A DNA stretch of 64,000 nucleotides, taken from positions 1 through 64,000 of the forward strand of contig VFJS01000054.1 in assembly GCA_009885955.1 (NCBI GenBank). Reading direction: 5' to 3'. This document shows, in pieces, positions 1 through 64,000 of this stretch. The position numbers and the translations under genes are program-made. Below the pieces are notes generated by a model that was not told where the DNA came from, did no database searches, and saw only the letters and a list, made by a program, of their open reading frames with translations. This DNA comes from Spirochaetia bacterium (lineage in GTDB: Bacteria > Spirochaetota > UBA4802 > UBA5550). How positions within the stretch are numbered: the stretch's first letter is position 1; each line of letters opens with the position of its first letter.

Positions 1-95
1 AGAGATGATACTGAAATCACTCCCAGTAAAACCATAAATATAAAGCACGCAAGAAAAACCTTTACTCCCACCTTCCTGTTGTTAAACCATTTCAT
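1..95 (-). CDS. Methyl-accepting chemotaxis protein, N-terminal fragment (runs off window)
   Basis: Reading the minus strand from an ATG at 95 gives MKWFNNRKVGVKVFLACFIF and then a hydrophobic run to the window edge. This is the usual start of a chemoreceptor: a short basic cytoplasmic tip followed by the first membrane helix. A strong ribosome binding site (AGGAGGA, about 102-110) precedes the ATG with good spacing. Only 31 residues are visible, so the sensor, HAMP and signalling domains are outside the window. Another membrane protein with a similar N-terminus, such as a histidine kinase, cannot be excluded. Confidence 0.55.
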   Translation of the reverse strand, partial: MKWFNNRKVGVKVFLACFIFMVLLGVISVSS

Positions 96-403
96 GAGAT
101 TTCCTCCTCCTGTTTTTGTAATTAGGTTAATATCCTGTACTCCATGGCCCGGGCCTGAACCTCTGTGAAATGAATCATTTCAATGGAGCCGATGCATTAA
201 ATTTTAAATTATATAAGATAACCCGTTGTCACCAAATCTTGTGTAGCCTGAAAGGCACATATTAAAGATGATAATAGCTGCCTCACGAGAATTTAAATTT
301 TCTTATATATAATAAACACATAATCAGAAAATTATCCATAGAAAAATATTTTTTTATGTAAGATTATGTATTTTATTTTTGTAGGATATATCTTACATGG
401 GAA

Positions 404-792
404 ATGCCTTCACCCGCTTCGACAGGTGCTACACTGAGCTATGCCGAAGTGCTCAATGCAACGCCTCTCCTGGCAGGCTAACTACTACCCACATTTTTCG
501 AATCAGCCCCCGGCCGATGATACTTATAATAAATCATTAATATTTTCCGGCCACCCCCGGAAGGGGTTAATAAAAATAATGGTTTTTTATTGTATAATAA
601 ATACTTTCAAATATGTTTATGCAATTAGATTGCGACGATACTTTCTCTGTAATAAAAATCGATATTAATAACCACCTCCGGGGGTGGCGGCAGTATGTAA
701 TTATCAAACATTGAGTCTATCCGCCGGGGGCTTATGTTTGGGCGTTACTCATGTAGAAATGAGGGTAGAAGTGAGCCTGGCAGGAGAGGGGG
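404..792. repeat. MITE-like inverted-repeat element, subfamily II
   Basis: The left end starts ATGCCTTCACCCGCTTCGAC. The arm at 464-490 pairs with 763-789 at 24 of 27 positions. Nested arms pair around 505 with 721, and around 553 with 675. The right end lacks the GGGTGAAGGCAT expected of a complete element, so it looks truncated. The left end matches the right end of the copy at 21517-21684 in inverse orientation. A 75-codon open frame inside (441-668) is not credible as a gene. Confidence 0.6.
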
Positions 793-833
793 AAAATTGT
801 ATTATATTAATAAATAAAATCATAATAATAGGA

Positions 834-862
834 TTGACATAAATTCAGGGACATATAAATAT
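834..862 (+). promoter_or_regulatory. Candidate sigma-70 promoter for the kinase gene at 914
   Basis: A perfect -35 box TTGACA lies at 834-839. A -10-like AAATAT lies at 857-862 after 17 bases. Transcription would start near 869, which supports the ATG at 914 as start codon over the GTG at 875. Based on motif and position only. Confidence 0.4.
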
Positions 863-913
863 CATCTAAGCAGAGTGACCGGTTTCGCCGGAATAAAAAG
901 AGTACTTTCCCCC

Positions 914-2815
914 ATGATTAAAAAAAAGATTCTTATTGTAGAAGATGATGCAGTAATTGCCCTTAACATCAAGTCCATTCTTGAAGAAAAGGGGTATGAG
1001 ATATGCGCAATAGCCACATCGGCAGATGAGGCAATTGATGCTGCCGTTCAACAAATCCCCGATCTCATCCTCATCGACATCTTATTGAGAGGGGGAAAAG
1101 ACGGAATTGACGCTGCAGAGGAGATTAAAGGAAAAATTGATTCACCGGTAATCTATGTCACCGCCTTCTCCGATGAAAAGACTCTTGACAGGCTGAAAAA
1201 AACCGGCCCCTACGGATACATAACCAAACCCATCAGCTCCACGGAACTTTTATTCATGGTTAGCATTGCCCTGTACAGGCATGAGAGTGAGAAGAAAATC
1301 AGTTCCGTGGAAAAAAGGCATAAAGACCTTTTTGCCAGCATGCACAACGGGTATGCTAATTGTAAAATGATCTATGACACTGACGGCGCGCCAGTTGACT
1401 GGATCTTCCTTGAGGTGAACAGGGCTTTTGAAGATATAACCGGATTGAAGAGGGAAAATGTAATAGATAAAAGAGCGACCGAAGCCATACCCGGGATTGA
1501 AAGGGATGCTCCTGAACTCTTTGAGATATACGGCCGCATGGCGATAACAGGCGAAGAGAATAACTTTGTAATCTATCTTGACGCGTTCAACAAATGGTTA
1601 TCCATAAATGCCTATTCCCCTGAAAAGGGATATTTCATTATCGTTTTTCAGGATATAACTGAGAAAAAAAGGGCTAAAGACGAGCTCGTTCTCACAAACC
1701 GCATACTGGATGCTTTCATAACACTCCCCGATGACAAGGTATATGAGGAGCTGTTAAAGATTACCCTTAAGGCCATGGAGAGTGAATACGGGATCATCGG
1801 CTATTTCACCCATGAAGGGTCATACGTTGTCCCTGCACTGTCCCGGACTATTTTCTGGGAAAAGTGCATGGTTGCAGACAAGGAGTTTGTTTTTGATCAT
1901 GATAATTTCATGGGGATATGGAGCAGGGTCATTGACGAGAGAAAAACCATAATTATTAATTCCGGCCCCTTCGATCTCCCCGAGGGGCATGTGGCCCTGG
2001 ATAATACCATCATAACTCCGCTCATCCACAAGGGGAAAATAATCAGCACCATTCACCTTGCAAACAAAAAAACAGGGTATCATGAACGGGATAGACAACT
2101 GCTCGAGATGATCGCTAAAAATATTGCCCCGGTTCTCGGCGCCAGGCTGGAAAGGGACCGGAAAGAGGAGAAACTGATCAGGGAGGATGAGCTGCTGAGG
2201 GCGTCGCTCAGGGAGAAGGAGATACTCCTTACCGAGATACACCACCGGGTCAAAAACAATCTGCAGATCATATCGAGCCTGATCCAGCTCCAGGCTGGAA
2301 AATTAAAGGATGAAACCTCCCGTGAATCCTTTAAAATATGCGAGAACAGGGTCCGGTCCATGGCCATGATCCATGAGAGGATATACCGTTCAAAAGATTT
2401 TTCGTCGATAAATTTCGGAGAATACCTGAGGGAGCTTGCAGGGGAGATCTATGAATCCAACGGTGTGTCGCAGAAGGAAATCCTCTGTTCTATAGAGGCC
2501 GGGGATGTGAGCATGAATGTACACAAGGCCATACCTTGCGGCCTCCTGGTAACCGAGCTTTTAACCAACTCACTGAAGCATGGCTTCCCTGGCAACACGA
2601 AAGGCGAAATCAATATAGCGCTGGGAAAGGACAGCGCGGGCAATTACTCCCTGACAGTCAGGGACAACGGCATAAGCATCCCGGAAAAGTTGGACTTGAA
2701 ACAGACCGGCACCCTGGGCCTGCTCCTTGTGGAGGCCCTTGTTAAACAGTTAAATGGATCAATCAGGGTTACCGCCGACAGGGGGACAAAAAGCGAAATC
2801 ACCTTTCCTGAATAA
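914..2815 (+). CDS. REC-PAS-GAF-histidine kinase (HisKA_2 type)
   Basis: Cytoplasmic signalling protein of 633 residues. An N-terminal receiver domain (about 3-120; acidic pair D11/D12, phospho-acceptor D55, lysine in the YITKPI motif) is followed by a PAS domain (about 140-260), a GAF domain (about 270-410) and a kinase of the HisKA_2 type with phospho-histidine box [11 protein letters not shown]. The HATPase domain shows [11 protein letters not shown] and DNGISIP. With no membrane segment, it must sense a soluble signal or take phosphate from another kinase through its receiver. I chose the ATG at 914 over a GTG at 875 because the receiver begins right after it and a candidate promoter lies close upstream. 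It overlaps the convergent gene at 2799 by 17 bases. Confidence 0.88.
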
Positions 2816-3896
2816 CACCCGACTCCCTGCCCATGGACCTCCCCTTTATCCTGATCTTGAATTCTGTCCCCCCCTCCCTTTTCAGGGAAATATCACCGCC
2901 GATCTGCTTTGCAAGGGATGTGACAATCTGCATCCCCAGGGAACGCGTGCTGTATATGTCGAGATGTTCAGGAATGCCTATCCCGTTGTCCCGGACGATA
3001 ATCGTCCACATATCCCCCTCCCCTTTCTCTATCCCAATGCAGAGCACGCCTTTCCTGCCTTCGGGAAAGGCATACTTGAGGGCATTTGATACCAGCTCGT
3101 TTACAATGAGGCCGCAGGGTATGAGCGTATCGATGTCGAGGGATATTTCCGAGACATCCATGGTGATGTCGACATTTGCAGAGACAGCCTTGTAATTGTG
3201 ATGGAGGTAGTTGACAAGATTGTCAAGATATTCAGTAAGATTTACCCTGGCCAGGTCCTCGGATTTGTAGAGCATCTCATGGATCCTGCTGATTGCCTGT
3301 ATCCGGTTCTGGCTCTCGTCAAAAAGCTCCCGTGTCTTTGAATCGCTTACCTCGAAGGACTGGAGGCTTAACAGGCTCTGGATCACCTGAAGGTTGTTCT
3401 TCACCCGGTGATAGACCTCCTTGATGAGCATGTCCTTGGAATGGAGGGCGTTTTTTAATTCGCCGATATTTTTCTCCCTCTCCTCATCGCATGTCCGCGC
3501 ACTGTTTCTTAATTCCACTACTTCAACACACTTCCTGATGGCATCTACGAATTTGTTCATCTGGATGGGTTTGAGGATATAATGGTCAATCCCCAGCTCT
3601 ATGGCATTAATCAGATATTCCGTATCATTATGAGCGGTTGTGACAATGATTTTTACATCCCTGTCAATTTTTCTGATCTCCCCTGCCATTTCAAGGCCGT
3701 TCATGACCGGCATCCTGATATCCGTGATGACAATGTCCGGTTTTGTCTTTTTAAACAGCTCGAGCCCTGCTATTCCGTTCTCTGCCGGGATAATGTCTCT
3801 TACCCTTCTTTGAAGAAGCTGGGTTGTTATCTCACGGATGGAGGGATCATCTTCCACGTAGAGCACTTTGACATCAAACCATTCCTGGACATCCAT
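2799..3896 (-). CDS. Response regulator fused to HisKA_2 histidine kinase
   Basis: The 365-residue protein has an N-terminal receiver (about 9-125, phospho-acceptor D59 in [12 protein letters not shown], lysine at K109) followed by a coiled linker and a HisKA_2 kinase core. H163 lies in [10 protein letters not shown], and the HATPase shows [11 protein letters not shown] and DNGIGIPEH. The architecture suggests a phosphorelay intermediate that is switched by an upstream kinase. It is the last gene of a three-gene minus-strand run (8311 to 2799) with gaps of about 40 bases. A GGGAGA ribosome binding site precedes the ATG. Its receiver is strikingly similar to that of the next gene (3936-4955), which points to a local duplication. 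Confidence 0.88.
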
Positions 3897-3935
3897 TAAT
3901 TTTCTCCCATGTTCACATGCCCTGCATACTATGAT

Positions 3936-4955
3936 TTATGTGCCATCGGGCATTGCTTTCATTCCATTTTCCGCTATAACGGAATTACGTCCCTTCCGCT
4001 TTGCCCTGTATAGCGCGTCATCGGATGCCTGTATCATTTCTTTCTGGTCCGAATCCTTGCCTGGTACCATGATGCTTACACCGGCGCTGATGGTTACAAA
4101 TCCGGAAACCTTTGAATCCTCATGGACAATCCTGAGATTTTCAACGGCCGTCCGGCAGTTAGCCGCCAGGGATATTGAATGTTCGCCGGTCTCAGGAAGG
4201 ATAATCGCGAATTCATCTCCGCCGTACCTTGCGATGAGATCATAGGGGCGGCTGATAATCAGCCGTAAAGCCTGGGCAACCCTGTTCAGGCATATGTCTC
4301 CGGCCATATGGCCGTACCGGTCATTGTAATTCTTAAAGAAGTCAACATCAAGAAGGATCATGGAGAGCGGCGATGAACTGCGGATGGCCCTTTTCCACTC
4401 CCGGTATATGAAATCATCAAAGTATCTCCTGTTGAAAACTCCGGTAAGGGCGTCGGTTATCGATATATATTCGAGCTTTTTGATGAGCATGCTCTTGGCT
4501 TCAAGGGCCGATTTCAGTTCAAGGATCATCCTTTCGCGCTCTTCCTCGTACCTGGCAAGTGAGTTTTTGTACTCAATAATCTCTGCCGCTTTCCGTATGG
4601 CATCGTAGAGCCTCTCGATTAAAATCGGCTTCATGACATAGTTGTCTATCCCTATTTCAATGGCCGATATAAGATCGGAAACATCATTGTGAGCGGTGGT
4701 GAGGATGATCTTTGCATCACGGTCGGCAGCCTTTATCTCCCTTGCCATCTCAAGGCCGTTCATTACGGGCATACGGATATCGGTAATCACGAGGTCCGGG
4801 GAGTGAAGGTGATAGAGTTCCAGGCCCGTTTTCCCGTTCCCTGCCGCATACACCTCCCTGACTCTTCTCATGAGCAGAATTTTTGTCAGCTCACGCGTAG
4901 GGACGTCATCTTCCACATAGAGTATTTTAATATCAAGTATGTCCGGAATATGCAT
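3936..4955 (-). CDS. Response regulator-diguanylate cyclase (REC-GGDEF)
   Basis: The 339-residue protein has a receiver domain (about 9-125, phospho-acceptor D59) and a C-terminal GGDEF domain (about 170-335) that should make cyclic-di-GMP from two GTP. The active-site motif YGGDEF is intact. An inhibitory I-site RPYD lies five residues before it, so product inhibition is likely. It lies between a membrane kinase (upstream) and a receiver-kinase (downstream) in one operon, so phosphorylation by one of these probably controls cyclase activity. That partnership is inferred from position only. Confidence 0.92.
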   Translation of the reverse strand: MHIPDILDIKILYVEDDVPTRELTKILLMRRVREVYAAGNGKTGLELYHLHSPDLVITDIRMPVMNGLEMAREIKAADRDAKIILTTAHNDVSDLISAIEIGIDNYVMKPILIERLYDAIRKAAEIIEYKNSLARYEEERERMILELKSALEAKSMLIKKLEYISITDALTGVFNRRYFDDFIYREWKRAIRSSSPLSMILLDVDFFKNYNDRYGHMAGDICLNRVAQALRLIISRPYDLIARYGGDEFAIILPETGEHSISLAANCRTAVENLRIVHEDSKVSGFVTISAGVSIMVPGKDSDQKEMIQASDDALYRAKRKGRNSVIAENGMKAMPDGT

Positions 4956-4996
4956 CCTGTTACTCCCTGTATCTCATCATACAATTTTCCTTCCTT

Positions 4997-7900
4997 TTAT
5001 CTTCCATCAGGCGAAACAGGCAGCTGAATGACGAATGATGTACCGGTGCCTGTATTCATGGCATAGATGCTCCCCTTCATATGCTCTTCAATGATAATCT
5101 TTGACATATAGAGGCCTATGCCAGTCCCCTTGGATTCGTCCTTGATTGTAAAATAGGGTTCGAATATCCTATCGATAATTTCTAACGGGATGCCGGTACC
5201 GTTATCCGTTACCGTGATGACAATATTGCCGTCAATATTATTAAACTCGCAGGTTATCATTCCCTGCTCTGATTCAGCCATGAGGCCTGCATCCCTTTTT
5301 TCCAGGATTGCATCCCTGGCATTATTGATAAGATTCAGACAAACATGCTCAAATTCATTTTTATATCCGCTTATCATTTTTTCATTACATGTTATTATTT
5401 CATCAACATTATTAAAGGTCTTCCGGTGGGTAATGCATGTTAAAGAAAATCTGATGTTATTGGCATTCAGCCGGGCGGATATCAGCGATAAGACCTCCCC
5501 GACCGCGAGCATGGCATCAAAAATGGTTTTTTCCTTGTCAATGAGAAAAAATTTCCTGAAGTCGTCAATGGTTTTTGACATGTGATTGATATGCTGCATC
5601 GATGTTTTCACGGTTTCGTCGATGAGATTGTCATCCATGCTCCCGTATTCCCTGGAATCCCTGATATTCTGGATTAAGAGCCCCAGGGAATTGAGAGGCT
5701 GCCTCCACTGGTGCGCTATGGCGCCAAGCATTTCCCCCATGGCCGCGAGCTTTGACTGCTGAATGAGAAGCTTCTCATTTTTTACCCTGCGGTTCAGTTC
5801 CTCCTGCACCTTCTTTTCCAGGTTTTTTGTCATATCTTCAAGCTGCGCAGTCTTTTCCCTGAGCGCATCATTTGATCTTTTTCGCTCGGTAATGTCCTGG
5901 AGCATCCATATGGATCCTTCATCAAGTTTGTCGATGTTTACCGCCTTTCCCGACAGGTAGCACCACAGGGTCTCTGCGTTTTTCCTTTTCATCAGAACTT
6001 CCGCTCCGAATACCCCTCCTTTATCGATGATTGAATAACCATCATCGATGACCGTATACCAATCTTTGTTTCCATATAATTTTGAGGTATTCATGCCCCA
6101 TGTTTCCCCTGAATTCCAGCCAAGGATTCTTTCAAATGCCGAATTCGACCAGAGAATTCTGCGCTCCTTCACATGGGCGACACCCACCGTCACCGTATCC
6201 AGAATAGCCTGCTGTTCCTTGGCGGACCTGCTCAGCACATCTTCCGCGGCTTTCCGGTCTGATATATCCCTGCCCACGGACTGGTATTCAACAATCATCC
6301 CGTCTTTATCAAATAAACCTCTGTTGGCGAACTGGATCCATCTTATTTCACCCTTGCCGTTATACACCCTGTTCTCTATGAAAACCACGGGATTTTGAGC
6401 GGTTATTGATGCAAGCTTATCATGGATACGGGGCAGGTCCTCTTCATACACCATTGGCTGCCATATACTCCCGATTAAATCCTCCCGTTTTTTTCCGAAA
6501 AATCTGCAGAATACATCATTCACAAAAGTAATTGTCCCGCCGGCGAGATACCTGCAGATAATTTCAGTCTGATCCTCAACAACTTCCCGGTATCTGATCT
6601 CGCTCTCCTGCAGCGCCTTTAATGTAATTCTATGCTCCAGTATCTCATCGCTTAAATCCCTTGTCCTCTCTTCAACAAGGCCTTCAAGAACAACATTCAT
6701 CTTTGACAGCTCCATGAATTTGAGTTTCAGGGCCTTTTCCATGTCCATGAAATTCCCTACAAGGCGCGATGTTTCCAGTAAATAGCTCGCAGGCCATGCT
6801 ATTTTTTCCCCTGACTGCAGCTTCTCCGGGAGGGATGTCGTTATTTCCTGGAGCCTGTTCATGGATAAAAAAATCCGGCGGCTGATGATTTCGGCAAAAA
6901 TCATTGAGACAAGAAAAATCGTAAAGACAAGGGCAAAGTCTCCGGAATACTGTTCGTTCATTGCTTTCTGAAAGGGCTCAATGGGCTGCTCCATGATGAG
7001 TTCCCATTCAGACAACTTTCCGATCTTTGTCGCGCTGATATAATATGATTTCTTCCACCGCTCCATTATCGATGTTTGGGGGGGGACATGGGGGATCCAT
7101 CGGGACATGTTGTCAGGTAAAATTTCCATTTCGCCAGGCCCCCTGGAAAAAGGGGCCATGACCTTCTGGTCCGCCTGGCTGGTGACTATGACATTCGAAT
7201 TTTTATCCAGAAGAGTGAAACGCGTGCCTCTCCCCTGGGAATTATCACTGAGAAGTTCACTGATCCTTTCAAAGTCGATGACACCTATCACATATCCTGA
7301 ATAGATCCCGTTTTTTACAATGGGCGCCAGGATCGATGAAAAGGGCTTCGGGACACCAATTCTCCCCATGACCACTTCGGAAAGCATGGGCTTCAGGCTT
7401 TCTTTCATGATTTTTATGTAGGGCCGGTCGGCAAAGTTTTTTCCGGTATTCCGCTGACCCAGTTCATCGACAAGAGGCGAGTATGCGACTATGGTTGCAC
7501 CGGCATCGGTCATCCCCATTCTGAGAAATTCCGGGTCTGACCCGTGGGACTGTTCTATGCGCCCCTGCATTTCATGGGGAGGATAGGTTTCGGCAAGCCT
7601 GGCCAGGTATGTTACAATGGCGGTTTTTGAAAGGAGCCATTTCTCCAGAACCATAGTGACTCTCCGGCTCGTAACAGAGAGGGACCTGCGTATATCATCA
7701 TCGGTCCTCTTAAAATCAAAATTACTTTCATTATACAGAATAATGAGCGATGACATGAGAACAAAAAATGAGAAGAGATTGAAAATGGACTCCCTGAACG
7801 TTATCAGGACCCTGTGCCGCACCATGGAATAGAGGGTAAATAATAACCTCGCGATGAGGGCGTTCGCGATCCCGTTTAAAGGCTGCTTGAGCATTATCAT

Positions 7901-8311
7901 CAGGGTGCTGCTCATGGGTACACTCATCACCTGGTGATAAAAGATATACACCATGGGTATTCCGAGAAAAACCCAGTAGATGACATCAGCCATGACAAAC
8001 CCGGGATTTTTTCTTTTCATGAGCAGGCCCACTGCCGCTGTTTCAAAGGTCATGATGATTATTGCATAGGGATGGTTCCAGAGTAACGCAGTTATGCTGC
8101 CTGCAGCGATAGATGCGATGATCCCGGGCCACAGCCCGAAAATTTGAAGGGCAAGCATGGTGAATATGCTTCCGAAGATGAAATCAACATTAAAAAAAAT
8201 CTGGTATTTACAGTAGTTTCCTGCAACTCCGAACAGCACGAGCCCAAGGAAATACAATATGTTGATATTGACTTTTTGTATGTTTAACATATCTGTATTT
8301 TTTTTATTCAT
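4997..8311 (-). CDS. Membrane sensor histidine kinase with dCache-like and two PAS domains
   Basis: A large inner-membrane kinase of 1104 residues. The first 170 residues form several membrane helices (MASE-like). Another helix (about 177-195), an extracytoplasmic region resembling a dCache sensor (about 205-445) and a further helix (about 455-475) follow. Two PAS domains (about 575-690 and 705-815) precede the kinase core, with H867 in the box AHQWRQPLNSL. The HATPase shows LNLINNARDA and DNGTGIP. This H-box variant is common in anaerobic Proteobacteria-type kinases. It is the first gene of the operon with the REC-GGDEF and REC-kinase genes. The ligand is unknown. Confidence 0.88.
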   Translation of the reverse strand: MNKKNTDMLNIQKVNINILYFLGLVLFGVAGNYCKYQIFFNVDFIFGSIFTMLALQIFGLWPGIIASIAAGSITALLWNHPYAIIIMTFETAAVGLLMKRKNPGFVMADVIYWVFLGIPMVYIFYHQVMSVPMSSTLMIMLKQPLNGIANALIARLLFTLYSMVRHRVLITFRESIFNLFSFFVLMSSLIILYNESNFDFKRTDDDIRRSLSVTSRRVTMVLEKWLLSKTAIVTYLARLAETYPPHEMQGRIEQSHGSDPEFLRMGMTDAGATIVAYSPLVDELGQRNTGKNFADRPYIKIMKESLKPMLSEVVMGRIGVPKPFSSILAPIVKNGIYSGYVIGVIDFERISELLSDNSQGRGTRFTLLDKNSNVIVTSQADQKVMAPFSRGPGEMEILPDNMSRWIPHVPPQTSIMERWKKSYYISATKIGKLSEWELIMEQPIEPFQKAMNEQYSGDFALVFTIFLVSMIFAEIISRRIFLSMNRLQEITTSLPEKLQSGEKIAWPASYLLETSRLVGNFMDMEKALKLKFMELSKMNVVLEGLVEERTRDLSDEILEHRITLKALQESEIRYREVVEDQTEIICRYLAGGTITFVNDVFCRFFGKKREDLIGSIWQPMVYEEDLPRIHDKLASITAQNPVVFIENRVYNGKGEIRWIQFANRGLFDKDGMIVEYQSVGRDISDRKAAEDVLSRSAKEQQAILDTVTVGVAHVKERRILWSNSAFERILGWNSGETWGMNTSKLYGNKDWYTVIDDGYSIIDKGGVFGAEVLMKRKNAETLWCYLSGKAVNIDKLDEGSIWMLQDITERKRSNDALREKTAQLEDMTKNLEKKVQEELNRRVKNEKLLIQQSKLAAMGEMLGAIAHQWRQPLNSLGLLIQNIRDSREYGSMDDNLIDETVKTSMQHINHMSKTIDDFRKFFLIDKEKTIFDAMLAVGEVLSLISARLNANNIRFSLTCITHRKTFNNVDEIITCNEKMISGYKNEFEHVCLNLINNARDAILEKRDAGLMAESEQGMITCEFNNIDGNIVITVTDNGTGIPLEIIDRIFEPYFTIKDESKGTGIGLYMSKIIIEEHMKGSIYAMNTGTGTSFVIQLPVSPDGR

Positions 8312-8550
8312 GGCTTTTCATATGCTGATATTCGGAACCATTATACTAAAAGAACCAGGAATAAACAAACAAGATGGTTCCCCGGGGGCATTATTAACGA
8401 AATGATCAGAATTTAATTTTTTCTGATGCTGATTATATAAGGCGCCCATCATTAATTTATCTATATAATTACTGATTGTCAAATTATAAAAAAAAATTTG
8501 GGTAAATCCGGAATGTTGAAAAACAATATACTTTTGATCTTATATATCTG

Positions 8551-8780
8551 ATGCCCTCACCCGCGCTCCGCGCACCCTCTCCCAGCAGGGCGAGGGCTTT
8601 TATACATGTCTTATTATAGCTTTTTAATAATCATTTTTCCCAAAAAATATTTACAAAAAAACAGTTTATCCCCTATATAAATGTCCTCTGGTGATCATAC
8701 AATAATGTGTCTTTAAGGAATTGTAAATATAACTAACACCCCTCTCCCTATTTCGGGAGAGGGGCCAGGGGTGAGGGCAT
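8551..8780. repeat. MITE-like element, subfamily I (copy A)
   Basis: A 230-base element bounded by perfect inverted 12-mers ATGCCCTCACCC (8551-8562) and GGGTGAGGGCAT (8769-8780). Each end also folds on itself: the left around CCCAGCAGGGCGAGGGC, the right as CCCCTCTCCC-TATTTC-GGGAGAGGGG. The interior is AT-rich and matches the copy at 29293-29523 in patches. It occupies much of the 633-base gene-free gap 8312-8944; I see nothing else convincing in that gap. Confidence 0.75.
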
Positions 8781-8944
8781 TATTTGAATTAACAGGAAAG
8801 TTTATAAGAATGATAATAAAAAATCTGTGGATATGTTAATGAATTCTGAAATGATCCATCTATTGAACCCGGCGCTGTAGATATTCTACAGAACTGATAG
8901 CATTAATGCGTTGTTTAACCGGGTGTATATAAAGGGGGGAAATT

Positions 8945-10579
8945 CTAAAGCACCAGCCGTATATGGCCATGGTAGTAGGTGTCCCTCAGCTTCCGCACGT
9001 CTTCATTATTGATATAATCATCAAAGGTCATCATCCTGTCAATAATTCCGCCCGGCGTGATCTCTATTATCCTGTTCGCTATAGTATTTGTAAATTCATG
9101 ATCATGCGACGTAAACATGACAAATTCCGGAAATTTAATGAGGCTGTTATTGAGAGATGTAATCGCCTCAAGATCCAGGTGATTGGTGGGCTCATCAAAA
9201 ATAAGCGCATTAGCTCCGGAAAGCATCATCCGCGAGAGCATGCACCTGACCATTTCCCCGCCCGAGAGGACCTTCACGCTCTTGAGCGATTCCTCACCGG
9301 TAAAAAGCATACGCCCGAGGAATCCCCTGGCATAGGTCTCATCGGGACTCGTGGTAAACTGCCGTATCCACTGGAGAAGGTTAATTTCCTTATCAAAAAA
9401 TTCGCTGTTCTCTTTCGGAAAATATGCTGTTGTAATTGTCTCACCCCACCGGTACGTGCCGGAATCGGGTTTCAACTCGCCTGTTACTATCCTGAAAAGA
9501 GTAGTCTGCACAGTGTGGTTATATGATAAAAATGCAATTTTGTCGTTTCTGGAAACCTGGAGATTAAAATTTTTTATCAGCTCAACGCCGTCAATTGATT
9601 TGCAGAGATCGTTAACCTCAAGAATGGCCCTGCCGCTCTCCCTATCAGGCTTGAATTCGATATAGGGAAACTTCCTGGAAGATACCTTGATATCCTCCAG
9701 TGTCAGTTTTTCCAGAAGTTTTTTTCGTGATGTGGCCTGCCTGGCCTTTGAGGCGTTGGCGCTGAAACGCTCAATGAACTGTTTGAGATCCTTCCGCTTG
9801 TCCTCAACTTTTTTTGTTTCATCCCTGAGCTGTTTCATTGCGATTTCGCTCATCTGGAGCCAGAAGGAGTAATTCCCGGTATATATATCAATTTTCCCGA
9901 AATCGATGTCAGCGATGTGTGTGCATACCCTGTTGAGAAAGTGGCGGTCGTGGCTTACCACAATAACGGTGTTGTTAAAATTATACAGAAAATCCTCGAG
10001 CCAGGTTATCGATTCAATGTCAAGGTGGTTCGTAGGCTCATCGAGAAGGAGTATGTCCGGGTTTCCGAAAATTGCCTGGGCCAGAAGGACCTTCACTTTT
10101 TCCCCGCCTTCCAGCTCCTTCATCAGCTTCTGATGATACCCCTCAACAATGCCAAGGCCGGAAAGAAGAATTGCCACTTCAGTTTCAGCCTCATAGCCGT
10201 TCAGTTCCTCAAGGAGCTCCTCCAATTCAGATGCCCGTAATCCGTCTTCATCGGAAAAATCTTCCTTTGAATATATTTCACTGCGCTCTTTAAGAACTTC
10301 GTAGAGTTTTTTGTGCCCCATGGTGACCGTGTCCATTACGGTACATTCATCAAAGGCAAAATGGTCCTGCCTCAGAATTGCAAGCCTTTCCCCTGAATCA
10401 ATGATGACCTGCCCTTCAGTGGGTTCTATCTCCCCGGAAAGTATTTTGAGAAAAGTTGATTTGCCTGACCCGTTCGCGCCGATGAGCCCATAGCAGAAGC
10501 CGGGCCTGAACTTAATGTTCACTTCCTTGAAAAGTATTCTTTTCCCAAAGGAAAGGGTGATGTTATTAGCTTGTATCAT
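8945..10579 (-). CDS. ABC-F family ATPase (YbiT-like)
   Basis: A soluble twin-cassette ATPase of 544 residues without membrane segments, as in ABC-F translation factors that act at the ribosomal E site. The first cassette has an intact Walker A (GANGSGKST, about 35-43), an altered signature LEGGE, and Walker B LLLDEPTNHLD. The linker (about 245-305) is charged and helical. The second cassette has signature LSGGE and Walker B IFDEPTNHLD, but its Walker A position reads SYNHTVQTT, lacking the GKS/T loop. From memory, one YbiT-like subgroup shares this loss. The exact cellular role is not known from sequence. Confidence 0.9.
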   Translation of the reverse strand: MIQANNITLSFGKRILFKEVNIKFRPGFCYGLIGANGSGKSTFLKILSGEIEPTEGQVIIDSGERLAILRQDHFAFDECTVMDTVTMGHKKLYEVLKERSEIYSKEDFSDEDGLRASELEELLEELNGYEAETEVAILLSGLGIVEGYHQKLMKELEGGEKVKVLLAQAIFGNPDILLLDEPTNHLDIESITWLEDFLYNFNNTVIVVSHDRHFLNRVCTHIADIDFGKIDIYTGNYSFWLQMSEIAMKQLRDETKKVEDKRKDLKQFIERFSANASKARQATSRKKLLEKLTLEDIKVSSRKFPYIEFKPDRESGRAILEVNDLCKSIDGVELIKNFNLQVSRNDKIAFLSYNHTVQTTLFRIVTGELKPDSGTYRWGETITTAYFPKENSEFFDKEINLLQWIRQFTTSPDETYARGFLGRMLFTGEESLKSVKVLSGGEMVRCMLSRMMLSGANALIFDEPTNHLDLEAITSLNNSLIKFPEFVMFTSHDHEFTNTIANRIIEITPGGIIDRMMTFDDYINNEDVRKLRDTYYHGHIRLVL

Positions 10580-10721
10580 TGATTGGTTATCTCGGAAATA
10601 AGTATAATTTAAAAAAGATTAAACCAGATAATGAGAACGAGTGTAACTGTCAAGGTAATTTTTTTTACCTGATTTTCTTCTTTTTCAGAACAGTTTTACC
10701 GGGGAGAAATTAGATAAAATC

Positions 10722-10749
10722 GGATATACCCTCGCGTTAGGGTATATCC
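10722..10749 (-). terminator. Hairpin after the HhH-protein gene
   Basis: An 11-base perfect stem (10722-10732 with 10739-10749, GGATATACCCT/AGGGTATATCC) with a six-base loop lies 27 bases beyond the stop of the minus-strand gene at 10777. On the minus strand a T-rich stretch (GATTTTATC) follows. Position and structure fit a rho-independent terminator, although the T-tract is imperfect. Confidence 0.5.
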
Positions 10750-10776
10750 CCATTAATACATGATGAAGGTCCTGCC

Positions 10777-11073
10777 CTACTGCCTTGCTACGATTTTATC
10801 CTGTATGCCATTATACGTGGCATCGGGAATAATTTTTCTCGTTTTGAGGTCGGTCTTTGCCCTGTATGGACGGCCTTTGATAATCTTATCAGCATAGGCG
10901 TCGCCGATGCCGGGAAGCGTTTTCAATGTGGCCTTATCAGCGCTGTTAATATCTACCAGAACAGTCCTTCCAGACTGAACCGTCATGTTCATGCGGGATT
11001 CTGAGAATAGGACTGATGAGGCTGCAAATGAAAAAACTAAGAGGAAAGCTGTTATGAGGGTGATTTTTTTCAT
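10777..11073 (-). CDS. Exported helix-hairpin-helix (ComEA-like) protein
   Basis: A 98-residue protein with a signal peptide (about 1-25, [20 protein letters not shown]) and a helix-hairpin-helix motif (about 40-70; [20 protein letters not shown]). This motif in exported proteins binds DNA without sequence preference, as in the ComEA DNA-uptake receptor. It is shorter than ComEA and lacks its membrane anchor and SLBB part, so a role in competence is only a possibility. A clear ribosome binding site (AAGGAG) precedes the ATG. A hairpin follows the gene. Confidence 0.75.
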
Positions 11074-11163
11074 TTCTGAAAATCTCCTTTTAATAATATT
11101 AAAATCGCGATATTCTCAGCAGCAGTTAATTTTTGTCAATAAAAATATTATGTCCCCTCAGAA

Positions 11164-12213
11164 TTATTTAGCCCTTTCAATTGTTTTCAGCAGTTCCCTG
11201 ACCCTTCTGTTGCCAGGCTCGGCCTTCATTGCATTTTCAGCGAATTTTCTTGCCTTATCGCTATTTTTATGTTTCAAATAAAGTTCTGAGAGCGCTATGT
11301 TCGCATCGATATGTTCAGGATTTAATTTTACAACTTTTAAAAAATGGTCCCTTGCATTGATTTCAAACTCTTCTTTAAATTTATAATAGAGCATAGCGAT
11401 GAAAAAATTTACTTCAATTGAATCGGGATAAATCACCAAAGCCTCTTTTCCGGATTTTATTCCTTCATCAAAAAATTTCTGTCTTGTTTCAAAGGCGAGA
11501 TAGGAATAAAATATCTCCCTGTATTTCAGTTCGGTTATGGACTTCAGGAGGATAAATTTATCCTCATTGTCATACAGCCGGTTTATATTCCTGTATGATT
11601 CCCTGAACTCCCTGTCGGCAAAATTGTAAACACCCTGGCTGAAATAGATGAGGCCCAGTTCCAGGTGGGCTTCGGGATTGCCGCTGTCGGTTTTGATGGC
11701 TTCCTTGTATTCAGCTATGGACTTTGCCGTATCATCATTTGCCCTGTTATAATCACCCCTGCCCTTGTGAGTTCTCGACTTTACGGTTAATGCCCCGGCT
11801 GTCTTTACAACAACCCTGTCGCCTTCATTGGCCAGGAAAAAATTACCATGACCAATGAGTATATAGCCCAGTGTTTTTGTGAATGAGATTGTTTTCACGG
11901 TGAGTTTGGCAACGGCAAGTTCATTTTTGTCGATGATGAAAAGAGTGGTCCCCCTGTCAATGCCGTCCCTGTTATACAGCCGTACCGTAACCTCGGTTTT
12001 TTCATGTTTCATCTGGGAGAGGTTCTCTTTCCCTGCATCCTCCCGCGCTGCAAAGGAGAGAATGATTCCTTTAACAGCGGCTTTCCATCCCTTGAAATCG
12101 GTCTGGGATTCAAACATGGTGACCTGCGCGTCCTTCCTGTCAATAACCATGTTAGGATAGAGAGAGTGCGATGATATTAAAACGGCCAGCGTTGCAATAA
12201 TAAGATATTTCAT
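11164..12213 (-). CDS. Exported TPR-repeat protein
   Basis: A 349-residue protein with an N-terminal signal peptide (about 1-18). An N-terminal domain of unknown family (about 25-140) contains an SH3-like stretch (GDRVVVKTAGA). At least four tetratricopeptide repeats follow from about 155 (AHLELGLIYFSQGVYNFADREF, VNFFIAMLYYKF, IDANIALSELYLKH). TPRs mediate protein contacts, so it probably scaffolds an envelope complex in the periplasm. It lies 30 bases downstream of the LysM-peptidase gene on the same strand and is probably co-transcribed, which suggests a cell-wall-related role. No catalytic motif is visible. Confidence 0.75.
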   Translation of the reverse strand: MKYLIIATLAVLISSHSLYPNMVIDRKDAQVTMFESQTDFKGWKAAVKGIILSFAAREDAGKENLSQMKHEKTEVTVRLYNRDGIDRGTTLFIIDKNELAVAKLTVKTISFTKTLGYILIGHGNFFLANEGDRVVVKTAGALTVKSRTHKGRGDYNRANDDTAKSIAEYKEAIKTDSGNPEAHLELGLIYFSQGVYNFADREFRESYRNINRLYDNEDKFILLKSITELKYREIFYSYLAFETRQKFFDEGIKSGKEALVIYPDSIEVNFFIAMLYYKFKEEFEINARDHFLKVVKLNPEHIDANIALSELYLKHKNSDKARKFAENAMKAEPGNRRVRELLKTIERAK

Positions 12214-12243
12214 ATAAAACAGCCCGGCATTTTATTTTTCAAA

Positions 12244-13308
12244 TCACTTTAACAGCCTCAGCGGATTGAGGGCAGTTACATATTTTCTAATTTCAAAATG
12301 AAGGTGGGCCCCGGTCACGGCCCCGGTCATTCCGGTCAGGGCAATAACATCGCCCTTCTTCACCACATCATTCATACCGGCAAGATTTTTACTGTTATGG
12401 GCATACACAGTTATAAAGCCGTGATCATGCTTCAGAATCACCATGTTCCCGTAGCCCACCTGCCAGCCGCTGAATATCACCTTTCCCGGGGCCGCGGCCT
12501 TAATTTTTTTTCCTATATCGGCGCTGATATCGATGCCGTTATGAAACTGGCTTTTATCTGAAAATGGATCCTTTCTTGCCCCAAAGCCCGATGTCATTTT
12601 TCCCGTGATGGGCCACATAAAGCTCAGATGCTCCCCCTTCTCACCGGCTGATTTTTTAACCGTAACTCTATTTTCAGGAGCCTCTTTTGGAGCTGTATAA
12701 TCGGGTATGAAAATCCTGGCACCTTTTTTTATTGTTTTATAATCATTCCTGTTAACGGACACTATTTTTTCAGCTTCACATTTATACCGGGCTGAAATAT
12801 TTTTAAGGGTATCTCCATCCTTTGCCGCATGATACATACCGTTTATGTTTGGAACTTTAATCGATTTGCCAGGGAGGAGCATATCGGGATGGGTGATGCT
12901 GTTTGCTTCGATTATCAGCCTGTGATCCACTCTGAACCTGCTTGCTATATTCCACAGATTGTCATTCTTTTTTATCCTGTAGCCGGTCAGATGCCACCTG
13001 GCATTTTTTTTCCTGAGCTTTTCCATAAGGGGCACTGTGCCGGTACTGCCGTCTCCGATTTCTCTGCTGAAATCATCATCATATAAAATCCGGCCCGCTT
13101 CATGGGTGCCTCCGCTCTCCCCGTCATCCACGCCCGTGTCGGAGCTCATTTTAAGCTCCCTGATGATAATCGCGTCTTCAAGGTCAATTTTATCATCCAT
13201 TGTCTTATTATCAGGTGTTCCCGAAACAACACCGGTGTAGGCAAATATCATTACAGCCGTAATGATAAATGAAAAAATGATGATAAGGGGAAATATTTTT
13301 CTTTTCAT
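12244..13308 (-). CDS. LysM-M23 peptidoglycan endopeptidase
   Basis: The 354-residue exported protein starts with a signal anchor (about 5-25), then has two LysM peptidoglycan-binding repeats (about 117-162 and 165-207; YRIKKNDNLWNIASRF, YHAAKDGDTLKNISARY). The C-terminal M23 (LytM) domain (about 245-350) has the zinc ligands in FHNGIDIS and HLHFE plus the supporting histidine in VYAHN. All key residues are present, so it should cut peptide cross-links in peptidoglycan. Degenerate M23 proteins act instead as amidase activators; the intact site argues against that here. It is divergent from the rsmG fusion gene, with 153 bases between them. Confidence 0.9.
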   Translation of the reverse strand: MKRKIFPLIIIFSFIITAVMIFAYTGVVSGTPDNKTMDDKIDLEDAIIIRELKMSSDTGVDDGESGGTHEAGRILYDDDFSREIGDGSTGTVPLMEKLRKKNARWHLTGYRIKKNDNLWNIASRFRVDHRLIIEANSITHPDMLLPGKSIKVPNINGMYHAAKDGDTLKNISARYKCEAEKIVSVNRNDYKTIKKGARIFIPDYTAPKEAPENRVTVKKSAGEKGEHLSFMWPITGKMTSGFGARKDPFSDKSQFHNGIDISADIGKKIKAAAPGKVIFSGWQVGYGNMVILKHDHGFITVYAHNSKNLAGMNDVVKKGDVIALTGMTGAVTGAHLHFEIRKYVTALNPLRLLK

Positions 13309-13461
13309 GGATAATAAATCGGTATATGTGATACTTACCTTGAATCACTTTATACCCTGCACCCCTTTTTTTCATGGCCCATGCCTCATAATATATTCAC
13401 TTTTTCAAAAGACCCTGAAAAAACCTTTGACTTTCATTTTTAAGTTAAACAATTTACAACT

Positions 13462-14949
13462 ATGAAAAATGACGCCATACTGCTCGATAAAATAAAATCA
13501 CGTTTCTCCGGGAGCGGTATTGAACTGAATACTGTCCAGGCTGAGCAGTTTTTCATATTGTATTCTCTTTTAATGAAATATAATGACGAATATGATCTGA
13601 CAAGGCTTAAGTCCTTTGACAGCATAGTCACGAAGCATTTCATAGATTCCGCGTACATCACCCTGCTCCATGAAATTCCGTCACCCCTTGTCGACATAGG
13701 CACCGGCGCGGGATTCCCCGGGCTCCCTTTGAAAATCCTCATACCTGGTCTTCAGGTCATCCTGGCAGAACACAGGCAGAAAAGGGTGAAATTCATGGAG
13801 ATGGCTGTCAGGGAATTGAAACTGGAAGGGACAGAGATGTATCCGCACCTGGTCACGGAGAAGTCCTTCTTTCTTGTCAGAGGGGCAGTGACAAGGGCCC
13901 TTGAATCGGTTGATGCCACACTGGAAAGGGTCAGACACTTCATGCCGGAAAAAGGGCTTGTCCTGTTCATGAAAGGCGATAATATTGAAGAAGACCTTTC
14001 GGGCATATCCCCTGAAAACCTGGGCCACTACAGCCTGGCGGAAATAAAAAAATATACCCTGCCCGGTACGACCCATCGCAGGAGGCTTCTGATCTATGAA
14101 AAGACAAATAGCTCCGTGATTAAGACGTACCGGATTTTTCTCAATGAAAAGGAGACAACCGGCGCACCGGTAACGTCACCTGAAAATAAAAAATTCAAAT
14201 CACTGAAAAAACTCCTTTCTCCAAAAGGGATCAGGGGGTCCGGGATGGCGCTCATATCCGGAAAAAAAATCCTTGCCGATGTTATCGGTGACGGGAACAT
14301 AGTAAAAGACGACCTCATCATTTATGACGGCTATGCTGAGGATGACACCAGTTTCATGGACCTGGCCGCTGATTTCCATAAACGGGGAAAACTGCTCATT
14401 CTAAAAAAATCGCTCTACGGGGAGCTTGATATCTTTAACACCGGCATGCCCCTGCTCACCGTATTACTTCCTGAACCTGCCCCATGGCATTTTGAACTTG
14501 ATGACGGGCTCACCCTGGCAGTCCCTTTTCAGGACCCGGCCAATGTGGGAGCGGTAATAAGATCTGCTGCCGGACTCTCGGTGAAAAAGGTAATACTTCT
14601 TCAAGAAAGCGCAAACCCCTTTCATCCTAAATCAATACGGGCTTCAGGCGGCGCTGTTTTTAACATTACAATGGAAAAGGGGCCATCCCTGCAGGAGCTT
14701 CAGAAAATAACTGAAAAAGAGGGGATAAGCCTGATTACGCTTGATAAAAACGGAAGTGATATACGGGACTTTCATTTCCCAGAAAGGTTTATCCTCCTTC
14801 CGGGTATTGAAGGGTCAGGCCTGCCTGATCAGATGAAAAAAAATTCTGTCTCCTTACCTATCAGCAGCTCTGTTGAATCATATAATGCAGCTGTCGCAGC
14901 GGCCATAGCGATGTATGAATGGAGGCGAAGGAAAATCAATGCCCCTTAA
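13462..14949 (+). CDS. rsmG: RsmG (16S rRNA G527 methyltransferase) fused to SpoU/TrmH-family RNA methyltransferase
   Basis: The 495-residue protein carries two RNA methyltransferases of different folds. Residues 1-210 match RsmG: NDEYDLTRL, KHFIDS and the SAM-binding loop VDIGTGAGFPG at about 77-87. This part should methylate N7 of G527 in 16S rRNA. Residues about 245-490 match the SpoU/TrmH knotted family: motif 1 FQDPANVGAVIRSA (356-369), motif 2 LLPGIEGSG (445-453) and motif 3 around SVESYNAAVAAAIAMYEW. The second part probably makes a 2'-O-methyl mark in rRNA or tRNA; its target cannot be told. No stop or frameshift separates the halves. The gene ends inside the convergent apt gene (14-base overlap). 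Confidence 0.88.
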   Translation: MKNDAILLDKIKSRFSGSGIELNTVQAEQFFILYSLLMKYNDEYDLTRLKSFDSIVTKHFIDSAYITLLHEIPSPLVDIGTGAGFPGLPLKILIPGLQVILAEHRQKRVKFMEMAVRELKLEGTEMYPHLVTEKSFFLVRGAVTRALESVDATLERVRHFMPEKGLVLFMKGDNIEEDLSGISPENLGHYSLAEIKKYTLPGTTHRRRLLIYEKTNSSVIKTYRIFLNEKETTGAPVTSPENKKFKSLKKLLSPKGIRGSGMALISGKKILADVIGDGNIVKDDLIIYDGYAEDDTSFMDLAADFHKRGKLLILKKSLYGELDIFNTGMPLLTVLLPEPAPWHFELDDGLTLAVPFQDPANVGAVIRSAAGLSVKKVILLQESANPFHPKSIRASGGAVFNITMEKGPSLQELQKITEKEGISLITLDKNGSDIRDFHFPERFILLPGIEGSGLPDQMKKNSVSLPISSSVESYNAAVAAAIAMYEWRRRKINAP

Positions 14950-15475
14950 ATTCACAGAGTGTAAAAAATTCGTATCCTGCCTTTCTTATTGCCGCCCCGC
15001 CCCCAACATCGGGAAGGTCTATGATAAAGGCCAGCTCTTTCACGATACCGCCGATTTTTTCCACAAGTTTCGCGCCGGCAATTGATGTACCGCCCGTTGC
15101 AAGGAGGTCATCCACTATCAGCACCTTCATCCCCTTTTCAAGGGCATCCACATGTATTTCAAGCTTGTCAGTGCCGTATTCAAGGGCATATTCATGGGAT
15201 TCTGTCTTGTACGGAAGCTTGCCGGCCTTTCTGATAGTCACAAAGCCCAGGCCAAGCTGGTATGCCAGTGCAGTGCCGAATATGAATCCCCTGGCCTCTA
15301 TGCCTGCGATTATATCGATATCCATATCCTTGTAGCGCTTTACAAATTCATCTATACAGAGCTTCAGCCCTTCGGAATCCTGTATCAGGGTCGTAATATC
15401 CCTGAAGATTATTCCATCCTTGGGGAAATCGGGGATATTCCTTATTTTCGATTTAATTCTTTCCATTACAGTCAT
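14936..15475 (-). CDS. apt: Adenine phosphoribosyltransferase
   Basis: Salvages adenine with PRPP to give AMP. The PRPP-binding loop VLIVDDLLATGGT is intact, as are the Apt-type stretches FPKDGIIFRDIT and GIEARGFIFG. I chose the ATG at 15475 (179 residues, the normal family size) because a GAGGAA ribosome binding site sits just before it. The frame runs open to 15553, but the extra 26 residues have no family match. It converges with the rsmG fusion gene and is divergent from the phosphatase gene at 15617. Confidence 0.93.
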   Translation of the reverse strand: MTVMERIKSKIRNIPDFPKDGIIFRDITTLIQDSEGLKLCIDEFVKRYKDMDIDIIAGIEARGFIFGTALAYQLGLGFVTIRKAGKLPYKTESHEYALEYGTDKLEIHVDALEKGMKVLIVDDLLATGGTSIAGAKLVEKIGGIVKELAFIIDLPDVGGGAAIRKAGYEFFTLCEFKGH

Positions 15476-15616
15476 AGGTACTTCCTCAAAATAATATTCA
15501 TTACCGAAAGCAATATACTCTGATGTAACTGCCGAGTCAACCATTTCTGTCAATATAAATATAGTAAAATTTACTTAACTGCGAGGTTCTTTTTTAAGTT
15601 AGAAAAGGATTATGAG

Positions 15617-17149
15617 TTGATTTTTTATAACGGAAAACGAACGTATCCTTATTATAATTTTAAGATATGGCTGCATGCAGCTACCCTATTTTACCAAATG
15701 CTGAAAAAAATGAATCCAGCTGAAAATGAAATTGACACTAGTAAAAAGAGTGGTTTGAACAAATCATATCTCACATCTAAAATCCCCCCGGACAGGTATC
15801 CCCTGCTCCGGCGCGGCAGCCTGCTGATTTCAGCAGGCACTATGATTGCCATTGTGGAAACATTTATTGCCATGTATCTTGACCTGCATCATGTCACTTA
15901 TAAACAAGCCGTAATTATCGCAATATTCCTTTTATTAATGACTTCCATTCTCATCATGATTACATATTTAAAAAAAAATCTTCTCGTATGGCATGAGTGG
16001 GCAGTTTTCGGTACATATGTACTGTTATTCCAGGTTGGCTACTGTCTATGGATATACAGACTTGGCGAACTGAGGTTTTTGGCGCTTATTAATGCACTGA
16101 CTTCAATAACAATACTCCTGTCATATACAAATATTGTACAATCATTCCTGATATCAATAGTTTCATTGATCTGTTATTTTACCGTATCATGGTATTCTAT
16201 CATGGTTGCCGGTCAGTCCGGATCCCTGGAAAAGGAGGCTTTTTTTTCATTCTGCCTTATCCCGTCATTTTTGCTTATCTCTTTAGCATCTAACTACATT
16301 ACTAAAAATAGAAAGAATCTTCAAAAAGCGAAGTCTGACCTTGAAAAGCTCAATTATGAAATTTCCAATGCAAATATTAAACTAAAAAAAGAACAATTCC
16401 TATCAAAAATTGAAATGTCCCTTGCCCGTGAAATACAAAATGCAATATTTCCCGGGAAAGCCCCCATTACGTCTGATTGGGATGTAGCCTTTATGTCAAA
16501 GGCCTTCGGCGACGTTTCAGGTGATTTTTACGATTTTTACTGCAAGGAAAATTCTCTTCAGGGAATATCTCTATTTGATGTTTCCGGCCACGGGGTAGCT
16601 CCGGCGCTGATTACCATTCTTGCTAAACCGGTTCTTTATTCTCATTTTAACCGTAATGATTTATCAGGACTTGATGAAGTGCTTGAATCTGCAAATGCAG
16701 ATCTTCTTGATGAACTTGAGGCGGTTAACCTTTATATTACCGGTATCATCGTAAAAATGAAAGGTTCCGAGGTGGAATATGTCAATGCCGGTCATCCCGA
16801 CCTGCTCCATTTCCAGTCATCAGTAAAAAAAGTCCGTGCTATAACAGATTCATCCCATGTATTTAAAAGACATCCTATCGGAATATCGCTCTCCCAGAAA
16901 AAATATTCATCGATTACATTTAATGTACCGGCAGGGGATTTTCTTATTTTCTACAGTGACGGATTAACTGAAAGTAAGAATTATGCAGGAGAAAATTTCG
17001 GTATTACCCGGCTTTCAGATGCCATTGCATCTTCTCAGGTGATTGATGCCGCCGGTATGCAGGAATATATAATCGATGCTTTAAATAATTTCGCTGGAGA
17101 TATTAAACCAGGAGATGATATCACAATAATTATTGCCCGGAAAATCTGA
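15617..17149 (+). CDS. Membrane SpoIIE/RsbU-type PP2C serine phosphatase
   Basis: An integral membrane protein of up to 510 residues. About six membrane helices (about 65-240) come first, then a coiled linker and a SpoIIE-type phosphatase domain (about 275-510). The metal-binding residues are present (GDVSGDFYDF, FDVSGHGVAPAL, FYSDGLTES, GDDITI). Such enzymes dephosphorylate anti-sigma-factor antagonists in partner-switching pathways, here probably in response to a membrane signal. No anti-sigma factor or antagonist gene is nearby. The start is uncertain: TTG at 15617 has an AAGGA site, while ATGs at 15698 and 15710 lack a clear one. The protease gene follows after about 45 bases on the same strand. 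Confidence 0.85.
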   Translation: MIFYNGKRTYPYYNFKIWLHAATLFYQMLKKMNPAENEIDTSKKSGLNKSYLTSKIPPDRYPLLRRGSLLISAGTMIAIVETFIAMYLDLHHVTYKQAVIIAIFLLLMTSILIMITYLKKNLLVWHEWAVFGTYVLLFQVGYCLWIYRLGELRFLALINALTSITILLSYTNIVQSFLISIVSLICYFTVSWYSIMVAGQSGSLEKEAFFSFCLIPSFLLISLASNYITKNRKNLQKAKSDLEKLNYEISNANIKLKKEQFLSKIEMSLAREIQNAIFPGKAPITSDWDVAFMSKAFGDVSGDFYDFYCKENSLQGISLFDVSGHGVAPALITILAKPVLYSHFNRNDLSGLDEVLESANADLLDELEAVNLYITGIIVKMKGSEVEYVNAGHPDLLHFQSSVKKVRAITDSSHVFKRHPIGISLSQKKYSSITFNVPAGDFLIFYSDGLTESKNYAGENFGITRLSDAIASSQVIDAAGMQEYIIDALNNFAGDIKPGDDITIIIARKI

Positions 17150-17197
17150 CAGCAAACCTGCGTTGAAATTATACAACAAGGACAAAAAGTATTGATA

Positions 17198-18310
17198 ATG
17201 AAAAAAATTATTACCCTGATTATACTTCATGTCTCCATACTGCATGTCCTTGGAGAAAGCTCTTTTTTAAGCGACACCAAAGCCCCATCGCCCCTGAAAA
17301 ATAATGAATCACAGGCCATGGGATACCAGCTTCAGAAAACCCTTCATAATATTTATGAACTCTATAATGACTCCGTAGTGTTTATAACAACTGAAAAGAC
17401 TGTTGTAATAAAATCCGGGAATTCCCCCTTTTTTGAACAGATGTCAAAGGAACTTTTCGGCAGCGCCGGCCAGCCGAAAACAAAAACATTGAAAGGGCTC
17501 GGAACAGGATTCATCATATCCGCCGACGGATATATATGCACAAATTACCATGTCGTGGAGAAGGCCGATTACCTTGGAGTCCGGATAAACAACGAGGAGT
17601 TCCCTGCAAGAATAATCGGAGCAGACAGGCTTACCGACATTGCCCTGCTGAAAATCGAAACGGATAAAAAGCTGAAACCGGTATATTTCGGCGATTCGGA
17701 AAAGGCCAGAATTGGAGATATTGTCGTGGCCATCGGCAACCCGTTCGGCCTGGAAAAGACCTATACATTCGGGATTGTCAGCGCCACCGGAAGGCGCCAT
17801 GTGGACGAGCTGGGAAACCTTCACATTCAGACAGATGCATCTATTAACAGCGGCAATTCAGGCGGCCCTCTCATAAATATGGACGGCGAAGTTATCGGAA
17901 TAAACAGGATCATATATTCCAATACCGGAGGGAGCATTGGAATCGGATTTGCCCTATCGGTAAACACGGCAGTCAATACCCTTCTCCTGCTCAAAAAATC
18001 AGGCAGGGTAATCAGGGGGCATATCGGTGTTGACGCAGCCACGATAACAAAGGATTTTGCGAAAAGGATAGGCCTGGTAAACAGAAACGGGGTACTTATC
18101 AAAACACTGCTCCGCGGAGGGCCGGCTCATAAGGCCGGGCTCCTGGTGAATGATATTATAATCGGATTCAACAGCGCGGTCATCAATGATTACAGGGATT
18201 TTATTACGATTGTGAGCGCCTATGAAACAGGAAAATCCGCGACAATAACCGCATGGAGAAACGGTAAGATTTATGACATCAGGGTTATCGTTGAGGAACG
18301 CCCCAACTGA
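17198..18310 (+). CDS. HtrA/DegP-type periplasmic serine protease with one PDZ domain
   Basis: The 370-residue exported S1C protease has a signal peptide (about 1-20) and a trypsin-like domain with the full triad: His in TNYHVVE, Asp in LTDIALLKI, Ser in NSGNSGGPL. A single C-terminal PDZ domain (about 275-368) follows. It should degrade or refold damaged envelope proteins. One PDZ makes it closer to DegS than to DegP, but it has a cleavable-looking signal and no clear anchor. I start at the ATG at 17198; a TTG two codons upstream (17192) is better spaced from AAGGA and is a real alternative. It follows the phosphatase gene in the same direction. Confidence 0.9.
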   Translation: MKKIITLIILHVSILHVLGESSFLSDTKAPSPLKNNESQAMGYQLQKTLHNIYELYNDSVVFITTEKTVVIKSGNSPFFEQMSKELFGSAGQPKTKTLKGLGTGFIISADGYICTNYHVVEKADYLGVRINNEEFPARIIGADRLTDIALLKIETDKKLKPVYFGDSEKARIGDIVVAIGNPFGLEKTYTFGIVSATGRRHVDELGNLHIQTDASINSGNSGGPLINMDGEVIGINRIIYSNTGGSIGIGFALSVNTAVNTLLLLKKSGRVIRGHIGVDAATITKDFAKRIGLVNRNGVLIKTLLRGGPAHKAGLLVNDIIIGFNSAVINDYRDFITIVSAYETGKSATITAWRNGKIYDIRVIVEERPN

Positions 18311-18317
18311 CTAGATG

Positions 18318-19589
18318 TTACATTTCAGCGACATTATCCAGTTTGAGCCGGTCGCCGGAGTTTTCTTTCACATCGGACCTTACGCCTTTTGATTTATCCC
18401 TGCTCTCTTTGACATCATAACCCGACCTGCTTCCATCATCGGAATAATCACTCTTATCTTCTTTAATATCGGAACTGTCATCCCTTTCCTCTTCATCCCG
18501 GCCGGCATCCTTTCCTTTATCGTCCTTGATCCTGTACATGATCTCCTTTGAGCTCATGCTTTTCCATTTCTTCGCGTTCTTATAAAATCTGCCGCTGGGA
18601 TAATCATCCATGTAGGTCTGAAATTCCTTGAGGGCAAGGTCGAATCTTTTTGCAAGAAAATAAGACTGCCCCTTCTTCATCCGCGCGTCTTCATTCCTGT
18701 GGGTGTATGAATTCATCAGAACCCTGTCGAAATTATTCACCGCGGCTTCGTAATTCTCAAGCTTAAAGTAGGACTCTCCTATCCAGTACAGGGCATCCTC
18801 AGTCTTTGCAGACCACGGGAAATAGCGGAGGAGCCTGTTGAAAAAGGAGATGGCAGGATAATACTTGCCGTTCCTGTAGCTGTACATTCCGCTGTTAAAA
18901 ACCTGTTCAAGATAGCTGTTCCTGATGTCCCCGGAAAAATGGCTGAAATTCCCGTAATATTTCAGGAATTGTTCGTATAAATCATAGGCCTTGTCGTCAC
19001 TGCCGAGTCTCTTGTATGAATTGGCTTTTCCAATGATGGCTTCTTCGTTGCTCCCGTTCTCGGTAAGGGCGATATCGAACATTCTCCTTGACTTTGCATA
19101 GTCCCCGTTCTTCGAATAGGCATGCCCCAGCTCCGTATAAATCCTGCTCCTCAGATCCCTGTTGTCAGTCTGGTTCAGCATGCCGAGCAGCTGGTTAACC
19201 CCCTCTTCCGTATATTCCTTGTTTATGTTCAGCCTGGCGATCCTTGTCTTGATTTCATCATTGAATTCTCTGCTGTTGCTGTTCCCCGATTTCATGATAT
19301 AGAGGTATTTCAGATACGCGAGCCTGTTGAGGCCGAGTTTTTCATAGCTCTGTCCGATATAGTAGTATGCCTCGTTTGATACTTTAGTTTTGGGGTATTT
19401 TGCAATGACTTTGGAGAACAAATTAATGGAATTATTTATTGTATCCCTTGTCCCCCTTTCGAAAGCTATCTGGCCTTCCACGAGGAGTTCTTTTGCCTCC
19501 TTTTCCGGCTTAATTGTATAGTCATAATATATGTATATCCCTATACCGACCAGAATAAGAAGGATTCCGATAATAGCTTCCCTTTTCAT
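18318..19589 (-). CDS. Membrane-anchored TPR protein with charged C-terminal tail
   Basis: The 423-residue protein has one N-terminal membrane helix (about 5-25, IIGILLILVGIGIYIYYDY) followed by at least seven TPR-like repeats (about 30-345), some of the outer-membrane lipoprotein-assembly type (ALYWIGESYFKLENYEAAVNNF). The last 70 residues are a low-complexity Asp/Lys/Ser-rich tail (EEERDDSSDIKEDKSDYSDD). It probably holds an envelope complex together from the periplasmic side of the inner membrane. It lies 37 bases downstream of the FN3-like gene on the same strand, so the two are probably co-expressed. No enzymatic motif is seen. Confidence 0.78.
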   Translation of the reverse strand: MKREAIIGILLILVGIGIYIYYDYTIKPEKEAKELLVEGQIAFERGTRDTINNSINLFSKVIAKYPKTKVSNEAYYYIGQSYEKLGLNRLAYLKYLYIMKSGNSNSREFNDEIKTRIARLNINKEYTEEGVNQLLGMLNQTDNRDLRSRIYTELGHAYSKNGDYAKSRRMFDIALTENGSNEEAIIGKANSYKRLGSDDKAYDLYEQFLKYYGNFSHFSGDIRNSYLEQVFNSGMYSYRNGKYYPAISFFNRLLRYFPWSAKTEDALYWIGESYFKLENYEAAVNNFDRVLMNSYTHRNEDARMKKGQSYFLAKRFDLALKEFQTYMDDYPSGRFYKNAKKWKSMSSKEIMYRIKDDKGKDAGRDEEERDDSSDIKEDKSDYSDDGSRSGYDVKESRDKSKGVRSDVKENSGDRLKLDNVAEM

Positions 19590-19626
19590 TTAAATAACTC
19601 CTCAAGTTCATTTTGTAAACAGCACT

Positions 19627-21405
19627 TCACTTTGTGACCCTTATCATTGCAAATTCGCTCCAAAACCTGGCCTCATTGGGATAAAGTTTTGTAACTTCTT
19701 TTTTTATAAGATAATTAAGGGCCATACTGTATTCACCCATTTCAATGTACGACCTGCCGATAAATAAAATAGCCTTTGCTACATCATGCTCATTATCGGC
19801 CGTATTGACAACAATTTTCAGCTCTTTTATCGTCTCCCGGTAAAATCCCTTAAAAAATGTATTATTTATCAGCTCATCCAGGGTGGAGGATTGAATGGTA
19901 TCTCCCGGGTCCTCCTTTTTTTCGGTTTTCTCCCTCTTTTTCACTGGAATCCCTACAGATACCGGAGACCGTGTTACCGTTACACCCTTTGTGATTTTAA
20001 ATTCATCATCCCTTAAAGACGGCAGAAGGCCATAGTAGAACCTCCCTTTCTGGGGTTTATTATCAACAAATATTCTGTCCTTTAAATTAACTGTTTTGAT
20101 AAAATCCCCTTCCCTGATTTTTGATGGATCCCCGGGATAATTTCTTGTCCTGTACAGCCGGTACTCACTGTTCTCAGGAAGACCGGAAAATATCCATGAA
20201 ATTTCAATGCTGTTTTTCCCCGGTGTCCCTGTAATGGAAAGGATTTCAAATTTATCTGTTATTACAACAGGTGTTGATGAATAATTCTCATTTTTTTTAA
20301 AGACCAGGTTGATAACACCATCCTTTGTTTTAGCGAAAACAGCATAGAAATAGCTTCCCGTAGGACCGGCTTTGTCTATAATTCTGAAAACATTTTTAGG
20401 CACAGAATTAACCTGTACTGCTGAATTTAATTTATTGATGGAATCAATCATTTCCTTTGACCTGTATATGACGAAACCTCCTATCTCCCCGTCAGTCACA
20501 CTGCCGCCATGTTTCCATTTAACCTCAATCTCACCCGGATTTATAAGGCCCGATAAAATTCCTGTTACTGTTAACGGAGTTTTTTTTACTGGTTTAATGC
20601 CGTCCGAGGTAAAGTTCTGATCCTTTACAGGCTCAAATTTTTCAATTCCATCGGAACTTCTGGTAATGACAGCATAATAAAAGGGATCATTGCCGCCCGG
20701 GATATTGTCAATAAATTCGTCCATGTCAATAACCGTACCGGCCTTGACTGCTTTCCTTATCCTTTCAGAAGAATTGATAATCATCGGGGCCCTGTATACC
20801 AGATAGGTAAATCCCGGTTTCGGAATTTTTGCCCATGTGACTGCCACCCTGCTTTCGCTGACCTGCTTTGCAGATATGTTTGTTACGCTTTCATTTGACG
20901 TCTCCACAGCCTCAATTGTCACCGGGATAGTGGTAAAATTTATGTCCCGGTACAATTCTATATCTTTGCCGTAAATTTTGTCCTTTGCAACAATGACATA
21001 GTAATAATTTCCAGGCTTAAGCCCCTGGTCAATATGGATGTTGGTTGATTTCGATGATATGACATTTACCGATTCAGAGGAAAGAACCCTCTCCCTGGTA
21101 TCGATGATTTCATTTGCCCGTCCAACGATAAATTCATCATCATAATTAGGATTGATCGACCAGGATATCCGGATTGAATCTTTCATTAAAGGCACTTTTA
21201 TCGCCTTTATGTTGTATGCAATAAAAGGGGGGAGAGTCCCATCCTTCTTATTTTCTTTTTCAACAATTTTTTTTACTTCATCAGGGTCATTTTCATCGCT
21301 GACATTATCAATTAAGTATTGCGTGAATATGGGGCCATGCGATGCCCAGAGCAATTGCAGTAATACAAGCATGGTAACATAAAATTTTTGTCTGTATCTA
21401 TTCAT
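19627..21405 (-). CDS. Exported protein with fibronectin-III-like repeats and TPR C-terminus
   Basis: The 592-residue protein begins with a signal peptide (about 1-25). At least four beta-sandwich repeats resembling fibronectin type III follow (about 55-480). Each has the pattern VTWAKIPKPGFTYLVYRA or ISWIFSGLPENSEYRLYRTR near its middle, and each ends near a YYAVI/YYGLL strand. The C-terminal 80 residues (about 515-592) look like TPR helices. The architecture suggests a periplasmic or surface scaffold. It pairs with the TPR gene at 18318 in an operon. The family is not known to me by name. Confidence 0.72.
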   Translation of the reverse strand: MNRYRQKFYVTMLVLLQLLWASHGPIFTQYLIDNVSDENDPDEVKKIVEKENKKDGTLPPFIAYNIKAIKVPLMKDSIRISWSINPNYDDEFIVGRANEIIDTRERVLSSESVNVISSKSTNIHIDQGLKPGNYYYVIVAKDKIYGKDIELYRDINFTTIPVTIEAVETSNESVTNISAKQVSESRVAVTWAKIPKPGFTYLVYRAPMIINSSERIRKAVKAGTVIDMDEFIDNIPGGNDPFYYAVITRSSDGIEKFEPVKDQNFTSDGIKPVKKTPLTVTGILSGLINPGEIEVKWKHGGSVTDGEIGGFVIYRSKEMIDSINKLNSAVQVNSVPKNVFRIIDKAGPTGSYFYAVFAKTKDGVINLVFKKNENYSSTPVVITDKFEILSITGTPGKNSIEISWIFSGLPENSEYRLYRTRNYPGDPSKIREGDFIKTVNLKDRIFVDNKPQKGRFYYGLLPSLRDDEFKITKGVTVTRSPVSVGIPVKKREKTEKKEDPGDTIQSSTLDELINNTFFKGFYRETIKELKIVVNTADNEHDVAKAILFIGRSYIEMGEYSMALNYLIKKEVTKLYPNEARFWSEFAMIRVTK

Positions 21406-21516
21406 ATATCAACATATTTCATTTTTTTATATTTCGGTAAATCCATGCTATTCGTAAAGAATTAAATGATCCGGTATAGTACAATTACCCTTTGCGTTTC
21501 AAAAATTAAGATCATT

Positions 21517-21684
21517 CCGGGCTAACTACTACCCACATTTCCCATGTATAATTCTCATTTTGCAATTTATTATCCCCCTATCTCTAATATCCCCTTATCC
21601 CCCTTTCTTATATATTTGTGGGTAGAAGCGAGCCCTATTCCGGGAGAGGCGTTGCTCTGAGCCTGACGAAGCGGGTGAGTGCAT
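21517..21684. repeat. MITE-like element, subfamily II (truncated on the left)
   Basis: Arms at 21517-21537 (CCGGGCTAACTACTACCCACA) and 21617-21643 pair around an AT-rich loop. The right end, GAAGCGGGTGAGTGCAT (21668-21684), is the inverse of the left end of the copy at 404. It lies in the 501-base gap upstream of rel. Between it and the promoter at 21748 I see only AT-rich sequence. Confidence 0.6.
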
Positions 21685-21747
21685 TATTTATTAATATATA
21701 CTATAATAAAACTGTTCACAATTAACAATAAAAAATTGAATAAACTG

Positions 21748-21776
21748 TTGACTTAAATCACCCTTCCGGAAAATAT
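21748..21776 (+). promoter_or_regulatory. Candidate promoter for rel-maf
   Basis: A TTGACT box (21748-21753) and an AAATAT box (21771-21776) are 17 bases apart, the same pairing as upstream of the gene at 914. This leaves a leader of about 125 bases before the rel ATG at 21907. Confidence 0.4.
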
Positions 21777-21906
21777 ATTTATGGTATCACGCCCTGTTGA
21801 TTATTGGATTAAAATCATGCCGGTTGACTTTTTGGCTGGTCTAAAACCACGAATTTGGCAGTTCTTTTATTTCATAGCTATATCTGGGTGATGACAAAAA
21901 ATAATT

Positions 21907-23961
21907 ATGTCTGAATTTGATCTTAAAATAAGAAGCAGAGATATCAAAACATTACTGGATCAGATTAAAAAAAATGATCCCAAGGTAAACATTGACATTG
22001 TTAACAAAGCCTATGAATTTGCTGAAAGCGCGCACAGGGGACAGCTCCGCTATTCAGGAGAACCGTATATAACCCACCCGCTTGAAGTTGCAATTACCCT
22101 TGCCATACTCAAGCTCGATACAACAACTATATCTGCTGCACTTCTCCATGATGTGGTTGAGGATACTCAAACCACAATTGAAATACTGAAAAACAAGTTT
22201 AACGGGGAGCTTGCCCAGCTGGTTGACGGGGTTACAAAAATATCTTCCATAAAAAACAAATCAAAATTCTCTGCCCAGGCCGAATATCTCAGGAAAATGC
22301 TCATTGCTACAATCAAGGATGTGAGGGTAATCATAATCAAGCTTGCCGACAAGCTCCATAACATGCGGACAATAATGTTTCAGGACGAGGAGAAGCGGAA
22401 AACAATTGCCAAGGAGACACTTGATATTTACGCACCCATAGCCCGGAGGCTCGGCATGTCCATGATCTGCTCTGAGCTTGAGGATATCTCCTTCCATGTT
22501 CTTTTTCCCGATGAGTATAATAGAATCAGGGACTCTTTCAGCGAAAGAAAAACCGAACTTGACAGCTACTTCGATAATATCAAGGCCGTTCTCATTGAAT
22601 CATTCAAAAAATTCAGCATCGAGACTGAAATAACCGGAAGGGCCAAGCACTACTATTCCATCTATAGAAAAATGAAATTTCAGAACAAGGACTTCGACAG
22701 CATCTACGACATCAGGGCCGTGAGGATCATTACACGGGATATAAAGGACTGTTATGCGGTTCTCGGTGTGGTCCATTCCCTGTGGTCGCCGATTACCTCC
22801 AGGTTCAAGGATTATATTGCCGTTCCCAAGTCAAACATGTACCAGTCTCTTCATACAACCGTTATCGGGCCCGACGGCCACAGGCTTGAGGTGCAGATCC
22901 GCACCCAGGACATGCATGCCACGGCGGAGATGGGTATTGCCGCGCACTGGCTCTACAAGGAAAAAAATCTGTCCATCGGAAAAAATTACAAGGAGCTGAC
23001 CATCCTTGAAAATATAAACAAGCAGTTTGACAATACTACGGATATCAGGGAGTTCATGCGTGATCTCAAGATGGATCTCTATGAGGATGAAATATTTGTT
23101 TTTACACCGAAAGGAAAAATAGTCAAGCTCTCAAAGGAATCGTCCCCTATTGACTTTGCCTATGCAATTCACACGGAGGTTGGTGAACATACAACCGGTG
23201 CAATGGTGAATAAAAAAATTGTTCCCCTCCGGACCAGGCTGAAAAGCGGTGATATAATCGAGATACTCACAAGCAAAAACGGGCACCCGTCTGAATCCTG
23301 GCTTAAGCTTGTCAGGTCGACTAAGGCCAGGTATAAAATAAGAAGCTGGCTTAGAAAAAATATTGAGAAGCATCCATCTGAAGAAACAGGATTAAAAAGC
23401 CGCCGGGAAAAATCGAAAAAACAGGAGAAGACTGTTCAGGTCACCATTCCCGTCAACGAGCACAAAAAGCTGAACAAGATGTCAAAAAAAACGGTGCCGG
23501 GCCTCAGCATTGCAGGAACTTCAAACGTAGAAATAAGGCTCTCCCAGTGCTGTCAACCCATACCGGGTGACGATGTCATTGGATTCATAACCCGCGGGAG
23601 GGGGATGACAATTCATAAAAAAACCTGCCCCTCGCTGAAAAGGCTGAAGGATGAAAGTGAGAGGTTCATTGAGGTAGTTTGGGAAGGGAACGAAACTGAA
23701 TACTATCCTGTTAAAATAGCAGTTTTCGGTCTTGACAGAGCAAATCTTTTAAAAGACGTAACAGACCAGATATCCCTCACGAAAACAAATATACTAAAAA
23801 TGGAAGCCAATGTTAAGGACGATAAAACCGCTGAAATAAAATTCATCCTGGAAGTCAAAAGCAATACCCATCTCAATGAAATAATGCAGATGATTAAAAA
23901 AATCGGCAACATAACAGACATATACAAGCTGAATGAAAAAGTGGTACTGAATAAAAAATGA
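21907..23961 (+). CDS. rel: Bifunctional (p)ppGpp synthetase/hydrolase (Rel/SpoT family)
   Basis: The 684-residue stringent-response enzyme has an HD hydrolase domain (about 40-190, motif HDVVEDTQ), a synthetase domain (about 240-360), a TGS domain (about 395-455) and a C-terminal ACT domain (about 605-680). The hydrolase site is intact. The synthetase shows RFKDYIAVPK, the RXKD form typical of bifunctional Rel/SpoT rather than the EXDD form of RelA. It should both make and degrade (p)ppGpp. It overlaps maf by four bases (ATGA), so translation is probably coupled. No second relA-like gene is in the window. Confidence 0.95.
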   Translation: MSEFDLKIRSRDIKTLLDQIKKNDPKVNIDIVNKAYEFAESAHRGQLRYSGEPYITHPLEVAITLAILKLDTTTISAALLHDVVEDTQTTIEILKNKFNGELAQLVDGVTKISSIKNKSKFSAQAEYLRKMLIATIKDVRVIIIKLADKLHNMRTIMFQDEEKRKTIAKETLDIYAPIARRLGMSMICSELEDISFHVLFPDEYNRIRDSFSERKTELDSYFDNIKAVLIESFKKFSIETEITGRAKHYYSIYRKMKFQNKDFDSIYDIRAVRIITRDIKDCYAVLGVVHSLWSPITSRFKDYIAVPKSNMYQSLHTTVIGPDGHRLEVQIRTQDMHATAEMGIAAHWLYKEKNLSIGKNYKELTILENINKQFDNTTDIREFMRDLKMDLYEDEIFVFTPKGKIVKLSKESSPIDFAYAIHTEVGEHTTGAMVNKKIVPLRTRLKSGDIIEILTSKNGHPSESWLKLVRSTKARYKIRSWLRKNIEKHPSEETGLKSRREKSKKQEKTVQVTIPVNEHKKLNKMSKKTVPGLSIAGTSNVEIRLSQCCQPIPGDDVIGFITRGRGMTIHKKTCPSLKRLKDESERFIEVVWEGNETEYYPVKIAVFGLDRANLLKDVTDQISLTKTNILKMEANVKDDKTAEIKFILEVKSNTHLNEIMQMIKKIGNITDIYKLNEKVVLNKK

Positions 23962-24581
23962 AGATTATTTTAGGTTCCGCCTCACCAAGGAGGAGGGACA
24001 TTTTACGGACAATCATCCCTGAATTTGAAGTTATCAGCCCGGACTGTGATGAATCACCGGAAAAAAATGAATCCCCTGAACATTTTACCGGAAGAGTTTC
24101 ACGGGATAAACTTGAATCGGTCCTGTCCATCCTGAATATCGGCAATATACCATCCCTTATTATTACATCAGACACCATTGTTGCAATAGACGGGCTTATT
24201 CTCGGAAAACCCGCGGACTATGATGATGCGGTAAAAAAACTCGCCCTCCTGAACGGCAGGACACACAGGGTGATAACAGGTATGACAATGATGGTTACCG
24301 GCCGGAATGGCAGCATGAGGGACAGAATCTTAACCGGCATTGAAATTACCAGCGTGACATTCAAAAAACTTGACAGGAGAAAAATTGAGGAGTACCTTGA
24401 CAGCATTGACTACTGCGATAAGGCAGGCGCCTATGCTTTCCAGGAACAGGGAAGCATGATCATTGACTGCGTCAGCGGATCAGTTACCAATATAATCGGC
24501 TTCCCCCTCAGGCTTTTTTTTTCAATGGTCATAAGCCTGGGGGCTGAAGAACTATTTACCGATCGTTATCCATCAAACTGA
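23958..24581 (+). CDS. maf: Maf-family nucleoside triphosphate pyrophosphatase
   Basis: The 207-residue protein has the Maf signature at its start (GSASPRRRDIL), the SDTIV motif (about 74-78) and the LGKPADYDDA stretch. Maf proteins hydrolyse non-canonical or canonical NTPs to NMPs, acting as house-cleaning enzymes, and have been linked to septum arrest. The start overlaps the rel stop codon. It converges with the gene at 24586, leaving only four bases between them. Confidence 0.93.
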   Translation: MKIILGSASPRRRDILRTIIPEFEVISPDCDESPEKNESPEHFTGRVSRDKLESVLSILNIGNIPSLIITSDTIVAIDGLILGKPADYDDAVKKLALLNGRTHRVITGMTMMVTGRNGSMRDRILTGIEITSVTFKKLDRRKIEEYLDSIDYCDKAGAYAFQEQGSMIIDCVSGSVTNIIGFPLRLFFSMVISLGAEELFTDRYPSN

Positions 24582-24585
24582 GGGT

Positions 24586-25212
24586 TTACTTTTTTTTACT
24601 TTTTGCTTTTATATTGCCGACTACTTCCTTGAAGAGATCGTAAAATTCCTTGAGTTCATCATGGGTCCTTAATTCCCTGAACTCAGGGTAATTCCCCTTT
24701 AAAACCTCCCTCATGTAAAGCGTCATGACATAGATGGGGCCGGATATCCTGTGCGTCTTACGAATCAATTGAAAATAGAGGACAACCGTTCCGGCTATTA
24801 TCACGATTATGATGGCAATGAGAAGCCAGTTATTCATTTTCATGATATCCCTGTTCGATTCCATGATCTTTTCATTTGAGTTCATGATGGATTTCATCTT
24901 ATCCATGTTGGCTATATGATTCTTTGATATATCTTTTATCGCCTGCGAGTATATTTTATCCTCATTTTTCAGAGTCCGTGAAGATAGGAAATGGACAATA
25001 TTATCCTGTATCTCATTAATGTTTTTTATGTTCTTATTATTGGAATCAATATGAACATTGTTCTTACCCATTTTTCCGTTATTTACGACGATATTTGCCC
25101 CGATGACAATTATGATAAGGGCAACGATTACCGCTACTATACCGATAATGGAAAAAGTTGTTTTCAACTGAAATTTCTTATCGATGATTAGTTGCTTTCT
25201 TTTAATGTTCAT
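24586..25212 (-). CDS. Two-helix membrane protein with HAMP-like domain and no output domain
   Basis: The 208-residue protein has membrane helices at about 18-43 and 128-150 enclosing an extracytoplasmic helical region. A HAMP-like segment (about 152-205) begins RKTHRISGPIYVMTLYMREV. This is the layout of a chemoreceptor or kinase sensor half, but the protein stops after the HAMP-like region. It may modulate a separate kinase or receptor. It lies about 45 bases downstream of the secreted-protein gene at 25258, on the same strand. Confidence 0.65.
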   Translation of the reverse strand: MNIKRKQLIIDKKFQLKTTFSIIGIVAVIVALIIIVIGANIVVNNGKMGKNNVHIDSNNKNIKNINEIQDNIVHFLSSRTLKNEDKIYSQAIKDISKNHIANMDKMKSIMNSNEKIMESNRDIMKMNNWLLIAIIIVIIAGTVVLYFQLIRKTHRISGPIYVMTLYMREVLKGNYPEFRELRTHDELKEFYDLFKEVVGNIKAKSKKK

Positions 25213-25257
25213 GAAACTTTCTCCTCAAATATTTTTATTATTTCAATGTACATAGCC

Positions 25258-25935
25258 TTATTTTCTCGGCACAAGCTTTAACAGCTCTTCAACAGTCTCT
25301 GCAACTACAGGGTCTTTGGAGTTTTTGCAATATACAGAGAAAAGTATCGGTGGTACTATCTTCAGCCTGTAAAGCTTGTAATAATTGGTTTTAAAGATGA
25401 GGTCATACCTGTTCCTCACCTTGCTGAAATAAAATTCACACATGATTGATGAAGGCTCATCGGGATCATAGACTTTCACCGTGTATCCGTCACCGTACTT
25501 GAATATGTCTGCTCCGTCCTCAAGCTTGTACCTGAGGGTATCAATGGACTTCATTTTATACGAGTAATTATCCCTGAAAACTTTGCCTTCTATGATATCT
25601 TTTTTTATCTGCTCAATACTGCTGAAAAAGGCGGATGACGGCTTCACCTTATTGCGTATCTTCTTCTCTTCTATGTAGTATTCGGATACAAGGTCTATCT
25701 TATTCATCCCCTTCTCATCAACAATCCTGGTAAGGAACCTCTTTTCTCCGGTAAAGTCACCTATGACGACGATTGATGTATCATCAATTGACTGCAGAAA
25801 AAAGTAATTTCTAAAATCCATGGGAACCGGGAGCATTTTCAACTTTTCTTCCGATATTGTCTGGGAATAAAAGGAATCAGAATATAACGCGGTTGTTATG
25901 AATAACAATACTAATAACAGGCGTATTTTTTTCAT
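25258..25935 (-). CDS. Exported protein of unknown function (outer-membrane lipoprotein-sorting-like)
   Basis: The 225-residue protein has a signal peptide (about 1-20, MKKIRLLLVLLFITTALYS) followed by a mostly beta region with many Lys, Asp and Tyr. Stretches such as SIMCEFYFSKVRNRYDLIFKTNYYK recall the LolA/LolB-like fold of outer-membrane lipoprotein-sorting proteins, but the match is by feel only. I chose the ATG at 25935 because a GTGAG site precedes it; the open frame begins at 25992. It is upstream of the HAMP-like membrane gene on the same strand. Confidence 0.6.
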   Translation of the reverse strand: MKKIRLLLVLLFITTALYSDSFYSQTISEEKLKMLPVPMDFRNYFFLQSIDDTSIVVIGDFTGEKRFLTRIVDEKGMNKIDLVSEYYIEEKKIRNKVKPSSAFFSSIEQIKKDIIEGKVFRDNYSYKMKSIDTLRYKLEDGADIFKYGDGYTVKVYDPDEPSSIMCEFYFSKVRNRYDLIFKTNYYKLYRLKIVPPILFSVYCKNSKDPVVAETVEELLKLVPRK

Positions 25936-26203
25936 AATCATCTCACTTTTAAATATAATTTTAACAATATAAGCGCATAACAGTAAATGCATATATCATC
26001 ATAAGTTACATTATAATATAAAAAATTAATTATGTAAATAAAAAATTATTTTTTTTTAAAAAAGAATACAGGAATAATGAAATTAAATATTATATTGACT
26101 TAGAATTTTAATCAGACAAAATGATTCAACATTGTATTCTAAAATATTAAATACATTTTAATATAGTCAAAAATTTAAATTTATATATAAAATACTTATT
26201 TAT

Positions 26204-26539
26204 ATGTCAGACAACTATGAAAATATAATAATAATGGCCAGGGAATTATCGGATATGATTAAATCCCATGAGATAACCATACATTATAATGCCAGTCTTG
26301 AATTGATTAAAAAAGATAAATCAGCAATAGAACTCCTTGAAAAACTTGTTATTTACGGAAGGGAGCTGAATGAACAGCATGCCAGGGGCTGTGAAATTAT
26401 GCCTGAATCCTCACAGGAGGTTCAGCTTTTAAGAGATGAGCTTGATAAAAACGTAAAGGTAAAAAATCATCTTTTGTGCCAGAAGGAGTATCTGAATATG
26501 CTGCAGGAGGTGATGAACAGAATCAAAAATCCTGCATGA
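26204..26539 (+). CDS. YlbF/YmcA-like small helical protein
   Basis: A 111-residue all-helical cytoplasmic protein. The pattern MARELSDMIKSHEITIHYNASLE at its start and the heptad-like remainder match the YlbF/YmcA (Com_YlbF) family. In Bacillus these regulate RNase Y and mRNA processing; in other bacteria the role is unknown. It stands alone in an AT-rich region and converges on a gene of unknown function at 26577. There is no strong ribosome binding site. Confidence 0.6.
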   Translation: MSDNYENIIIMARELSDMIKSHEITIHYNASLELIKKDKSAIELLEKLVIYGRELNEQHARGCEIMPESSQEVQLLRDELDKNVKVKNHLLCQKEYLNMLQEVMNRIKNPA

Positions 26540-26576
26540 TTTTCAGCTAAATTGCTTTTACCTTTTTTAGCACTGA

Positions 26577-26816
26577 TTATAAACAAGTACCTCCCTCCCC
26601 AGCATGACAATAGTCACCTTCATATCTATATGCAACCACAATATTTGAATTAGCTTCATAAGAAATTATACAATATTCAGAAGGTATAGCCGCTGGGGTA
26701 CCTACTGCATAATTTTTACCAACGATTACCATCCCTGGATTTACAGTTGATTTTCCTTTTATAAATAGATAAACTATATTCCCATTAGGAAGTTTTCTAG
26801 ACTCATAGAAAAACAC
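26577..26816 (-). CDS. Hypothetical small protein, possibly a gene fragment
   Basis: A 79-codon frame from a GTG start, with no clear ribosome binding site and no family I recognise. Codon choice looks coding and the sequence has regular beta-like character (GNIVYLFIKGKS, NIVVAYRYEGDY). The same frame stays open for nine more codons upstream to a TGA, without a better start codon. It may be the tail of a gene broken by recombination near the toxin-antitoxin and IS elements. Confidence 0.3.
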   Translation of the reverse strand: MFFYESRKLPNGNIVYLFIKGKSTVNPGMVIVGKNYAVGTPAAIPSEYCIISYEANSNIVVAYRYEGDYCHAGEGGTCL

Positions 26817-26853
26817 TAATAATTTTACCAGCTTTCTCTTTTTTTGTCAATTA

Positions 26854-27123
26854 TTATTTGAGTTCTCTGTATGCTGAAAGTCTGGATGTACAAATAAATG
26901 AATAAAAGATGCAGGGAAATAATACACCTTTACGAGCCATCGGCCGAAGTGCCATGACTTTATCTTCTTGAGAAGTCATGAAGAAATATATAATGTCATC
27001 ATCATGCTTGACTAATTCATTTATTATAATACAAATATGAATATCTTTGTTGGGAAGATTCGCTCTAAACGTAAAGCCTCTCATTAAAAAAGGCAGGTAA
27101 TGTGTCTCGAAGTTTAAATGCAT
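26854..27123 (-). CDS. Candidate toxin partner of the Panacea protein, possibly C-terminally disrupted
   Basis: An 89-residue protein whose ATG overlaps the stop of the Panacea gene by ten bases, so translation is probably coupled. The first 55 residues look like a compact domain (FRANLPNKDIHICIIIN, DDIIYFFMTSQEDKV). After about residue 57 the sequence turns Arg/Cys/Phe-rich (ARKGVLFPCIFYSFICTS) and seems unlike the rest, as if an original C-terminus had been replaced. Panacea proteins act as antitoxins to varied small toxins encoded next to them, so a toxin role is inferred from position. I recognise no toxin family. Confidence 0.42.
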   Translation of the reverse strand: MHLNFETHYLPFLMRGFTFRANLPNKDIHICIIINELVKHDDDIIYFFMTSQEDKVMALRPMARKGVLFPCIFYSFICTSRLSAYRELK

Positions 27124-27740
27124 TGATGATGATTGTTAACAAAATCCTCTTTCATGGCACTTATGAAGGATGGGTCTTCATCAAAGGGGTCATTCCCAAG
27201 ATACCTAATTATATATTTGCTGTTAGATAAATCAGGATTCTCAAAAAAATCTTCAAGTAAGATGTCTTCTCTATCGGTCAATTTATTATTAAATAAATGT
27301 TCATATCTTTTCCATTCAGGATAATCGTGTGTAATGTTAGATAATTCAAATTCATCAAATTTCCCAAAATGTTTTGCAGAGAAATCTAAGGATTTAATAG
27401 TACTTATAGATAAATGGTCTTTGTTGGTTTCCTGAATTTCTATTTCAAAATCAGATATAGGTTTTATAATTTTCTTTAAATATTCTGCTTGCTCATTGCT
27501 AATTTCATTATTATAAAAAAAATCATAAAAAGTATAAATATCCTTAGTTGAAGAACCCGACGGGCCTAATTTAATCGCTATGTATTTATCGAAAGTGAAC
27601 AAAGATCCCCAATGTCTTAGGTGATACCGATCAGCAAAAAATACAAGTTTTATTAATTTCATATAATGAGCTGCATCAGCCTTATTTTGCAAATAAGCTG
27701 ATGCCTGAGCAATTTTATAAATATTAAATTTTTTAAGCAT
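27114..27740 (-). CDS. Panacea-domain (SocA-like, DUF4065) protein, probable antitoxin
   Basis: The 208-residue protein shows the Panacea hallmarks: HYMKLIKLVFFADRYHLRHWG near 25-45, the Gly-Pro-Ser segment IKLGPSGSSTKD near 76-87, and LSNITHDYPEWKRY near 135-150. Panacea domains neutralise diverse toxins by direct binding and are found in bacteria and phages. The small gene downstream overlaps its end and would be the cognate toxin. No clear ribosome binding site precedes the ATG. The pair lies beside an ISL3 insertion sequence in an AT-rich accessory region. Confidence 0.72.
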   Translation of the reverse strand: MLKKFNIYKIAQASAYLQNKADAAHYMKLIKLVFFADRYHLRHWGSLFTFDKYIAIKLGPSGSSTKDIYTFYDFFYNNEISNEQAEYLKKIIKPISDFEIEIQETNKDHLSISTIKSLDFSAKHFGKFDEFELSNITHDYPEWKRYEHLFNNKLTDREDILLEDFFENPDLSNSKYIIRYLGNDPFDEDPSFISAMKEDFVNNHHQCI

Positions 27741-27913
27741 ATTATTACTACTTAGTATGAATTATCGAATATAAAATACTGAAAATAGAGGCACTTTTCA
27801 ATAAAGAATGGTTTTATTATAAAATCTTGTCAAGAAAAAAAATCATAGACATTTGTACAAACCTTTTATTTTATTTTAAATTTTATAAAAAATTTAACTT
27901 TTAATTAACTTAT

Positions 27914-29228
27914 GGCGCTTCCGGCTTTTGTGTGGCTAAGCATAATTTACCAATGATTCCGGCATAAGATCCAATCCGCCCAGATGAAATAGAATAGCCA
28001 TTCTGAATCTTTTTCTATTTCTAAATCCACATGCCATTTTTTTTATTCGTTGAATTCTTGCATTCTTGGATTCAGCTACAGCATTAGAAACTTTTGCAAT
28101 AATCGCATTTATGATTCCCCATAGGTAGTTCTTAACCATCCGTCCGACCTTCTTGACCGGATCAAGTCTGCACCGGCAAATCCAACCCAGTAAATGATGC
28201 CACTCCTTTTCTGCTGAACCTCTATATGTAAAATCCCACAATTTAGAAGCTGTCTCTTTAATTGCCCATGCCCGTGCAGTCTTTAATGTTGATCGTGTCA
28301 AAACCATAAAATCCCGACGGGAACGATTATCAGTGCGATGTGAATTTCTCAACCATTCATGCTTTGTCCGGGCAAGCGGACTTTCACTCCCACTATTAAA
28401 AAATGAACGGTTTTCCTGTGCCCTTACTTTGTCCAATGCTTTACCGAAATGTTGTGCAACATGAAATCTGTCAAAACATATCTTAGTCATGGCGGCCGGC
28501 ACTGTATTTTTGATTGCCAGAATAAATGGATCCCACATGTCTAATGAAACCGTTTTAATTGAATCAAGATGCTCCTGGGGCCTATTTTTAAGCCATTCCT
28601 CTAATGTTGCCGATTTTCTGTCGTCGAGAACTTCTAAAATAGCGTCATGTTCTTTATCGTAGATAACCGTAACATATTCGTGTCTTCTTTGAAATGAAGT
28701 TTCATCAATAGCAATATTCACCAGTGGCTTTTCTTCTCTCCGTTCAAGACCTCGCTTGACTGCACGTTCTTGAATACCGGCAACCTGATCCCATGAAAGA
28801 TTAAGAAGGTTACCCACTCCGGATAATGATGTTTCTTTAAGCCAATTTATAACCAGCGCTTCAAAGAGTGCGGTAAAATGAGAGTTAGTTTCCGCCCATG
28901 GCACACGTACTTGTTTCACTCCATGCTCATCACATGATATGCGAGGTACCTCACACTCAATAATAGTAGTCATCTGGCATGTGTCAAGGTGCCGCCACCG
29001 ACGGGTGTTATGATCATAGACCGATCCATTTGTATCGCAAACCGGACATTGCAATTTTTGCGATTGATTGTAACCGACTTTAATTGTTACAGTTTTATTG
29101 AGAAGGTCAAGCTTGACATTAGTTACATCCCAAGGCTGTTTGACACCTAAAATACTTTTATACAATTCTATATCATTCATAATAACAAATATACTCTAAT
29201 TTTTACCCATTGTAAAGCCTGAAGCCCC
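27914..29228. mobile_element. ISL3-family insertion sequence
   Basis: The transposase gene is framed by imperfect terminal inverted repeats. The left end begins GGCGCTTCCGGCTTTTGTG at 27914; the right end, read inward, begins GGGGCTTCAGGCTTTACAA at 29228. The ends share GG.GCTTC.GGCTTT and a TGG a few bases later. Total length is 1315 bases, normal for the family. No 8-base target duplication is evident (TAACTTAT on the left, GAAAGAAA on the right), so it may be old or rearranged. Confidence 0.8.
27936..29180 (-). CDS. ISL3-family transposase
   Basis: The full-length 414-residue transposase has an N-terminal zinc ribbon (about 44-80, CPVC followed by HNTRRWRHLDTCQ), a helix-turn-helix region (about 115-150) and a DDE-type catalytic domain. 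The stretches NIAIDETSFQRRHEYVTVIYD and KTVSLDMWDPFILAI carry two of the acidic residues. The reading frame is intact, so the element may still move. It occupies nearly all of the insertion sequence. Confidence 0.92.
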   Translation of the reverse strand: MNDIELYKSILGVKQPWDVTNVKLDLLNKTVTIKVGYNQSQKLQCPVCDTNGSVYDHNTRRWRHLDTCQMTTIIECEVPRISCDEHGVKQVRVPWAETNSHFTALFEALVINWLKETSLSGVGNLLNLSWDQVAGIQERAVKRGLERREEKPLVNIAIDETSFQRRHEYVTVIYDKEHDAILEVLDDRKSATLEEWLKNRPQEHLDSIKTVSLDMWDPFILAIKNTVPAAMTKICFDRFHVAQHFGKALDKVRAQENRSFFNSGSESPLARTKHEWLRNSHRTDNRSRRDFMVLTRSTLKTARAWAIKETASKLWDFTYRGSAEKEWHHLLGWICRCRLDPVKKVGRMVKNYLWGIINAIIAKVSNAVAESKNARIQRIKKMACGFRNRKRFRMAILFHLGGLDLMPESLVNYA

Positions 29229-29292
29229 GAAAGAAAATCTGGTTCTTTCCGAATTATTGGGAAAACATTAGAATTCATCATCTCAGAACTAC

Positions 29293-29523
29293 ATGCCCTC
29301 ACCCGCGCTTCGCGCGCCCTCTCCCAGTAGGGCGAGGGCTTTTATACATGTCTTCAATACAAATTAATAATTGTCTTTTCCTAACCTTTTATCAAATATA
29401 CAGTTTATTCTCTATAATCAAGTAACCTCATGTGGTCAAACAAATATATATTTTTTTAAGGAATTTTTATTATACCTAACACCCCTCTCCCTATTTCGGG
29501 AGAGGGGCCGGGGGTGAGGGCAT
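29293..29523. repeat. MITE-like element, subfamily I (copy B)
   Basis: A 231-base copy with perfect 12-base inverted ends ATGCCCTCACCC and GGGTGAGGGCAT, the same end hairpins as copy A (8551-8780), and a diverged AT-rich middle. It fills most of the 331-base gap between the insertion sequence and the gene at 29560; I see nothing else there. Confidence 0.75.
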
Positions 29524-29559
29524 TTTTTGGAAGAAACCTTCCTAATTTACCTAAACATT

Positions 29560-31260
29560 TCAGTTGGATGAAAGCACAACCCTGTCCCTGCCTGCCTCCT
29601 TGGCCTTGTAAAGGGCACGGTCCACTCTTTTAAAGAGGGTTTCGGAATTTTCAGTCACCCTGGCCTGGGCAACACCGAAGCTGCAGGTCACTTTACCGGC
29701 CGTTTTAAAAGTTGAACCGGCGACCTTGTGCCTGACTTTTCTTGCTATGTCCAGGGCAATGGTAAGATTTGCCCCGGGCAGAAGTATGACGAACTCCTCT
29801 CCGCCCCACCTGGCGAATATGTCCGAATTCCTGATGCACTGCTTCACGAACATGGGAAGCTCTCTGAGTACCGAGTCGCCCGCTTCATGGCCGTAGACGT
29901 CATTGACCTTTTTAAAATGGTCGATGTCAAAAAAAATCACCGACATGTCCTGCCCAGCCTGGACCTTTATGAGCTCATTCAATAAAATCTCCTCGAATTT
30001 TCTCCGGTTATAGATGCTTGTGAGGACATCAAGGCTTGCTTTTACCTCAAAGCCCTTGGATTTCATCTCAAGCTCAGTTACATCGGTAAATGAAATAACA
30101 TATCTTTCATCATCGGTAAGGAGCTTGCTTGCGAAAGCTGAAAAGATCCTCGGCTCCTCGGAATTATACGGCTTGAATGCGATAAAATTATGTTTGTCTG
30201 CATCGTTGAGTATACCTTCAATCCATGCCGGATGGTCCTGGTTCACTTCATACCCTTCCAGGCTGCAGGCCAGTCCGGTGATATCCCTGTTAACAATTTT
30301 CAGGTTGCCCAGATTATAATGGCCGAAGAAGTTGAGAAACTTGATATTGGCCATGAGGATCTCCTCCTTGTCCGAAACAATGATCATATTGTCCTGGGAA
30401 TCAAGGATCGCCTGGAGGTACTTCTTCTGGTTCTGAAGCTCAATCTGAGCTGTCTTGAGGCTGGTAATGTCCTCACCCATGCACTGGTATTCAAGGACAT
30501 TATTTTCTTCATCGCAGAGGATCTGTATATTCCAGAGCTGCCATCTTTTCACATTGCTGATTGTTAAATAATTCTCAAAAGTGGCAATCTGATTTTCAGG
30601 GTTAAGCGAGCCTATAACGCTGGTTATCCTTTCAGTGAGGTCGTCGGGGATGATATCATAAAAATTCTCGCCAAGGACTTCATATCGCGATTTCATGAAA
30701 TAGCCGCAAAACCCGTCATTTACAAAGGAGATCATCCTGTCTTCAGGGGAGAACCTGAGAATGAATATGGGCGAATTTTCCACGATATTCCTGTATCTCT
30801 CCTCCCGCATCTCCAGGGAGCGCATTGCCCTGGTACCCTCAATGCTGCGCCTGTGGAGGTTCATGGAATTGAGAATCGACTTGACCAGCGTGCCGTAATA
30901 CTCCTTCTCCCTGGCAAGCCTCTTGGGGATGTAGTCGTAGGCGCCTTCCTTAATCGCGCTGACTGCAATGAGCTCATTCTCACTGTCGGACATTATGATT
31001 ACGGGCACAATCAGCCCGTGCTTTTCCAGTTTCTTCATGATATCCTGGCCCTTCTGAAACCTCAGGGCATAATCGAGGATAAGGCAGTCGTAGTTCTTCT
31101 TAATAAGCATTTCAATTCCCTGCAGGGGATCATCAGTTACATTGCAGTCAAAGGAACTCACGTTACTTGAAAATACTGATGTGAAATACGCCCGCATGTC
31201 TTTGTCACTCTCAACAAAGAGGATGGGTATTTTTTTCCCTGGTTTTATCGGTTCTGTCAT
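29560..31260 (-). CDS. Response regulator-PAS-PAS-diguanylate cyclase
   Basis: The 566-residue cytoplasmic protein has a receiver domain (about 12-130, phospho-acceptor D63), two PAS domains (about 150-270 and 285-395) and a C-terminal GGDEF domain (about 400-560). The active site is WGGEEF, the catalytically competent GGEEF form. The I-site RNSD lies five residues before it, so feedback inhibition by cyclic-di-GMP is expected. No cognate kinase gene is adjacent. It is the second receiver-linked cyclase in the window. Confidence 0.9.
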   Translation of the reverse strand: MTEPIKPGKKIPILFVESDKDMRAYFTSVFSSNVSSFDCNVTDDPLQGIEMLIKKNYDCLILDYALRFQKGQDIMKKLEKHGLIVPVIIMSDSENELIAVSAIKEGAYDYIPKRLAREKEYYGTLVKSILNSMNLHRRSIEGTRAMRSLEMREERYRNIVENSPIFILRFSPEDRMISFVNDGFCGYFMKSRYEVLGENFYDIIPDDLTERITSVIGSLNPENQIATFENYLTISNVKRWQLWNIQILCDEENNVLEYQCMGEDITSLKTAQIELQNQKKYLQAILDSQDNMIIVSDKEEILMANIKFLNFFGHYNLGNLKIVNRDITGLACSLEGYEVNQDHPAWIEGILNDADKHNFIAFKPYNSEEPRIFSAFASKLLTDDERYVISFTDVTELEMKSKGFEVKASLDVLTSIYNRRKFEEILLNELIKVQAGQDMSVIFFDIDHFKKVNDVYGHEAGDSVLRELPMFVKQCIRNSDIFARWGGEEFVILLPGANLTIALDIARKVRHKVAGSTFKTAGKVTCSFGVAQARVTENSETLFKRVDRALYKAKEAGRDRVVLSSN

Positions 31261-31360
31261 ATTTACAATGCTGAGATAGTATGTTTTTTGCCTGAATCAC
31301 ATCAATATCTTTCTTATATTTTTACGGATAAAATGTCAATTTATAATTTTATGAACCGGA

Positions 31361-32251
31361 TTAAATTTTATTTCCCGGAATACAGGCGCCGCAGATTGAA
31401 ACCGCTTTTTCCAGAATTGCCGGGTAGTCGGTAACTATCCCGTCAATCCCCCATGATATGAGCCGTTCCATGTTCTCCTTCCTGTTTATAGTCCAGGCTA
31501 TGACCGGAACATTGTGTTCATGGGCCCTCCTGATTAACCCGTGAGTTATTATCCGGAACCCCTGCCGTTCAGAACCGCCAAGGAATTCAGGGAGCTCCCC
31601 GTCTGAAAATTCGGGGATCATGAGTATGTCGCCGGAAAACCGGTAATATTTCCACAAAGGTGTTTTCCCCAGGAGATAAAAGGCTGCAGCCTCCCTTACG
31701 GTGCAGCTCGTGGCTATCCCGTGGTTTCTCTTCCTTATATATGATATAATGTTAGAACTGAAGGAACCCAGTATGGCCCTCTCCCGCGCCCCCAGGCTCT
31801 CAACCTCATCAGCAACCTCCGCTGCAAAATTGCGGGTATGATATTTTATATCTATGGAGAGAGGTGAGCCTGAAAAGTTTTTTAAAACTTCTTCCAGGGA
31901 CGGTATCCTGTAGCCATTACCTCTTAAGGGAAAGGTCTTCCCCCTGTCGCGCGTGATCCGGAATGCCCTGTCAAGCCTCCTCAAATCCTGAAATGCATAT
32001 TTTTCAACAGGCCCGGTGCCATTTGTTTCATGATCAAGGAGACGGTCATGAAAAACCACAGCCACCCCGTCGGAACTCCTCCAGACATCAAGCTCTATCA
32101 TGGCTCCTGGAAAAATTTCAAGGAGCCTTGAAAAGGATTCCATGGTATTTCCCGGAAGTTCACCCCCTGCCCCCCGGTGCCCCACCGGCGTAAAGGCCGC
32201 TAGCCTGTCAATTACAGGTTTTAACGATTTCATGGATTCAGAATAAATCAT
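31361..32251 (-). CDS. Glycerophosphodiester phosphodiesterase
   Basis: The 296-residue protein is of the GDPD TIM-barrel family. It should hydrolyse glycerophosphodiesters to glycerol-3-phosphate and an alcohol. HRG near residue 24, ELDVWRSSDGVAVVFHD (about 53-69), SIDIKYH and GIDGIVTDYP are all present. The usual PENT after HRG reads PGNT, so a conserved glutamate is replaced by glycine. No signal peptide is visible, suggesting a cytoplasmic enzyme. The start could also be the ATG at 32233; neither has a good ribosome binding site. Confidence 0.87.
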   Translation of the reverse strand: MIYSESMKSLKPVIDRLAAFTPVGHRGAGGELPGNTMESFSRLLEIFPGAMIELDVWRSSDGVAVVFHDRLLDHETNGTGPVEKYAFQDLRRLDRAFRITRDRGKTFPLRGNGYRIPSLEEVLKNFSGSPLSIDIKYHTRNFAAEVADEVESLGARERAILGSFSSNIISYIRKRNHGIATSCTVREAAAFYLLGKTPLWKYYRFSGDILMIPEFSDGELPEFLGGSERQGFRIITHGLIRRAHEHNVPVIAWTINRKENMERLISWGIDGIVTDYPAILEKAVSICGACIPGNKI

Positions 32252-32410
32252 TATAAAAAAAAATCAAGGAGAAATCTACCCATTCCTCCTCATATAACAC
32301 CTGATGCATTTATTTACATGTGTAAGATTTTGGGGATAGGGGGATATGAAAATGTGATATGGAGATAAGATAATACTTCATTATTTACTATCCCCATAAT
32401 CTCTCTTTCT

Positions 32411-32441
32411 TTATCTCCTTATCTCCTTATCTCCTTATCTT
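32411..32441. repeat. Short tandem repeat
   Basis: Three copies of the octamer TTATCTCC plus a partial one, within a pyrimidine-rich stretch. It lies in the 320-base intergenic gap between the GDPD gene and the MFS gene; nothing else is recognisable in that gap. Confidence 0.7.
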
Positions 32442-32571
32442 CTTAACTTTTTTTCTTCACACTTGAAATGTATGAAAGAAGACATGTGCCGTTTAATAAT
32501 AGTTGACTTTTCAACAATACCGCTGTTTAATTATTTCATCAAAGAATCAACGGAACGCAGGGGAATATCCT

Positions 32572-33846
32572 ATGAATGATAAAAGATCCGTCTACTCCTG
32601 GGCCTTGTACGACTGGGCCAATTCCGCCTTTGCCACGACCGTCATGGCAGGATTTTTCCCCCTGTTTTTCAAGGGGTACTGGGCAAATCCTGACAATCCC
32701 CAGGAGAGCACCTTCTATCTGGGAATGGCAAATTCCATTGCCTCAATTACGGTGGCTGCCCTGGCCCCCTTCCTGGGTGCAGTCGCCGACAAAATGAGCG
32801 CGAAGAAAAAATTTCTCATGTTCTTCCTCTTCATCGGTGTCATCATGACAGGGTCCCTATGGCTTGTGCACAGGGGGGACTGGATGCTGGCGGCGCTGTT
32901 CTATGTGCTGGCCATGACGGGATTTGCCGGCGGGAATATTTTTTACGATTCACTGCTCATGACAGTTGCCCCGGCAGACAGGCTCGATTTTGTATCATCC
33001 CTGGGCTATGCCCTGGGGTATATCGGCGGAGGCCTCCTTTTCCTGGTCAATGTGATCATGTACCTCAAGCCGCACATCTTCGGAATTCCCGATGGTTCAA
33101 CTGCAATACGCCTCTCCTTTGTTTCCGTCGCGGTATGGTGGGGGGTCTTCTCTCTGCCGATTCTGATTTTTGTCAGGGAGCCGGTTATTCCCGGTTCGCC
33201 GGGACTTGGCGAATCCATGAAACAGGGCTGGCAGCAGCTTGCTGACACGGTGAAGAGCCTGAAAAACTACAAAGTCGTGGGAACCTTTCTCCTTGCCTAC
33301 TGGCTCTACATTGACGGAGTTGACACCATCATCGTAATGGCCGTGGACTACGGAATGTCCATCGGCTTCTCCAGCAGTTCACTCATAACAGCCCTCCTCA
33401 TGGTGCAGTTCATCGCCTTTCCATCGGCCCTTGGATACAGTAAAATCGCATCCAGGATCGGCACCAGAAACGCCATATTCACCGGGATATGCGCCTATTC
33501 AATTATCACAATTTTCAGCTATTTCATGAAGAGTGAAATTCATTTCTACATACTTGCCGCGGCCGTGGGCCTTTTCCAGGGCGGTATACAGGCTCTGAGC
33601 AGGAGCCTCTACGCAAGAATAATACCTGTGAGTAAATCGGCCCAGTTTTACGGATTCTACAACATGCTGGGCAAGTTCGCCTCTGTGCTGGGCCCGATGA
33701 TGGTGGGGTCCGTCACCATGGTTACAGGAAATGTGCGCTACGGAATATTATCCGTCATACTCCTGTTTATTGCCGGCGGCTTTTTATTGATGAAGACGGA
33801 CATAGGCGAGGGGGAGAGAATAGCCAGGGAGGAGATGGACGGATAA
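32572..33846 (+). CDS. MFS transporter, UMF1 family
   Basis: The 425-residue inner-membrane protein has about 12 helices. It opens with YSWALYDWANSAFATTV, a signature of the UMF1 family (related to fungal vacuolar Atg22), and has the MFS loop GAVADKMSAKKK after helix 2. The substrate is unknown. I chose the ATG at 32572 because a GGGG-type ribosome binding site precedes it and the family start motif follows; the frame is open from 32503. The gene stands alone. Confidence 0.88.
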   Translation: MNDKRSVYSWALYDWANSAFATTVMAGFFPLFFKGYWANPDNPQESTFYLGMANSIASITVAALAPFLGAVADKMSAKKKFLMFFLFIGVIMTGSLWLVHRGDWMLAALFYVLAMTGFAGGNIFYDSLLMTVAPADRLDFVSSLGYALGYIGGGLLFLVNVIMYLKPHIFGIPDGSTAIRLSFVSVAVWWGVFSLPILIFVREPVIPGSPGLGESMKQGWQQLADTVKSLKNYKVVGTFLLAYWLYIDGVDTIIVMAVDYGMSIGFSSSSLITALLMVQFIAFPSALGYSKIASRIGTRNAIFTGICAYSIITIFSYFMKSEIHFYILAAAVGLFQGGIQALSRSLYARIIPVSKSAQFYGFYNMLGKFASVLGPMMVGSVTMVTGNVRYGILSVILLFIAGGFLLMKTDIGEGERIAREEMDG

Positions 33847-33962
33847 AAGATTTGCCACGGAGTCACAGAGACACAGAGAAATATTTGTACAATTTTAAAA
33901 ACCTGAAAGTATTTAATACAACCCGATTCAAGAGACAGAATAAAGGTTATTAGAAACTGCAT

Positions 33963-34010
33963 TGTTTTCATGGAAAACACTAAAATCTGTGCGAAGTGTC
34001 TTAAAATTTA
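33963..34010. repeat. Direct repeat, left copy, flanking the PIN toxin-antitoxin pair
   Basis: A 48-base segment starting TGTTTTCATGGAAAACAC matches 34862-34909 at 44 of 48 positions, in the same orientation. It contains the small palindrome GTTTTC-ATG-GAAAAC. Weaker similarity extends about 75 bases upstream of each copy, so the full repeat is near 120 bases. Confidence 0.75.
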
Positions 34011-34046
34011 CAGAAACGATGTCAAGAGCCTGAAAGGGATATTGAA

Positions 34047-34211
34047 TCACATTTTAAAATACAGGTTATACTCTTTTCTCGTTTTTTCTAAATCCTTTTT
34101 CATTATATCGGGATGATTCAACCAGCGTTTAGAGAGATCATCCCGGATTGCCCTCATCATTTTAACCGAATCAAAATCTTTATCTTTTGTTCTATACATA
34201 GTCTTTTTCAT
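34047..34211 (-). CDS. Putative antitoxin of the PIN-domain toxin
   Basis: A 54-residue basic protein (MKKTMYRTKDKDFDSVKMM at its start). Its ATG lies 20 bases inside the end of the PIN gene and is preceded by a strong GGAGGT site, so it is translated from the same message. Small helical proteins with a KxFDxVKMMR motif often follow this type of PIN gene. The antitoxin role is inferred from that linkage. The order, toxin first, is the reverse of classic vapBC. Confidence 0.65.
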   Translation of the reverse strand: MKKTMYRTKDKDFDSVKMMRAIRDDLSKRWLNHPDIMKKDLEKTRKEYNLYFKM

Positions 34212-34686
34212 CAAGGACCTCCATGGGCGTCCGAATCTCAAGCTCAGGATACCCATATTTTAAATTTACTGAATTATATAATCGAATTCTACTGATATTT
34301 ACAATGTGCTTATAATTCCAACTCACCAGTATATGAGCCAAATTAACCGTCGCTATCGCTATATGCAACGAGTCATTAAAATACGTTTTACTGACAGCTT
34401 TCTCTTTTATGTATCTATTTGCAAGCTCGCTGGCTTCTGGATTCAAGATCACAGATATGATATTCTCAACCGGTATATCCTTAATCATCTCTTTCACATT
34501 TTCCGGAGCATGCTTTAATTCTTCAAGCGTAATATCTGACAACATAATGAATTTACTCCCTTGTTTAAACTCATTCATAAGAGGCTTTGACCATTTCGCA
34601 AACTCCCTATCATAACATCCTCCGATTACCGAGGTATCGACGTAAATTTTTAGCTTGCGAGATGGGATTATTTCTTTTTTTTTCAT
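34192..34686 (-). CDS. PIN-domain ribonuclease toxin (VapC-like)
   Basis: The 164-residue PIN protein has its first acidic residue in IYVDTSVIGGCYD (D17), further acidic residues in ITLEELKHAP and a conserved Asp in YFNDSLHIAIA. These residues bind metal in PIN nucleases that cut RNA. A TAAGGA site precedes the ATG. It overlaps the small gene at 34047, forming a toxin-antitoxin pair. The pair sits between two direct repeats, which suggests it arrived or moves as a unit. Confidence 0.82.
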   Translation of the reverse strand: MKKKEIIPSRKLKIYVDTSVIGGCYDREFAKWSKPLMNEFKQGSKFIMLSDITLEELKHAPENVKEMIKDIPVENIISVILNPEASELANRYIKEKAVSKTYFNDSLHIAIATVNLAHILVSWNYKHIVNISRIRLYNSVNLKYGYPELEIRTPMEVLDEKDYV

Positions 34687-34861
34687 TTATTTTCCTTACG
34701 ATTTTAATGCATTTCGAGGATTTGGCTGTTAAGATCTAATTTATTGATTTAGGATTTCCCGCAAGCAAATAAGAAAAACAAGCCCAGGAAATCGTTAAAA
34801 AAAGCTGAAAGTATCTCATAAGCCCCCCTTCATGAGCCCAAAGGGATCATATCGGAAACGA

Positions 34862-34909
34862 TGTTTTCATGGAAAACACCGAAATCTATGCGAAGTGTCA
34901 TAAAATTTA
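34862..34909. repeat. Direct repeat, right copy, flanking the PIN toxin-antitoxin pair
   Basis: The second copy of the 48-base repeat at 33963-34010, four mismatches, same orientation. It lies directly before the frameshifted lipoprotein gene's 3' end (34916). Homology extends upstream to about 34790. Confidence 0.75.
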
Positions 34910-34915
34910 ACAAAA

Positions 34916-35289
34916 TTAATTACTCCACATATCTATAAGAGAACTACTGGCATTTTTAAGATAAATGGTTTCACCCGAATCATTTATCTGGAAGTTTAAA
35001 GTTGTATTATTGAATGTTACCGTACCATTAGCAGTTATGATTGTACCATTGGGAATGCTATAAGCATTAGGACTGTTTAGGTCTCCTAGTGTCCATCCGG
35101 AAAGATTATAAGAAACATTATCATAATTCATTAACGTTATTTGTTCACTTGCTGTCGGTGATGCTGTTACAGTATAGATTTCAACATAAGAATGACTAAC
35201 AGGGTTTATTGCATCAACAGCGCTTTTTTACTATCACTAAAACAACCGGTTACAGAAATGATGAAATAGATAAAAATAAACCTTTTCAT
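34916..35289 (-). pseudogene. Lamin-tail-domain lipoprotein, frameshifted
   Basis: A strong AAGGAGG site precedes an ATG at 35289. The first 22 codons encode a lipoprotein signal (MKRFIFIYFIISVTGC), then the frame stops shortly after an A6 tract (minus-strand view of 35224-35229). Adding one A restores a frame running through HSYVEIYTVTASP into a lamin-tail-like domain (NLSGWTLGD, SGETIYLKN), stopping at 34916. It could be a true pseudogene, a contingency (phase-variable) tract or a homopolymer sequencing error. It lies ten bases downstream of the secreted-protein gene at 35300. Confidence 0.7.
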
Positions 35290-35299
35290 AAAGCCTCCT

Positions 35300-35782
35300 T
35301 TATAAATCACCTCCACCTTTTTTGGCTTTTGCATTATCAATTTCATTTTGAATAGAAATATATTTATAAATAACAGTTATTGAATTATATCTATGTGAAA
35401 AAAACATTAATATTAATACCTTATTAAAGTGCCATCCACAACTATCTGATGATGAAGTTGTGGAATTACCATATTGACTGTTAAAAATTTTACGTAATTC
35501 ATGATAATTTGTTATGCCTTTTGCTTCAATAGTTACAAACCATAGTCTGTCTTTATTTGATTCATAAGTTATTCTTTCAATGTCTATATCACCTATTTTC
35601 ATTTTTTCATTTTCATTATAATATGATTTGTTATCACCAGATTCACCTAATTTGTAAAACTCTTTTGATGCTGATAAATTTGTTCCCCATTTTATTCCAC
35701 GAAATCCGTCAGGTTCATTTTTCAATTGGGCAAAAACGGCGGTATTTATCATTAGCAAAATAATGAGAATTTTTTTGTTCAT
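35300..35782 (-). CDS. Secreted protein of unknown function
   Basis: A 160-residue protein with a signal peptide (about 1-18, MNKKILIILLMINTAVFA). Immediately after it comes the motif EPDGFRGIKWGT, which I recall in a widespread uncharacterised family of exported proteins. One cysteine (SDSCGWHF) and a lysine/glycine-rich tail are visible. It is the upstream partner of the frameshifted lipoprotein gene. Confidence 0.6.
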   Translation of the reverse strand: MNKKILIILLMINTAVFAQLKNEPDGFRGIKWGTNLSASKEFYKLGESGDNKSYYNENEKMKIGDIDIERITYESNKDRLWFVTIEAKGITNYHELRKIFNSQYGNSTTSSSDSCGWHFNKVLILMFFSHRYNSITVIYKYISIQNEIDNAKAKKGGGDL

Positions 35783-36106
35783 AAACTCGCCCTCTTTTGA
35801 CTGATGTGAAATTTTTCTTGCTGATTCAATAAGCTCATATTTGATTCTGATGTCAATCAGAATTCAGTGTTAAAATAGAAATAATAAGCGCATAATACCT
35901 ATTATAACTTTACGTTTAATATTTTTTATATTATTTTACCTTAAAGAGTTGATGTGTTTATGGGACATATAGCAATTTATAAACACCAAATTTATGACAA
36001 ATGAAAAGGTTTATGCATTCTGCCTTAAAATTTGCGCCGCCCCAAAAATGAAAAGACATACCTCTTCTTTATACTTTTAAAATAACATGTGTTTTAATCA
36101 ATTTTT

Positions 36107-36280
36107 TTATTTCCCTGCCGGCAAGAAAAGAAAAATAGTTTCCTGAATCATCAATGAAGAACACTCCGGGCATTCATCAGGAGCTTTATCAAAGGAATTC
36201 TGAATTGCCAGAGCCCGGATTTTACGATCTATCTCATTATAAACATTAAAAAATAGCTCCTTGAATTGAAAAACATTCAT
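36107..36280 (-). CDS. Possible small protein with a CxxC pair
   Basis: A 57-codon frame from an ATG at 36280, with a coding-like composition, a helical N-terminal half and a CPEC motif near residue 41. There is no good ribosome binding site. It lies in the 620-base gap 35783-36402, where otherwise only a repeat fragment (36333-36395) is visible. Not recognised as any family. Confidence 0.28.
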   Translation of the reverse strand: MNVFQFKELFFNVYNEIDRKIRALAIQNSFDKAPDECPECSSLMIQETIFLFLPAGK

Positions 36281-36332
36281 CTTTAAACAATATTTTTTTG
36301 TGTCGTTCGTGTTTTTAGTGGTTAAACATTTT

Positions 36333-36395
36333 TTCTTCTCCTCCGCAATCGGGAGAGGGGCCGGGGGTGTGCTCAGATACTCCCAGAGGGTGAAG
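36333..36395. repeat. Degenerate end of a MITE-like element
   Basis: Contains GGGAGAGGGGCCGGGGGTG, identical to the right-hand inner end of copy B (29293-29523), then drifts from the family and ends in AGAGGGTGAAGG. No left end is nearby, so it is a solo remnant. Confidence 0.5.
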
Positions 36396-36402
36396 GAATT
36401 AA

Positions 36403-37293
36403 TCAGACCAGGTTCTTTACATTCCGCTCCCGAAGTATGTTCAGCGGATTCATATAAGGGGTGATGACGCTATGGGGAGCTTCTGAAACTTTCAGCTGTT
36501 CCAGTTTGTACAGTTTCATAGACAGACCCTGGCCGGGGCCATGTTTCTCAATTGCAGCAGCCGTATTTGCAAGAAAATCTCTGGGGAAGACTCCGTGAAT
36601 CCCCTCAAGCCCACCCTTCCTCAGACAGTCCCGTATGATGGTTGTACAGTTACGTTTCAGAAAATGAAAGTCCCTGTACTTGCCGGGCCTGTCGGGATGA
36701 ACCGGGGTATTCTGTATGGCCTCCATCTCTTCGTGAAAAATTGCGGAGAATCTCTTTATATCGAGCCCCAGGATCCTGAGTACATGGACGCTTCTCATGA
36801 ACCTGCGCCCGAACTTGTCGTAGTACGGGCATTCAGGGTTGTCAAGATTCTGCCCGCCCTTAACCGGGTCCGGGGAGAATTCACCCAGTGCCGGACGGTA
36901 GAGGTACTCCTCCGGGGTGAGCACCTCGTTTTCATTCATGGTGACGGAAAAATTGAAAACCTCGCCATTCACATTGACGGCATTGTGCCCGAGGAAGGAG
37001 ATGGGGTACTGCACCAGCCTCTCGTTGTAGTAGATGTCTATATAGTCATCTCCGGGGAATGGATCCCGGGGCCAGAGAATGACCATGGGCCTTCCTGTTT
37101 CATAATCCTTCTCAGCAAGATATCTTCCGGACAATTCAAATCCCGCGAAATGATCGGTATAGCCATTCCAGATGATATCGGATTGAAAATGTCTTTCGCC
37201 CTTTTTCCCTTCCAGGAACGGATGGCCCGGGCCGGCATTCAGGATTCCATGATACATTTTATTAACATCGGATGTTAAAATGAATTCCCCCAT
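36403..37293 (-). CDS. Putative permuted NlpC/P60-like cysteine hydrolase (DUF4105-like)
   Basis: A 296-residue protein without a clear signal peptide. The segment SFLGHNAVNVNGEVFNFS (about 99-116) carries a candidate catalytic His. FLKRNCTTIIRDCLRKGG (about 212-229) carries a candidate catalytic Cys. This His-first, Cys-later order is what permuted papain-like (NlpC/P60, LRAT, DUF4105) proteins show. Substrates in that group include peptidoglycan or lipids. The assignment rests on these two motifs only. It stands between the repeat remnant and the multiheme cytochrome gene. Confidence 0.5.
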   Translation of the reverse strand: MGEFILTSDVNKMYHGILNAGPGHPFLEGKKGERHFQSDIIWNGYTDHFAGFELSGRYLAEKDYETGRPMVILWPRDPFPGDDYIDIYYNERLVQYPISFLGHNAVNVNGEVFNFSVTMNENEVLTPEEYLYRPALGEFSPDPVKGGQNLDNPECPYYDKFGRRFMRSVHVLRILGLDIKRFSAIFHEEMEAIQNTPVHPDRPGKYRDFHFLKRNCTTIIRDCLRKGGLEGIHGVFPRDFLANTAAAIEKHGPGQGLSMKLYKLEQLKVSEAPHSVITPYMNPLNILRERNVKNLV

Positions 37294-37482
37294 TTTAATC
37301 CTGTTTCAGGATTAAAAAATTTTGTTCAAATTATGAGACATCATCGCTTTTTAAAGTATTATGAAAAAAATTTATCTTAAAAATAAATTCGGGAATGAGG
37401 AATAGAGATGATACGTGACCCCGTTTGAAACGGTGCCATCTGGAAAAATTAGAATTTTCCACCTCAGTACTCCCGAAAAAAC

Positions 37483-40400
37483 TTATTTCTCAACCTCGAA
37501 TCTTAGTAATCCAGGCGCTGTCCCTCCCCATCCTAAATTATACCACCCATTTGCAGGATTATGATCTTTACTAGACCCGGAGGAGGATGATTCATGACAA
37601 ACTATGCGGCATGTACCTTGTGCCCCTCCTAGTGCCCTGGAATAGGTTCTGTTGCCGCCTGATGGATCTGTATGGACAATGCTGAAACTCACATTCTTTG
37701 CATGATTCACATGCCTCCTCAGCGAATACCTGATTACATTGGCCGACGTATTCGTTGTCCCTGACGTGGAATTGGCATGGCAGTGCATGCATGTTGTCTG
37801 ATGCTTAAAAGAGTTACTAGGGTTGTAATGATCTTTACCACCAGTGTCATTATGCCGCGGCCATGGATCACCTGCCCCGTTATTATGGCATGACATGCAG
37901 GTGATCACAGATTTGCCGGCGCCGCCCCATCTCGGATTGGCATAACCGGAATCATTCGTGAGCGTCGAAGTTGCCCAGCCGTCGCTGTGGCAGTAGATAT
38001 TTCCGCATGTCACATCCTGAAGGCCGGTTGCTGCCGTAACTGTAGCGTTAGCCATTGTGAACTGGGTATAAAAACTGAGCCCGGTCCTGCTGCCGTCGGC
38101 ATGGGTTGTATAGCCTGGAACCCTGGTGCCGCTTTCATAGGCGTTATCCATACCGTCTCCAATTGATAAAACCGCATCATACACCCCTTTGTGGCAGAAG
38201 CCGCATGGATAGGCATAACCGGTGGACGAGGCCGTTCCCGCGTGCCTTACATGGCTCTCATTGGAACTCCAGGTGCTCGTTGAATTTGGTATACCCATGC
38301 CGGCATTTAAACCGCTCGTTGTGCCATGGCACGTTCCGCATGCAGCTGTCCCGCCCCATACCGCGGTATTCGCGGCATTCCCTTCCAGCCATTTCGTGGC
38401 ACCCAGACCGAATGCCCCGTGGCAGTAGGTATATGAACAGGTATGGGACGCGCCGTCATAGCTTGAGCTTGTTGCCGAGGTGTACTGGGATGCCAGGCCG
38501 CTGAAAACTACGTCACGGGTGAAATCGGCATGGCCTGTTGTGGAGGCATTTCCCGTGAGGATTATTGCTGACCCCTCTTTCCCGCTTGCAATGCCGCTAT
38601 GGCACAGGACACAGTCATAGTTGTACCCGCTGCTTGCATTGGTATTTGTATGTTTGTCATGGCTTCCCCAAACGGCCTTAAGAGGCGCCAGGTAATGGCA
38701 CGGCTCGGTTCCGCATGTCAGAGCCCCGCCGCCCCATACAGGTACCGTGGACGAGGCCTGTTTCCCGCCGGTGAAATTACCGTGACAGTAGGTATTCGTG
38801 CATGTATGATCGCCGTTGAATTCGCCGCCGATATTCAGGGTGTCATAAGGGCCCGCCATTCCCTGCTGAAAGCTTATTGAAAGGATTCCATCGGCATGGC
38901 CGCTGGAAAAATTTGCCGTATCGCCGCTGTAGGTGTCGTCATGGCATCTTCTGCAGGGATAGCTGTAATTGACAGCGCTGCTTCCGATATGCTTAGTGTG
39001 GCTTCCTGTACTCAGAGTAGCCGTGGTTGCGCTGTGGCAATTGACTCCGCATGTCAGCAGGCCTCCGGTCCAGACCGGGTTGTCATTCTTAGCCGAGGCA
39101 GAACCGCTGAAACTCCCCCAGTCGTTCCCCCCGCCGATATTTGTCGTGTTCCCGTGGCAATAGAGATCAGAGCAGTTCTGCGTGGATGTGGCATAGGAGC
39201 CGTTGGGGTTGGTACTGTCAAAGGATACCGCGACATTGGCACCGGCTATGGTTCCGTTCACATGTCCGGAAAAAACTCCATGACATTTTCCGCATCCATA
39301 AGAATAATTTCCCGCGGTCCCTGCCGTATGCTTTGTATGCGCTCCTGAAGTACCCAGCGTAGCAGTATGGCAGGTTCCGCATGCGGCAGTTGATGATATC
39401 AGCCAGTTCGGCGTTGAGGTGGCGTTATTTCCAACCAGGGTGCCGGGTTTGGAAAAATTACCGTGGCACCATGAATTGGTGCAGGTCGTAGATCCCGGAT
39501 TCCATGTCGTATGCAGGGTTACAAGCGTTTCAGGACTTATTTTTGATGCGAGATCAGCATTATCCGCCTTGAAATTCACATCAGCATTCACACCGGAATT
39601 ATTAATGGAAAAATCCGCATGATTGGCAGTCCCATAAGACCCCTGCAGGCTTGTTGATAACCAGCCGGTGCCGGCGCCATCAGTTCCATAATAGTGGCAG
39701 GCATCACAGCTCTCTATGGAACTGGAATTATTGAAATAATTACTTGTATTTGCCGTATGTTTTCCATGGGTATTTGATGAGTAATTGTTCGATGCGCTTC
39801 CGTGGCATGAGCCGCAGGCTGCGCTGGATCCATCGAGCCATGCGGGGGCGGAACCGTTCCCGGGATTCGTATTCGCGGCCCCGTTGTAGGTCACCCGGGG
39901 GAAATTTCCGTGGCAGTAGACATTGCTGCAGGTCTTGCTCGATGAATTGAATGACGGGTTTCCGGCAGTGCCGGATGGATGGGAATATCCAAAATCGACA
40001 TCCTTGACAAAATTTAAATGCTTCGCGCTATTGATCGATGATTTCGTGTAACCGCTGTGGCAGTATGCGCACTGGTCTGTGTATTGAGCCAGGTGTTTTG
40101 TATGTTTCACCGAGGTTGGGGCTGTTGCCCCGGCCGGGTGGCAGGAACCGCATACAACCGTATCGCTCCATGAAACCGCAGCCGCACTGCCGCCGGTAAA
40201 ATTTCCGTGGCAGTAGGTATTGGAACATACAACCGCATTGAACTGCCCTGTTGAGGCATTTACATTCCCCCCGGTTGCGGAACCGAGGGAACCCGCCTGG
40301 GCATAGGTAAAGGAAATATCAATCTGGCCGTTATTATGGGTGGCTGAAGATATAGCTGCATGGCAGACGGAACAGGTCTCCGGCTCGGTAAAATTTATTC

Positions 40401-41262
40401 CCGTGGTACTATTGATCTGGCTGATGAGCATGGATACATGTGTCCCATGCTTCGCGTCAGGGTTGGATGAACCTGCGGGATTCCCGCTCGGGTTTCCTCC
40501 ATGGCACGATCCGCATGCCGCTGAACCGGGCACACCCCATGAAGGAGAACTGTTGTTTCCTCCGGTAAAATTCCCGTGGCAGATAGTTCCCGCACACTGG
40601 TGTGTTGCCGGATTATACGTACTGCCGGGATTCTGCGTACTGTTGAATGTTACCATGCCCGGCACGGTTGACGCGCTGTCGAGGGTCCCGTTGTCATGGG
40701 TGGCTTTGTCCTTGTAATCGGCATGGCAGTCCACGCAGGTCAGCGCGGTTCCGGACATATGCCCGTTGTGGCTTCCGCTTGCCATGGGGTCAGGGGCTGC
40801 TCCGGGAAATACATTTCCGCTCTGGTGGCACACGGCAGTGCAGGTGTTGGCGGCATTGGGATCCCATGCCACAGTGCCATGGCATGACAGTGAACTGCAT
40901 GTACCGGCGCTCATGTCAAAAGACCCGCCGGGATTTACACCGGGATCAAAATTGACGATGAGGGAGTTGTTCGTACTGCTATCCTGTTTTCCATTTTTAT
41001 GATAGCTGTTTCTATTGTAGTCAAAATGGCACAGGGAACAGGGTTCCGGGTATACTGCAATAAGAGTCCTCACGTGAATCTGATGGAGCCTGTTGTTTAC
41101 CGGATAGTAGGACTTCAGCATGGTGCTGGAATGGCAGTCAGAAGCGCCGCATCCCGATGATGTGGCATTGCCTGCATCACTCCTGAGTTTACTGCATCCT
41201 GATAGTGCGACAATAATCAATGCTGAAATCACTATTGCCAATGCCGATGATTTTATTTTCAT
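37483..41262 (-). CDS. Multiheme c-type cytochrome lipoprotein, about 30 heme motifs
   Basis: A 1259-residue exported lipoprotein (lipobox LSGC near residue 23). By eye I count 30 heme-attachment motifs: 16 CxxCH, 11 CxxxxCH and 3 CxxxCH, mostly in triads of about 100-120 residues. This is the CxxxxCH/CxxCH repeat family known from Geobacter cytochromes. Linkers are rich in Ser, Thr, Gly and Asn. It should carry electrons over long distances in the periplasm or on the surface. Its last 250 residues match the end of the larger cytochrome. The ATG at 41262 gives a clean lipoprotein signal; the frame opens at a TTG at 41295. The length of the family varies widely. Confidence 0.88.
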   Translation of the reverse strand: MKIKSSALAIVISALIIVALSGCSKLRSDAGNATSSGCGASDCHSSTMLKSYYPVNNRLHQIHVRTLIAVYPEPCSLCHFDYNRNSYHKNGKQDSSTNNSLIVNFDPGVNPGGSFDMSAGTCSSLSCHGTVAWDPNAANTCTAVCHQSGNVFPGAAPDPMASGSHNGHMSGTALTCVDCHADYKDKATHDNGTLDSASTVPGMVTFNSTQNPGSTYNPATHQCAGTICHGNFTGGNNSSPSWGVPGSAACGSCHGGNPSGNPAGSSNPDAKHGTHVSMLISQINSTTGINFTEPETCSVCHAAISSATHNNGQIDISFTYAQAGSLGSATGGNVNASTGQFNAVVCSNTYCHGNFTGGSAAAVSWSDTVVCGSCHPAGATAPTSVKHTKHLAQYTDQCAYCHSGYTKSSINSAKHLNFVKDVDFGYSHPSGTAGNPSFNSSSKTCSNVYCHGNFPRVTYNGAANTNPGNGSAPAWLDGSSAACGSCHGSASNNYSSNTHGKHTANTSNYFNNSSSIESCDACHYYGTDGAGTGWLSTSLQGSYGTANHADFSINNSGVNADVNFKADNADLASKISPETLVTLHTTWNPGSTTCTNSWCHGNFSKPGTLVGNNATSTPNWLISSTAACGTCHTATLGTSGAHTKHTAGTAGNYSYGCGKCHGVFSGHVNGTIAGANVAVSFDSTNPNGSYATSTQNCSDLYCHGNTTNIGGGNDWGSFSGSASAKNDNPVWTGGLLTCGVNCHSATTATLSTGSHTKHIGSSAVNYSYPCRRCHDDTYSGDTANFSSGHADGILSISFQQGMAGPYDTLNIGGEFNGDHTCTNTYCHGNFTGGKQASSTVPVWGGGALTCGTEPCHYLAPLKAVWGSHDKHTNTNASSGYNYDCVLCHSGIASGKEGSAIILTGNASTTGHADFTRDVVFSGLASQYTSATSSSYDGASHTCSYTYCHGAFGLGATKWLEGNAANTAVWGGTAACGTCHGTTSGLNAGMGIPNSTSTWSSNESHVRHAGTASSTGYAYPCGFCHKGVYDAVLSIGDGMDNAYESGTRVPGYTTHADGSRTGLSFYTQFTMANATVTAATGLQDVTCGNIYCHSDGWATSTLTNDSGYANPRWGGAGKSVITCMSCHNNGAGDPWPRHNDTGGKDHYNPSNSFKHQTTCMHCHANSTSGTTNTSANVIRYSLRRHVNHAKNVSFSIVHTDPSGGNRTYSRALGGAQGTCRIVCHESSSSGSSKDHNPANGWYNLGWGGTAPGLLRFEVEK

Positions 41263-41634
41263 ATTCCTGTCTGTTAAAAATAAACTGTATTTCAAAAATA
41301 AACTATCCCTGCATCAGTACAAAAGTGCAATTTTTATAAAAAAATTTGGCTGATTTTAAATAATTTTCAGCTCAATTATTATTATCAAAAAATTAAATTT
41401 ATTTATAAAATTTTGTATAAAGATATTTATAATTCATATTAACCAAATTACAAAATCAACACTGAATCGTCAATAAGTACTAATTCGTAGTTTTTGGATA
41501 CTTTTGCTAAATGCTGTGAAAAGACGAAAAATAACAATCTGCAATTATCTTTAATCATTATACATTTTTAGATATAATCTGGATTAAAAAACAGAGGAAC
41601 TCTATTAAAGTTCAGGGATGAATATTGATTAAAT

Positions 41635-41662
41635 CCCGGCGGCGCGTTGCCGCGCCGCCGGG
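41635..41662. other. GC-rich perfect hairpin
   Basis: A 12-base perfect stem (CCCGGCGGCGCG/CGCGCCGCCGGG) with loop TTGC, in an otherwise AT-rich 459-base gap (41263-41721). It lies 60 bases beyond the stop of the giant cytochrome gene, so it may end that transcript, but no T-run follows. Short GATTAAA copies flank it on both sides, as in an inserted repeat. Nothing else is seen in the gap. Confidence 0.55.
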
Positions 41663-41721
41663 GTGGATTAAACCATTTAAAATTCGGCAGTCCTCTCTCA
41701 TACGGGATAAACTCTGCTATT

Positions 41722-44700
41722 CTAAGGCGCCTCCGCTTCATAAACGCGGCTTCCGGGAATTGTCCCTGTATACCATGGCCCAAGAGAACTGTGGCCCTTC
41801 CCATGGCAGGTTACCGAACAAGTCCTGGTTGCAGTATAAGTTCTCGTTCCCGATGTTTGCGATCCAAAGCTCACATTCTTCATCCTGTTCACATGCCTTG
41901 TACTCGATGCCGTACCTGCGCTAAAGTTAAATCTTATTTTTTCTACAGTCAGACTCGGTGTATCTGAAGCTGCCCCGCTGAATACCGTGGTATTGGCATG
42001 GCAATGGATGCATGTATACCCATGTTCCGTTATGCTTTGATGGTTATGCCCAGTTGTATTATGCAGAGGTTTTGGGTTTGTCGTCGGATTCCCTCCGTTA
42101 TTGTGACAGGAAACACAGGTCATCTGTGATTTCTGCGTACCTCCCCACCGCGGAGTCGTTATTCCAGGATCGGTAGAGGTTGTGGAATTTCCATTATCAT
42201 AGGTGAGGGTTGATGTGGAATACCCGTCACTGTGACAGTAGATATTGGAACAGGTAACGTCCTGGAGAGCGGTCGATGATGCCTTCACAGAGGTTGCGGT
42301 ACTTCCCGTAAAATTTGTATAAAAGCTCAACGCCGTCCTGTTGCCATCGGCATGGTTTGTGTAAACCGGGATTTTTGTGCCGGTTTCATAAGCGCCGCCA
42401 GCGCCGTTTCCGGTAGACAGTGTTCCCTGATAAACTCCCTGGTGGCAGAAACCGCAGGGGTAGTTGTACCCGTTCTGGGATATATATCCAGCATGCTCTG
42501 CATGGCTCTCATTGGTGCTCCAGGTCGACGTGGCAGTGGGAATCCCCAGCGCAGCGTTGGACCCTGCCCCGTGGCATGACCCGCAGGGTGCGGAAGCATC
42601 GCTCCACTTTATTGTATTCGCCGCATTGCCTTCTTTCCACCTCTGAGGACTTGATGTTGATGTTGCCCAGAAATCGCCATGGCAGTAGGTATAGGCGCAT
42701 GTCATGGTGCTCGTGGCATAGGTAGCAATGTTTGTGGTAGTAGTTGCACTGCCGGGCCCCTGGTCGGCAATGATCTTGTTCGCCGGATCATTCCCGAAAA
42801 ATACGTTTTTCGTGAAGTTGGCATGATAGAATATGCCTGTGCTCGTAGCACTATTGTCTATCTGGAACGGCCCGCCTTCTTTTGTCAGGTGATTGGTTAC
42901 CCTGTCGTGGCAGTTGGCGCACCGGTAGTTATAGAGCCCGGGAAGAGTATGTTCGTCATGGGCGTAGGTTGACGGCGCTATGTCGTGGCACGACCCGCAT
43001 GTTGCAGCCCCGTTCCATACCGGGGATGCCAGGAGCCCGCCGGTAAAATTCCCATGGCAGTAGGTATTGGCGCACTGGTTCGTCGTATCGTTATACGCGC
43101 TGGCCGACGGGTTCGTAGTAACGTCTATCTTCACCTGGAGCAGGCCGTCGGCATGGAGCGCGGTTAATACGGCCGAAGTGGTTGACGCCGTTTCCGACAC
43201 GACATTCTCATGGCACTTGTGACAGGAATAGTTGTATTTTACCGTGGACGGCGTATTCCCCACATGCCTGTCATGGGATCCCGAAACAAGAGTTCCCGCA
43301 GAGATCTTATGGCAGGCGTTGCATGCCACGGACCCGGGGCCTCCCCCTGCCGCAACTGTCCAGACCGGATCATTATTGGAGGCCGTTGTCGAGGCAAAGT
43401 TAAATTTCGCATTATCCAGCCAGTCCGTGCCGGCATTTCTGCTGTTCCCGTGGCAGTAGAGATTGTAGCACTTCTTCGCTGCCGGGCTGTTATATGAACC
43501 GTTGGGGTTCATTGAATCGAACCCGACTCCCGATGGGCCTCCGAATGTCCCGTCGGAATGGCCGAAGGATGTATGGCACCTGGTGCAGTCATAGTTATAT
43601 GTGGCATTCAGATGTTTCGGATGGCTGTCGGTATTGGGAGTCCCGTAACTGTGGCAGTCGAGGCAAGCCCCGCCCGTCCTTGCATCCCAATCGGCTATGT
43701 TAGCTGTCACCGGCACAATATAGGTGTTTCCGGTAAAGTCTCCGTGGCAATAGGTGTACTGGCATGTCTTATTTGCCTGGCTGTACGCTGCGCTGAAAGC
43801 CCCGGGCTTGTCACCTATGGATGCCGGATCAAATGCAACATTCTTAACACCATTCGAATGCGTAGATGTGGAGAATCCCGCGCTCGACGCAAATCCAGTT
43901 CCTGAACCGAAATGGCACATGGCGCAGCCGTACCTGTTTCCGTTCGTATGTTTGTCATGGCTTCCATAAACTACTGTTGCCGTGGGATTATTGTGGCACG
44001 ACCCGCAGGGGGCAGAACCTGCCCATGAAGGATTGGCTCCGTTGCCGCCGGTAAAATCACCATGGCAGTAGGTGCTGTTGCATGTCGGCGATGTGAATGT
44101 GGCGATTCCATCTACCCCCGCTACACTGGCTGCTGAACTGAGGGTGACGTTTTTTACTCCATTGGCATGGGTTGTATCCGTATACCCGTTTCCGGTATGG
44201 CAGCTTGTGCAGGCATACCCGTATCCTGCCGGATTCGTCAAAGTATGTTTGCCGTGGGCCCCCTGGGTATAGGTGCTGCTATGGCACTGGTTTGTGGAGC
44301 AGTTTGTAGTCCCGCCCCAGGATATTGAAACATTGTTTCCGCCTGTAAAGTTTCCATGGCAGTAGAGGTTTGAACACTGGTCAACACCGCTTGTATATCC
44401 TCCCGATGGGTTCAGGGTATCAAAGTTCATTTCAGCAACTCCGTTAACGGGCTTGTTGCCTACCTTATGGTGGTCGGTGTCTGCAACGCCGTCGCTGTGG
44501 CACCTGTCGCAGGTATAGGAATAAGGGGCTGACAGGTGTTTGGCATGGGATCTCTCATTCAGTGTGGATGTCTTGTGGCATGTACCGCAGGCGCCGGTAG
44601 AAGATGTCCCCCATTCAGGGGTGATATCGGTACCCTGGGTTGTGGCAGTAAGCGCTGAGCCGTGGCAGGTTACACTGGAGCACTGACCTGTTCCCGTTCC

Positions 44701-47700
44701 AGGGCTGTAGGTCCCTCCTCCGGACATGCTTACATTTTTTGTGCCGTCAACATGGCTGGAGAATCCCGGGCCCGCGTTGTTATGACAGGTGGAACAGGCG
44801 GTATATCCTATGAAAGTGACATGTTTCTGATGAGAACTGTCTGCAGGCAAACCGGTACCGTCGCCATGGCAGATATTGCATGTGGCTGCCGATGTGGTGC
44901 GCCAGTCAATGGACGCTGAGCCGGCACCGTGACAGCTTATGGATGAACAGGTTCCCGGCTCGCTGAAGGCGGCGCTTACGTTGCCCCATGTCGGTCCCTG
45001 GGATCCGTTGGTATCAAAGGCCAATATGGACGCCGCATCGCCAGTTCCATCGGCATGTTTTGAATCTGTCCTGTATCCTTCATGGCATACCTCGCACCCG
45101 ATGTTCCTTGTAGTCGCGTGAGTCGTATGCTTCCCTGCCGCGCCAGTGGCTCCCGGAGTAAGGCTGCCGGAATGGCAATTTGTACAGGCAAGGGCCCCTG
45201 CTACTGTCCAGTTCGGGGTCCCTGCCCCGTGGCACGACGAAACACTGCAGGTGGGACTTGTATACGTACCCGCAGTCATGGAAATATTGGCCGTTCCGTT
45301 AATATGCGCGGCGAATCCCGGTCCTGCGTTATTGTGGCAGGTGGAGCAGGCATAACTCTTATTCCCCGCTCCGCCGGCAGAGTGCTTCGTATGGGCACCG
45401 GTGGACGGAAGGCCGCTCGCGTCGCCATGGCAGATATTACAGTTTGTGGCCGCTGCAAACCAGTCCGTGCTTCCCGAACCGGCGCCGTGGCAGCTGATGG
45501 ATGAGCATGCTCCCGGTTCAGTATAGGTAGTGGTTACACTTCCCCATGCCGTAGCAAGAGATCCATCTGCATCAAAGGCCAGGACGGATACATTTTCATT
45601 GATATTATTGACATGCCTCGCATCTGCCCTGTATCCCTCATGGCATACTTCGCAGCCGATATTCCTTGAGGCCACATGGGCCGTGTGCTTCCCGGCTCCA
45701 GCTGTCGCGCCAGGCGTAAGTGCTCCCGTATGGCAGGTTGTACAGGCAAGGGCCCCGGCTACTGTCCAGTTGGGAGTCCCTGCCCCGTGGCAGTTCACGC
45801 TTGCGCACGTCGGGCTCGTATAGGTCCCGCCGTAGGTGGCAGACATGGTGACATTCTTTGTCCCATCAATGTGATTGGCATTGCCCGGGCCGGCATTGGT
45901 ATGGCATGCCGTACAGGCATAACTCTTGTTTCCCGCTCCGCCGGCAGAGTGCTTCGTATGTGCTCCGGTAATTGGAAGACCGCTTGCATCCCCGTGGCAG
46001 ATACTGCAGGCCGCTGTTCCAGCGTACCAGTCCGCCGTGGCTGAACCGGTTCCGTGGCAGCTTATGGACGCGCAAGTCCCGGCAGCGTCGCTGTACGTCG
46101 CTGCTACCGTGCCCCCCACCGCGTAGCTCCCTGCCCATACAATATCTGTCTGGGCTATTTCACTTTTATTTAATGTCCCGTTTACATGCTGTGTTTTGGA
46201 TATCGTATACCCGGTATGACATGTAAGGCATGTCACCCCTGAAGCCGCAGTATGTTTCACATGCTTCCCTGCCGTACCAGTGCCGCCGATTGTTCCGTTG
46301 GGGTCTATGGCGCTCCCGGATTTATGGCAGTCAAGGCATCCCAGCGCCGCTACCGATGTCCACACCGGCGCTCCGCCGCTGGTTCCACCGTGGCAGCTCA
46401 CTGTGTTACAGGTCTTGCTGGCCGATGTATATGTTCCGCCGTAACTTGCAGCCATTGCCACATCAGCAGTATTGTTTAAATGCACATTCCCTGTATGGCA
46501 GGCGCTGCAGTTCCCCGGATATTTTGTCAGATGCTTCGTGTGCGCGTTTGTCCCGGGATTACCGGTACTGTCTATCCCATGGCAGGTATTGCAGGCCGTT
46601 GTTGCCGCGTACCAGTTCGCTGTCGCCGAGGTTGCTCCGTGGCAGCTTATGGACGCGCAGGTCCCCGCAGCGTCACTGAAGGCCGCTGCTACCGTGCCCC
46701 CTACCGCGTAGTTCCCTGCCCACACAATGTCTGTCTGGGCTATATCTGTTTTATTCAATGTACCGTTTACGTGCTGTGTCCTTGATGTAGTGTACCCCGT
46801 ATGGCACGTGAGGCATGTCACCCCTGAAGCCGCAGTATGTTTCACATGCTTCCCTGCCGTACCAGTGCCCCCGATTGTCCCGTTGGGGTCTATGGCGCTA
46901 CCGGACTTATGACAGTCTGCGCATACAAGCGACACCGCCGATGTCCATACCGGCGCTCCGCCGCCGGCCCCCCCGTGGCAGCTCACCGTGCCGCAGGTTT
47001 TTGTCGCCGATGCATAGGTACCGCCGTAGGTTGTGAGGTTTACATCCACCGTCTTATTTATATGGGCATTCCCCAGATGGCAGGCATTGCAATTCGCCGG
47101 ATACTTGGCCAGATGTTTCGAATGGGCATAGGTTACCGGAGGATTCCCGTGGCATGAGCCGCAGGTAACCGAACCCGGCACGCCCCATGTGGGGCTCGCC
47201 GATGCGCCCATTGTTGATCCATGGCAGTAATTGGAATTGCAGGTTGTGCCGTTGTATGTGCCTCCATGACTCGTTCCCCCTTCAAAGCTGATCATGGTTG
47301 GAGTTGTGGCCCATGTATTATCGATCCCGTTTGCATGGCTCGATGTCCCTTTGTATCCAGAATGGCACTCGGTGCAGTTATATCCCATGGTGGTAATATG
47401 GGTGCCGTGACTTCCATTATCAGGATTTATGAGCGAATTTGCGTTATGGCAGTCGGCGCAGGCAAGAGTTTTTGTAGTCCTCCAGTTTACCGGATTGGTC
47501 CCTGCCACATTGTTGGCTCCGTGACAGGCAACATTGGAGCATTTCCCCGCCCCTGTTGTGCCGAAAGGATCTATATTCTTGCCGGGATCGGTTTCAGTGA
47601 CTGCAACGCCATTATAGGTTCCGTTGAACTTCACGAAAGGAGTCTGATTTGTACCGTCCATGTGTGTCGGTTCCTGCTTATAATCATTGTGGCAGAGATT

Positions 47701-50133
47701 GCAGTCGATGCCCTTGTCAAGGTGGGTTTTATGGTTATCCCCTGATATTGAGCCCGGCTGCGGGGTTATCAGTGCCGACGAGTGGCAGGTGAGACAATTC
47801 GCCGTTCCTGGCAGGTACCAGGTATAAACACCTGTTGGGCCGCCATGGCATGATATCCCATCACACCCCCCTGTACCGTCAGTATATGTTGTGACGGCTA
47901 TTATTTTTGATTTCCAGCTTCCCGTATGTGAAAGTGATGTTATATCGATCTTACCGTAGATCCCGTTTCCATGAGCCGGAAGCATGTTGTAATTATTGTG
48001 GCATGCCTCGCATGGGATTCCCTTCTTCACAACATGGGATTTGTGTTTTCCCTGGATACCTTCCCCGCTTGTATAGATAGGGTCAATGGCACTACCGCTT
48101 TGCAGAGTATGGCAGTCAGTACAGGCGGTAATGGTCCCGGTCCATGCCGGTGACCCGCCGCCGTGGCAGAAAAGGGTGCCGCATATCCCGGTTCCCGGAG
48201 TGCCGCCTGCCGTGTAGCTCCCTGACGGGTTAAGGGCAGTATTGAATGAAATCATCCCGGGGGCCGTTTCCGAATTCTCAAGGGCCCCGTTTGTATGGGT
48301 AAGGCTGGAGTTGTAGTTAAAATGGCACTCAGCGCATGCCAGGCCTTTCGTCAGGTGTTTTGCATGCCCCCCGGAAGTGGGATCTATTGACAGTGTTCCA
48401 TCCAGTGTTTTGGCGCCGCCCATGTGGCATGTGGCGCAGCCTGCCGGGGCAGCGTACCACTGGGTTGTGATTCCGCTGTTACTCCCTTCATGGCAGGAGA
48501 TATTTCCGCAGGCGGAGTCGTTATTATTTGTCCCGTCATTGTAAACAAAAGAGACCGTATAGCCCGCAGGCCAGACCGCGCCGCCCCCTGAGGAGAGAGA
48601 AGTTATTTCCAGCCTCCCGTATCCGGAATTATTGTTTATATGTTTAGTATTGCCGGTGTAGTCGTAATGGCAGAGGACACAGTCGATCTTCCTGTCGGTG
48701 ACATGAATGGTGTGCTTGCCGTTTGTACCGGACCCGTTTGTATTCATGGGGTCTAAGGCGCTTCCTGATTTATGGCATTCCGTACAGCCCGATATATCCC
48801 TGTACCAGTTCGCGTCGCTGTTGTTGTGGCAGGAAATGCTGCCGCATGTTCCCGAGGTATCATCATAAGAGGAGATGGAAACGGAAGAGCCATTGAATAC
48901 CACGGAGGTATTCATGTATACAATGGTTGATGTTTCAGCCTTCCCGTAGGGGGATTTGCCATGGGCGGGCTTATCCTTATAATTATAATGGCATACCTGG
49001 CAGCCTATCCCATTGTCGGAGTAATGAGGCACATGTTTCCCTCCGACGCTGCTCCCGTTGGTGGTCATGGGATCGATACTGCTCCCCGGTGTATGGCAGC
49101 TGATACAGTTGGTAATGGCCCCGCCGCCCCATGCCGGAGAGCCTCCTCCGTGGCAGTAGAGGGTATCACAGTTACCGGTGCCGGGGCTTCCGCCGTATGT
49201 GTATGACCCCGATGGATTCAGGGACGCGCTGAACATAATCATGGAAGGGGCATTCCCGGGATTGTTCGTTGAACCGTTTATATGTGTTTCAGCGGAGCTG
49301 TAGCCGCTATGGCAGTCAGTGCACGCATATCCCCTGGACAGATGTTTGGAGTGGTTGCCGGTTGAGGGGTTGATTGATGTTCCGGAAGCATGGCAGTTTT
49401 CGCATAGCTGCGGCGATGTGGAGTACCAGTTGAATGCTGAGGGATTTCCGTGGCATATGATATTCGTACATGTTCCCGATCCCGATCCTTTAACAAAAAC
49501 AAAGGATTCCGATGGATTTCTCCTTACCAGATTAACATTTTCCTTTACGCCGTAGATCCCGTTCATGTGGGAGGGCTCTTTTTTATACTCATAATGGCAT
49601 ATTTCGCAATCGACATTTTTGCCCGCATGAATCTTATGTTTCCCCCTGTTGCCCTCCCCGTTGGTGGAAACCGGATCATTCGAGCCTCCGCCGGAGTGGC
49701 AGGTGAGGCATCCCGTGCCTGACGTATACCAGTTAATTTCCGAAGTGCCGCCGCCATGGCATATAATATCACTGCAGTTTTCCGTAGGCTTGTTCCAATG
49801 TGTTGCGCTGTTCTGTTTGTTAAAAAGGACAATGTCAATATTGGAGCTTCTTCCATCCACCTTCCCGTCCTTGTGACTCCTGTCCTTGTCATAGAGGCCG
49901 TGGCAGTCGTCGCAGATCTTCCCTGCTGTGGAATGCTCTATATGCTTGCCGCTCAGCGGGGTTGACCTTGAATCCATCGGGACATAACTTTTTAAAGGTG
50001 ATGATAAATGGCATTCCGATGCTGCGCAAGCCGTTGTTTTCGGTTTTTCACGCATCTTACTGCAGGCTGTCAAAAATAGTAATATTACAGAAGAAATGAC
50101 GATGGTTGACTGGAATTTATTTTTACAAAACAT
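41722..50133 (-). CDS. Giant multiheme c-type cytochrome lipoprotein, about 78 heme motifs
   Basis: One uninterrupted frame of 2803 residues with a lipoprotein signal (lipobox LTAC near residue 24) and a GAGGG ribosome binding site. By eye I count 78 heme motifs: 50 CxxCH, 27 CxxxxCH and one CxxxCH. They are laid out as about 26 triads (two CxxCH, one CxxxxCH), one triad per about 105 residues. Extra histidines (KHxxH before each CxxCH) could serve as distal ligands. The middle shows recent internal duplication. It probably forms a heme wire on the cell surface or across the periplasm. A NarX/NarL-like pair lies directly upstream on the same strand. Heme loading needs maturation genes not in this window. 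Confidence 0.9.
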   Translation of the reverse strand: MFCKNKFQSTIVISSVILLFLTACSKMREKPKTTACAASECHLSSPLKSYVPMDSRSTPLSGKHIEHSTAGKICDDCHGLYDKDRSHKDGKVDGRSSNIDIVLFNKQNSATHWNKPTENCSDIICHGGGTSEINWYTSGTGCLTCHSGGGSNDPVSTNGEGNRGKHKIHAGKNVDCEICHYEYKKEPSHMNGIYGVKENVNLVRRNPSESFVFVKGSGSGTCTNIICHGNPSAFNWYSTSPQLCENCHASGTSINPSTGNHSKHLSRGYACTDCHSGYSSAETHINGSTNNPGNAPSMIMFSASLNPSGSYTYGGSPGTGNCDTLYCHGGGSPAWGGGAITNCISCHTPGSSIDPMTTNGSSVGGKHVPHYSDNGIGCQVCHYNYKDKPAHGKSPYGKAETSTIVYMNTSVVFNGSSVSISSYDDTSGTCGSISCHNNSDANWYRDISGCTECHKSGSALDPMNTNGSGTNGKHTIHVTDRKIDCVLCHYDYTGNTKHINNNSGYGRLEITSLSSGGGAVWPAGYTVSFVYNDGTNNNDSACGNISCHEGSNSGITTQWYAAPAGCATCHMGGAKTLDGTLSIDPTSGGHAKHLTKGLACAECHFNYNSSLTHTNGALENSETAPGMISFNTALNPSGSYTAGGTPGTGICGTLFCHGGGSPAWTGTITACTDCHTLQSGSAIDPIYTSGEGIQGKHKSHVVKKGIPCEACHNNYNMLPAHGNGIYGKIDITSLSHTGSWKSKIIAVTTYTDGTGGCDGISCHGGPTGVYTWYLPGTANCLTCHSSALITPQPGSISGDNHKTHLDKGIDCNLCHNDYKQEPTHMDGTNQTPFVKFNGTYNGVAVTETDPGKNIDPFGTTGAGKCSNVACHGANNVAGTNPVNWRTTKTLACADCHNANSLINPDNGSHGTHITTMGYNCTECHSGYKGTSSHANGIDNTWATTPTMISFEGGTSHGGTYNGTTCNSNYCHGSTMGASASPTWGVPGSVTCGSCHGNPPVTYAHSKHLAKYPANCNACHLGNAHINKTVDVNLTTYGGTYASATKTCGTVSCHGGAGGGAPVWTSAVSLVCADCHKSGSAIDPNGTIGGTGTAGKHVKHTAASGVTCLTCHTGYTTSRTQHVNGTLNKTDIAQTDIVWAGNYAVGGTVAAAFSDAAGTCASISCHGATSATANWYAATTACNTCHGIDSTGNPGTNAHTKHLTKYPGNCSACHTGNVHLNNTADVAMAASYGGTYTSASKTCNTVSCHGGTSGGAPVWTSVAALGCLDCHKSGSAIDPNGTIGGTGTAGKHVKHTAASGVTCLTCHTGYTISKTQHVNGTLNKSEIAQTDIVWAGSYAVGGTVAATYSDAAGTCASISCHGTGSATADWYAGTAACSICHGDASGLPITGAHTKHSAGGAGNKSYACTACHTNAGPGNANHIDGTKNVTMSATYGGTYTSPTCASVNCHGAGTPNWTVAGALACTTCHTGALTPGATAGAGKHTAHVASRNIGCEVCHEGYRADARHVNNINENVSVLAFDADGSLATAWGSVTTTYTEPGACSSISCHGAGSGSTDWFAAATNCNICHGDASGLPSTGAHTKHSAGGAGNKSYACSTCHNNAGPGFAAHINGTANISMTAGTYTSPTCSVSSCHGAGTPNWTVAGALACTNCHSGSLTPGATGAAGKHTTHATTRNIGCEVCHEGYRTDSKHADGTGDAASILAFDTNGSQGPTWGNVSAAFSEPGTCSSISCHGAGSASIDWRTTSAATCNICHGDGTGLPADSSHQKHVTFIGYTACSTCHNNAGPGFSSHVDGTKNVSMSGGGTYSPGTGTGQCSSVTCHGSALTATTQGTDITPEWGTSSTGACGTCHKTSTLNERSHAKHLSAPYSYTCDRCHSDGVADTDHHKVGNKPVNGVAEMNFDTLNPSGGYTSGVDQCSNLYCHGNFTGGNNVSISWGGTTNCSTNQCHSSTYTQGAHGKHTLTNPAGYGYACTSCHTGNGYTDTTHANGVKNVTLSSAASVAGVDGIATFTSPTCNSTYCHGDFTGGNGANPSWAGSAPCGSCHNNPTATVVYGSHDKHTNGNRYGCAMCHFGSGTGFASSAGFSTSTHSNGVKNVAFDPASIGDKPGAFSAAYSQANKTCQYTYCHGDFTGNTYIVPVTANIADWDARTGGACLDCHSYGTPNTDSHPKHLNATYNYDCTRCHTSFGHSDGTFGGPSGVGFDSMNPNGSYNSPAAKKCYNLYCHGNSRNAGTDWLDNAKFNFASTTASNNDPVWTVAAGGGPGSVACNACHKISAGTLVSGSHDRHVGNTPSTVKYNYSCHKCHENVVSETASTTSAVLTALHADGLLQVKIDVTTNPSASAYNDTTNQCANTYCHGNFTGGLLASPVWNGAATCGSCHDIAPSTYAHDEHTLPGLYNYRCANCHDRVTNHLTKEGGPFQIDNSATSTGIFYHANFTKNVFFGNDPANKIIADQGPGSATTTTNIATYATSTMTCAYTYCHGDFWATSTSSPQRWKEGNAANTIKWSDASAPCGSCHGAGSNAALGIPTATSTWSTNESHAEHAGYISQNGYNYPCGFCHQGVYQGTLSTGNGAGGAYETGTKIPVYTNHADGNRTALSFYTNFTGSTATSVKASSTALQDVTCSNIYCHSDGYSTSTLTYDNGNSTTSTDPGITTPRWGGTQKSQMTCVSCHNNGGNPTTNPKPLHNTTGHNHQSITEHGYTCIHCHANTTVFSGAASDTPSLTVEKIRFNFSAGTASSTRHVNRMKNVSFGSQTSGTRTYTATRTCSVTCHGKGHSSLGPWYTGTIPGSRVYEAEAP
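45081..46905. repeat. Tandem intragenic repeats within the giant cytochrome gene
   Basis: Long near-identical segments recur at exact codon multiples. Sequence at 46061-46312 recurs 585 bases later (195 codons), and sequence around 45081 recurs 558 bases later (186 codons). Each unit encodes six heme motifs. The similarity is high at the DNA level, so the copies are recent or kept alike by gene conversion. Confidence 0.75.
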
Positions 50134-50172
50134 ATGAAACCCTCAAATTAATTTTCATGCAGATGGCTCTCT

Positions 50173-50233
50173 ATCATTGAACAAAATGATAAATTATCAT
50201 TATATTTACCCATTATCATACTACTTAAATGAT
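50173..50233. promoter_or_regulatory. Cluster of AATGAT/ATCATT sites with a palindrome upstream of the giant cytochrome gene
   Basis: A perfect palindrome AATGATAA-A-TTATCATT lies at 50185-50201. Further ATCATT/AATGAT-like half-sites lie at 50173, 50212 and 50228. All are 40-100 bases before the cytochrome start codon at 50133. The arrangement suits an operator, possibly for the response regulator encoded next door, but AT-rich sequence produces such motifs by chance. The rest of the 368-base gap (50134-50501) shows nothing else. Confidence 0.4.
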
Positions 50234-50501
50234 ATTAAACCGTCAATATGTATATATACGTAATATTTTTACTTTTTTAAAAGCCGTGGATCTGTAAACA
50301 AATCTTTGCAGATGTCATATGTCAGTTAATAATCAGGAATAGTATTCGGGTATAGGGAGACTTTTATATAAATTCTGAAAGATGCGGATAAAAAACCTTA
50401 TTGCATTAAAATTATAAATTCCCGGCTTTACGGTACGGGAATATTCCAGAGAACTGCATAAATTTTAGAAAACCTGTTTTTAACCTGTTTACCCTCTGTC
50501 C

Positions 50502-51161
50502 TTAAACAATCCCCTTATAAATGGAAAATTTAATCAGATCAGCCATGTTATCAATTGAAAGCTTTTTCATAATGTTGGACCTGTGGACCTCCACGGTACG
50601 TTTGCTTATATGAAGCATTTCACCTATCCCCCTGCTTGTCATGCCCCTGACTATGTGCTTCAATATCTCCATTTCCCGCCTGGTCAGGAGCTTTGTAAAG
50701 TCCCGGTTATCCATTACGACCCCGGTATCCTCCTTGTCAAGGTCAGCCAGCTCACTGGAAAAGGACTTCCCCCCGGACCGTATCTTTTTTATGGCATGGA
50801 TAATCTCATCGATGACATCATCTTTCAGAATATATCCATCCACATTGAGTGACAGGGCGTACCTGTAATGTTCCCTCTCCTTATGCATGGATACTATCAG
50901 AACCCTGACATGGGGGTAGATTTTCCTGATATGGTTAAGGGCTTCCAACCCGTCCATGTTAGGCATAGAGAGGTCGAGGATAACAAGGTCGCAATCGTGC
51001 CGGCGCAGGGTATCAAGAAGCTCCAGGCCGTCGCCTGCCTCCTGTATAACGGTAAATCCCGGCACCATGTTTATCAGGTTTTTAAGGCCCGCCCTGAAAA
51101 CCGGGTGGTCATCGGCCAGTATGATCCTGTACCGGTTATCAGATGTTTCTTGGTATTTCAA
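50502..51161 (-). CDS. NarL/FixJ-family response regulator
   Basis: The 219-residue regulator has a receiver domain (about 12-130, acidic pair D17/D18, phospho-acceptor D63, lysine in YILKDD) and a C-terminal LuxR-type helix-turn-helix (about 155-215; LTRREMEILKHIVRGM, SKRTVEVHRSNIMKKL). It should bind DNA once phosphorylated by the kinase encoded upstream, whose gene overlaps its start by 23 bases. The next gene downstream on the same strand is the giant cytochrome, a likely target. Confidence 0.92.
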   Translation of the reverse strand: MKYQETSDNRYRIILADDHPVFRAGLKNLINMVPGFTVIQEAGDGLELLDTLRRHDCDLVILDLSMPNMDGLEALNHIRKIYPHVRVLIVSMHKEREHYRYALSLNVDGYILKDDVIDEIIHAIKKIRSGGKSFSSELADLDKEDTGVVMDNRDFTKLLTRREMEILKHIVRGMTSRGIGEMLHISKRTVEVHRSNIMKKLSIDNMADLIKFSIYKGIV

Positions 51162-52938
51162 TGGTAATCACCGTTCCTTTCCCTTTCCGGGAATGAAAAT
51201 CAAATTTTCCGTTCAGAAGCCCGGCCCTCTCATTCATAATGAGGAGCCCGAGGCCATGGGCATGGGAATTTTCACTGCCCGGCGCCTTCATATCGATGCC
51301 TGTCCCATTATCCTTTATTGTCATGGTAAGGGTGTCATCGACGAGAGAGACCCTGATGGAGACACCTGTTGCCCCGGAATGTTTGATGATGTTCGTCATT
51401 GACTCCTGGACCATTCTGTAGAGATTAATATCCCAGTTGCCGGGAAAAAAATTATCCAGCTTATCAACATCAACCCTGATATCCATATTCCTGCTGATAT
51501 TCATGGTTTCCACCATGGATATGATGGCTTTCGGCAGCCCCATGGCCTTGAATCCCACGGGGCTCAGGCTCCTTGAAATTTTTCTGGCATCGTTGATAAT
51601 AGTGTCAATGTAGCTCATGATCCCGGAATAATCGTCTCCGGCATCTCCTTTCCCCGGGTTCGCAGTAATAAAATTGTAAACCATTATCTTCAGGGCCTGC
51701 AGGGAGCCCCCCATGTTGTCATGTATCTCCCTGGATATCCTGCCGCGCTCATCCTCCTGAAGCCTGATCATCTCCTGTGACAGGTGCCGTATGGTCTCCT
51801 CGGCCCTTTTCCGGTACGTGATATCCTGGATTACGCATACATACCTGTCAACCAGCTCATAATCCCCTGCCATTTTTGTTATGGAATAGGCCACAGGGAT
51901 AGTCCTCCCCGACGGTGATGTTATCAATGACTCCTTCTGTATCAGGCCCGTATGTTCAATGATCCTTTTCAGATTCTCATTCCAGTGGAAGCTCCCCCTG
52001 GGAAAAAGCCGGGAAAATTTACTGCCGGTTATCTCCTCTTCCTTACATAAAAGCATAAAAGAAGCGGCATGGTTGATATTCAGAATATTCCCATCCTGGG
52101 ATATAACAATGATGGAGTCGTTCATATTCTGAAGAATGCTGTCAAAATACTCCTTTGAAACGGTAATCGTCTGGAGCTGTTCAGCCATAACATTAAACGA
52201 CTCAATAAGGTCCCCGAGCTCATCTTTTGCGGTTGCGTGCAGCCTCACCATGATATCGCCTGACCCTATCTTCCTCACCGCGCTGCCGACAGAAGATATG
52301 GACCTGCTGAAATGCCGTGAAATAAAATATCCTATAATCAGGCAGAAGAGTATAGACCCGCCCCATGATATGAACAGGCTCTTTTCAATCTGAGACAGAG
52401 CCGCTTCGTTTTCCTGCAAAAGTTCCTTCATCTCTATATTCGATGCTGCCCGGATATGATCAAGGTTATGGATGATATTCTCTGCAATGTTCCTGAGCGG
52501 TCTGAATTGATTCCTGTATATTTCTCTTGAATGTTGAGAAATATATTGATGGGGATATCCTAGTATAATAACATTTATGTCATTGAATTTTTTTAAATTG
52601 CCCTCAAGCTCATGATAAAGGGCAATCACATTTTGATGTTTAGAATCAGTCTTCTTCACAGAATGATAAAGGTCCATGATGTCGGCAAATTTTGCAAGGT
52701 AATTATCCCTCTCAGTTATATTCCCGGAAGTCATATATCTGTAAAGGGGCTGTATACTGAGGTTCAGGTGTATCGATAACCTGCTGATGTCGTTTAATAT
52801 GGATAGATGAACGTTGTATTCATACTTGTCATCTGCGATGATATGGTACTTATAATTCCAGTAGGCTGAAAATATATAAAAGGGAATGATGGCAATAATG
52901 AAAGAGAGGGTCAGTTTAAATGTTATTCCAAATCTCAT
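51139..52938 (-). CDS. NarX-like sensor histidine kinase (HAMP-PAS-HisKA_3)
   Basis: The 599-residue membrane kinase has helices at about 8-28 and 190-210 enclosing a helical periplasmic sensor of about 150 residues. A HAMP domain (about 210-265), a PAS domain (about 270-385), a HisKA_3 box (RISREIHDNMGGSLQALK) and a HATPase domain (NIIKHSG, DNGTGID) follow. The layout is that of NarX-type kinases, but the periplasmic domain lacks a motif I can tie to nitrate. It is co-transcribed with the response regulator gene. The PAS domain could sense redox or a small ligand. Confidence 0.9.
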   Translation of the reverse strand: MRFGITFKLTLSFIIAIIPFYIFSAYWNYKYHIIADDKYEYNVHLSILNDISRLSIHLNLSIQPLYRYMTSGNITERDNYLAKFADIMDLYHSVKKTDSKHQNVIALYHELEGNLKKFNDINVIILGYPHQYISQHSREIYRNQFRPLRNIAENIIHNLDHIRAASNIEMKELLQENEAALSQIEKSLFISWGGSILFCLIIGYFISRHFSRSISSVGSAVRKIGSGDIMVRLHATAKDELGDLIESFNVMAEQLQTITVSKEYFDSILQNMNDSIIVISQDGNILNINHAASFMLLCKEEEITGSKFSRLFPRGSFHWNENLKRIIEHTGLIQKESLITSPSGRTIPVAYSITKMAGDYELVDRYVCVIQDITYRKRAEETIRHLSQEMIRLQEDERGRISREIHDNMGGSLQALKIMVYNFITANPGKGDAGDDYSGIMSYIDTIINDARKISRSLSPVGFKAMGLPKAIISMVETMNISRNMDIRVDVDKLDNFFPGNWDINLYRMVQESMTNIIKHSGATGVSIRVSLVDDTLTMTIKDNGTGIDMKAPGSENSHAHGLGLLIMNERAGLLNGKFDFHSRKGKGTVITIEIPRNI

Positions 52939-53071
52939 ACATACAACCCATTAATCCCCGCAGTTAAAAATCAACAACTAATCACAGGAACATACGTTAT
53001 TATTTAATATATTGATATCATTCCTGATAAATATTCACCCCTGCAAATTGCATTTTTTAATAAAAAATACC

Positions 53072-53101
53072 TTGACAAACCTCTGAATTAAATTCCAATA
53101 A
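53072..53101 (+). promoter_or_regulatory. Candidate promoter for the cytochrome-ferredoxin-NrfD genes
   Basis: A perfect TTGACA at 53072-53077 is followed after 18 bases by CAATAA. The -10 match is weak. It lies in the 245-base divergent gap between the sensor kinase gene and the tetraheme cytochrome gene. Confidence 0.3.
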
Positions 53102-53183
53102 ATGCATTAAATACATAAAAAAAATAAGTAATATACCTTACTGCTTCAGCAATAACAAAATTTAGAAAAGTAAAAAAAACTCT

Positions 53184-53723
53184 ATGAAAAAAATCATTCT
53201 TCCGGTATTATTCATCCTCACCATGACATGCATCGGCATCTGCCTTTCAGCAGCTGACAAAGCTGTAGAAAAAAGGATTCCCAATAAAAAAACCGAGAAG
53301 GGCAGGGAGATTGCAATCAGTCCTCCCCCTTTCAGCGCGGGGATATTCCCCTGTACCGAATGCCATTCGGGAATGCCGGTAAACTATAACAGGCGGGCCC
53401 TCACCGAGGAGCATGCAAATATTGTCTTCACTCACGATGAAAAGAACCGCTGGTGCCTTGACTGCCACAGCGCGGGAAACAGGGACTTTCTCCATCTTGC
53501 CAGCGGCAGGCTTGTCAGCTTTCAGGAGTCCTATAAGCTCTGCGGGCAGTGCCACGGCCCCAAACTGCGCGACTGGGAAAAAGGCGTCCATGGGAAAAGA
53601 AGCGGTTACTGGAATGGCGAGAAGAAGTATCTCCTCTGTGTTCATTGCCATAACCCCCATTCACCGGCCTTTAACCCTCTTCAGCCGATGCCGCCGCCAG
53701 TCCGGCAGGAGAATATCAGATGA
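53184..53723 (+). CDS. Periplasmic tetraheme cytochrome c
   Basis: The 179-residue exported cytochrome has a signal peptide (about 1-23) and four CxxCH motifs (CTECH, CLDCH, CGQCH, CVHCH). His residues upstream of several motifs could be distal ligands. It resembles the NrfB/cytochrome-c7-like subunits that accept electrons from NrfC/NrfD-type quinol oxidases. The ferredoxin gene overlaps its end by four bases, so the two are translationally coupled. It would hand electrons from the membrane module to periplasmic or surface cytochromes. Confidence 0.88.
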   Translation: MKKIILPVLFILTMTCIGICLSAADKAVEKRIPNKKTEKGREIAISPPPFSAGIFPCTECHSGMPVNYNRRALTEEHANIVFTHDEKNRWCLDCHSAGNRDFLHLASGRLVSFQESYKLCGQCHGPKLRDWEKGVHGKRSGYWNGEKKYLLCVHCHNPHSPAFNPLQPMPPPVRQENIR

Positions 53724-54646
53724 AGAATAAAATAGAAAATGCCGGGATACCAATGGAAGAAAAAGATAAAAGCACAACCACAAGAAAAAACCTCCTGAAA
53801 ACAGCTGCTGCTGCAGGGATGATGCTTGCAACGGGATGCAAAATGAGCATGGAGGAATTTCTTCAGAAAAATTTCAAAACCCTCACCGATTCAGAAAAAA
53901 AAGAGATCATTACCAGGCTCGAAAGTGAATATTCAAAAAAGTACGGGAAAAAATTTACCGTTTCCGCACAGGAACCCATAGAGGGGACTCTCTTCGGATA
54001 TGCCCTTGACATCTCAAGGTGCATCGGCTGCCGCAGATGCGTCTATGCCTGCGTGAATGAAAATAACCAGTCCAGGAAACCGCAGGTCCACTGGATCCAG
54101 GTGCTCCAGATGGACAAGGAGAAAGGTATCGATTACCACCACTCTGATACCCACTACAACCCTCCAAAAGTGCCCCTTGAGGGGCATTTCTATCTTCCCG
54201 TGGCATGCCAGCAGTGCAGAAACCCGCAGTGTACAACGGTCTGCCCGGTGAAAGCAACATGGCAGGAGATCGACGGAATCGTTGTCGTGGACTACAACTG
54301 GTGCATCGGCTGCAGGAACTGCATGGCAGCATGCCCCTATGGCGCCAGGCATTTCAACTGGGGCCAGCCATCCATACCCAACGAGGAGGTCAACCCTGAG
54401 ACACACTACCTGGGAAACAGGCCCAGGATGAAAGGGGTAGTTGAAAAATGCACCTTCTGCATCCAGAGGGCACGGGCCGGCCTCTATCCGTCATGCGTTG
54501 AAGTGTGCCCGGTGGGAGCAAGAAAATTCGGAAACCTCCTCGATCCGGAGAGCGAAATCAGGTACATATTGAAAACAAAAAGGGTCCTTATTTTGAAGGA
54601 GGACCTTAATACTCAGCCGAAATTCTATTATTTCTTCGGCGTGTGA
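53720..54646 (+). CDS. Exported four-cluster ferredoxin (NrfC/PsrB-like)
   Basis: The 308-residue protein has four [4Fe-4S] motifs in the NrfC/DmsB order: CIGCRRCVYAC, CQQCRNPQCTTVCP, CIGCRNCMAACP and CTFCIQRARAGLYPSCVEVCP. The N-terminus carries TTRKNLLKTAAAAGMMLATGC, a Tat-like signal with Lys instead of the second Arg and a possible lipobox Cys. It would link NrfD to the tetraheme cytochrome on the outer face of the membrane. No molybdopterin subunit is encoded nearby. The start overlaps the cytochrome gene's stop. Confidence 0.9.
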   Translation: MKNKIENAGIPMEEKDKSTTTRKNLLKTAAAAGMMLATGCKMSMEEFLQKNFKTLTDSEKKEIITRLESEYSKKYGKKFTVSAQEPIEGTLFGYALDISRCIGCRRCVYACVNENNQSRKPQVHWIQVLQMDKEKGIDYHHSDTHYNPPKVPLEGHFYLPVACQQCRNPQCTTVCPVKATWQEIDGIVVVDYNWCIGCRNCMAACPYGARHFNWGQPSIPNEEVNPETHYLGNRPRMKGVVEKCTFCIQRARAGLYPSCVEVCPVGARKFGNLLDPESEIRYILKTKRVLILKEDLNTQPKFYYFFGV

Positions 54647-54708
54647 TATTCAGAAAAATGGTAACTACTCAGACAGAAAATAGGAAAAAAAATTTGCTCA
54701 GGTCTTAG

Positions 54709-54840
54709 CACGGATAAACACTGATAAAATTGAGATAATAATGAGAATTTAATATTGAATTCAAAAAATAAATTTAAAATGAGAGTAAGTTTTTGATAAT
54801 GATATTAAAAAAAATCCGCGAAAATCCGTGTGTATCCGTG
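54709..54840. repeat. Imperfect inverted repeat between ferredoxin and NrfD genes
   Basis: Arms CACGGATAAACACTGAT (54709-54725) and ATCCGTGTGTATCCGTG (54824-54840) face each other around an AT-rich middle. Similar CACGGATxxACACGGAT segments are common interspersed repeats in bacterial genomes. It occupies the unusual 263-base gap inside an otherwise tight operon. Confidence 0.5.
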
Positions 54841-54909
54841 AGCAAATACATTAAAATGTATTAACAAATTCAGGCGGACTGATTATATAATAATATTGAG
54901 GGTGATACA

Positions 54910-56199
54910 TTGAAATTTATAAAATTCATACTCCTGAGCATAAAAATATTTTTACGGGGCGGAAAATATTTCTATCTATGGATATCCTTTCTCCTCCTGC
55001 TCATACTATGGGGGGTTACCGGTTATATTAACCAGATCAGCGACGGCCTCATTGTTACAAGCATGCGTGATTCCGTCTCCTGGGGTTTTTACATAGGAAA
55101 TTTCACGTTCCTCGTGGGAGTTGCCGCTGCATCCATCATGCTCGTAATCCCGGCCTACATCTATGAATGGAAGCCGATTAAGGAAGTGGTCATATTCGGA
55201 GAGATACTTGCAATATCATCAGTTATTATGTGCCTCCTCTTCATCATTGCCGACATGGGGCAGCCCCTCAGGTTCTGGCACATGCTCCCGATCCTGGGTA
55301 CCATGAATTTCCCGTCATCCATTCTGACCTGGGACGCCATGGTGCTCAACTCCTATCTCTTTCTCAACCTGTTCATTGTAACATACCTGCTCTACCACGC
55401 CTTTATTAAAAAAGAGTATAACAAGTCCATTGTAATGCCGCTGATTTTATTATCGATACCGCTGGCCGTGGGGATTCACACCGTCACTGCCTTTCTCTAT
55501 AACGGGATGCCGGCCCGGCATTACTGGAACAGCGCCATACTGACGCCGAAGTTCATTGCCTCTGCCTTCTGCTCGGGCCCGGCAGTAATGCTGATTCTGT
55601 TCCAGATATTAAGAAAAATAACAAGCTTCCAGATTAAAGACGAGGTATTCTGGAAAATAGCTGAACTCATGGCCTATGCCATGTTCTTGAATCTCTTCCT
55701 CACCGGCTCCGAGATTTTCAAGGAGTATTACTCGGACACTGAACACCTCATCTACCATAAATATCTTTACACCGGCATAGGAAAACACAACGACCTCGTG
55801 ATATACGCATGGAGCTCCATCATCATGGGTATTGCGGCATTTTTTCTTTTCCTCATACCGAAGACCAGGACAAATTTCCTTACGCTGAATATAGGTGCAG
55901 TATTCATCTACCTGAGTGTCTATGTGGAAAAGGGCATTGGCCTTATCATTCCCGCATTTACACCCGATGTACTGGGACAATTTTACATTTATACCCCATC
56001 ATGGGCCGAGTTACGGGTGGCAGCAGGTATTTTTTCTTTAGGATTTTTACTTTTTACCTTCATGGTGAAGGTGGCAATCGCCATAATTTTTGAAGATTTC
56101 AACATAGACAAACTGTCATCGCTCACATTCAGGGATATATTTAAAAATATCATTGATGATAAATCAGCCCCTAAGCCTGAATCAGCATCCCGGGGATGA
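54910..56199 (+). CDS. nrfD: NrfD/PsrC-family membrane quinol-interacting subunit
   Basis: An integral membrane protein of 429 residues with about ten helices, of the NrfD type that binds quinone and passes electrons to an outer-face ferredoxin. Typical are the early GFYIGNFTFLVGVAAASIML and the Met/Trp/Pro-rich loop around MGQPLRFWHMLP. The start is a TTG with an excellent GAGGGTG site. It completes the cytochrome-ferredoxin-NrfD set, which should oxidise menaquinol or, in reverse, reduce the quinone pool. The 263-base gap before it holds a repeat. Confidence 0.9.
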   Translation: MKFIKFILLSIKIFLRGGKYFYLWISFLLLLILWGVTGYINQISDGLIVTSMRDSVSWGFYIGNFTFLVGVAAASIMLVIPAYIYEWKPIKEVVIFGEILAISSVIMCLLFIIADMGQPLRFWHMLPILGTMNFPSSILTWDAMVLNSYLFLNLFIVTYLLYHAFIKKEYNKSIVMPLILLSIPLAVGIHTVTAFLYNGMPARHYWNSAILTPKFIASAFCSGPAVMLILFQILRKITSFQIKDEVFWKIAELMAYAMFLNLFLTGSEIFKEYYSDTEHLIYHKYLYTGIGKHNDLVIYAWSSIIMGIAAFFLFLIPKTRTNFLTLNIGAVFIYLSVYVEKGIGLIIPAFTPDVLGQFYIYTPSWAELRVAAGIFSLGFLLFTFMVKVAIAIIFEDFNIDKLSSLTFRDIFKNIIDDKSAPKPESASRG

Positions 56200-56211
56200 C
56201 AGGATAAACTG

Positions 56212-56769
56212 TTAAAAAGACCGGATGGCCCGAACCAGTTCGTAGTAGTTCTTATTGTAGATAATCTGTTCAGAATTCCCGAAATTCTGGAGCCAGGCGA
56301 ATTTAGCTGAATGCTCAGTGGAACTCCAATAAATGCTCCCGGCAAAACGGCCGATCCCTTTTTTATGCAGATTCATATACATCGTGAGCAGATCAATTTT
56401 TGATGGAAGAAACCAATCACTTTTTCCTCCGCCTCTGTAATCACTACATATCTTAGCAGCATAATTTCCATCACCAAGAGCTTTTATTATCTTTTCCGTA
56501 TTCGACCTGCCAGTACCCATTGCTGAAACAATCGCGCCTGTTTCAATAAAATTTCCGTTATGCCACGTTACTTTAGAAACATGGTCTTCAGGCGCTGCTT
56601 CCATATAACGCCAGCCGCCAATCATCTCCCCCTTGTCATAAAATATCCAGCCCCCTGCAGGACCGCGATCTCCTAATTTGTATAGTATCTCCTGTGCGCG
56701 GGTTTGATATGAAGAATGCAATATAACCGCTATAAACAGCAGCAGTGCAAATGTTAGCCGTTTACTCAT
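56212..56769 (-). CDS. Exported Lcl/DUF1566-domain protein
   Basis: The 185-residue protein has a signal peptide (about 1-25). The C-terminal part matches the DUF1566 (Lcl C-terminal) pattern: SDWFLPSKIDLLTMYMN, IYWSSTEHSAKFAWLQNF and a final LVRAIRSF. The N-terminal part shows GDRGPAGGWIFYDKG, also common in this group. Such proteins are secreted or surface-exposed, and their role is mostly unknown. It converges with nrfD, 12 bases apart. Confidence 0.75.
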   Translation of the reverse strand: MSKRLTFALLLFIAVILHSSYQTRAQEILYKLGDRGPAGGWIFYDKGEMIGGWRYMEAAPEDHVSKVTWHNGNFIETGAIVSAMGTGRSNTEKIIKALGDGNYAAKICSDYRGGGKSDWFLPSKIDLLTMYMNLHKKGIGRFAGSIYWSSTEHSAKFAWLQNFGNSEQIIYNKNYYELVRAIRSF

Positions 56770-57267
56770 ATTTCCGCTGATTGTGCAATACTATTAAACT
56801 GTAATAAATTTGTCATGAACCTCCATGAAGGGACATCCTTCCGCTGTCCTATAATGAAAATCCGGATTACATCAGGCGCACAGAAGATTAATTTTATGGT
56901 ATCCTTTTTTTGGTATTTGTCAATTCATTTTAATTATAAGAACTTTAAAAAAATATCCAGCATCAGCTTTTACACTGTCTTTTAACAAACCGCCATCACA
57001 CCCATAACAACTATTTTTTCAAGACCGGACTGGATAGGCTGGCTGCCCTTTCATAACCGGGCAGTGTCTTAATAAATTCCGGGCCTGTACCGGCTGGGTT
57101 GAAAATAGAAAAATATTAATGATACTGTTTTTGTAGGTTAACTATTTCCCCAGTATTCTTTCATGCATTATACATTCATAAGCAATCAGATTAATATATT
57201 TTTTTATTGACAAATCCCATTTGCGCGGTTGTACTATTGAGTAAATAAACATCAGAAGAGGTATATC
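56770..57267. other. Gene-free intergenic region
   Basis: A 498-base AT-rich stretch between divergent genes. Apart from the candidate promoter at 57207-57237 and a ribosome binding site just before the ATG at 57268, I see no gene, RNA or repeat. Confidence 0.6.
57207..57237 (+). promoter_or_regulatory. Candidate promoter for the outer-membrane barrel gene
   Basis: A perfect TTGACA (57207-57212) and TACTAT (57232-57237) are 19 bases apart, slightly long spacing. Transcription would start about 25 bases before the ATG, with AGAGG as ribosome binding site. Confidence 0.4.
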
Positions 57268-58047
57268 ATGAAAAAAAATATTTCTGCTCTATTTTTTATC
57301 ATATTGATTTCTGCTATTTCAGCATCTGCAAGCCAGTCCAATTTCATGATATCACCATCTCCCATTCCCTGGTACGAGTTCCAGCAGGGCCAGGCAGATA
57401 TCCGCCTTGGAGGAAGTTATGTAAGCGTTACCGGTGAAACGGATCCGGCAACCGGGGATAAGCCGTCAATTGAAGGCGGCGGCCTTAGCTTTGCAGGAAG
57501 GTATGCGTTTAATAACAACATAGCCGTCGATTTCCTGTATAACTTTGTCGGCGCAGGCGGCTCCCTGTCCAGCAATATCGATCTGGAGGTCTATCTCTGG
57601 CTGTGGAACCCCAATATTGAATTCCAGCTGGTCAATAATGAAAAATTCAAATTCATTGTCTTCCTGGGCCCCATATGGTCCCTGGCTTCGGTCACCTTGT
57701 ATGATTATTCCACGTATCCGACAAATACCCTTGGAGTCACCGCATACATGGACGGCATACAGTTCGGATTCCAGGCAAGCATGATCCTCAAACCTTTTGT
57801 TGTGGCGCCATTTTTCCTCTACCAGAAAATGTCCGGCAGCGCCGATGTAAACGGCATTTCAGTTGATATACCTTCTGTGACGATGAAATCTTATGGCATT
57901 GACCTGATATATCTTCCATGGAACTTAACCCTGAGCAGCATTATGCAGCAGGTTGCGACGAGCGGCAATAATGGCGGATACAAAACATTCTACGTATCGC
58001 TCAGCTATGATTTCCGCTGGGGAGGAAAAGAATACGGAAACTTATAA
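57268..58047 (+). CDS. Outer-membrane beta-barrel protein
   Basis: A 259-residue protein with a signal peptide (about 1-22). Alternating hydrophobic-polar strands with aromatic girdles follow (AVDFLYNFVGAG, FKFIVFLGPIWSLASV, FYVSLSYDFRW), and the protein ends shortly after a strand, as barrels do. Eight to ten strands are plausible. No cofactor or channel motif is visible. It is too small to be an MtrB-like conduit. The lipoprotein gene at 58183 follows on the same strand. Confidence 0.68.
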   Translation: MKKNISALFFIILISAISASASQSNFMISPSPIPWYEFQQGQADIRLGGSYVSVTGETDPATGDKPSIEGGGLSFAGRYAFNNNIAVDFLYNFVGAGGSLSSNIDLEVYLWLWNPNIEFQLVNNEKFKFIVFLGPIWSLASVTLYDYSTYPTNTLGVTAYMDGIQFGFQASMILKPFVVAPFFLYQKMSGSADVNGISVDIPSVTMKSYGIDLIYLPWNLTLSSIMQQVATSGNNGGYKTFYVSLSYDFRWGGKEYGNL

Positions 58048-58182
58048 TTTTTCATATTTTATTATTGAAAATTCCAATTTATTAAGATATATAATAGGGT
58101 AGATTTTTTAAAAGAGACGCGTATCCCATTTAGATGTATTGATTACATCAGTATTTAAAAAAGTACACACCGGGAGGTCGAT

Positions 58183-58533
58183 ATGAAACTGTTGAAAAAA
58201 ATTTTTATGATGAATCTGGTCCTGGCAAACATGATTTTTTTATCATCATGCTTTCTCAATGATGATAAAAAGGAGGATCCTAAATTCTGCCAGATGCAGG
58301 TTGCTAATGATACAAACTATCCTCTCTCTAACTTAAAAATCGGATCCATAAGTTTTGCAACAATCGCGGCATGGCAAAGAAGCCCGGCAACCCAGGTGCC
58401 TGTGGGCCTGAGTGTCGTGGAAACATGGACCTGGAACTTGGTTAATTATACGCAAACAGTAAAAATAGATGTTGGCAATATCATTGCTCATTATAATGGC
58501 TACAATACTTATTGGATCGAAGATGTAAAATAA
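58183..58533 (+). CDS. Small lipoprotein of unknown function
   Basis: The 116-residue protein has a lipoprotein signal (lipobox LSSC near residue 23), a Lys/Asp-rich linker and a beta-rich domain with NDTNYPLSNLKIGSISF and Trp-rich stretches (ETWTWNLVNYTQ). A strong GGGAGG site precedes the ATG. It may be co-transcribed with the barrel gene 135 bases upstream. A perfect hairpin lies about 60 bases downstream. Confidence 0.68.
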   Translation: MKLLKKIFMMNLVLANMIFLSSCFLNDDKKEDPKFCQMQVANDTNYPLSNLKIGSISFATIAAWQRSPATQVPVGLSVVETWTWNLVNYTQTVKIDVGNIIAHYNGYNTYWIEDVK

Positions 58534-58592
58534 TTCACCGGACTCTTTGATTTTCACTTTCACAGCCATGGGGATGGTTAATAATTAAAAAC

Positions 58593-58636
58593 ATCATCAA
58601 CAAACCTCCCCATGGATTGGGAGGTTTGTTGATGAT
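58593..58636. terminator. Perfect 18-base-stem hairpin
   Basis: Arms 58593-58610 and 58619-58636 (ATCATCAACAAACCTCCC and its complement) pair perfectly around an 8-base loop. It lies 60 bases after the lipoprotein gene. T-rich sequence follows only on the minus-strand side, so if it terminates transcription by the classic mechanism it would work better for minus-strand transcripts. Confidence 0.5.
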
Positions 58637-58800
58637 AATACTCTCCCTGGGTAATACATCTTTATTAATCCTTCAGCGCTGCAGTTCATTCCAGTTAAAA
58701 TAATTTCTGTTTTTACACGGGCTTGGGGGAATATCCGATTGATAAATAAATCCATGAGCCGGGATAACAATATTCCTGTTTTTAAATTATCAAAAAAATA

Positions 58801-58829
58801 TTGACATTAAAGATGTGTTTGTTATTATC
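58801..58829 (+). promoter_or_regulatory. Candidate promoter for the ankyrin gene
   Basis: TTGACA at 58801-58806 and ATTATC at 58824-58829 are 17 bases apart. The leader before the ATG at 58966 would be about 130 bases. The 432-base gap 58534-58965 holds only this and the hairpin at 58593. Confidence 0.4.
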
Positions 58830-58965
58830 AAAGCATATAGGAAAAGGGGCATTTATTTTCGGTTCGCTCGAAATTTTAATATTGTCTCCATATATATGTC
58901 TTTTCTTTTATTTTTGAAAAATTACGAAGATAAAAAATTTAAAAATAAGATGAAAACTTAAAAAA

Positions 58966-59748
58966 ATGAATATGAGTTTTTTTGACGCCATAATCGATGG
59001 AAATTATGAAATCACCGAAAGGCTGATACAATCGGGAATTGACATAAATGCGAAAAATGATTTCGGGTACTCCCCCCTTATTGTCTCATCTACAAAAAAT
59101 CAGATCAACATAGCCAGGCTGCTCCTGGAAAGCGGCGCAGATGTGAACGCGAAAGACGATTTCGGATATACGGCGTTGATCAGGGCGGCAAACTACAATT
59201 ACATTGATATTATTAAGCTTTTAATCCAGAACGGCGCCGAGGTGAACGAAATTTCAGAAGACGGGTGGACTGCGCTGGGATGGGCAACCTTTTTCGGGCA
59301 TACCGAAATTGTCAGGCTTCTCATAGAGAAAGGCGCTGATATCAACAAAACCAGCAAAAACGGCCAGACACCATTGATCAATGCAACAAATGAAGGGCGT
59401 ATAGACACGGTAAGACTTCTTATAGAAAAAGGTGCTGATGTCAACATAAAGAATAATAAAGGTGAAACCGCTCTCATGAAGGTTTCCTACTGGGTCCACG
59501 GCTATGTGTCGGAAAAATATTCACAGCTGGCCAGGATTCTTATAAGTAACAGGGCTGAACTGAATATCACAAACTCCCAGGGACAAACTGCGCTCATTAT
59601 CGCCTCATCCACCGGAAACAATATTGTTCTCAAGCTCATCGCTGAGACAAAGGCGGACAGGGATATTATCGATACCTATGGAAAGACTGCGATCATGTAT
59701 GCTCTTGAAAAAGAGAATAAGGAGGCTGTTCATTTATTAAGTATTTGA
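58966..59748 (+). CDS. Ankyrin-repeat protein
   Basis: A 260-residue protein built almost entirely of about seven ankyrin repeats of 33 residues (for example TALIRAANYNYIDIIKLLIQNGAEVN and TPLINATNEGRIDTVRLLIEKGADVN). There is no signal peptide or membrane helix, so it is probably cytoplasmic. Ankyrin stacks bind other proteins; the partner is unknown. It has no clear ribosome binding site. It converges with the kinase gene at 59779. Confidence 0.85.
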   Translation: MNMSFFDAIIDGNYEITERLIQSGIDINAKNDFGYSPLIVSSTKNQINIARLLLESGADVNAKDDFGYTALIRAANYNYIDIIKLLIQNGAEVNEISEDGWTALGWATFFGHTEIVRLLIEKGADINKTSKNGQTPLINATNEGRIDTVRLLIEKGADVNIKNNKGETALMKVSYWVHGYVSEKYSQLARILISNRAELNITNSQGQTALIIASSTGNNIVLKLIAETKADRDIIDTYGKTAIMYALEKENKEAVHLLSI

Positions 59749-59778
59749 TATGGAAGCCTGCATGCATTTGTACATGGC

Positions 59779-61257
59779 TTAAGCATTATGAAGCGGGAGA
59801 CTTACGGTAAATGTACTCCCTTGATCAAGCACACTCTCAATTTTAATCAACCCGTGATGCGAATCAATGATCTCTTTTACGATAGGAAGCCCGAGGCCGG
59901 TACCCATGATCCTTCTGGTTTTATCGGTCTTCACCCTGAAGAACCTTTCAAAGAGATGGGGGATATCCTCCCCGCTGATACCGAAACCGCTGTCGGTGAC
60001 CGAAATATTTAAAAAATCCTTATCTGCCTCGCCTTTTATTTTTATTTCGGTGTCGTTTTCTGAATACTTAACCGCATTGCTGACGAGGTTTACGAATACG
60101 TCTTTCATGCTCCCCCTGTCGGCGTATATCATTGGGTGGTTCCCGTTGAGATTGGAAACAATCCTGATATTCTTCTTCTCGGCCTGGGGCTTAATCATTT
60201 CGATTACATAGTCTATCACCTCGTCAATCTCCATGGGTTCGAATTTCACAATCGCAAGGCCCGACTCTATCTTTGATATATTGAGGAGGTCCGAAATAAG
60301 CTCCAGCATGGTATCCCCCCAGAGCCTGGCCCTTCCCACCATCTTTTCCTGCTCATCCTCCAGTTTGCCGACAACGCCGCTTTGTATGGTCATGAGAAGC
60401 TGATTGATTGTGGCGGCCGGGGTCTTAAGCTCATGCGTCACTTTTGCCATAAAATCGGATTTCATTTTATCGATTAATTTTTGTGCGCTGATATCTTGTA
60501 AGATCACAACAGCTCCTATCACGCTTCCATCCTCCATGGTAACCGGGGCAATGTGGGCCATCTGCGGCGCGAGCCCCTTTTGCTCGATCTCCAGCGTCCG
60601 ATAGGGATCATCATCAAGCGCGTTTTCCAGCACCTCATTAATAGTATTGATGAGGTCAGGGCAATCAATACATTCCTCAACCTTTAAGCCGATTGATTCC
60701 ATGCTGTTGACATTCAGGAGTTTGCTCGCCATGGGATTGTTGAGGGCCACCCTTTTATCACTGTCGATGACAAGCACCCCGTTGGGGATGCAGTCCATGA
60801 TTGTCCTTATTTTGCTTTTTTCCCTGGCGATGGCAAGAAGACCCTTTTCCTGTTCCTTTCTAAGAAATTCGGCTTCCATCCTGAGGGCTTTGTTCTGCAG
60901 AACTTTCCGCACAACCACCCTTAGCTGGTCGGGAGTGAAGGGCTTTGATATATAATCGAAAGCCCCCTTTTTCATGGCTTCCACCGCGGTTTCGATTGTG
61001 GCGTAACCGGTGATAACGATGATGTATATTTCTATTGATAATTCTTTAACCTCTGATAATACCTCGAGGCCGCTCATCCCGGGCATCATGAGGTCCAGTA
61101 AGAGAATGTCGAAATTCCTGTTTTTTAATAATTCTATTCCCTCATGGCCTTTATCAGCAGTTTCAACCTTCCAGCCCTCTTTTTGTAATATCCTGACGCA
61201 GCCGTCCCGGATTACAGCCTCATCATCAATTATCAATATGTTGGTATCGTTATTCAC
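59779..61257 (-). CDS. REC-PAS-histidine kinase (HisKA)
   Basis: The 492-residue soluble protein has a receiver domain (about 6-122, phospho-acceptor D55), a PAS domain (about 155-265), a HisKA domain with the phospho-His in VTHELKTPAATI (about 280) and a HATPase domain (LVNLVSNAVKYSEND, DSGFGISGED, GTGLGLPIV). The receiver-first order suggests it is controlled by another kinase. A single-domain response regulator lies about 100 bases upstream on the same strand. Confidence 0.9.
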   Translation of the reverse strand: MNNDTNILIIDDEAVIRDGCVRILQKEGWKVETADKGHEGIELLKNRNFDILLLDLMMPGMSGLEVLSEVKELSIEIYIIVITGYATIETAVEAMKKGAFDYISKPFTPDQLRVVVRKVLQNKALRMEAEFLRKEQEKGLLAIAREKSKIRTIMDCIPNGVLVIDSDKRVALNNPMASKLLNVNSMESIGLKVEECIDCPDLINTINEVLENALDDDPYRTLEIEQKGLAPQMAHIAPVTMEDGSVIGAVVILQDISAQKLIDKMKSDFMAKVTHELKTPAATINQLLMTIQSGVVGKLEDEQEKMVGRARLWGDTMLELISDLLNISKIESGLAIVKFEPMEIDEVIDYVIEMIKPQAEKKNIRIVSNLNGNHPMIYADRGSMKDVFVNLVSNAVKYSENDTEIKIKGEADKDFLNISVTDSGFGISGEDIPHLFERFFRVKTDKTRRIMGTGLGLPIVKEIIDSHHGLIKIESVLDQGSTFTVSLPLHNA

Positions 61258-61359
61258 TTTTTTTAAAATAAGCCGGATGAAAAGAACTCATTGGCCTGCA
61301 TATGAGGGGTGAGCGCCCATCACGCAGCTTATGAGTCCTTACATATATTCCATATCCTA

Positions 61360-61755
61360 TTATTTTTTGTTTAAGTGCAAATTGACGCTTTTCAGTATAT
61401 CTTCCGGTTCCACCGGCTTTTCCAGATAATCATCGGCTTCGGTTTCCATTCCCATCCGGTGAGTATATTCCGTATCTTTTATATGAGACGCGACAGCAGT
61501 CAGCAGAATAATCGGGATATGCCTGTACTTGGGATCCCCTTTCAGTTCTTCGCACATCTTATAACCATGTTTCTTAGGCATCATGACATCCAGAACAATG
61601 AGGTCAGGATTTTCCGATTTTGTTTTTGCAAGGCCTTCTTCACCATCATAGGCGACTATGACCTCATACCCCCCCTTCTTTTCAAGTATGAGTTTTGTTG
61701 CATCAAGTAAATCGGGATTATCATCAACTAACAAAATTCTCTTCTTACCAGACAT
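61360..61755 (-). CDS. Single-domain response regulator
   Basis: A 131-residue receiver with no output domain: acidic pair D11/D12, phospho-acceptor D56 in LIVLDVMMP, and a conserved Thr and Lys later (LLTAVAS, LEKPVEP). It probably shuttles phosphate or binds a partner, as CheY-like proteins do. It is upstream of the receiver-kinase gene at 59779 on the same strand and probably works with it. A GAGGA site precedes the ATG. Confidence 0.9.
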   Translation of the reverse strand: MSGKKRILLVDDNPDLLDATKLILEKKGGYEVIVAYDGEEGLAKTKSENPDLIVLDVMMPKKHGYKMCEELKGDPKYRHIPIILLTAVASHIKDTEYTHRMGMETEADDYLEKPVEPEDILKSVNLHLNKK

Positions 61756-61870
61756 GAAGTCCTCCTCAATTAACTATTTTAATGTTTATAATTTTTAAGC
61801 GCTCCTAAGCCTGGCCAGGTGACACCTGGTTCACCTTTGTAAGCTTATCAGCACTTACAATGTTACGGCA

Positions 61871-62794
61871 TTATATCACAGGTCTTGGCAAAAGACCAGC
61901 ATTTTCTACAATTTCATGAACTTTTTCTTCCCATTCAATGGCCATGACATGAATACCGCTCACCCCTTCAATCTTCCTGAGCCTGTCGATGGTCTCTAAG
62001 CACATTTTAATCCCCTCTTCAGATTGCTTTTCCTTGGGGACAGACTTAAGGCGCTGAATCAGTTCATCAGGAATATCCATGCCGGGAACCTTATTTTTCA
62101 TGTAGTTTGCCATGCCCACGGACTTGAACGGGGTAACCCCGGCCAGGATATAGACCTTTTTGTGCAGGCCCCTCTCCCTTAATCCTTCCATCCACTTCTC
62201 AAACTTGTCCATATTATATATACACTGTGTCTGAATAAACTGGACACCGGCATTAATTTTTTTCGCAGTCCTGGGGACCCGTATTTCAAAAGGGTCGGCA
62301 AAGGGATTCTCCGCGGCCCCGATGAACATTTTAGGGGGATCTACAATAGGGTCGCCGCCGAGAAATTTGCCTTCATCGCGCATTAATTTTACCGTCTGGA
62401 TGAGCTGTATGGAATCCATGTCATATACATTTTTTGCCTTCGGATTATCTCCAAACTTCTGGTGGTCGCCTGAAAGACATAGAATATTGCTGATTCCATG
62501 GGCGGCAGCGCCGAGAATATCGCTCTGGATGGCTATGCGGTTTCTGTCCCTGGTGACCATCTGCATAATCGGCTCCAGGCCCATCTGCTTCAGCAGAATG
62601 GATGCCGAGATGCTGGACATTCTAACAACAGCTGTCTGGTTATCGGTGACATTTATGGCATCAACGCAGTTCCTCAAAAGTTCGCCCTTTTTCTTTATTG
62701 TTTCCGGGTTTGTCCCCCTTGGCGGGCCGCACTCCGAGGTTACGACGAATTCCCCTTTTTCCAGGAGTCTTGAAAGTTTGCTTTCCGGAATCAT
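61871..62794 (-). CDS. metF: Methylenetetrahydrofolate reductase, MetF
   Basis: A 307-residue TIM-barrel flavoprotein that reduces methylene-tetrahydrofolate to methyl-tetrahydrofolate. The start resembles MetF of anaerobes (VTSECGPPRGTNP), with NVTDNQTAVVRMSS and LCLSGDHQ in the folate/flavin region, and GVQFIQTQCIYN and AGVTPFKS further on. It overlaps metV by four bases. In the MetFV arrangement it acts with the MetV zinc protein, often in larger complexes with HdrA and MvhD, in the methyl branch of the Wood-Ljungdahl pathway or in one-carbon metabolism. Confidence 0.92.
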   Translation of the reverse strand: MIPESKLSRLLEKGEFVVTSECGPPRGTNPETIKKKGELLRNCVDAINVTDNQTAVVRMSSISASILLKQMGLEPIMQMVTRDRNRIAIQSDILGAAAHGISNILCLSGDHQKFGDNPKAKNVYDMDSIQLIQTVKLMRDEGKFLGGDPIVDPPKMFIGAAENPFADPFEIRVPRTAKKINAGVQFIQTQCIYNMDKFEKWMEGLRERGLHKKVYILAGVTPFKSVGMANYMKNKVPGMDIPDELIQRLKSVPKEKQSEEGIKMCLETIDRLRKIEGVSGIHVMAIEWEEKVHEIVENAGLLPRPVI

Positions 62795-63459
62795 AGCGTT
62801 AAATCCTCCCTCACAATCCTTCTAAGTCCGCCGTCGCGGCTTGTTGACCAGTCCTTTAAAGGAATTATCTCTTCATAGGCATCGGTGAGCCCGAGCTCTT
62901 TTAACCTGTCATAGATCAGCTGCCAGCCGCAGGAGATGTCCTTGTGAATTTCACATTTCCCCAGTGACGATCCGCCGCAGGGGCCGTTCAACAGACTCTT
63001 TGCGCACCTCGTTATGGGGCATATCCCGCCGGTCCTGTCCAGGATGCAGTTGCCGCACGTCTGGCACCTTTCAGTCCATATGCCCTGTTTTTCAGTCACT
63101 CCGACAAAATTCGTGTTTATGGCAGGGAGGATGATTTTTGATTTGTACATCTCCGCGCAGTACTGAACACCTGCCCCGCAGGCCAGGGAGAGCACAGCAT
63201 CATAGTTATTTATGTATCCCCTCATCAGCACCAGGTATTCGGTGTCGCATTGCCTCTCCAGGGTTTCTTCCTTTATTTCAATCGGATTATTATCCTTTGC
63301 CCTTGCAAGTCTAATGGTTGATGACAAAACTTCCACCTCTTTCTTTCCGCCTGCTGAACATACGGTAACGCATCCCTTGCATCCGACGACAAGGAGCTTT
63401 TTTTTATCTGATATCATGGATAGAATTTCCTCTATCGGTTTCCCTTCGCCTATTACCAT
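62791..63459 (-). CDS. metV: MetV, zinc-containing partner of MetF
   Basis: The 222-residue protein has Cys-rich clusters: VVGCKGCVTVC at the start, then CQTCGNCILDRTGGICPITRC and LLNGPCGG in the second half. These are hallmarks of MetV (the methylenetetrahydrofolate reductase C-terminal family), which binds metal or iron-sulfur clusters and forms the core complex with MetF. The overlap with metF fits coupled expression. The MvhD gene lies upstream on the same strand, across a repeat element. Confidence 0.9.
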   Translation of the reverse strand: MVIGEGKPIEEILSMISDKKKLLVVGCKGCVTVCSAGGKKEVEVLSSTIRLARAKDNNPIEIKEETLERQCDTEYLVLMRGYINNYDAVLSLACGAGVQYCAEMYKSKIILPAINTNFVGVTEKQGIWTERCQTCGNCILDRTGGICPITRCAKSLLNGPCGGSSLGKCEIHKDISCGWQLIYDRLKELGLTDAYEEIIPLKDWSTSRDGGLRRIVREDLTL

Positions 63460-63513
63460 TAAATCCCCCTTTATTTTATATCGCAGTGAAGCTGCAACTA
63501 AAACATCTGCTTG

Positions 63514-63640
63514 GCATTGCCCTCACCCGCGCCCTGCGCGCCCTCTCCCTGTAGGGCGAGGGCTTCTGATTCATAAATTTATTGTCCTCTTATTACCCCT
63601 CTCCCTATTTCGGGAGAGGGGACAGGGGTGAGGGCAATGC
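63514..63640. repeat. MITE-like element, subfamily I (short copy C)
   Basis: A 127-base element with perfect 15-base inverted ends GCATTGCCCTCACCC (63514-63528) and GGGTGAGGGCAATGC (63626-63640). It keeps both end hairpins of copies A and B but has lost about 100 bases of the middle. It lies between mvhD and metV. Confidence 0.8.
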
Positions 63641-63696
63641 AAACAAAAAGTTTCAAATTTTGTAAAACATTTACATGAAAATTTCATATTATACTG

Positions 63697-64000
63697 TCAT
63701 ATCGCCTCTTCAATATCCTCCATAATCACCGCGTTTCTGGGAATGGAACTGGGCCCGAGCTTCAGTATCCTCTCAGTCATTTCCTTTGCAATATTCACGA
63801 ATTTTACCCCGTCCCCGGCAGACAGGTTAAACATCTCAATGCGTTCGGGCTCGAGGCCTATGGTTTCGAGGATCTTCTTTGCCTTTACAATCCGTTTCCG
63901 CGCCCGTATGTTCCCCACCATGAAATGGCAGTTCCCCTCCTCGCAGCCAACGATATAAATCCCGTCAACACCGCTCTCCAGTGTCTTGAGAATAAACACA
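63697..64000 (-). CDS. mvhD: MvhD/FlpD-like iron-sulfur electron-transfer subunit (5' part outside window)
   Basis: The visible C-terminal 101 residues match the MvhD/FlpD family: LESGVDGIYIVGCEEGNCHFMVGN, then ARKRIVKAKKILETIGLEPERI, and the final EMTERILKLGP. These small [2Fe-2S] proteins pass electrons from a hydrogenase or dehydrogenase to heterodisulfide-reductase-like HdrA proteins. With metF and metV downstream, it suggests a MetFV-HdrA-MvhD complex; hdrA would be just beyond the window. The gene continues past the window edge, so the GTG near 63999 is probably internal. Confidence 0.85.
   Translation of the reverse strand, partial: VFILKTLESGVDGIYIVGCEEGNCHFMVGNIRARKRIVKAKKILETIGLEPERIEMFNLSAGDGVKFVNIAKEMTERILKLGPSSIPRNAVIMEDIEEAI

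Follow-up and report, generated by a model that had tools for sequence, protein, structure and literature searches.

Among the described systems closest to the protein considered here are the CxxxxCH/CxxCH cytochromes of Geobacter (TIGR01904/PF09698), built on a domain in which a CX4CH motif is followed by CxxCH. Giant multiheme cytochromes have precedents in iron-respiring bacteria and methane-eating archaea: Desulfuromonas acetexigens expresses an 86-motif cytochrome on electrodes and iron oxide (PMC12133095), and the archaeon 'Ca. Methanoperedens manganicus' possesses a 113-heme multiheme cytochrome tied to metal-dependent respiration (PMC7082337). In the OmcB/ExtABCD systems of Geobacter and MtrCAB of Shewanella, a porin is laid out together with a periplasmic multiheme cytochrome and a lipoprotein cytochrome. 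Here we describe P1, a giant c-type cytochrome lipoprotein encoded in a 64,000-nucleotide stretch of a spirochaete metagenome-assembled genome (MAG); this whole stretch is referred to as the window. As far as we found, it is the host phylum, Spirochaetota, that is new. P1 resembles the D. acetexigens protein as a single giant with a comparable number of motifs, seen there under conditions of extracellular electron transfer, but the two hosts belong to different phyla and the likeness is one of published motif count, not of sequence. The likeness to the 'Ca. M. manganicus' protein, archaeal unlike P1, is one of description as a giant multiheme protein, again not of sequence.

P1 is a single open frame of 2803 amino acids on the reverse strand (41722-50133, stop codon included) starting with ATG. 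A script count gives 50 CxxCH, 27 CxxxxCH and one CxxxCH motifs, 78 in total, numbers identical to those of an earlier sequence-only reading, whose 2803-residue frame with a lipoprotein signal is likewise borne out by the open reading frame and the lipobox LTAC. Random expectation, from 2000 residue shuffles, is a mean of 1.6 motifs and a maximum of 7. Nearly all cysteines (156 of 158) lie within motifs, the exceptions being the signal-peptide residue C3 and the lipobox residue C24. The signal peptide (50062-50133, reverse strand) was recognized by inspection and hydropathy from a hydrophobic N-terminus and the lipobox, is the sole strongly hydrophobic stretch in the protein, and is expected to leave an acylated Cys24. 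Mature P1 has a mass of ~286 kDa, or 334 kDa with 78 hemes, corresponding to 36 residues per heme. Both CXXXXCH and CXXXCH have been found by mass spectrometry to bear heme in MmcA (PMC11024163), which justifies in principle the counting of such sites in P1.

The motifs form a regular array, determined by script as a 4-2 dyad, 24 triads of the order 4-2-2 plus one 4-4-2, and a final CxxxCH. The regularity claimed in the sequence-only reading holds, while its estimate of about 26 triads resolves into 24 canonical triads and one variant triad, to which a dyad and a terminal motif are added; shuffling the motif order of P1 yields at most 17 triads. Across the 36 units of P1 and its paralogue P2 (see below), the common plan is CX4CH-G, W, CxxCH, HxxH, CxxCH and H, often followed by N/D-G. 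Three histidine columns outside the motifs are kept in 34, 34 and 36 of these 36 aligned units, and P1 has 88 non-motif histidines against its 78 motifs. One extra conserved histidine per heme matches what bis-histidine ligation of every heme would need; distal ligands appear to be on hand for each P1 heme, and all of them may be bis-histidine ligated. An AlphaFold model of a four-triad (12-heme) segment was unusable for structure (pLDDT 35, pTM 0.16).

P1 matches the NCBIfam model TIGR01904 (CxxxxCH/CxxCH domain c-type cytochrome) in 26 stretches (E 1.3e-150), scoring 489 bits against a curated cut-off of 27, and the unit of this family, CX4CH then CxxCH, is found in the 24 4-2-2 triads, the 4-4-2 triad and the dyad. 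It is therefore a cytochrome of a kind already known. Pfam assigns cytochrome c7 and PF09698 (GSu_C4xC__C2xCH). The earlier reading had referred such repeats to Geobacter-like anaerobes; the domain type is indeed shared with the Geobacter cytochromes, but the host is a spirochaete, and P1 has the longest unbroken strict 4-2-2 run (18, runner-up 11) among the 80 related frames with at least 25 motifs that were examined. A phmmer search with whole P1 against the PDB gave no meaningful match, and a first scan of named genomes, with P1 as the sole query, found no relative. The profile A2 gave weak matches to chains of known structure, including c7-like, MtrF and nitrite reductase chains; no chain named for the filament cytochromes OmcS, OmcE or OmcZ was among these matches, and no relation to nanowires emerged from them.

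Among these 80 frames are two of 2959 and 2872 amino acids with 81 and 78 motifs from Myxococcales MAGs (L105 and L101). They fall in the size class of P1 and mix CX4CH with CxxCH as it does, but are built from pentads rather than triads. These regular 4-2-2-2-2 pentads (L105:9719-18595 and L101:6329-14944) represent a second repeat-based design among giant cytochromes. P1 as a record in size is ruled out by the published proteins with 86 and 113 motifs and by both Myxococcales frames. The description of P1 as far beyond ordinary multiheme cytochromes is accordingly correct in its count of 78 and has to be tempered by precedents at 113, 86, 81 and 78 motifs.

Downstream of P1 on the same strand lies a tandem neighbor of the same family, the paralogue P2 (37483-41262), a 30-motif lipoprotein cytochrome of 1259 amino acids from its ATG; a longer TTG frame begins at 41295. 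Comparison of the two by triads divides P1, all on the reverse strand, into three parts. The N-terminal cap (49777-50028), the CX4CH + CxxCH dyad, has its best match in the P2 cap. The C-terminal chassis (41725-43764), comprising triads 21-25 and the last CxxxCH, is collinear with the end of P2, its five triads pairing one after another with triads 5-9, the last five of that protein, at 37-63% identity. Between cap and chassis, P1 carries 20 triads (43765-49776; 60 motifs, one triad being 4-4-2) versus four in P2, i.e., about 16 added. Within these, triads 9-17 (44683-47241) would be the youngest part: they are tandem two-triad (six-heme) copies, visible in the DNA as direct repeats spaced 558-585 nt and 72-86% identical, and alternate P1 triads reach 87% protein identity. 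From this pattern, P1 seems to have arisen from a P2-type chassis that gained some 16 triads via duplicated six-heme units. A tree of the C-terminal part places P1 and P2 as sisters (97/89) inside a spirochaete group (100/100). In the same tree, locus L070, from a spirochaete of another family, groups with the MAG G006 and not with the window's genome (97/69), a placement that hints at either exchange between spirochaetes or paralogs not recognized as such.

A repetitive gene in MAG data could be a product of assembly or binning, either through joined repeats or through a metal-reducer contig binned with a spirochaete, and TIGR01904-type domains, frequent in Geobacter, are seldom found in spirochaetes. 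We nevertheless consider such an origin of the frame very improbable. The internal repeats have drifted apart, the two most alike sharing 86% over 300 nt, and no exact repeat exceeds 59 nt, which makes a joined-repeat artefact unlikely; identical repeat copies may have been collapsed in the assembly. The GC3 of P1 (0.57) lies inside the range of the neighboring genes (0.35-0.62). The same 184-kb contig (C10) of the host MAG, which is 4.77 Mb in size and 98% complete, bears two FlaA genes; this flagellar sheath protein of spirochaetes turned up in 58 of the 59 genomes scanned and was missing from all 14 controls. The bin yielded no 16S rRNA, and the host is placed in Spirochaetota by FlaA and by its named relatives. 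Finally, P2 and the P1 C-terminus have their closest homologues in two other spirochaete MAGs, 'Spirochaetes bacterium Dive96_bin3.202' of the host's family (G006, locus L071; JAJRXZ010000050.1) and 'Spirochaetia bacterium Bin_58_12' of the same phylum (G201, locus L070; VFLI01000013.1).

Directly upstream of P1 on the reverse strand, Pfam identifies a NarL/LuxR-type response regulator (50502-51161) and a histidine kinase with HAMP and PAS domains (51139-52938) whose gene overlaps that of the regulator. A divergent three-gene module follows on the forward strand, consisting of a secreted tetraheme cytochrome with four CxxCH (53184-53723), an iron-sulfur subunit that is DsrO-like but below the DsrO model cut-off (53720-54646), and an NrfD/DsrP-type integral membrane subunit (54910-56199; PF03916; 400.5 bits on the DsrP model, cut-off 350). 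These genes putatively encode a menaquinol-interacting, quinol-oxidizing module; as a trio of tetraheme, FeS and NrfD/DsrP-like subunits it resembles DsrJOP or a Cbc-type quinol oxidase. Promoter and terminator scans gave signals scarcely above those of shuffled sequence. Elsewhere in the window, an AT-rich patch at 27114-29180 (GC 0.29 at 26-28 kb) carries an ISL3-type transposase and a SocA/Panacea-type protein, and at 61871-63459 a MTHFR adjoins a DUF5981 (MTHFR C-terminal, MetV-like) protein, a pairing also known in acetogens.

No porin gene stands beside P1 in the window, so that co-encoding with a porin and a periplasmic multiheme cytochrome is not seen for P1. The nearest redox genes (53184-56199) are of inner-membrane or periplasmic type and no outer-membrane gene is adjacent, a setting that would also suit a periplasmic store, with P1 tethered either to the inner membrane or to the inner leaflet of the outer one and its hemes buffering electrons between quinol oxidation and several conduits. 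Both the size and the heme number of P1 fit storage. We regard this role as unlikely, however, given that the closest P2 orthologue stands in a porin-cytochrome cluster of the sister MAG L070. There a putative porin comes first, followed by an 11-heme cytochrome, the P2 orthologue (33 motifs, 52% identical to P2) and a further lipoprotein cytochrome; ResB and genes for cytochrome assembly lie close by. The orthologue thereby appears to sit in a porin-cytochrome layout, where the porin, as in all our porin calls, is called only by its features (signal sequence, aromatic strand-like pattern and C-terminal F). Pfam gave no match for the porins, and an AlphaFold model of a putative porin was unusable (pLDDT 27). 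Beside these conduit genes, L070:5595-7091 encodes a protein of the Leptospira-named LIC12015/LA_1883 putative lipoprotein family, below cut-off.

The layout of L070 is that of OmcB/ExtABCD and MtrCAB, and parts of such conduits are present in the P1 host genome; in contrast to those systems, P1 is not clustered with a porin in the window and no sequence family was detected for the putative porins. On the window's own contig, CcmB, CcmC, CcmE and CcmF (Ccm System I) are encoded at 112-118 kb, and at 163.3-165.9 kb a putative porin (501 aa, barrel-like) precedes a 14-heme cytochrome, a pair that recurs in another spirochaete with a 52% identical barrel protein. Contig C60 carries a cluster of a putative porin with 21-heme and 8-heme cytochromes. 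Further TIGR01904-family loci of the host, with up to 23 motifs, are on contigs C5, C70, C80 and C95, and the lipoprotein signal is shared by P1, P2 and other family members from spirochaetes. Beside an intact 23-motif family member, two overlapping frames with 6 and 8 motifs (L064:6178-8452, i.e., G000:C5:9177-11451) seem to be the pieces of a single lipoprotein cytochrome of this family, split by a frameshift.

On this evidence, P1 is probably an outer-membrane lipoprotein with 78 bis-histidine c-hemes that acts as the outermost carrier and store of electrons bound for extracellular acceptors. This surface-chain reading draws on the TIGR01904 assignment, the conserved histidines, the lipobox, the divergent NrfD/FeS/tetraheme genes, Ccm, the putative porin-cytochrome pairs and the placement of the L070 P2 orthologue, as well as on the expression of the D. 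acetexigens giant (PMC12133095). Electrons would pass from menaquinol to the NrfD/FeS/tetraheme module (53184-56199), on to periplasmic multiheme cytochromes and through a porin-cytochrome conduit in the outer membrane to P2 and P1 on the surface, from where they would reach a mineral, humic matter or a partner cell. The extracellular or long-range electron transfer proposed in the sequence-only reading fits the context of quinol-oxidase-like genes, Ccm and porin-cytochrome pairs; heme loading and surface exposure of P1, the direction of electron flow and the contact between modules are what we infer. Since direction is not readable from sequence, and porin-cytochrome conduits also serve inward flow in Fe(II) oxidizers (PMC6148476), the surface cytochromes might instead be charged by Fe(II), an electrode or a syntrophic partner and pass the electrons to the quinone pool. 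Such inward flow seems distinctly unlikely: we saw no marker of Fe(II) oxidation next to the genes, and many TIGR01904 relatives are named as metal-reducing genera (Geobacter, Anaeromyxobacter, Desulfuromonas).

To our knowledge, spirochaetes are not usually counted as metal- or electrode-respiring. TIGR01904 occurs in 5 of 393 sampled Spirochaetota genomes, representing five genera of 168, and in one of 22 genomes of the family of 'Spirochaetia bacterium Bin_58_12'. This rarity in the phylum, combined with a private spirochaete group in the tree, points to acquisition long ago or to transfers between spirochaetes. A literature search for spirochaete multiheme machinery, of incomplete coverage and thus weak as an absence, returned only spirochaete abundance in electrode enrichments, and the searched text of PMC11475568 and of FeGenie (PMC7005843) reports no spirochaete multiheme cytochromes.

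P1 illustrates how a heme array can grow, with a conserved cap and C-terminal chassis and a duplicated six-heme unit between them. A bolder reading, tentative and in our view somewhat unlikely, is that a free-living spirochaete lineage respires extracellularly via a single-molecule 78-heme wire, extendable by six-heme duplication. If true, one P1 polypeptide would do the job of the polymerized nanowires in Geobacter. Heme spacing in OmcS is ~0.8 nm per heme; if the P1 hemes formed one extended chain at this spacing, it would span some 60 nm. With P1, P2, family loci on four more contigs, Ccm and putative conduits in one genome, electrode or metal respiration by a spirochaete becomes a testable proposition.
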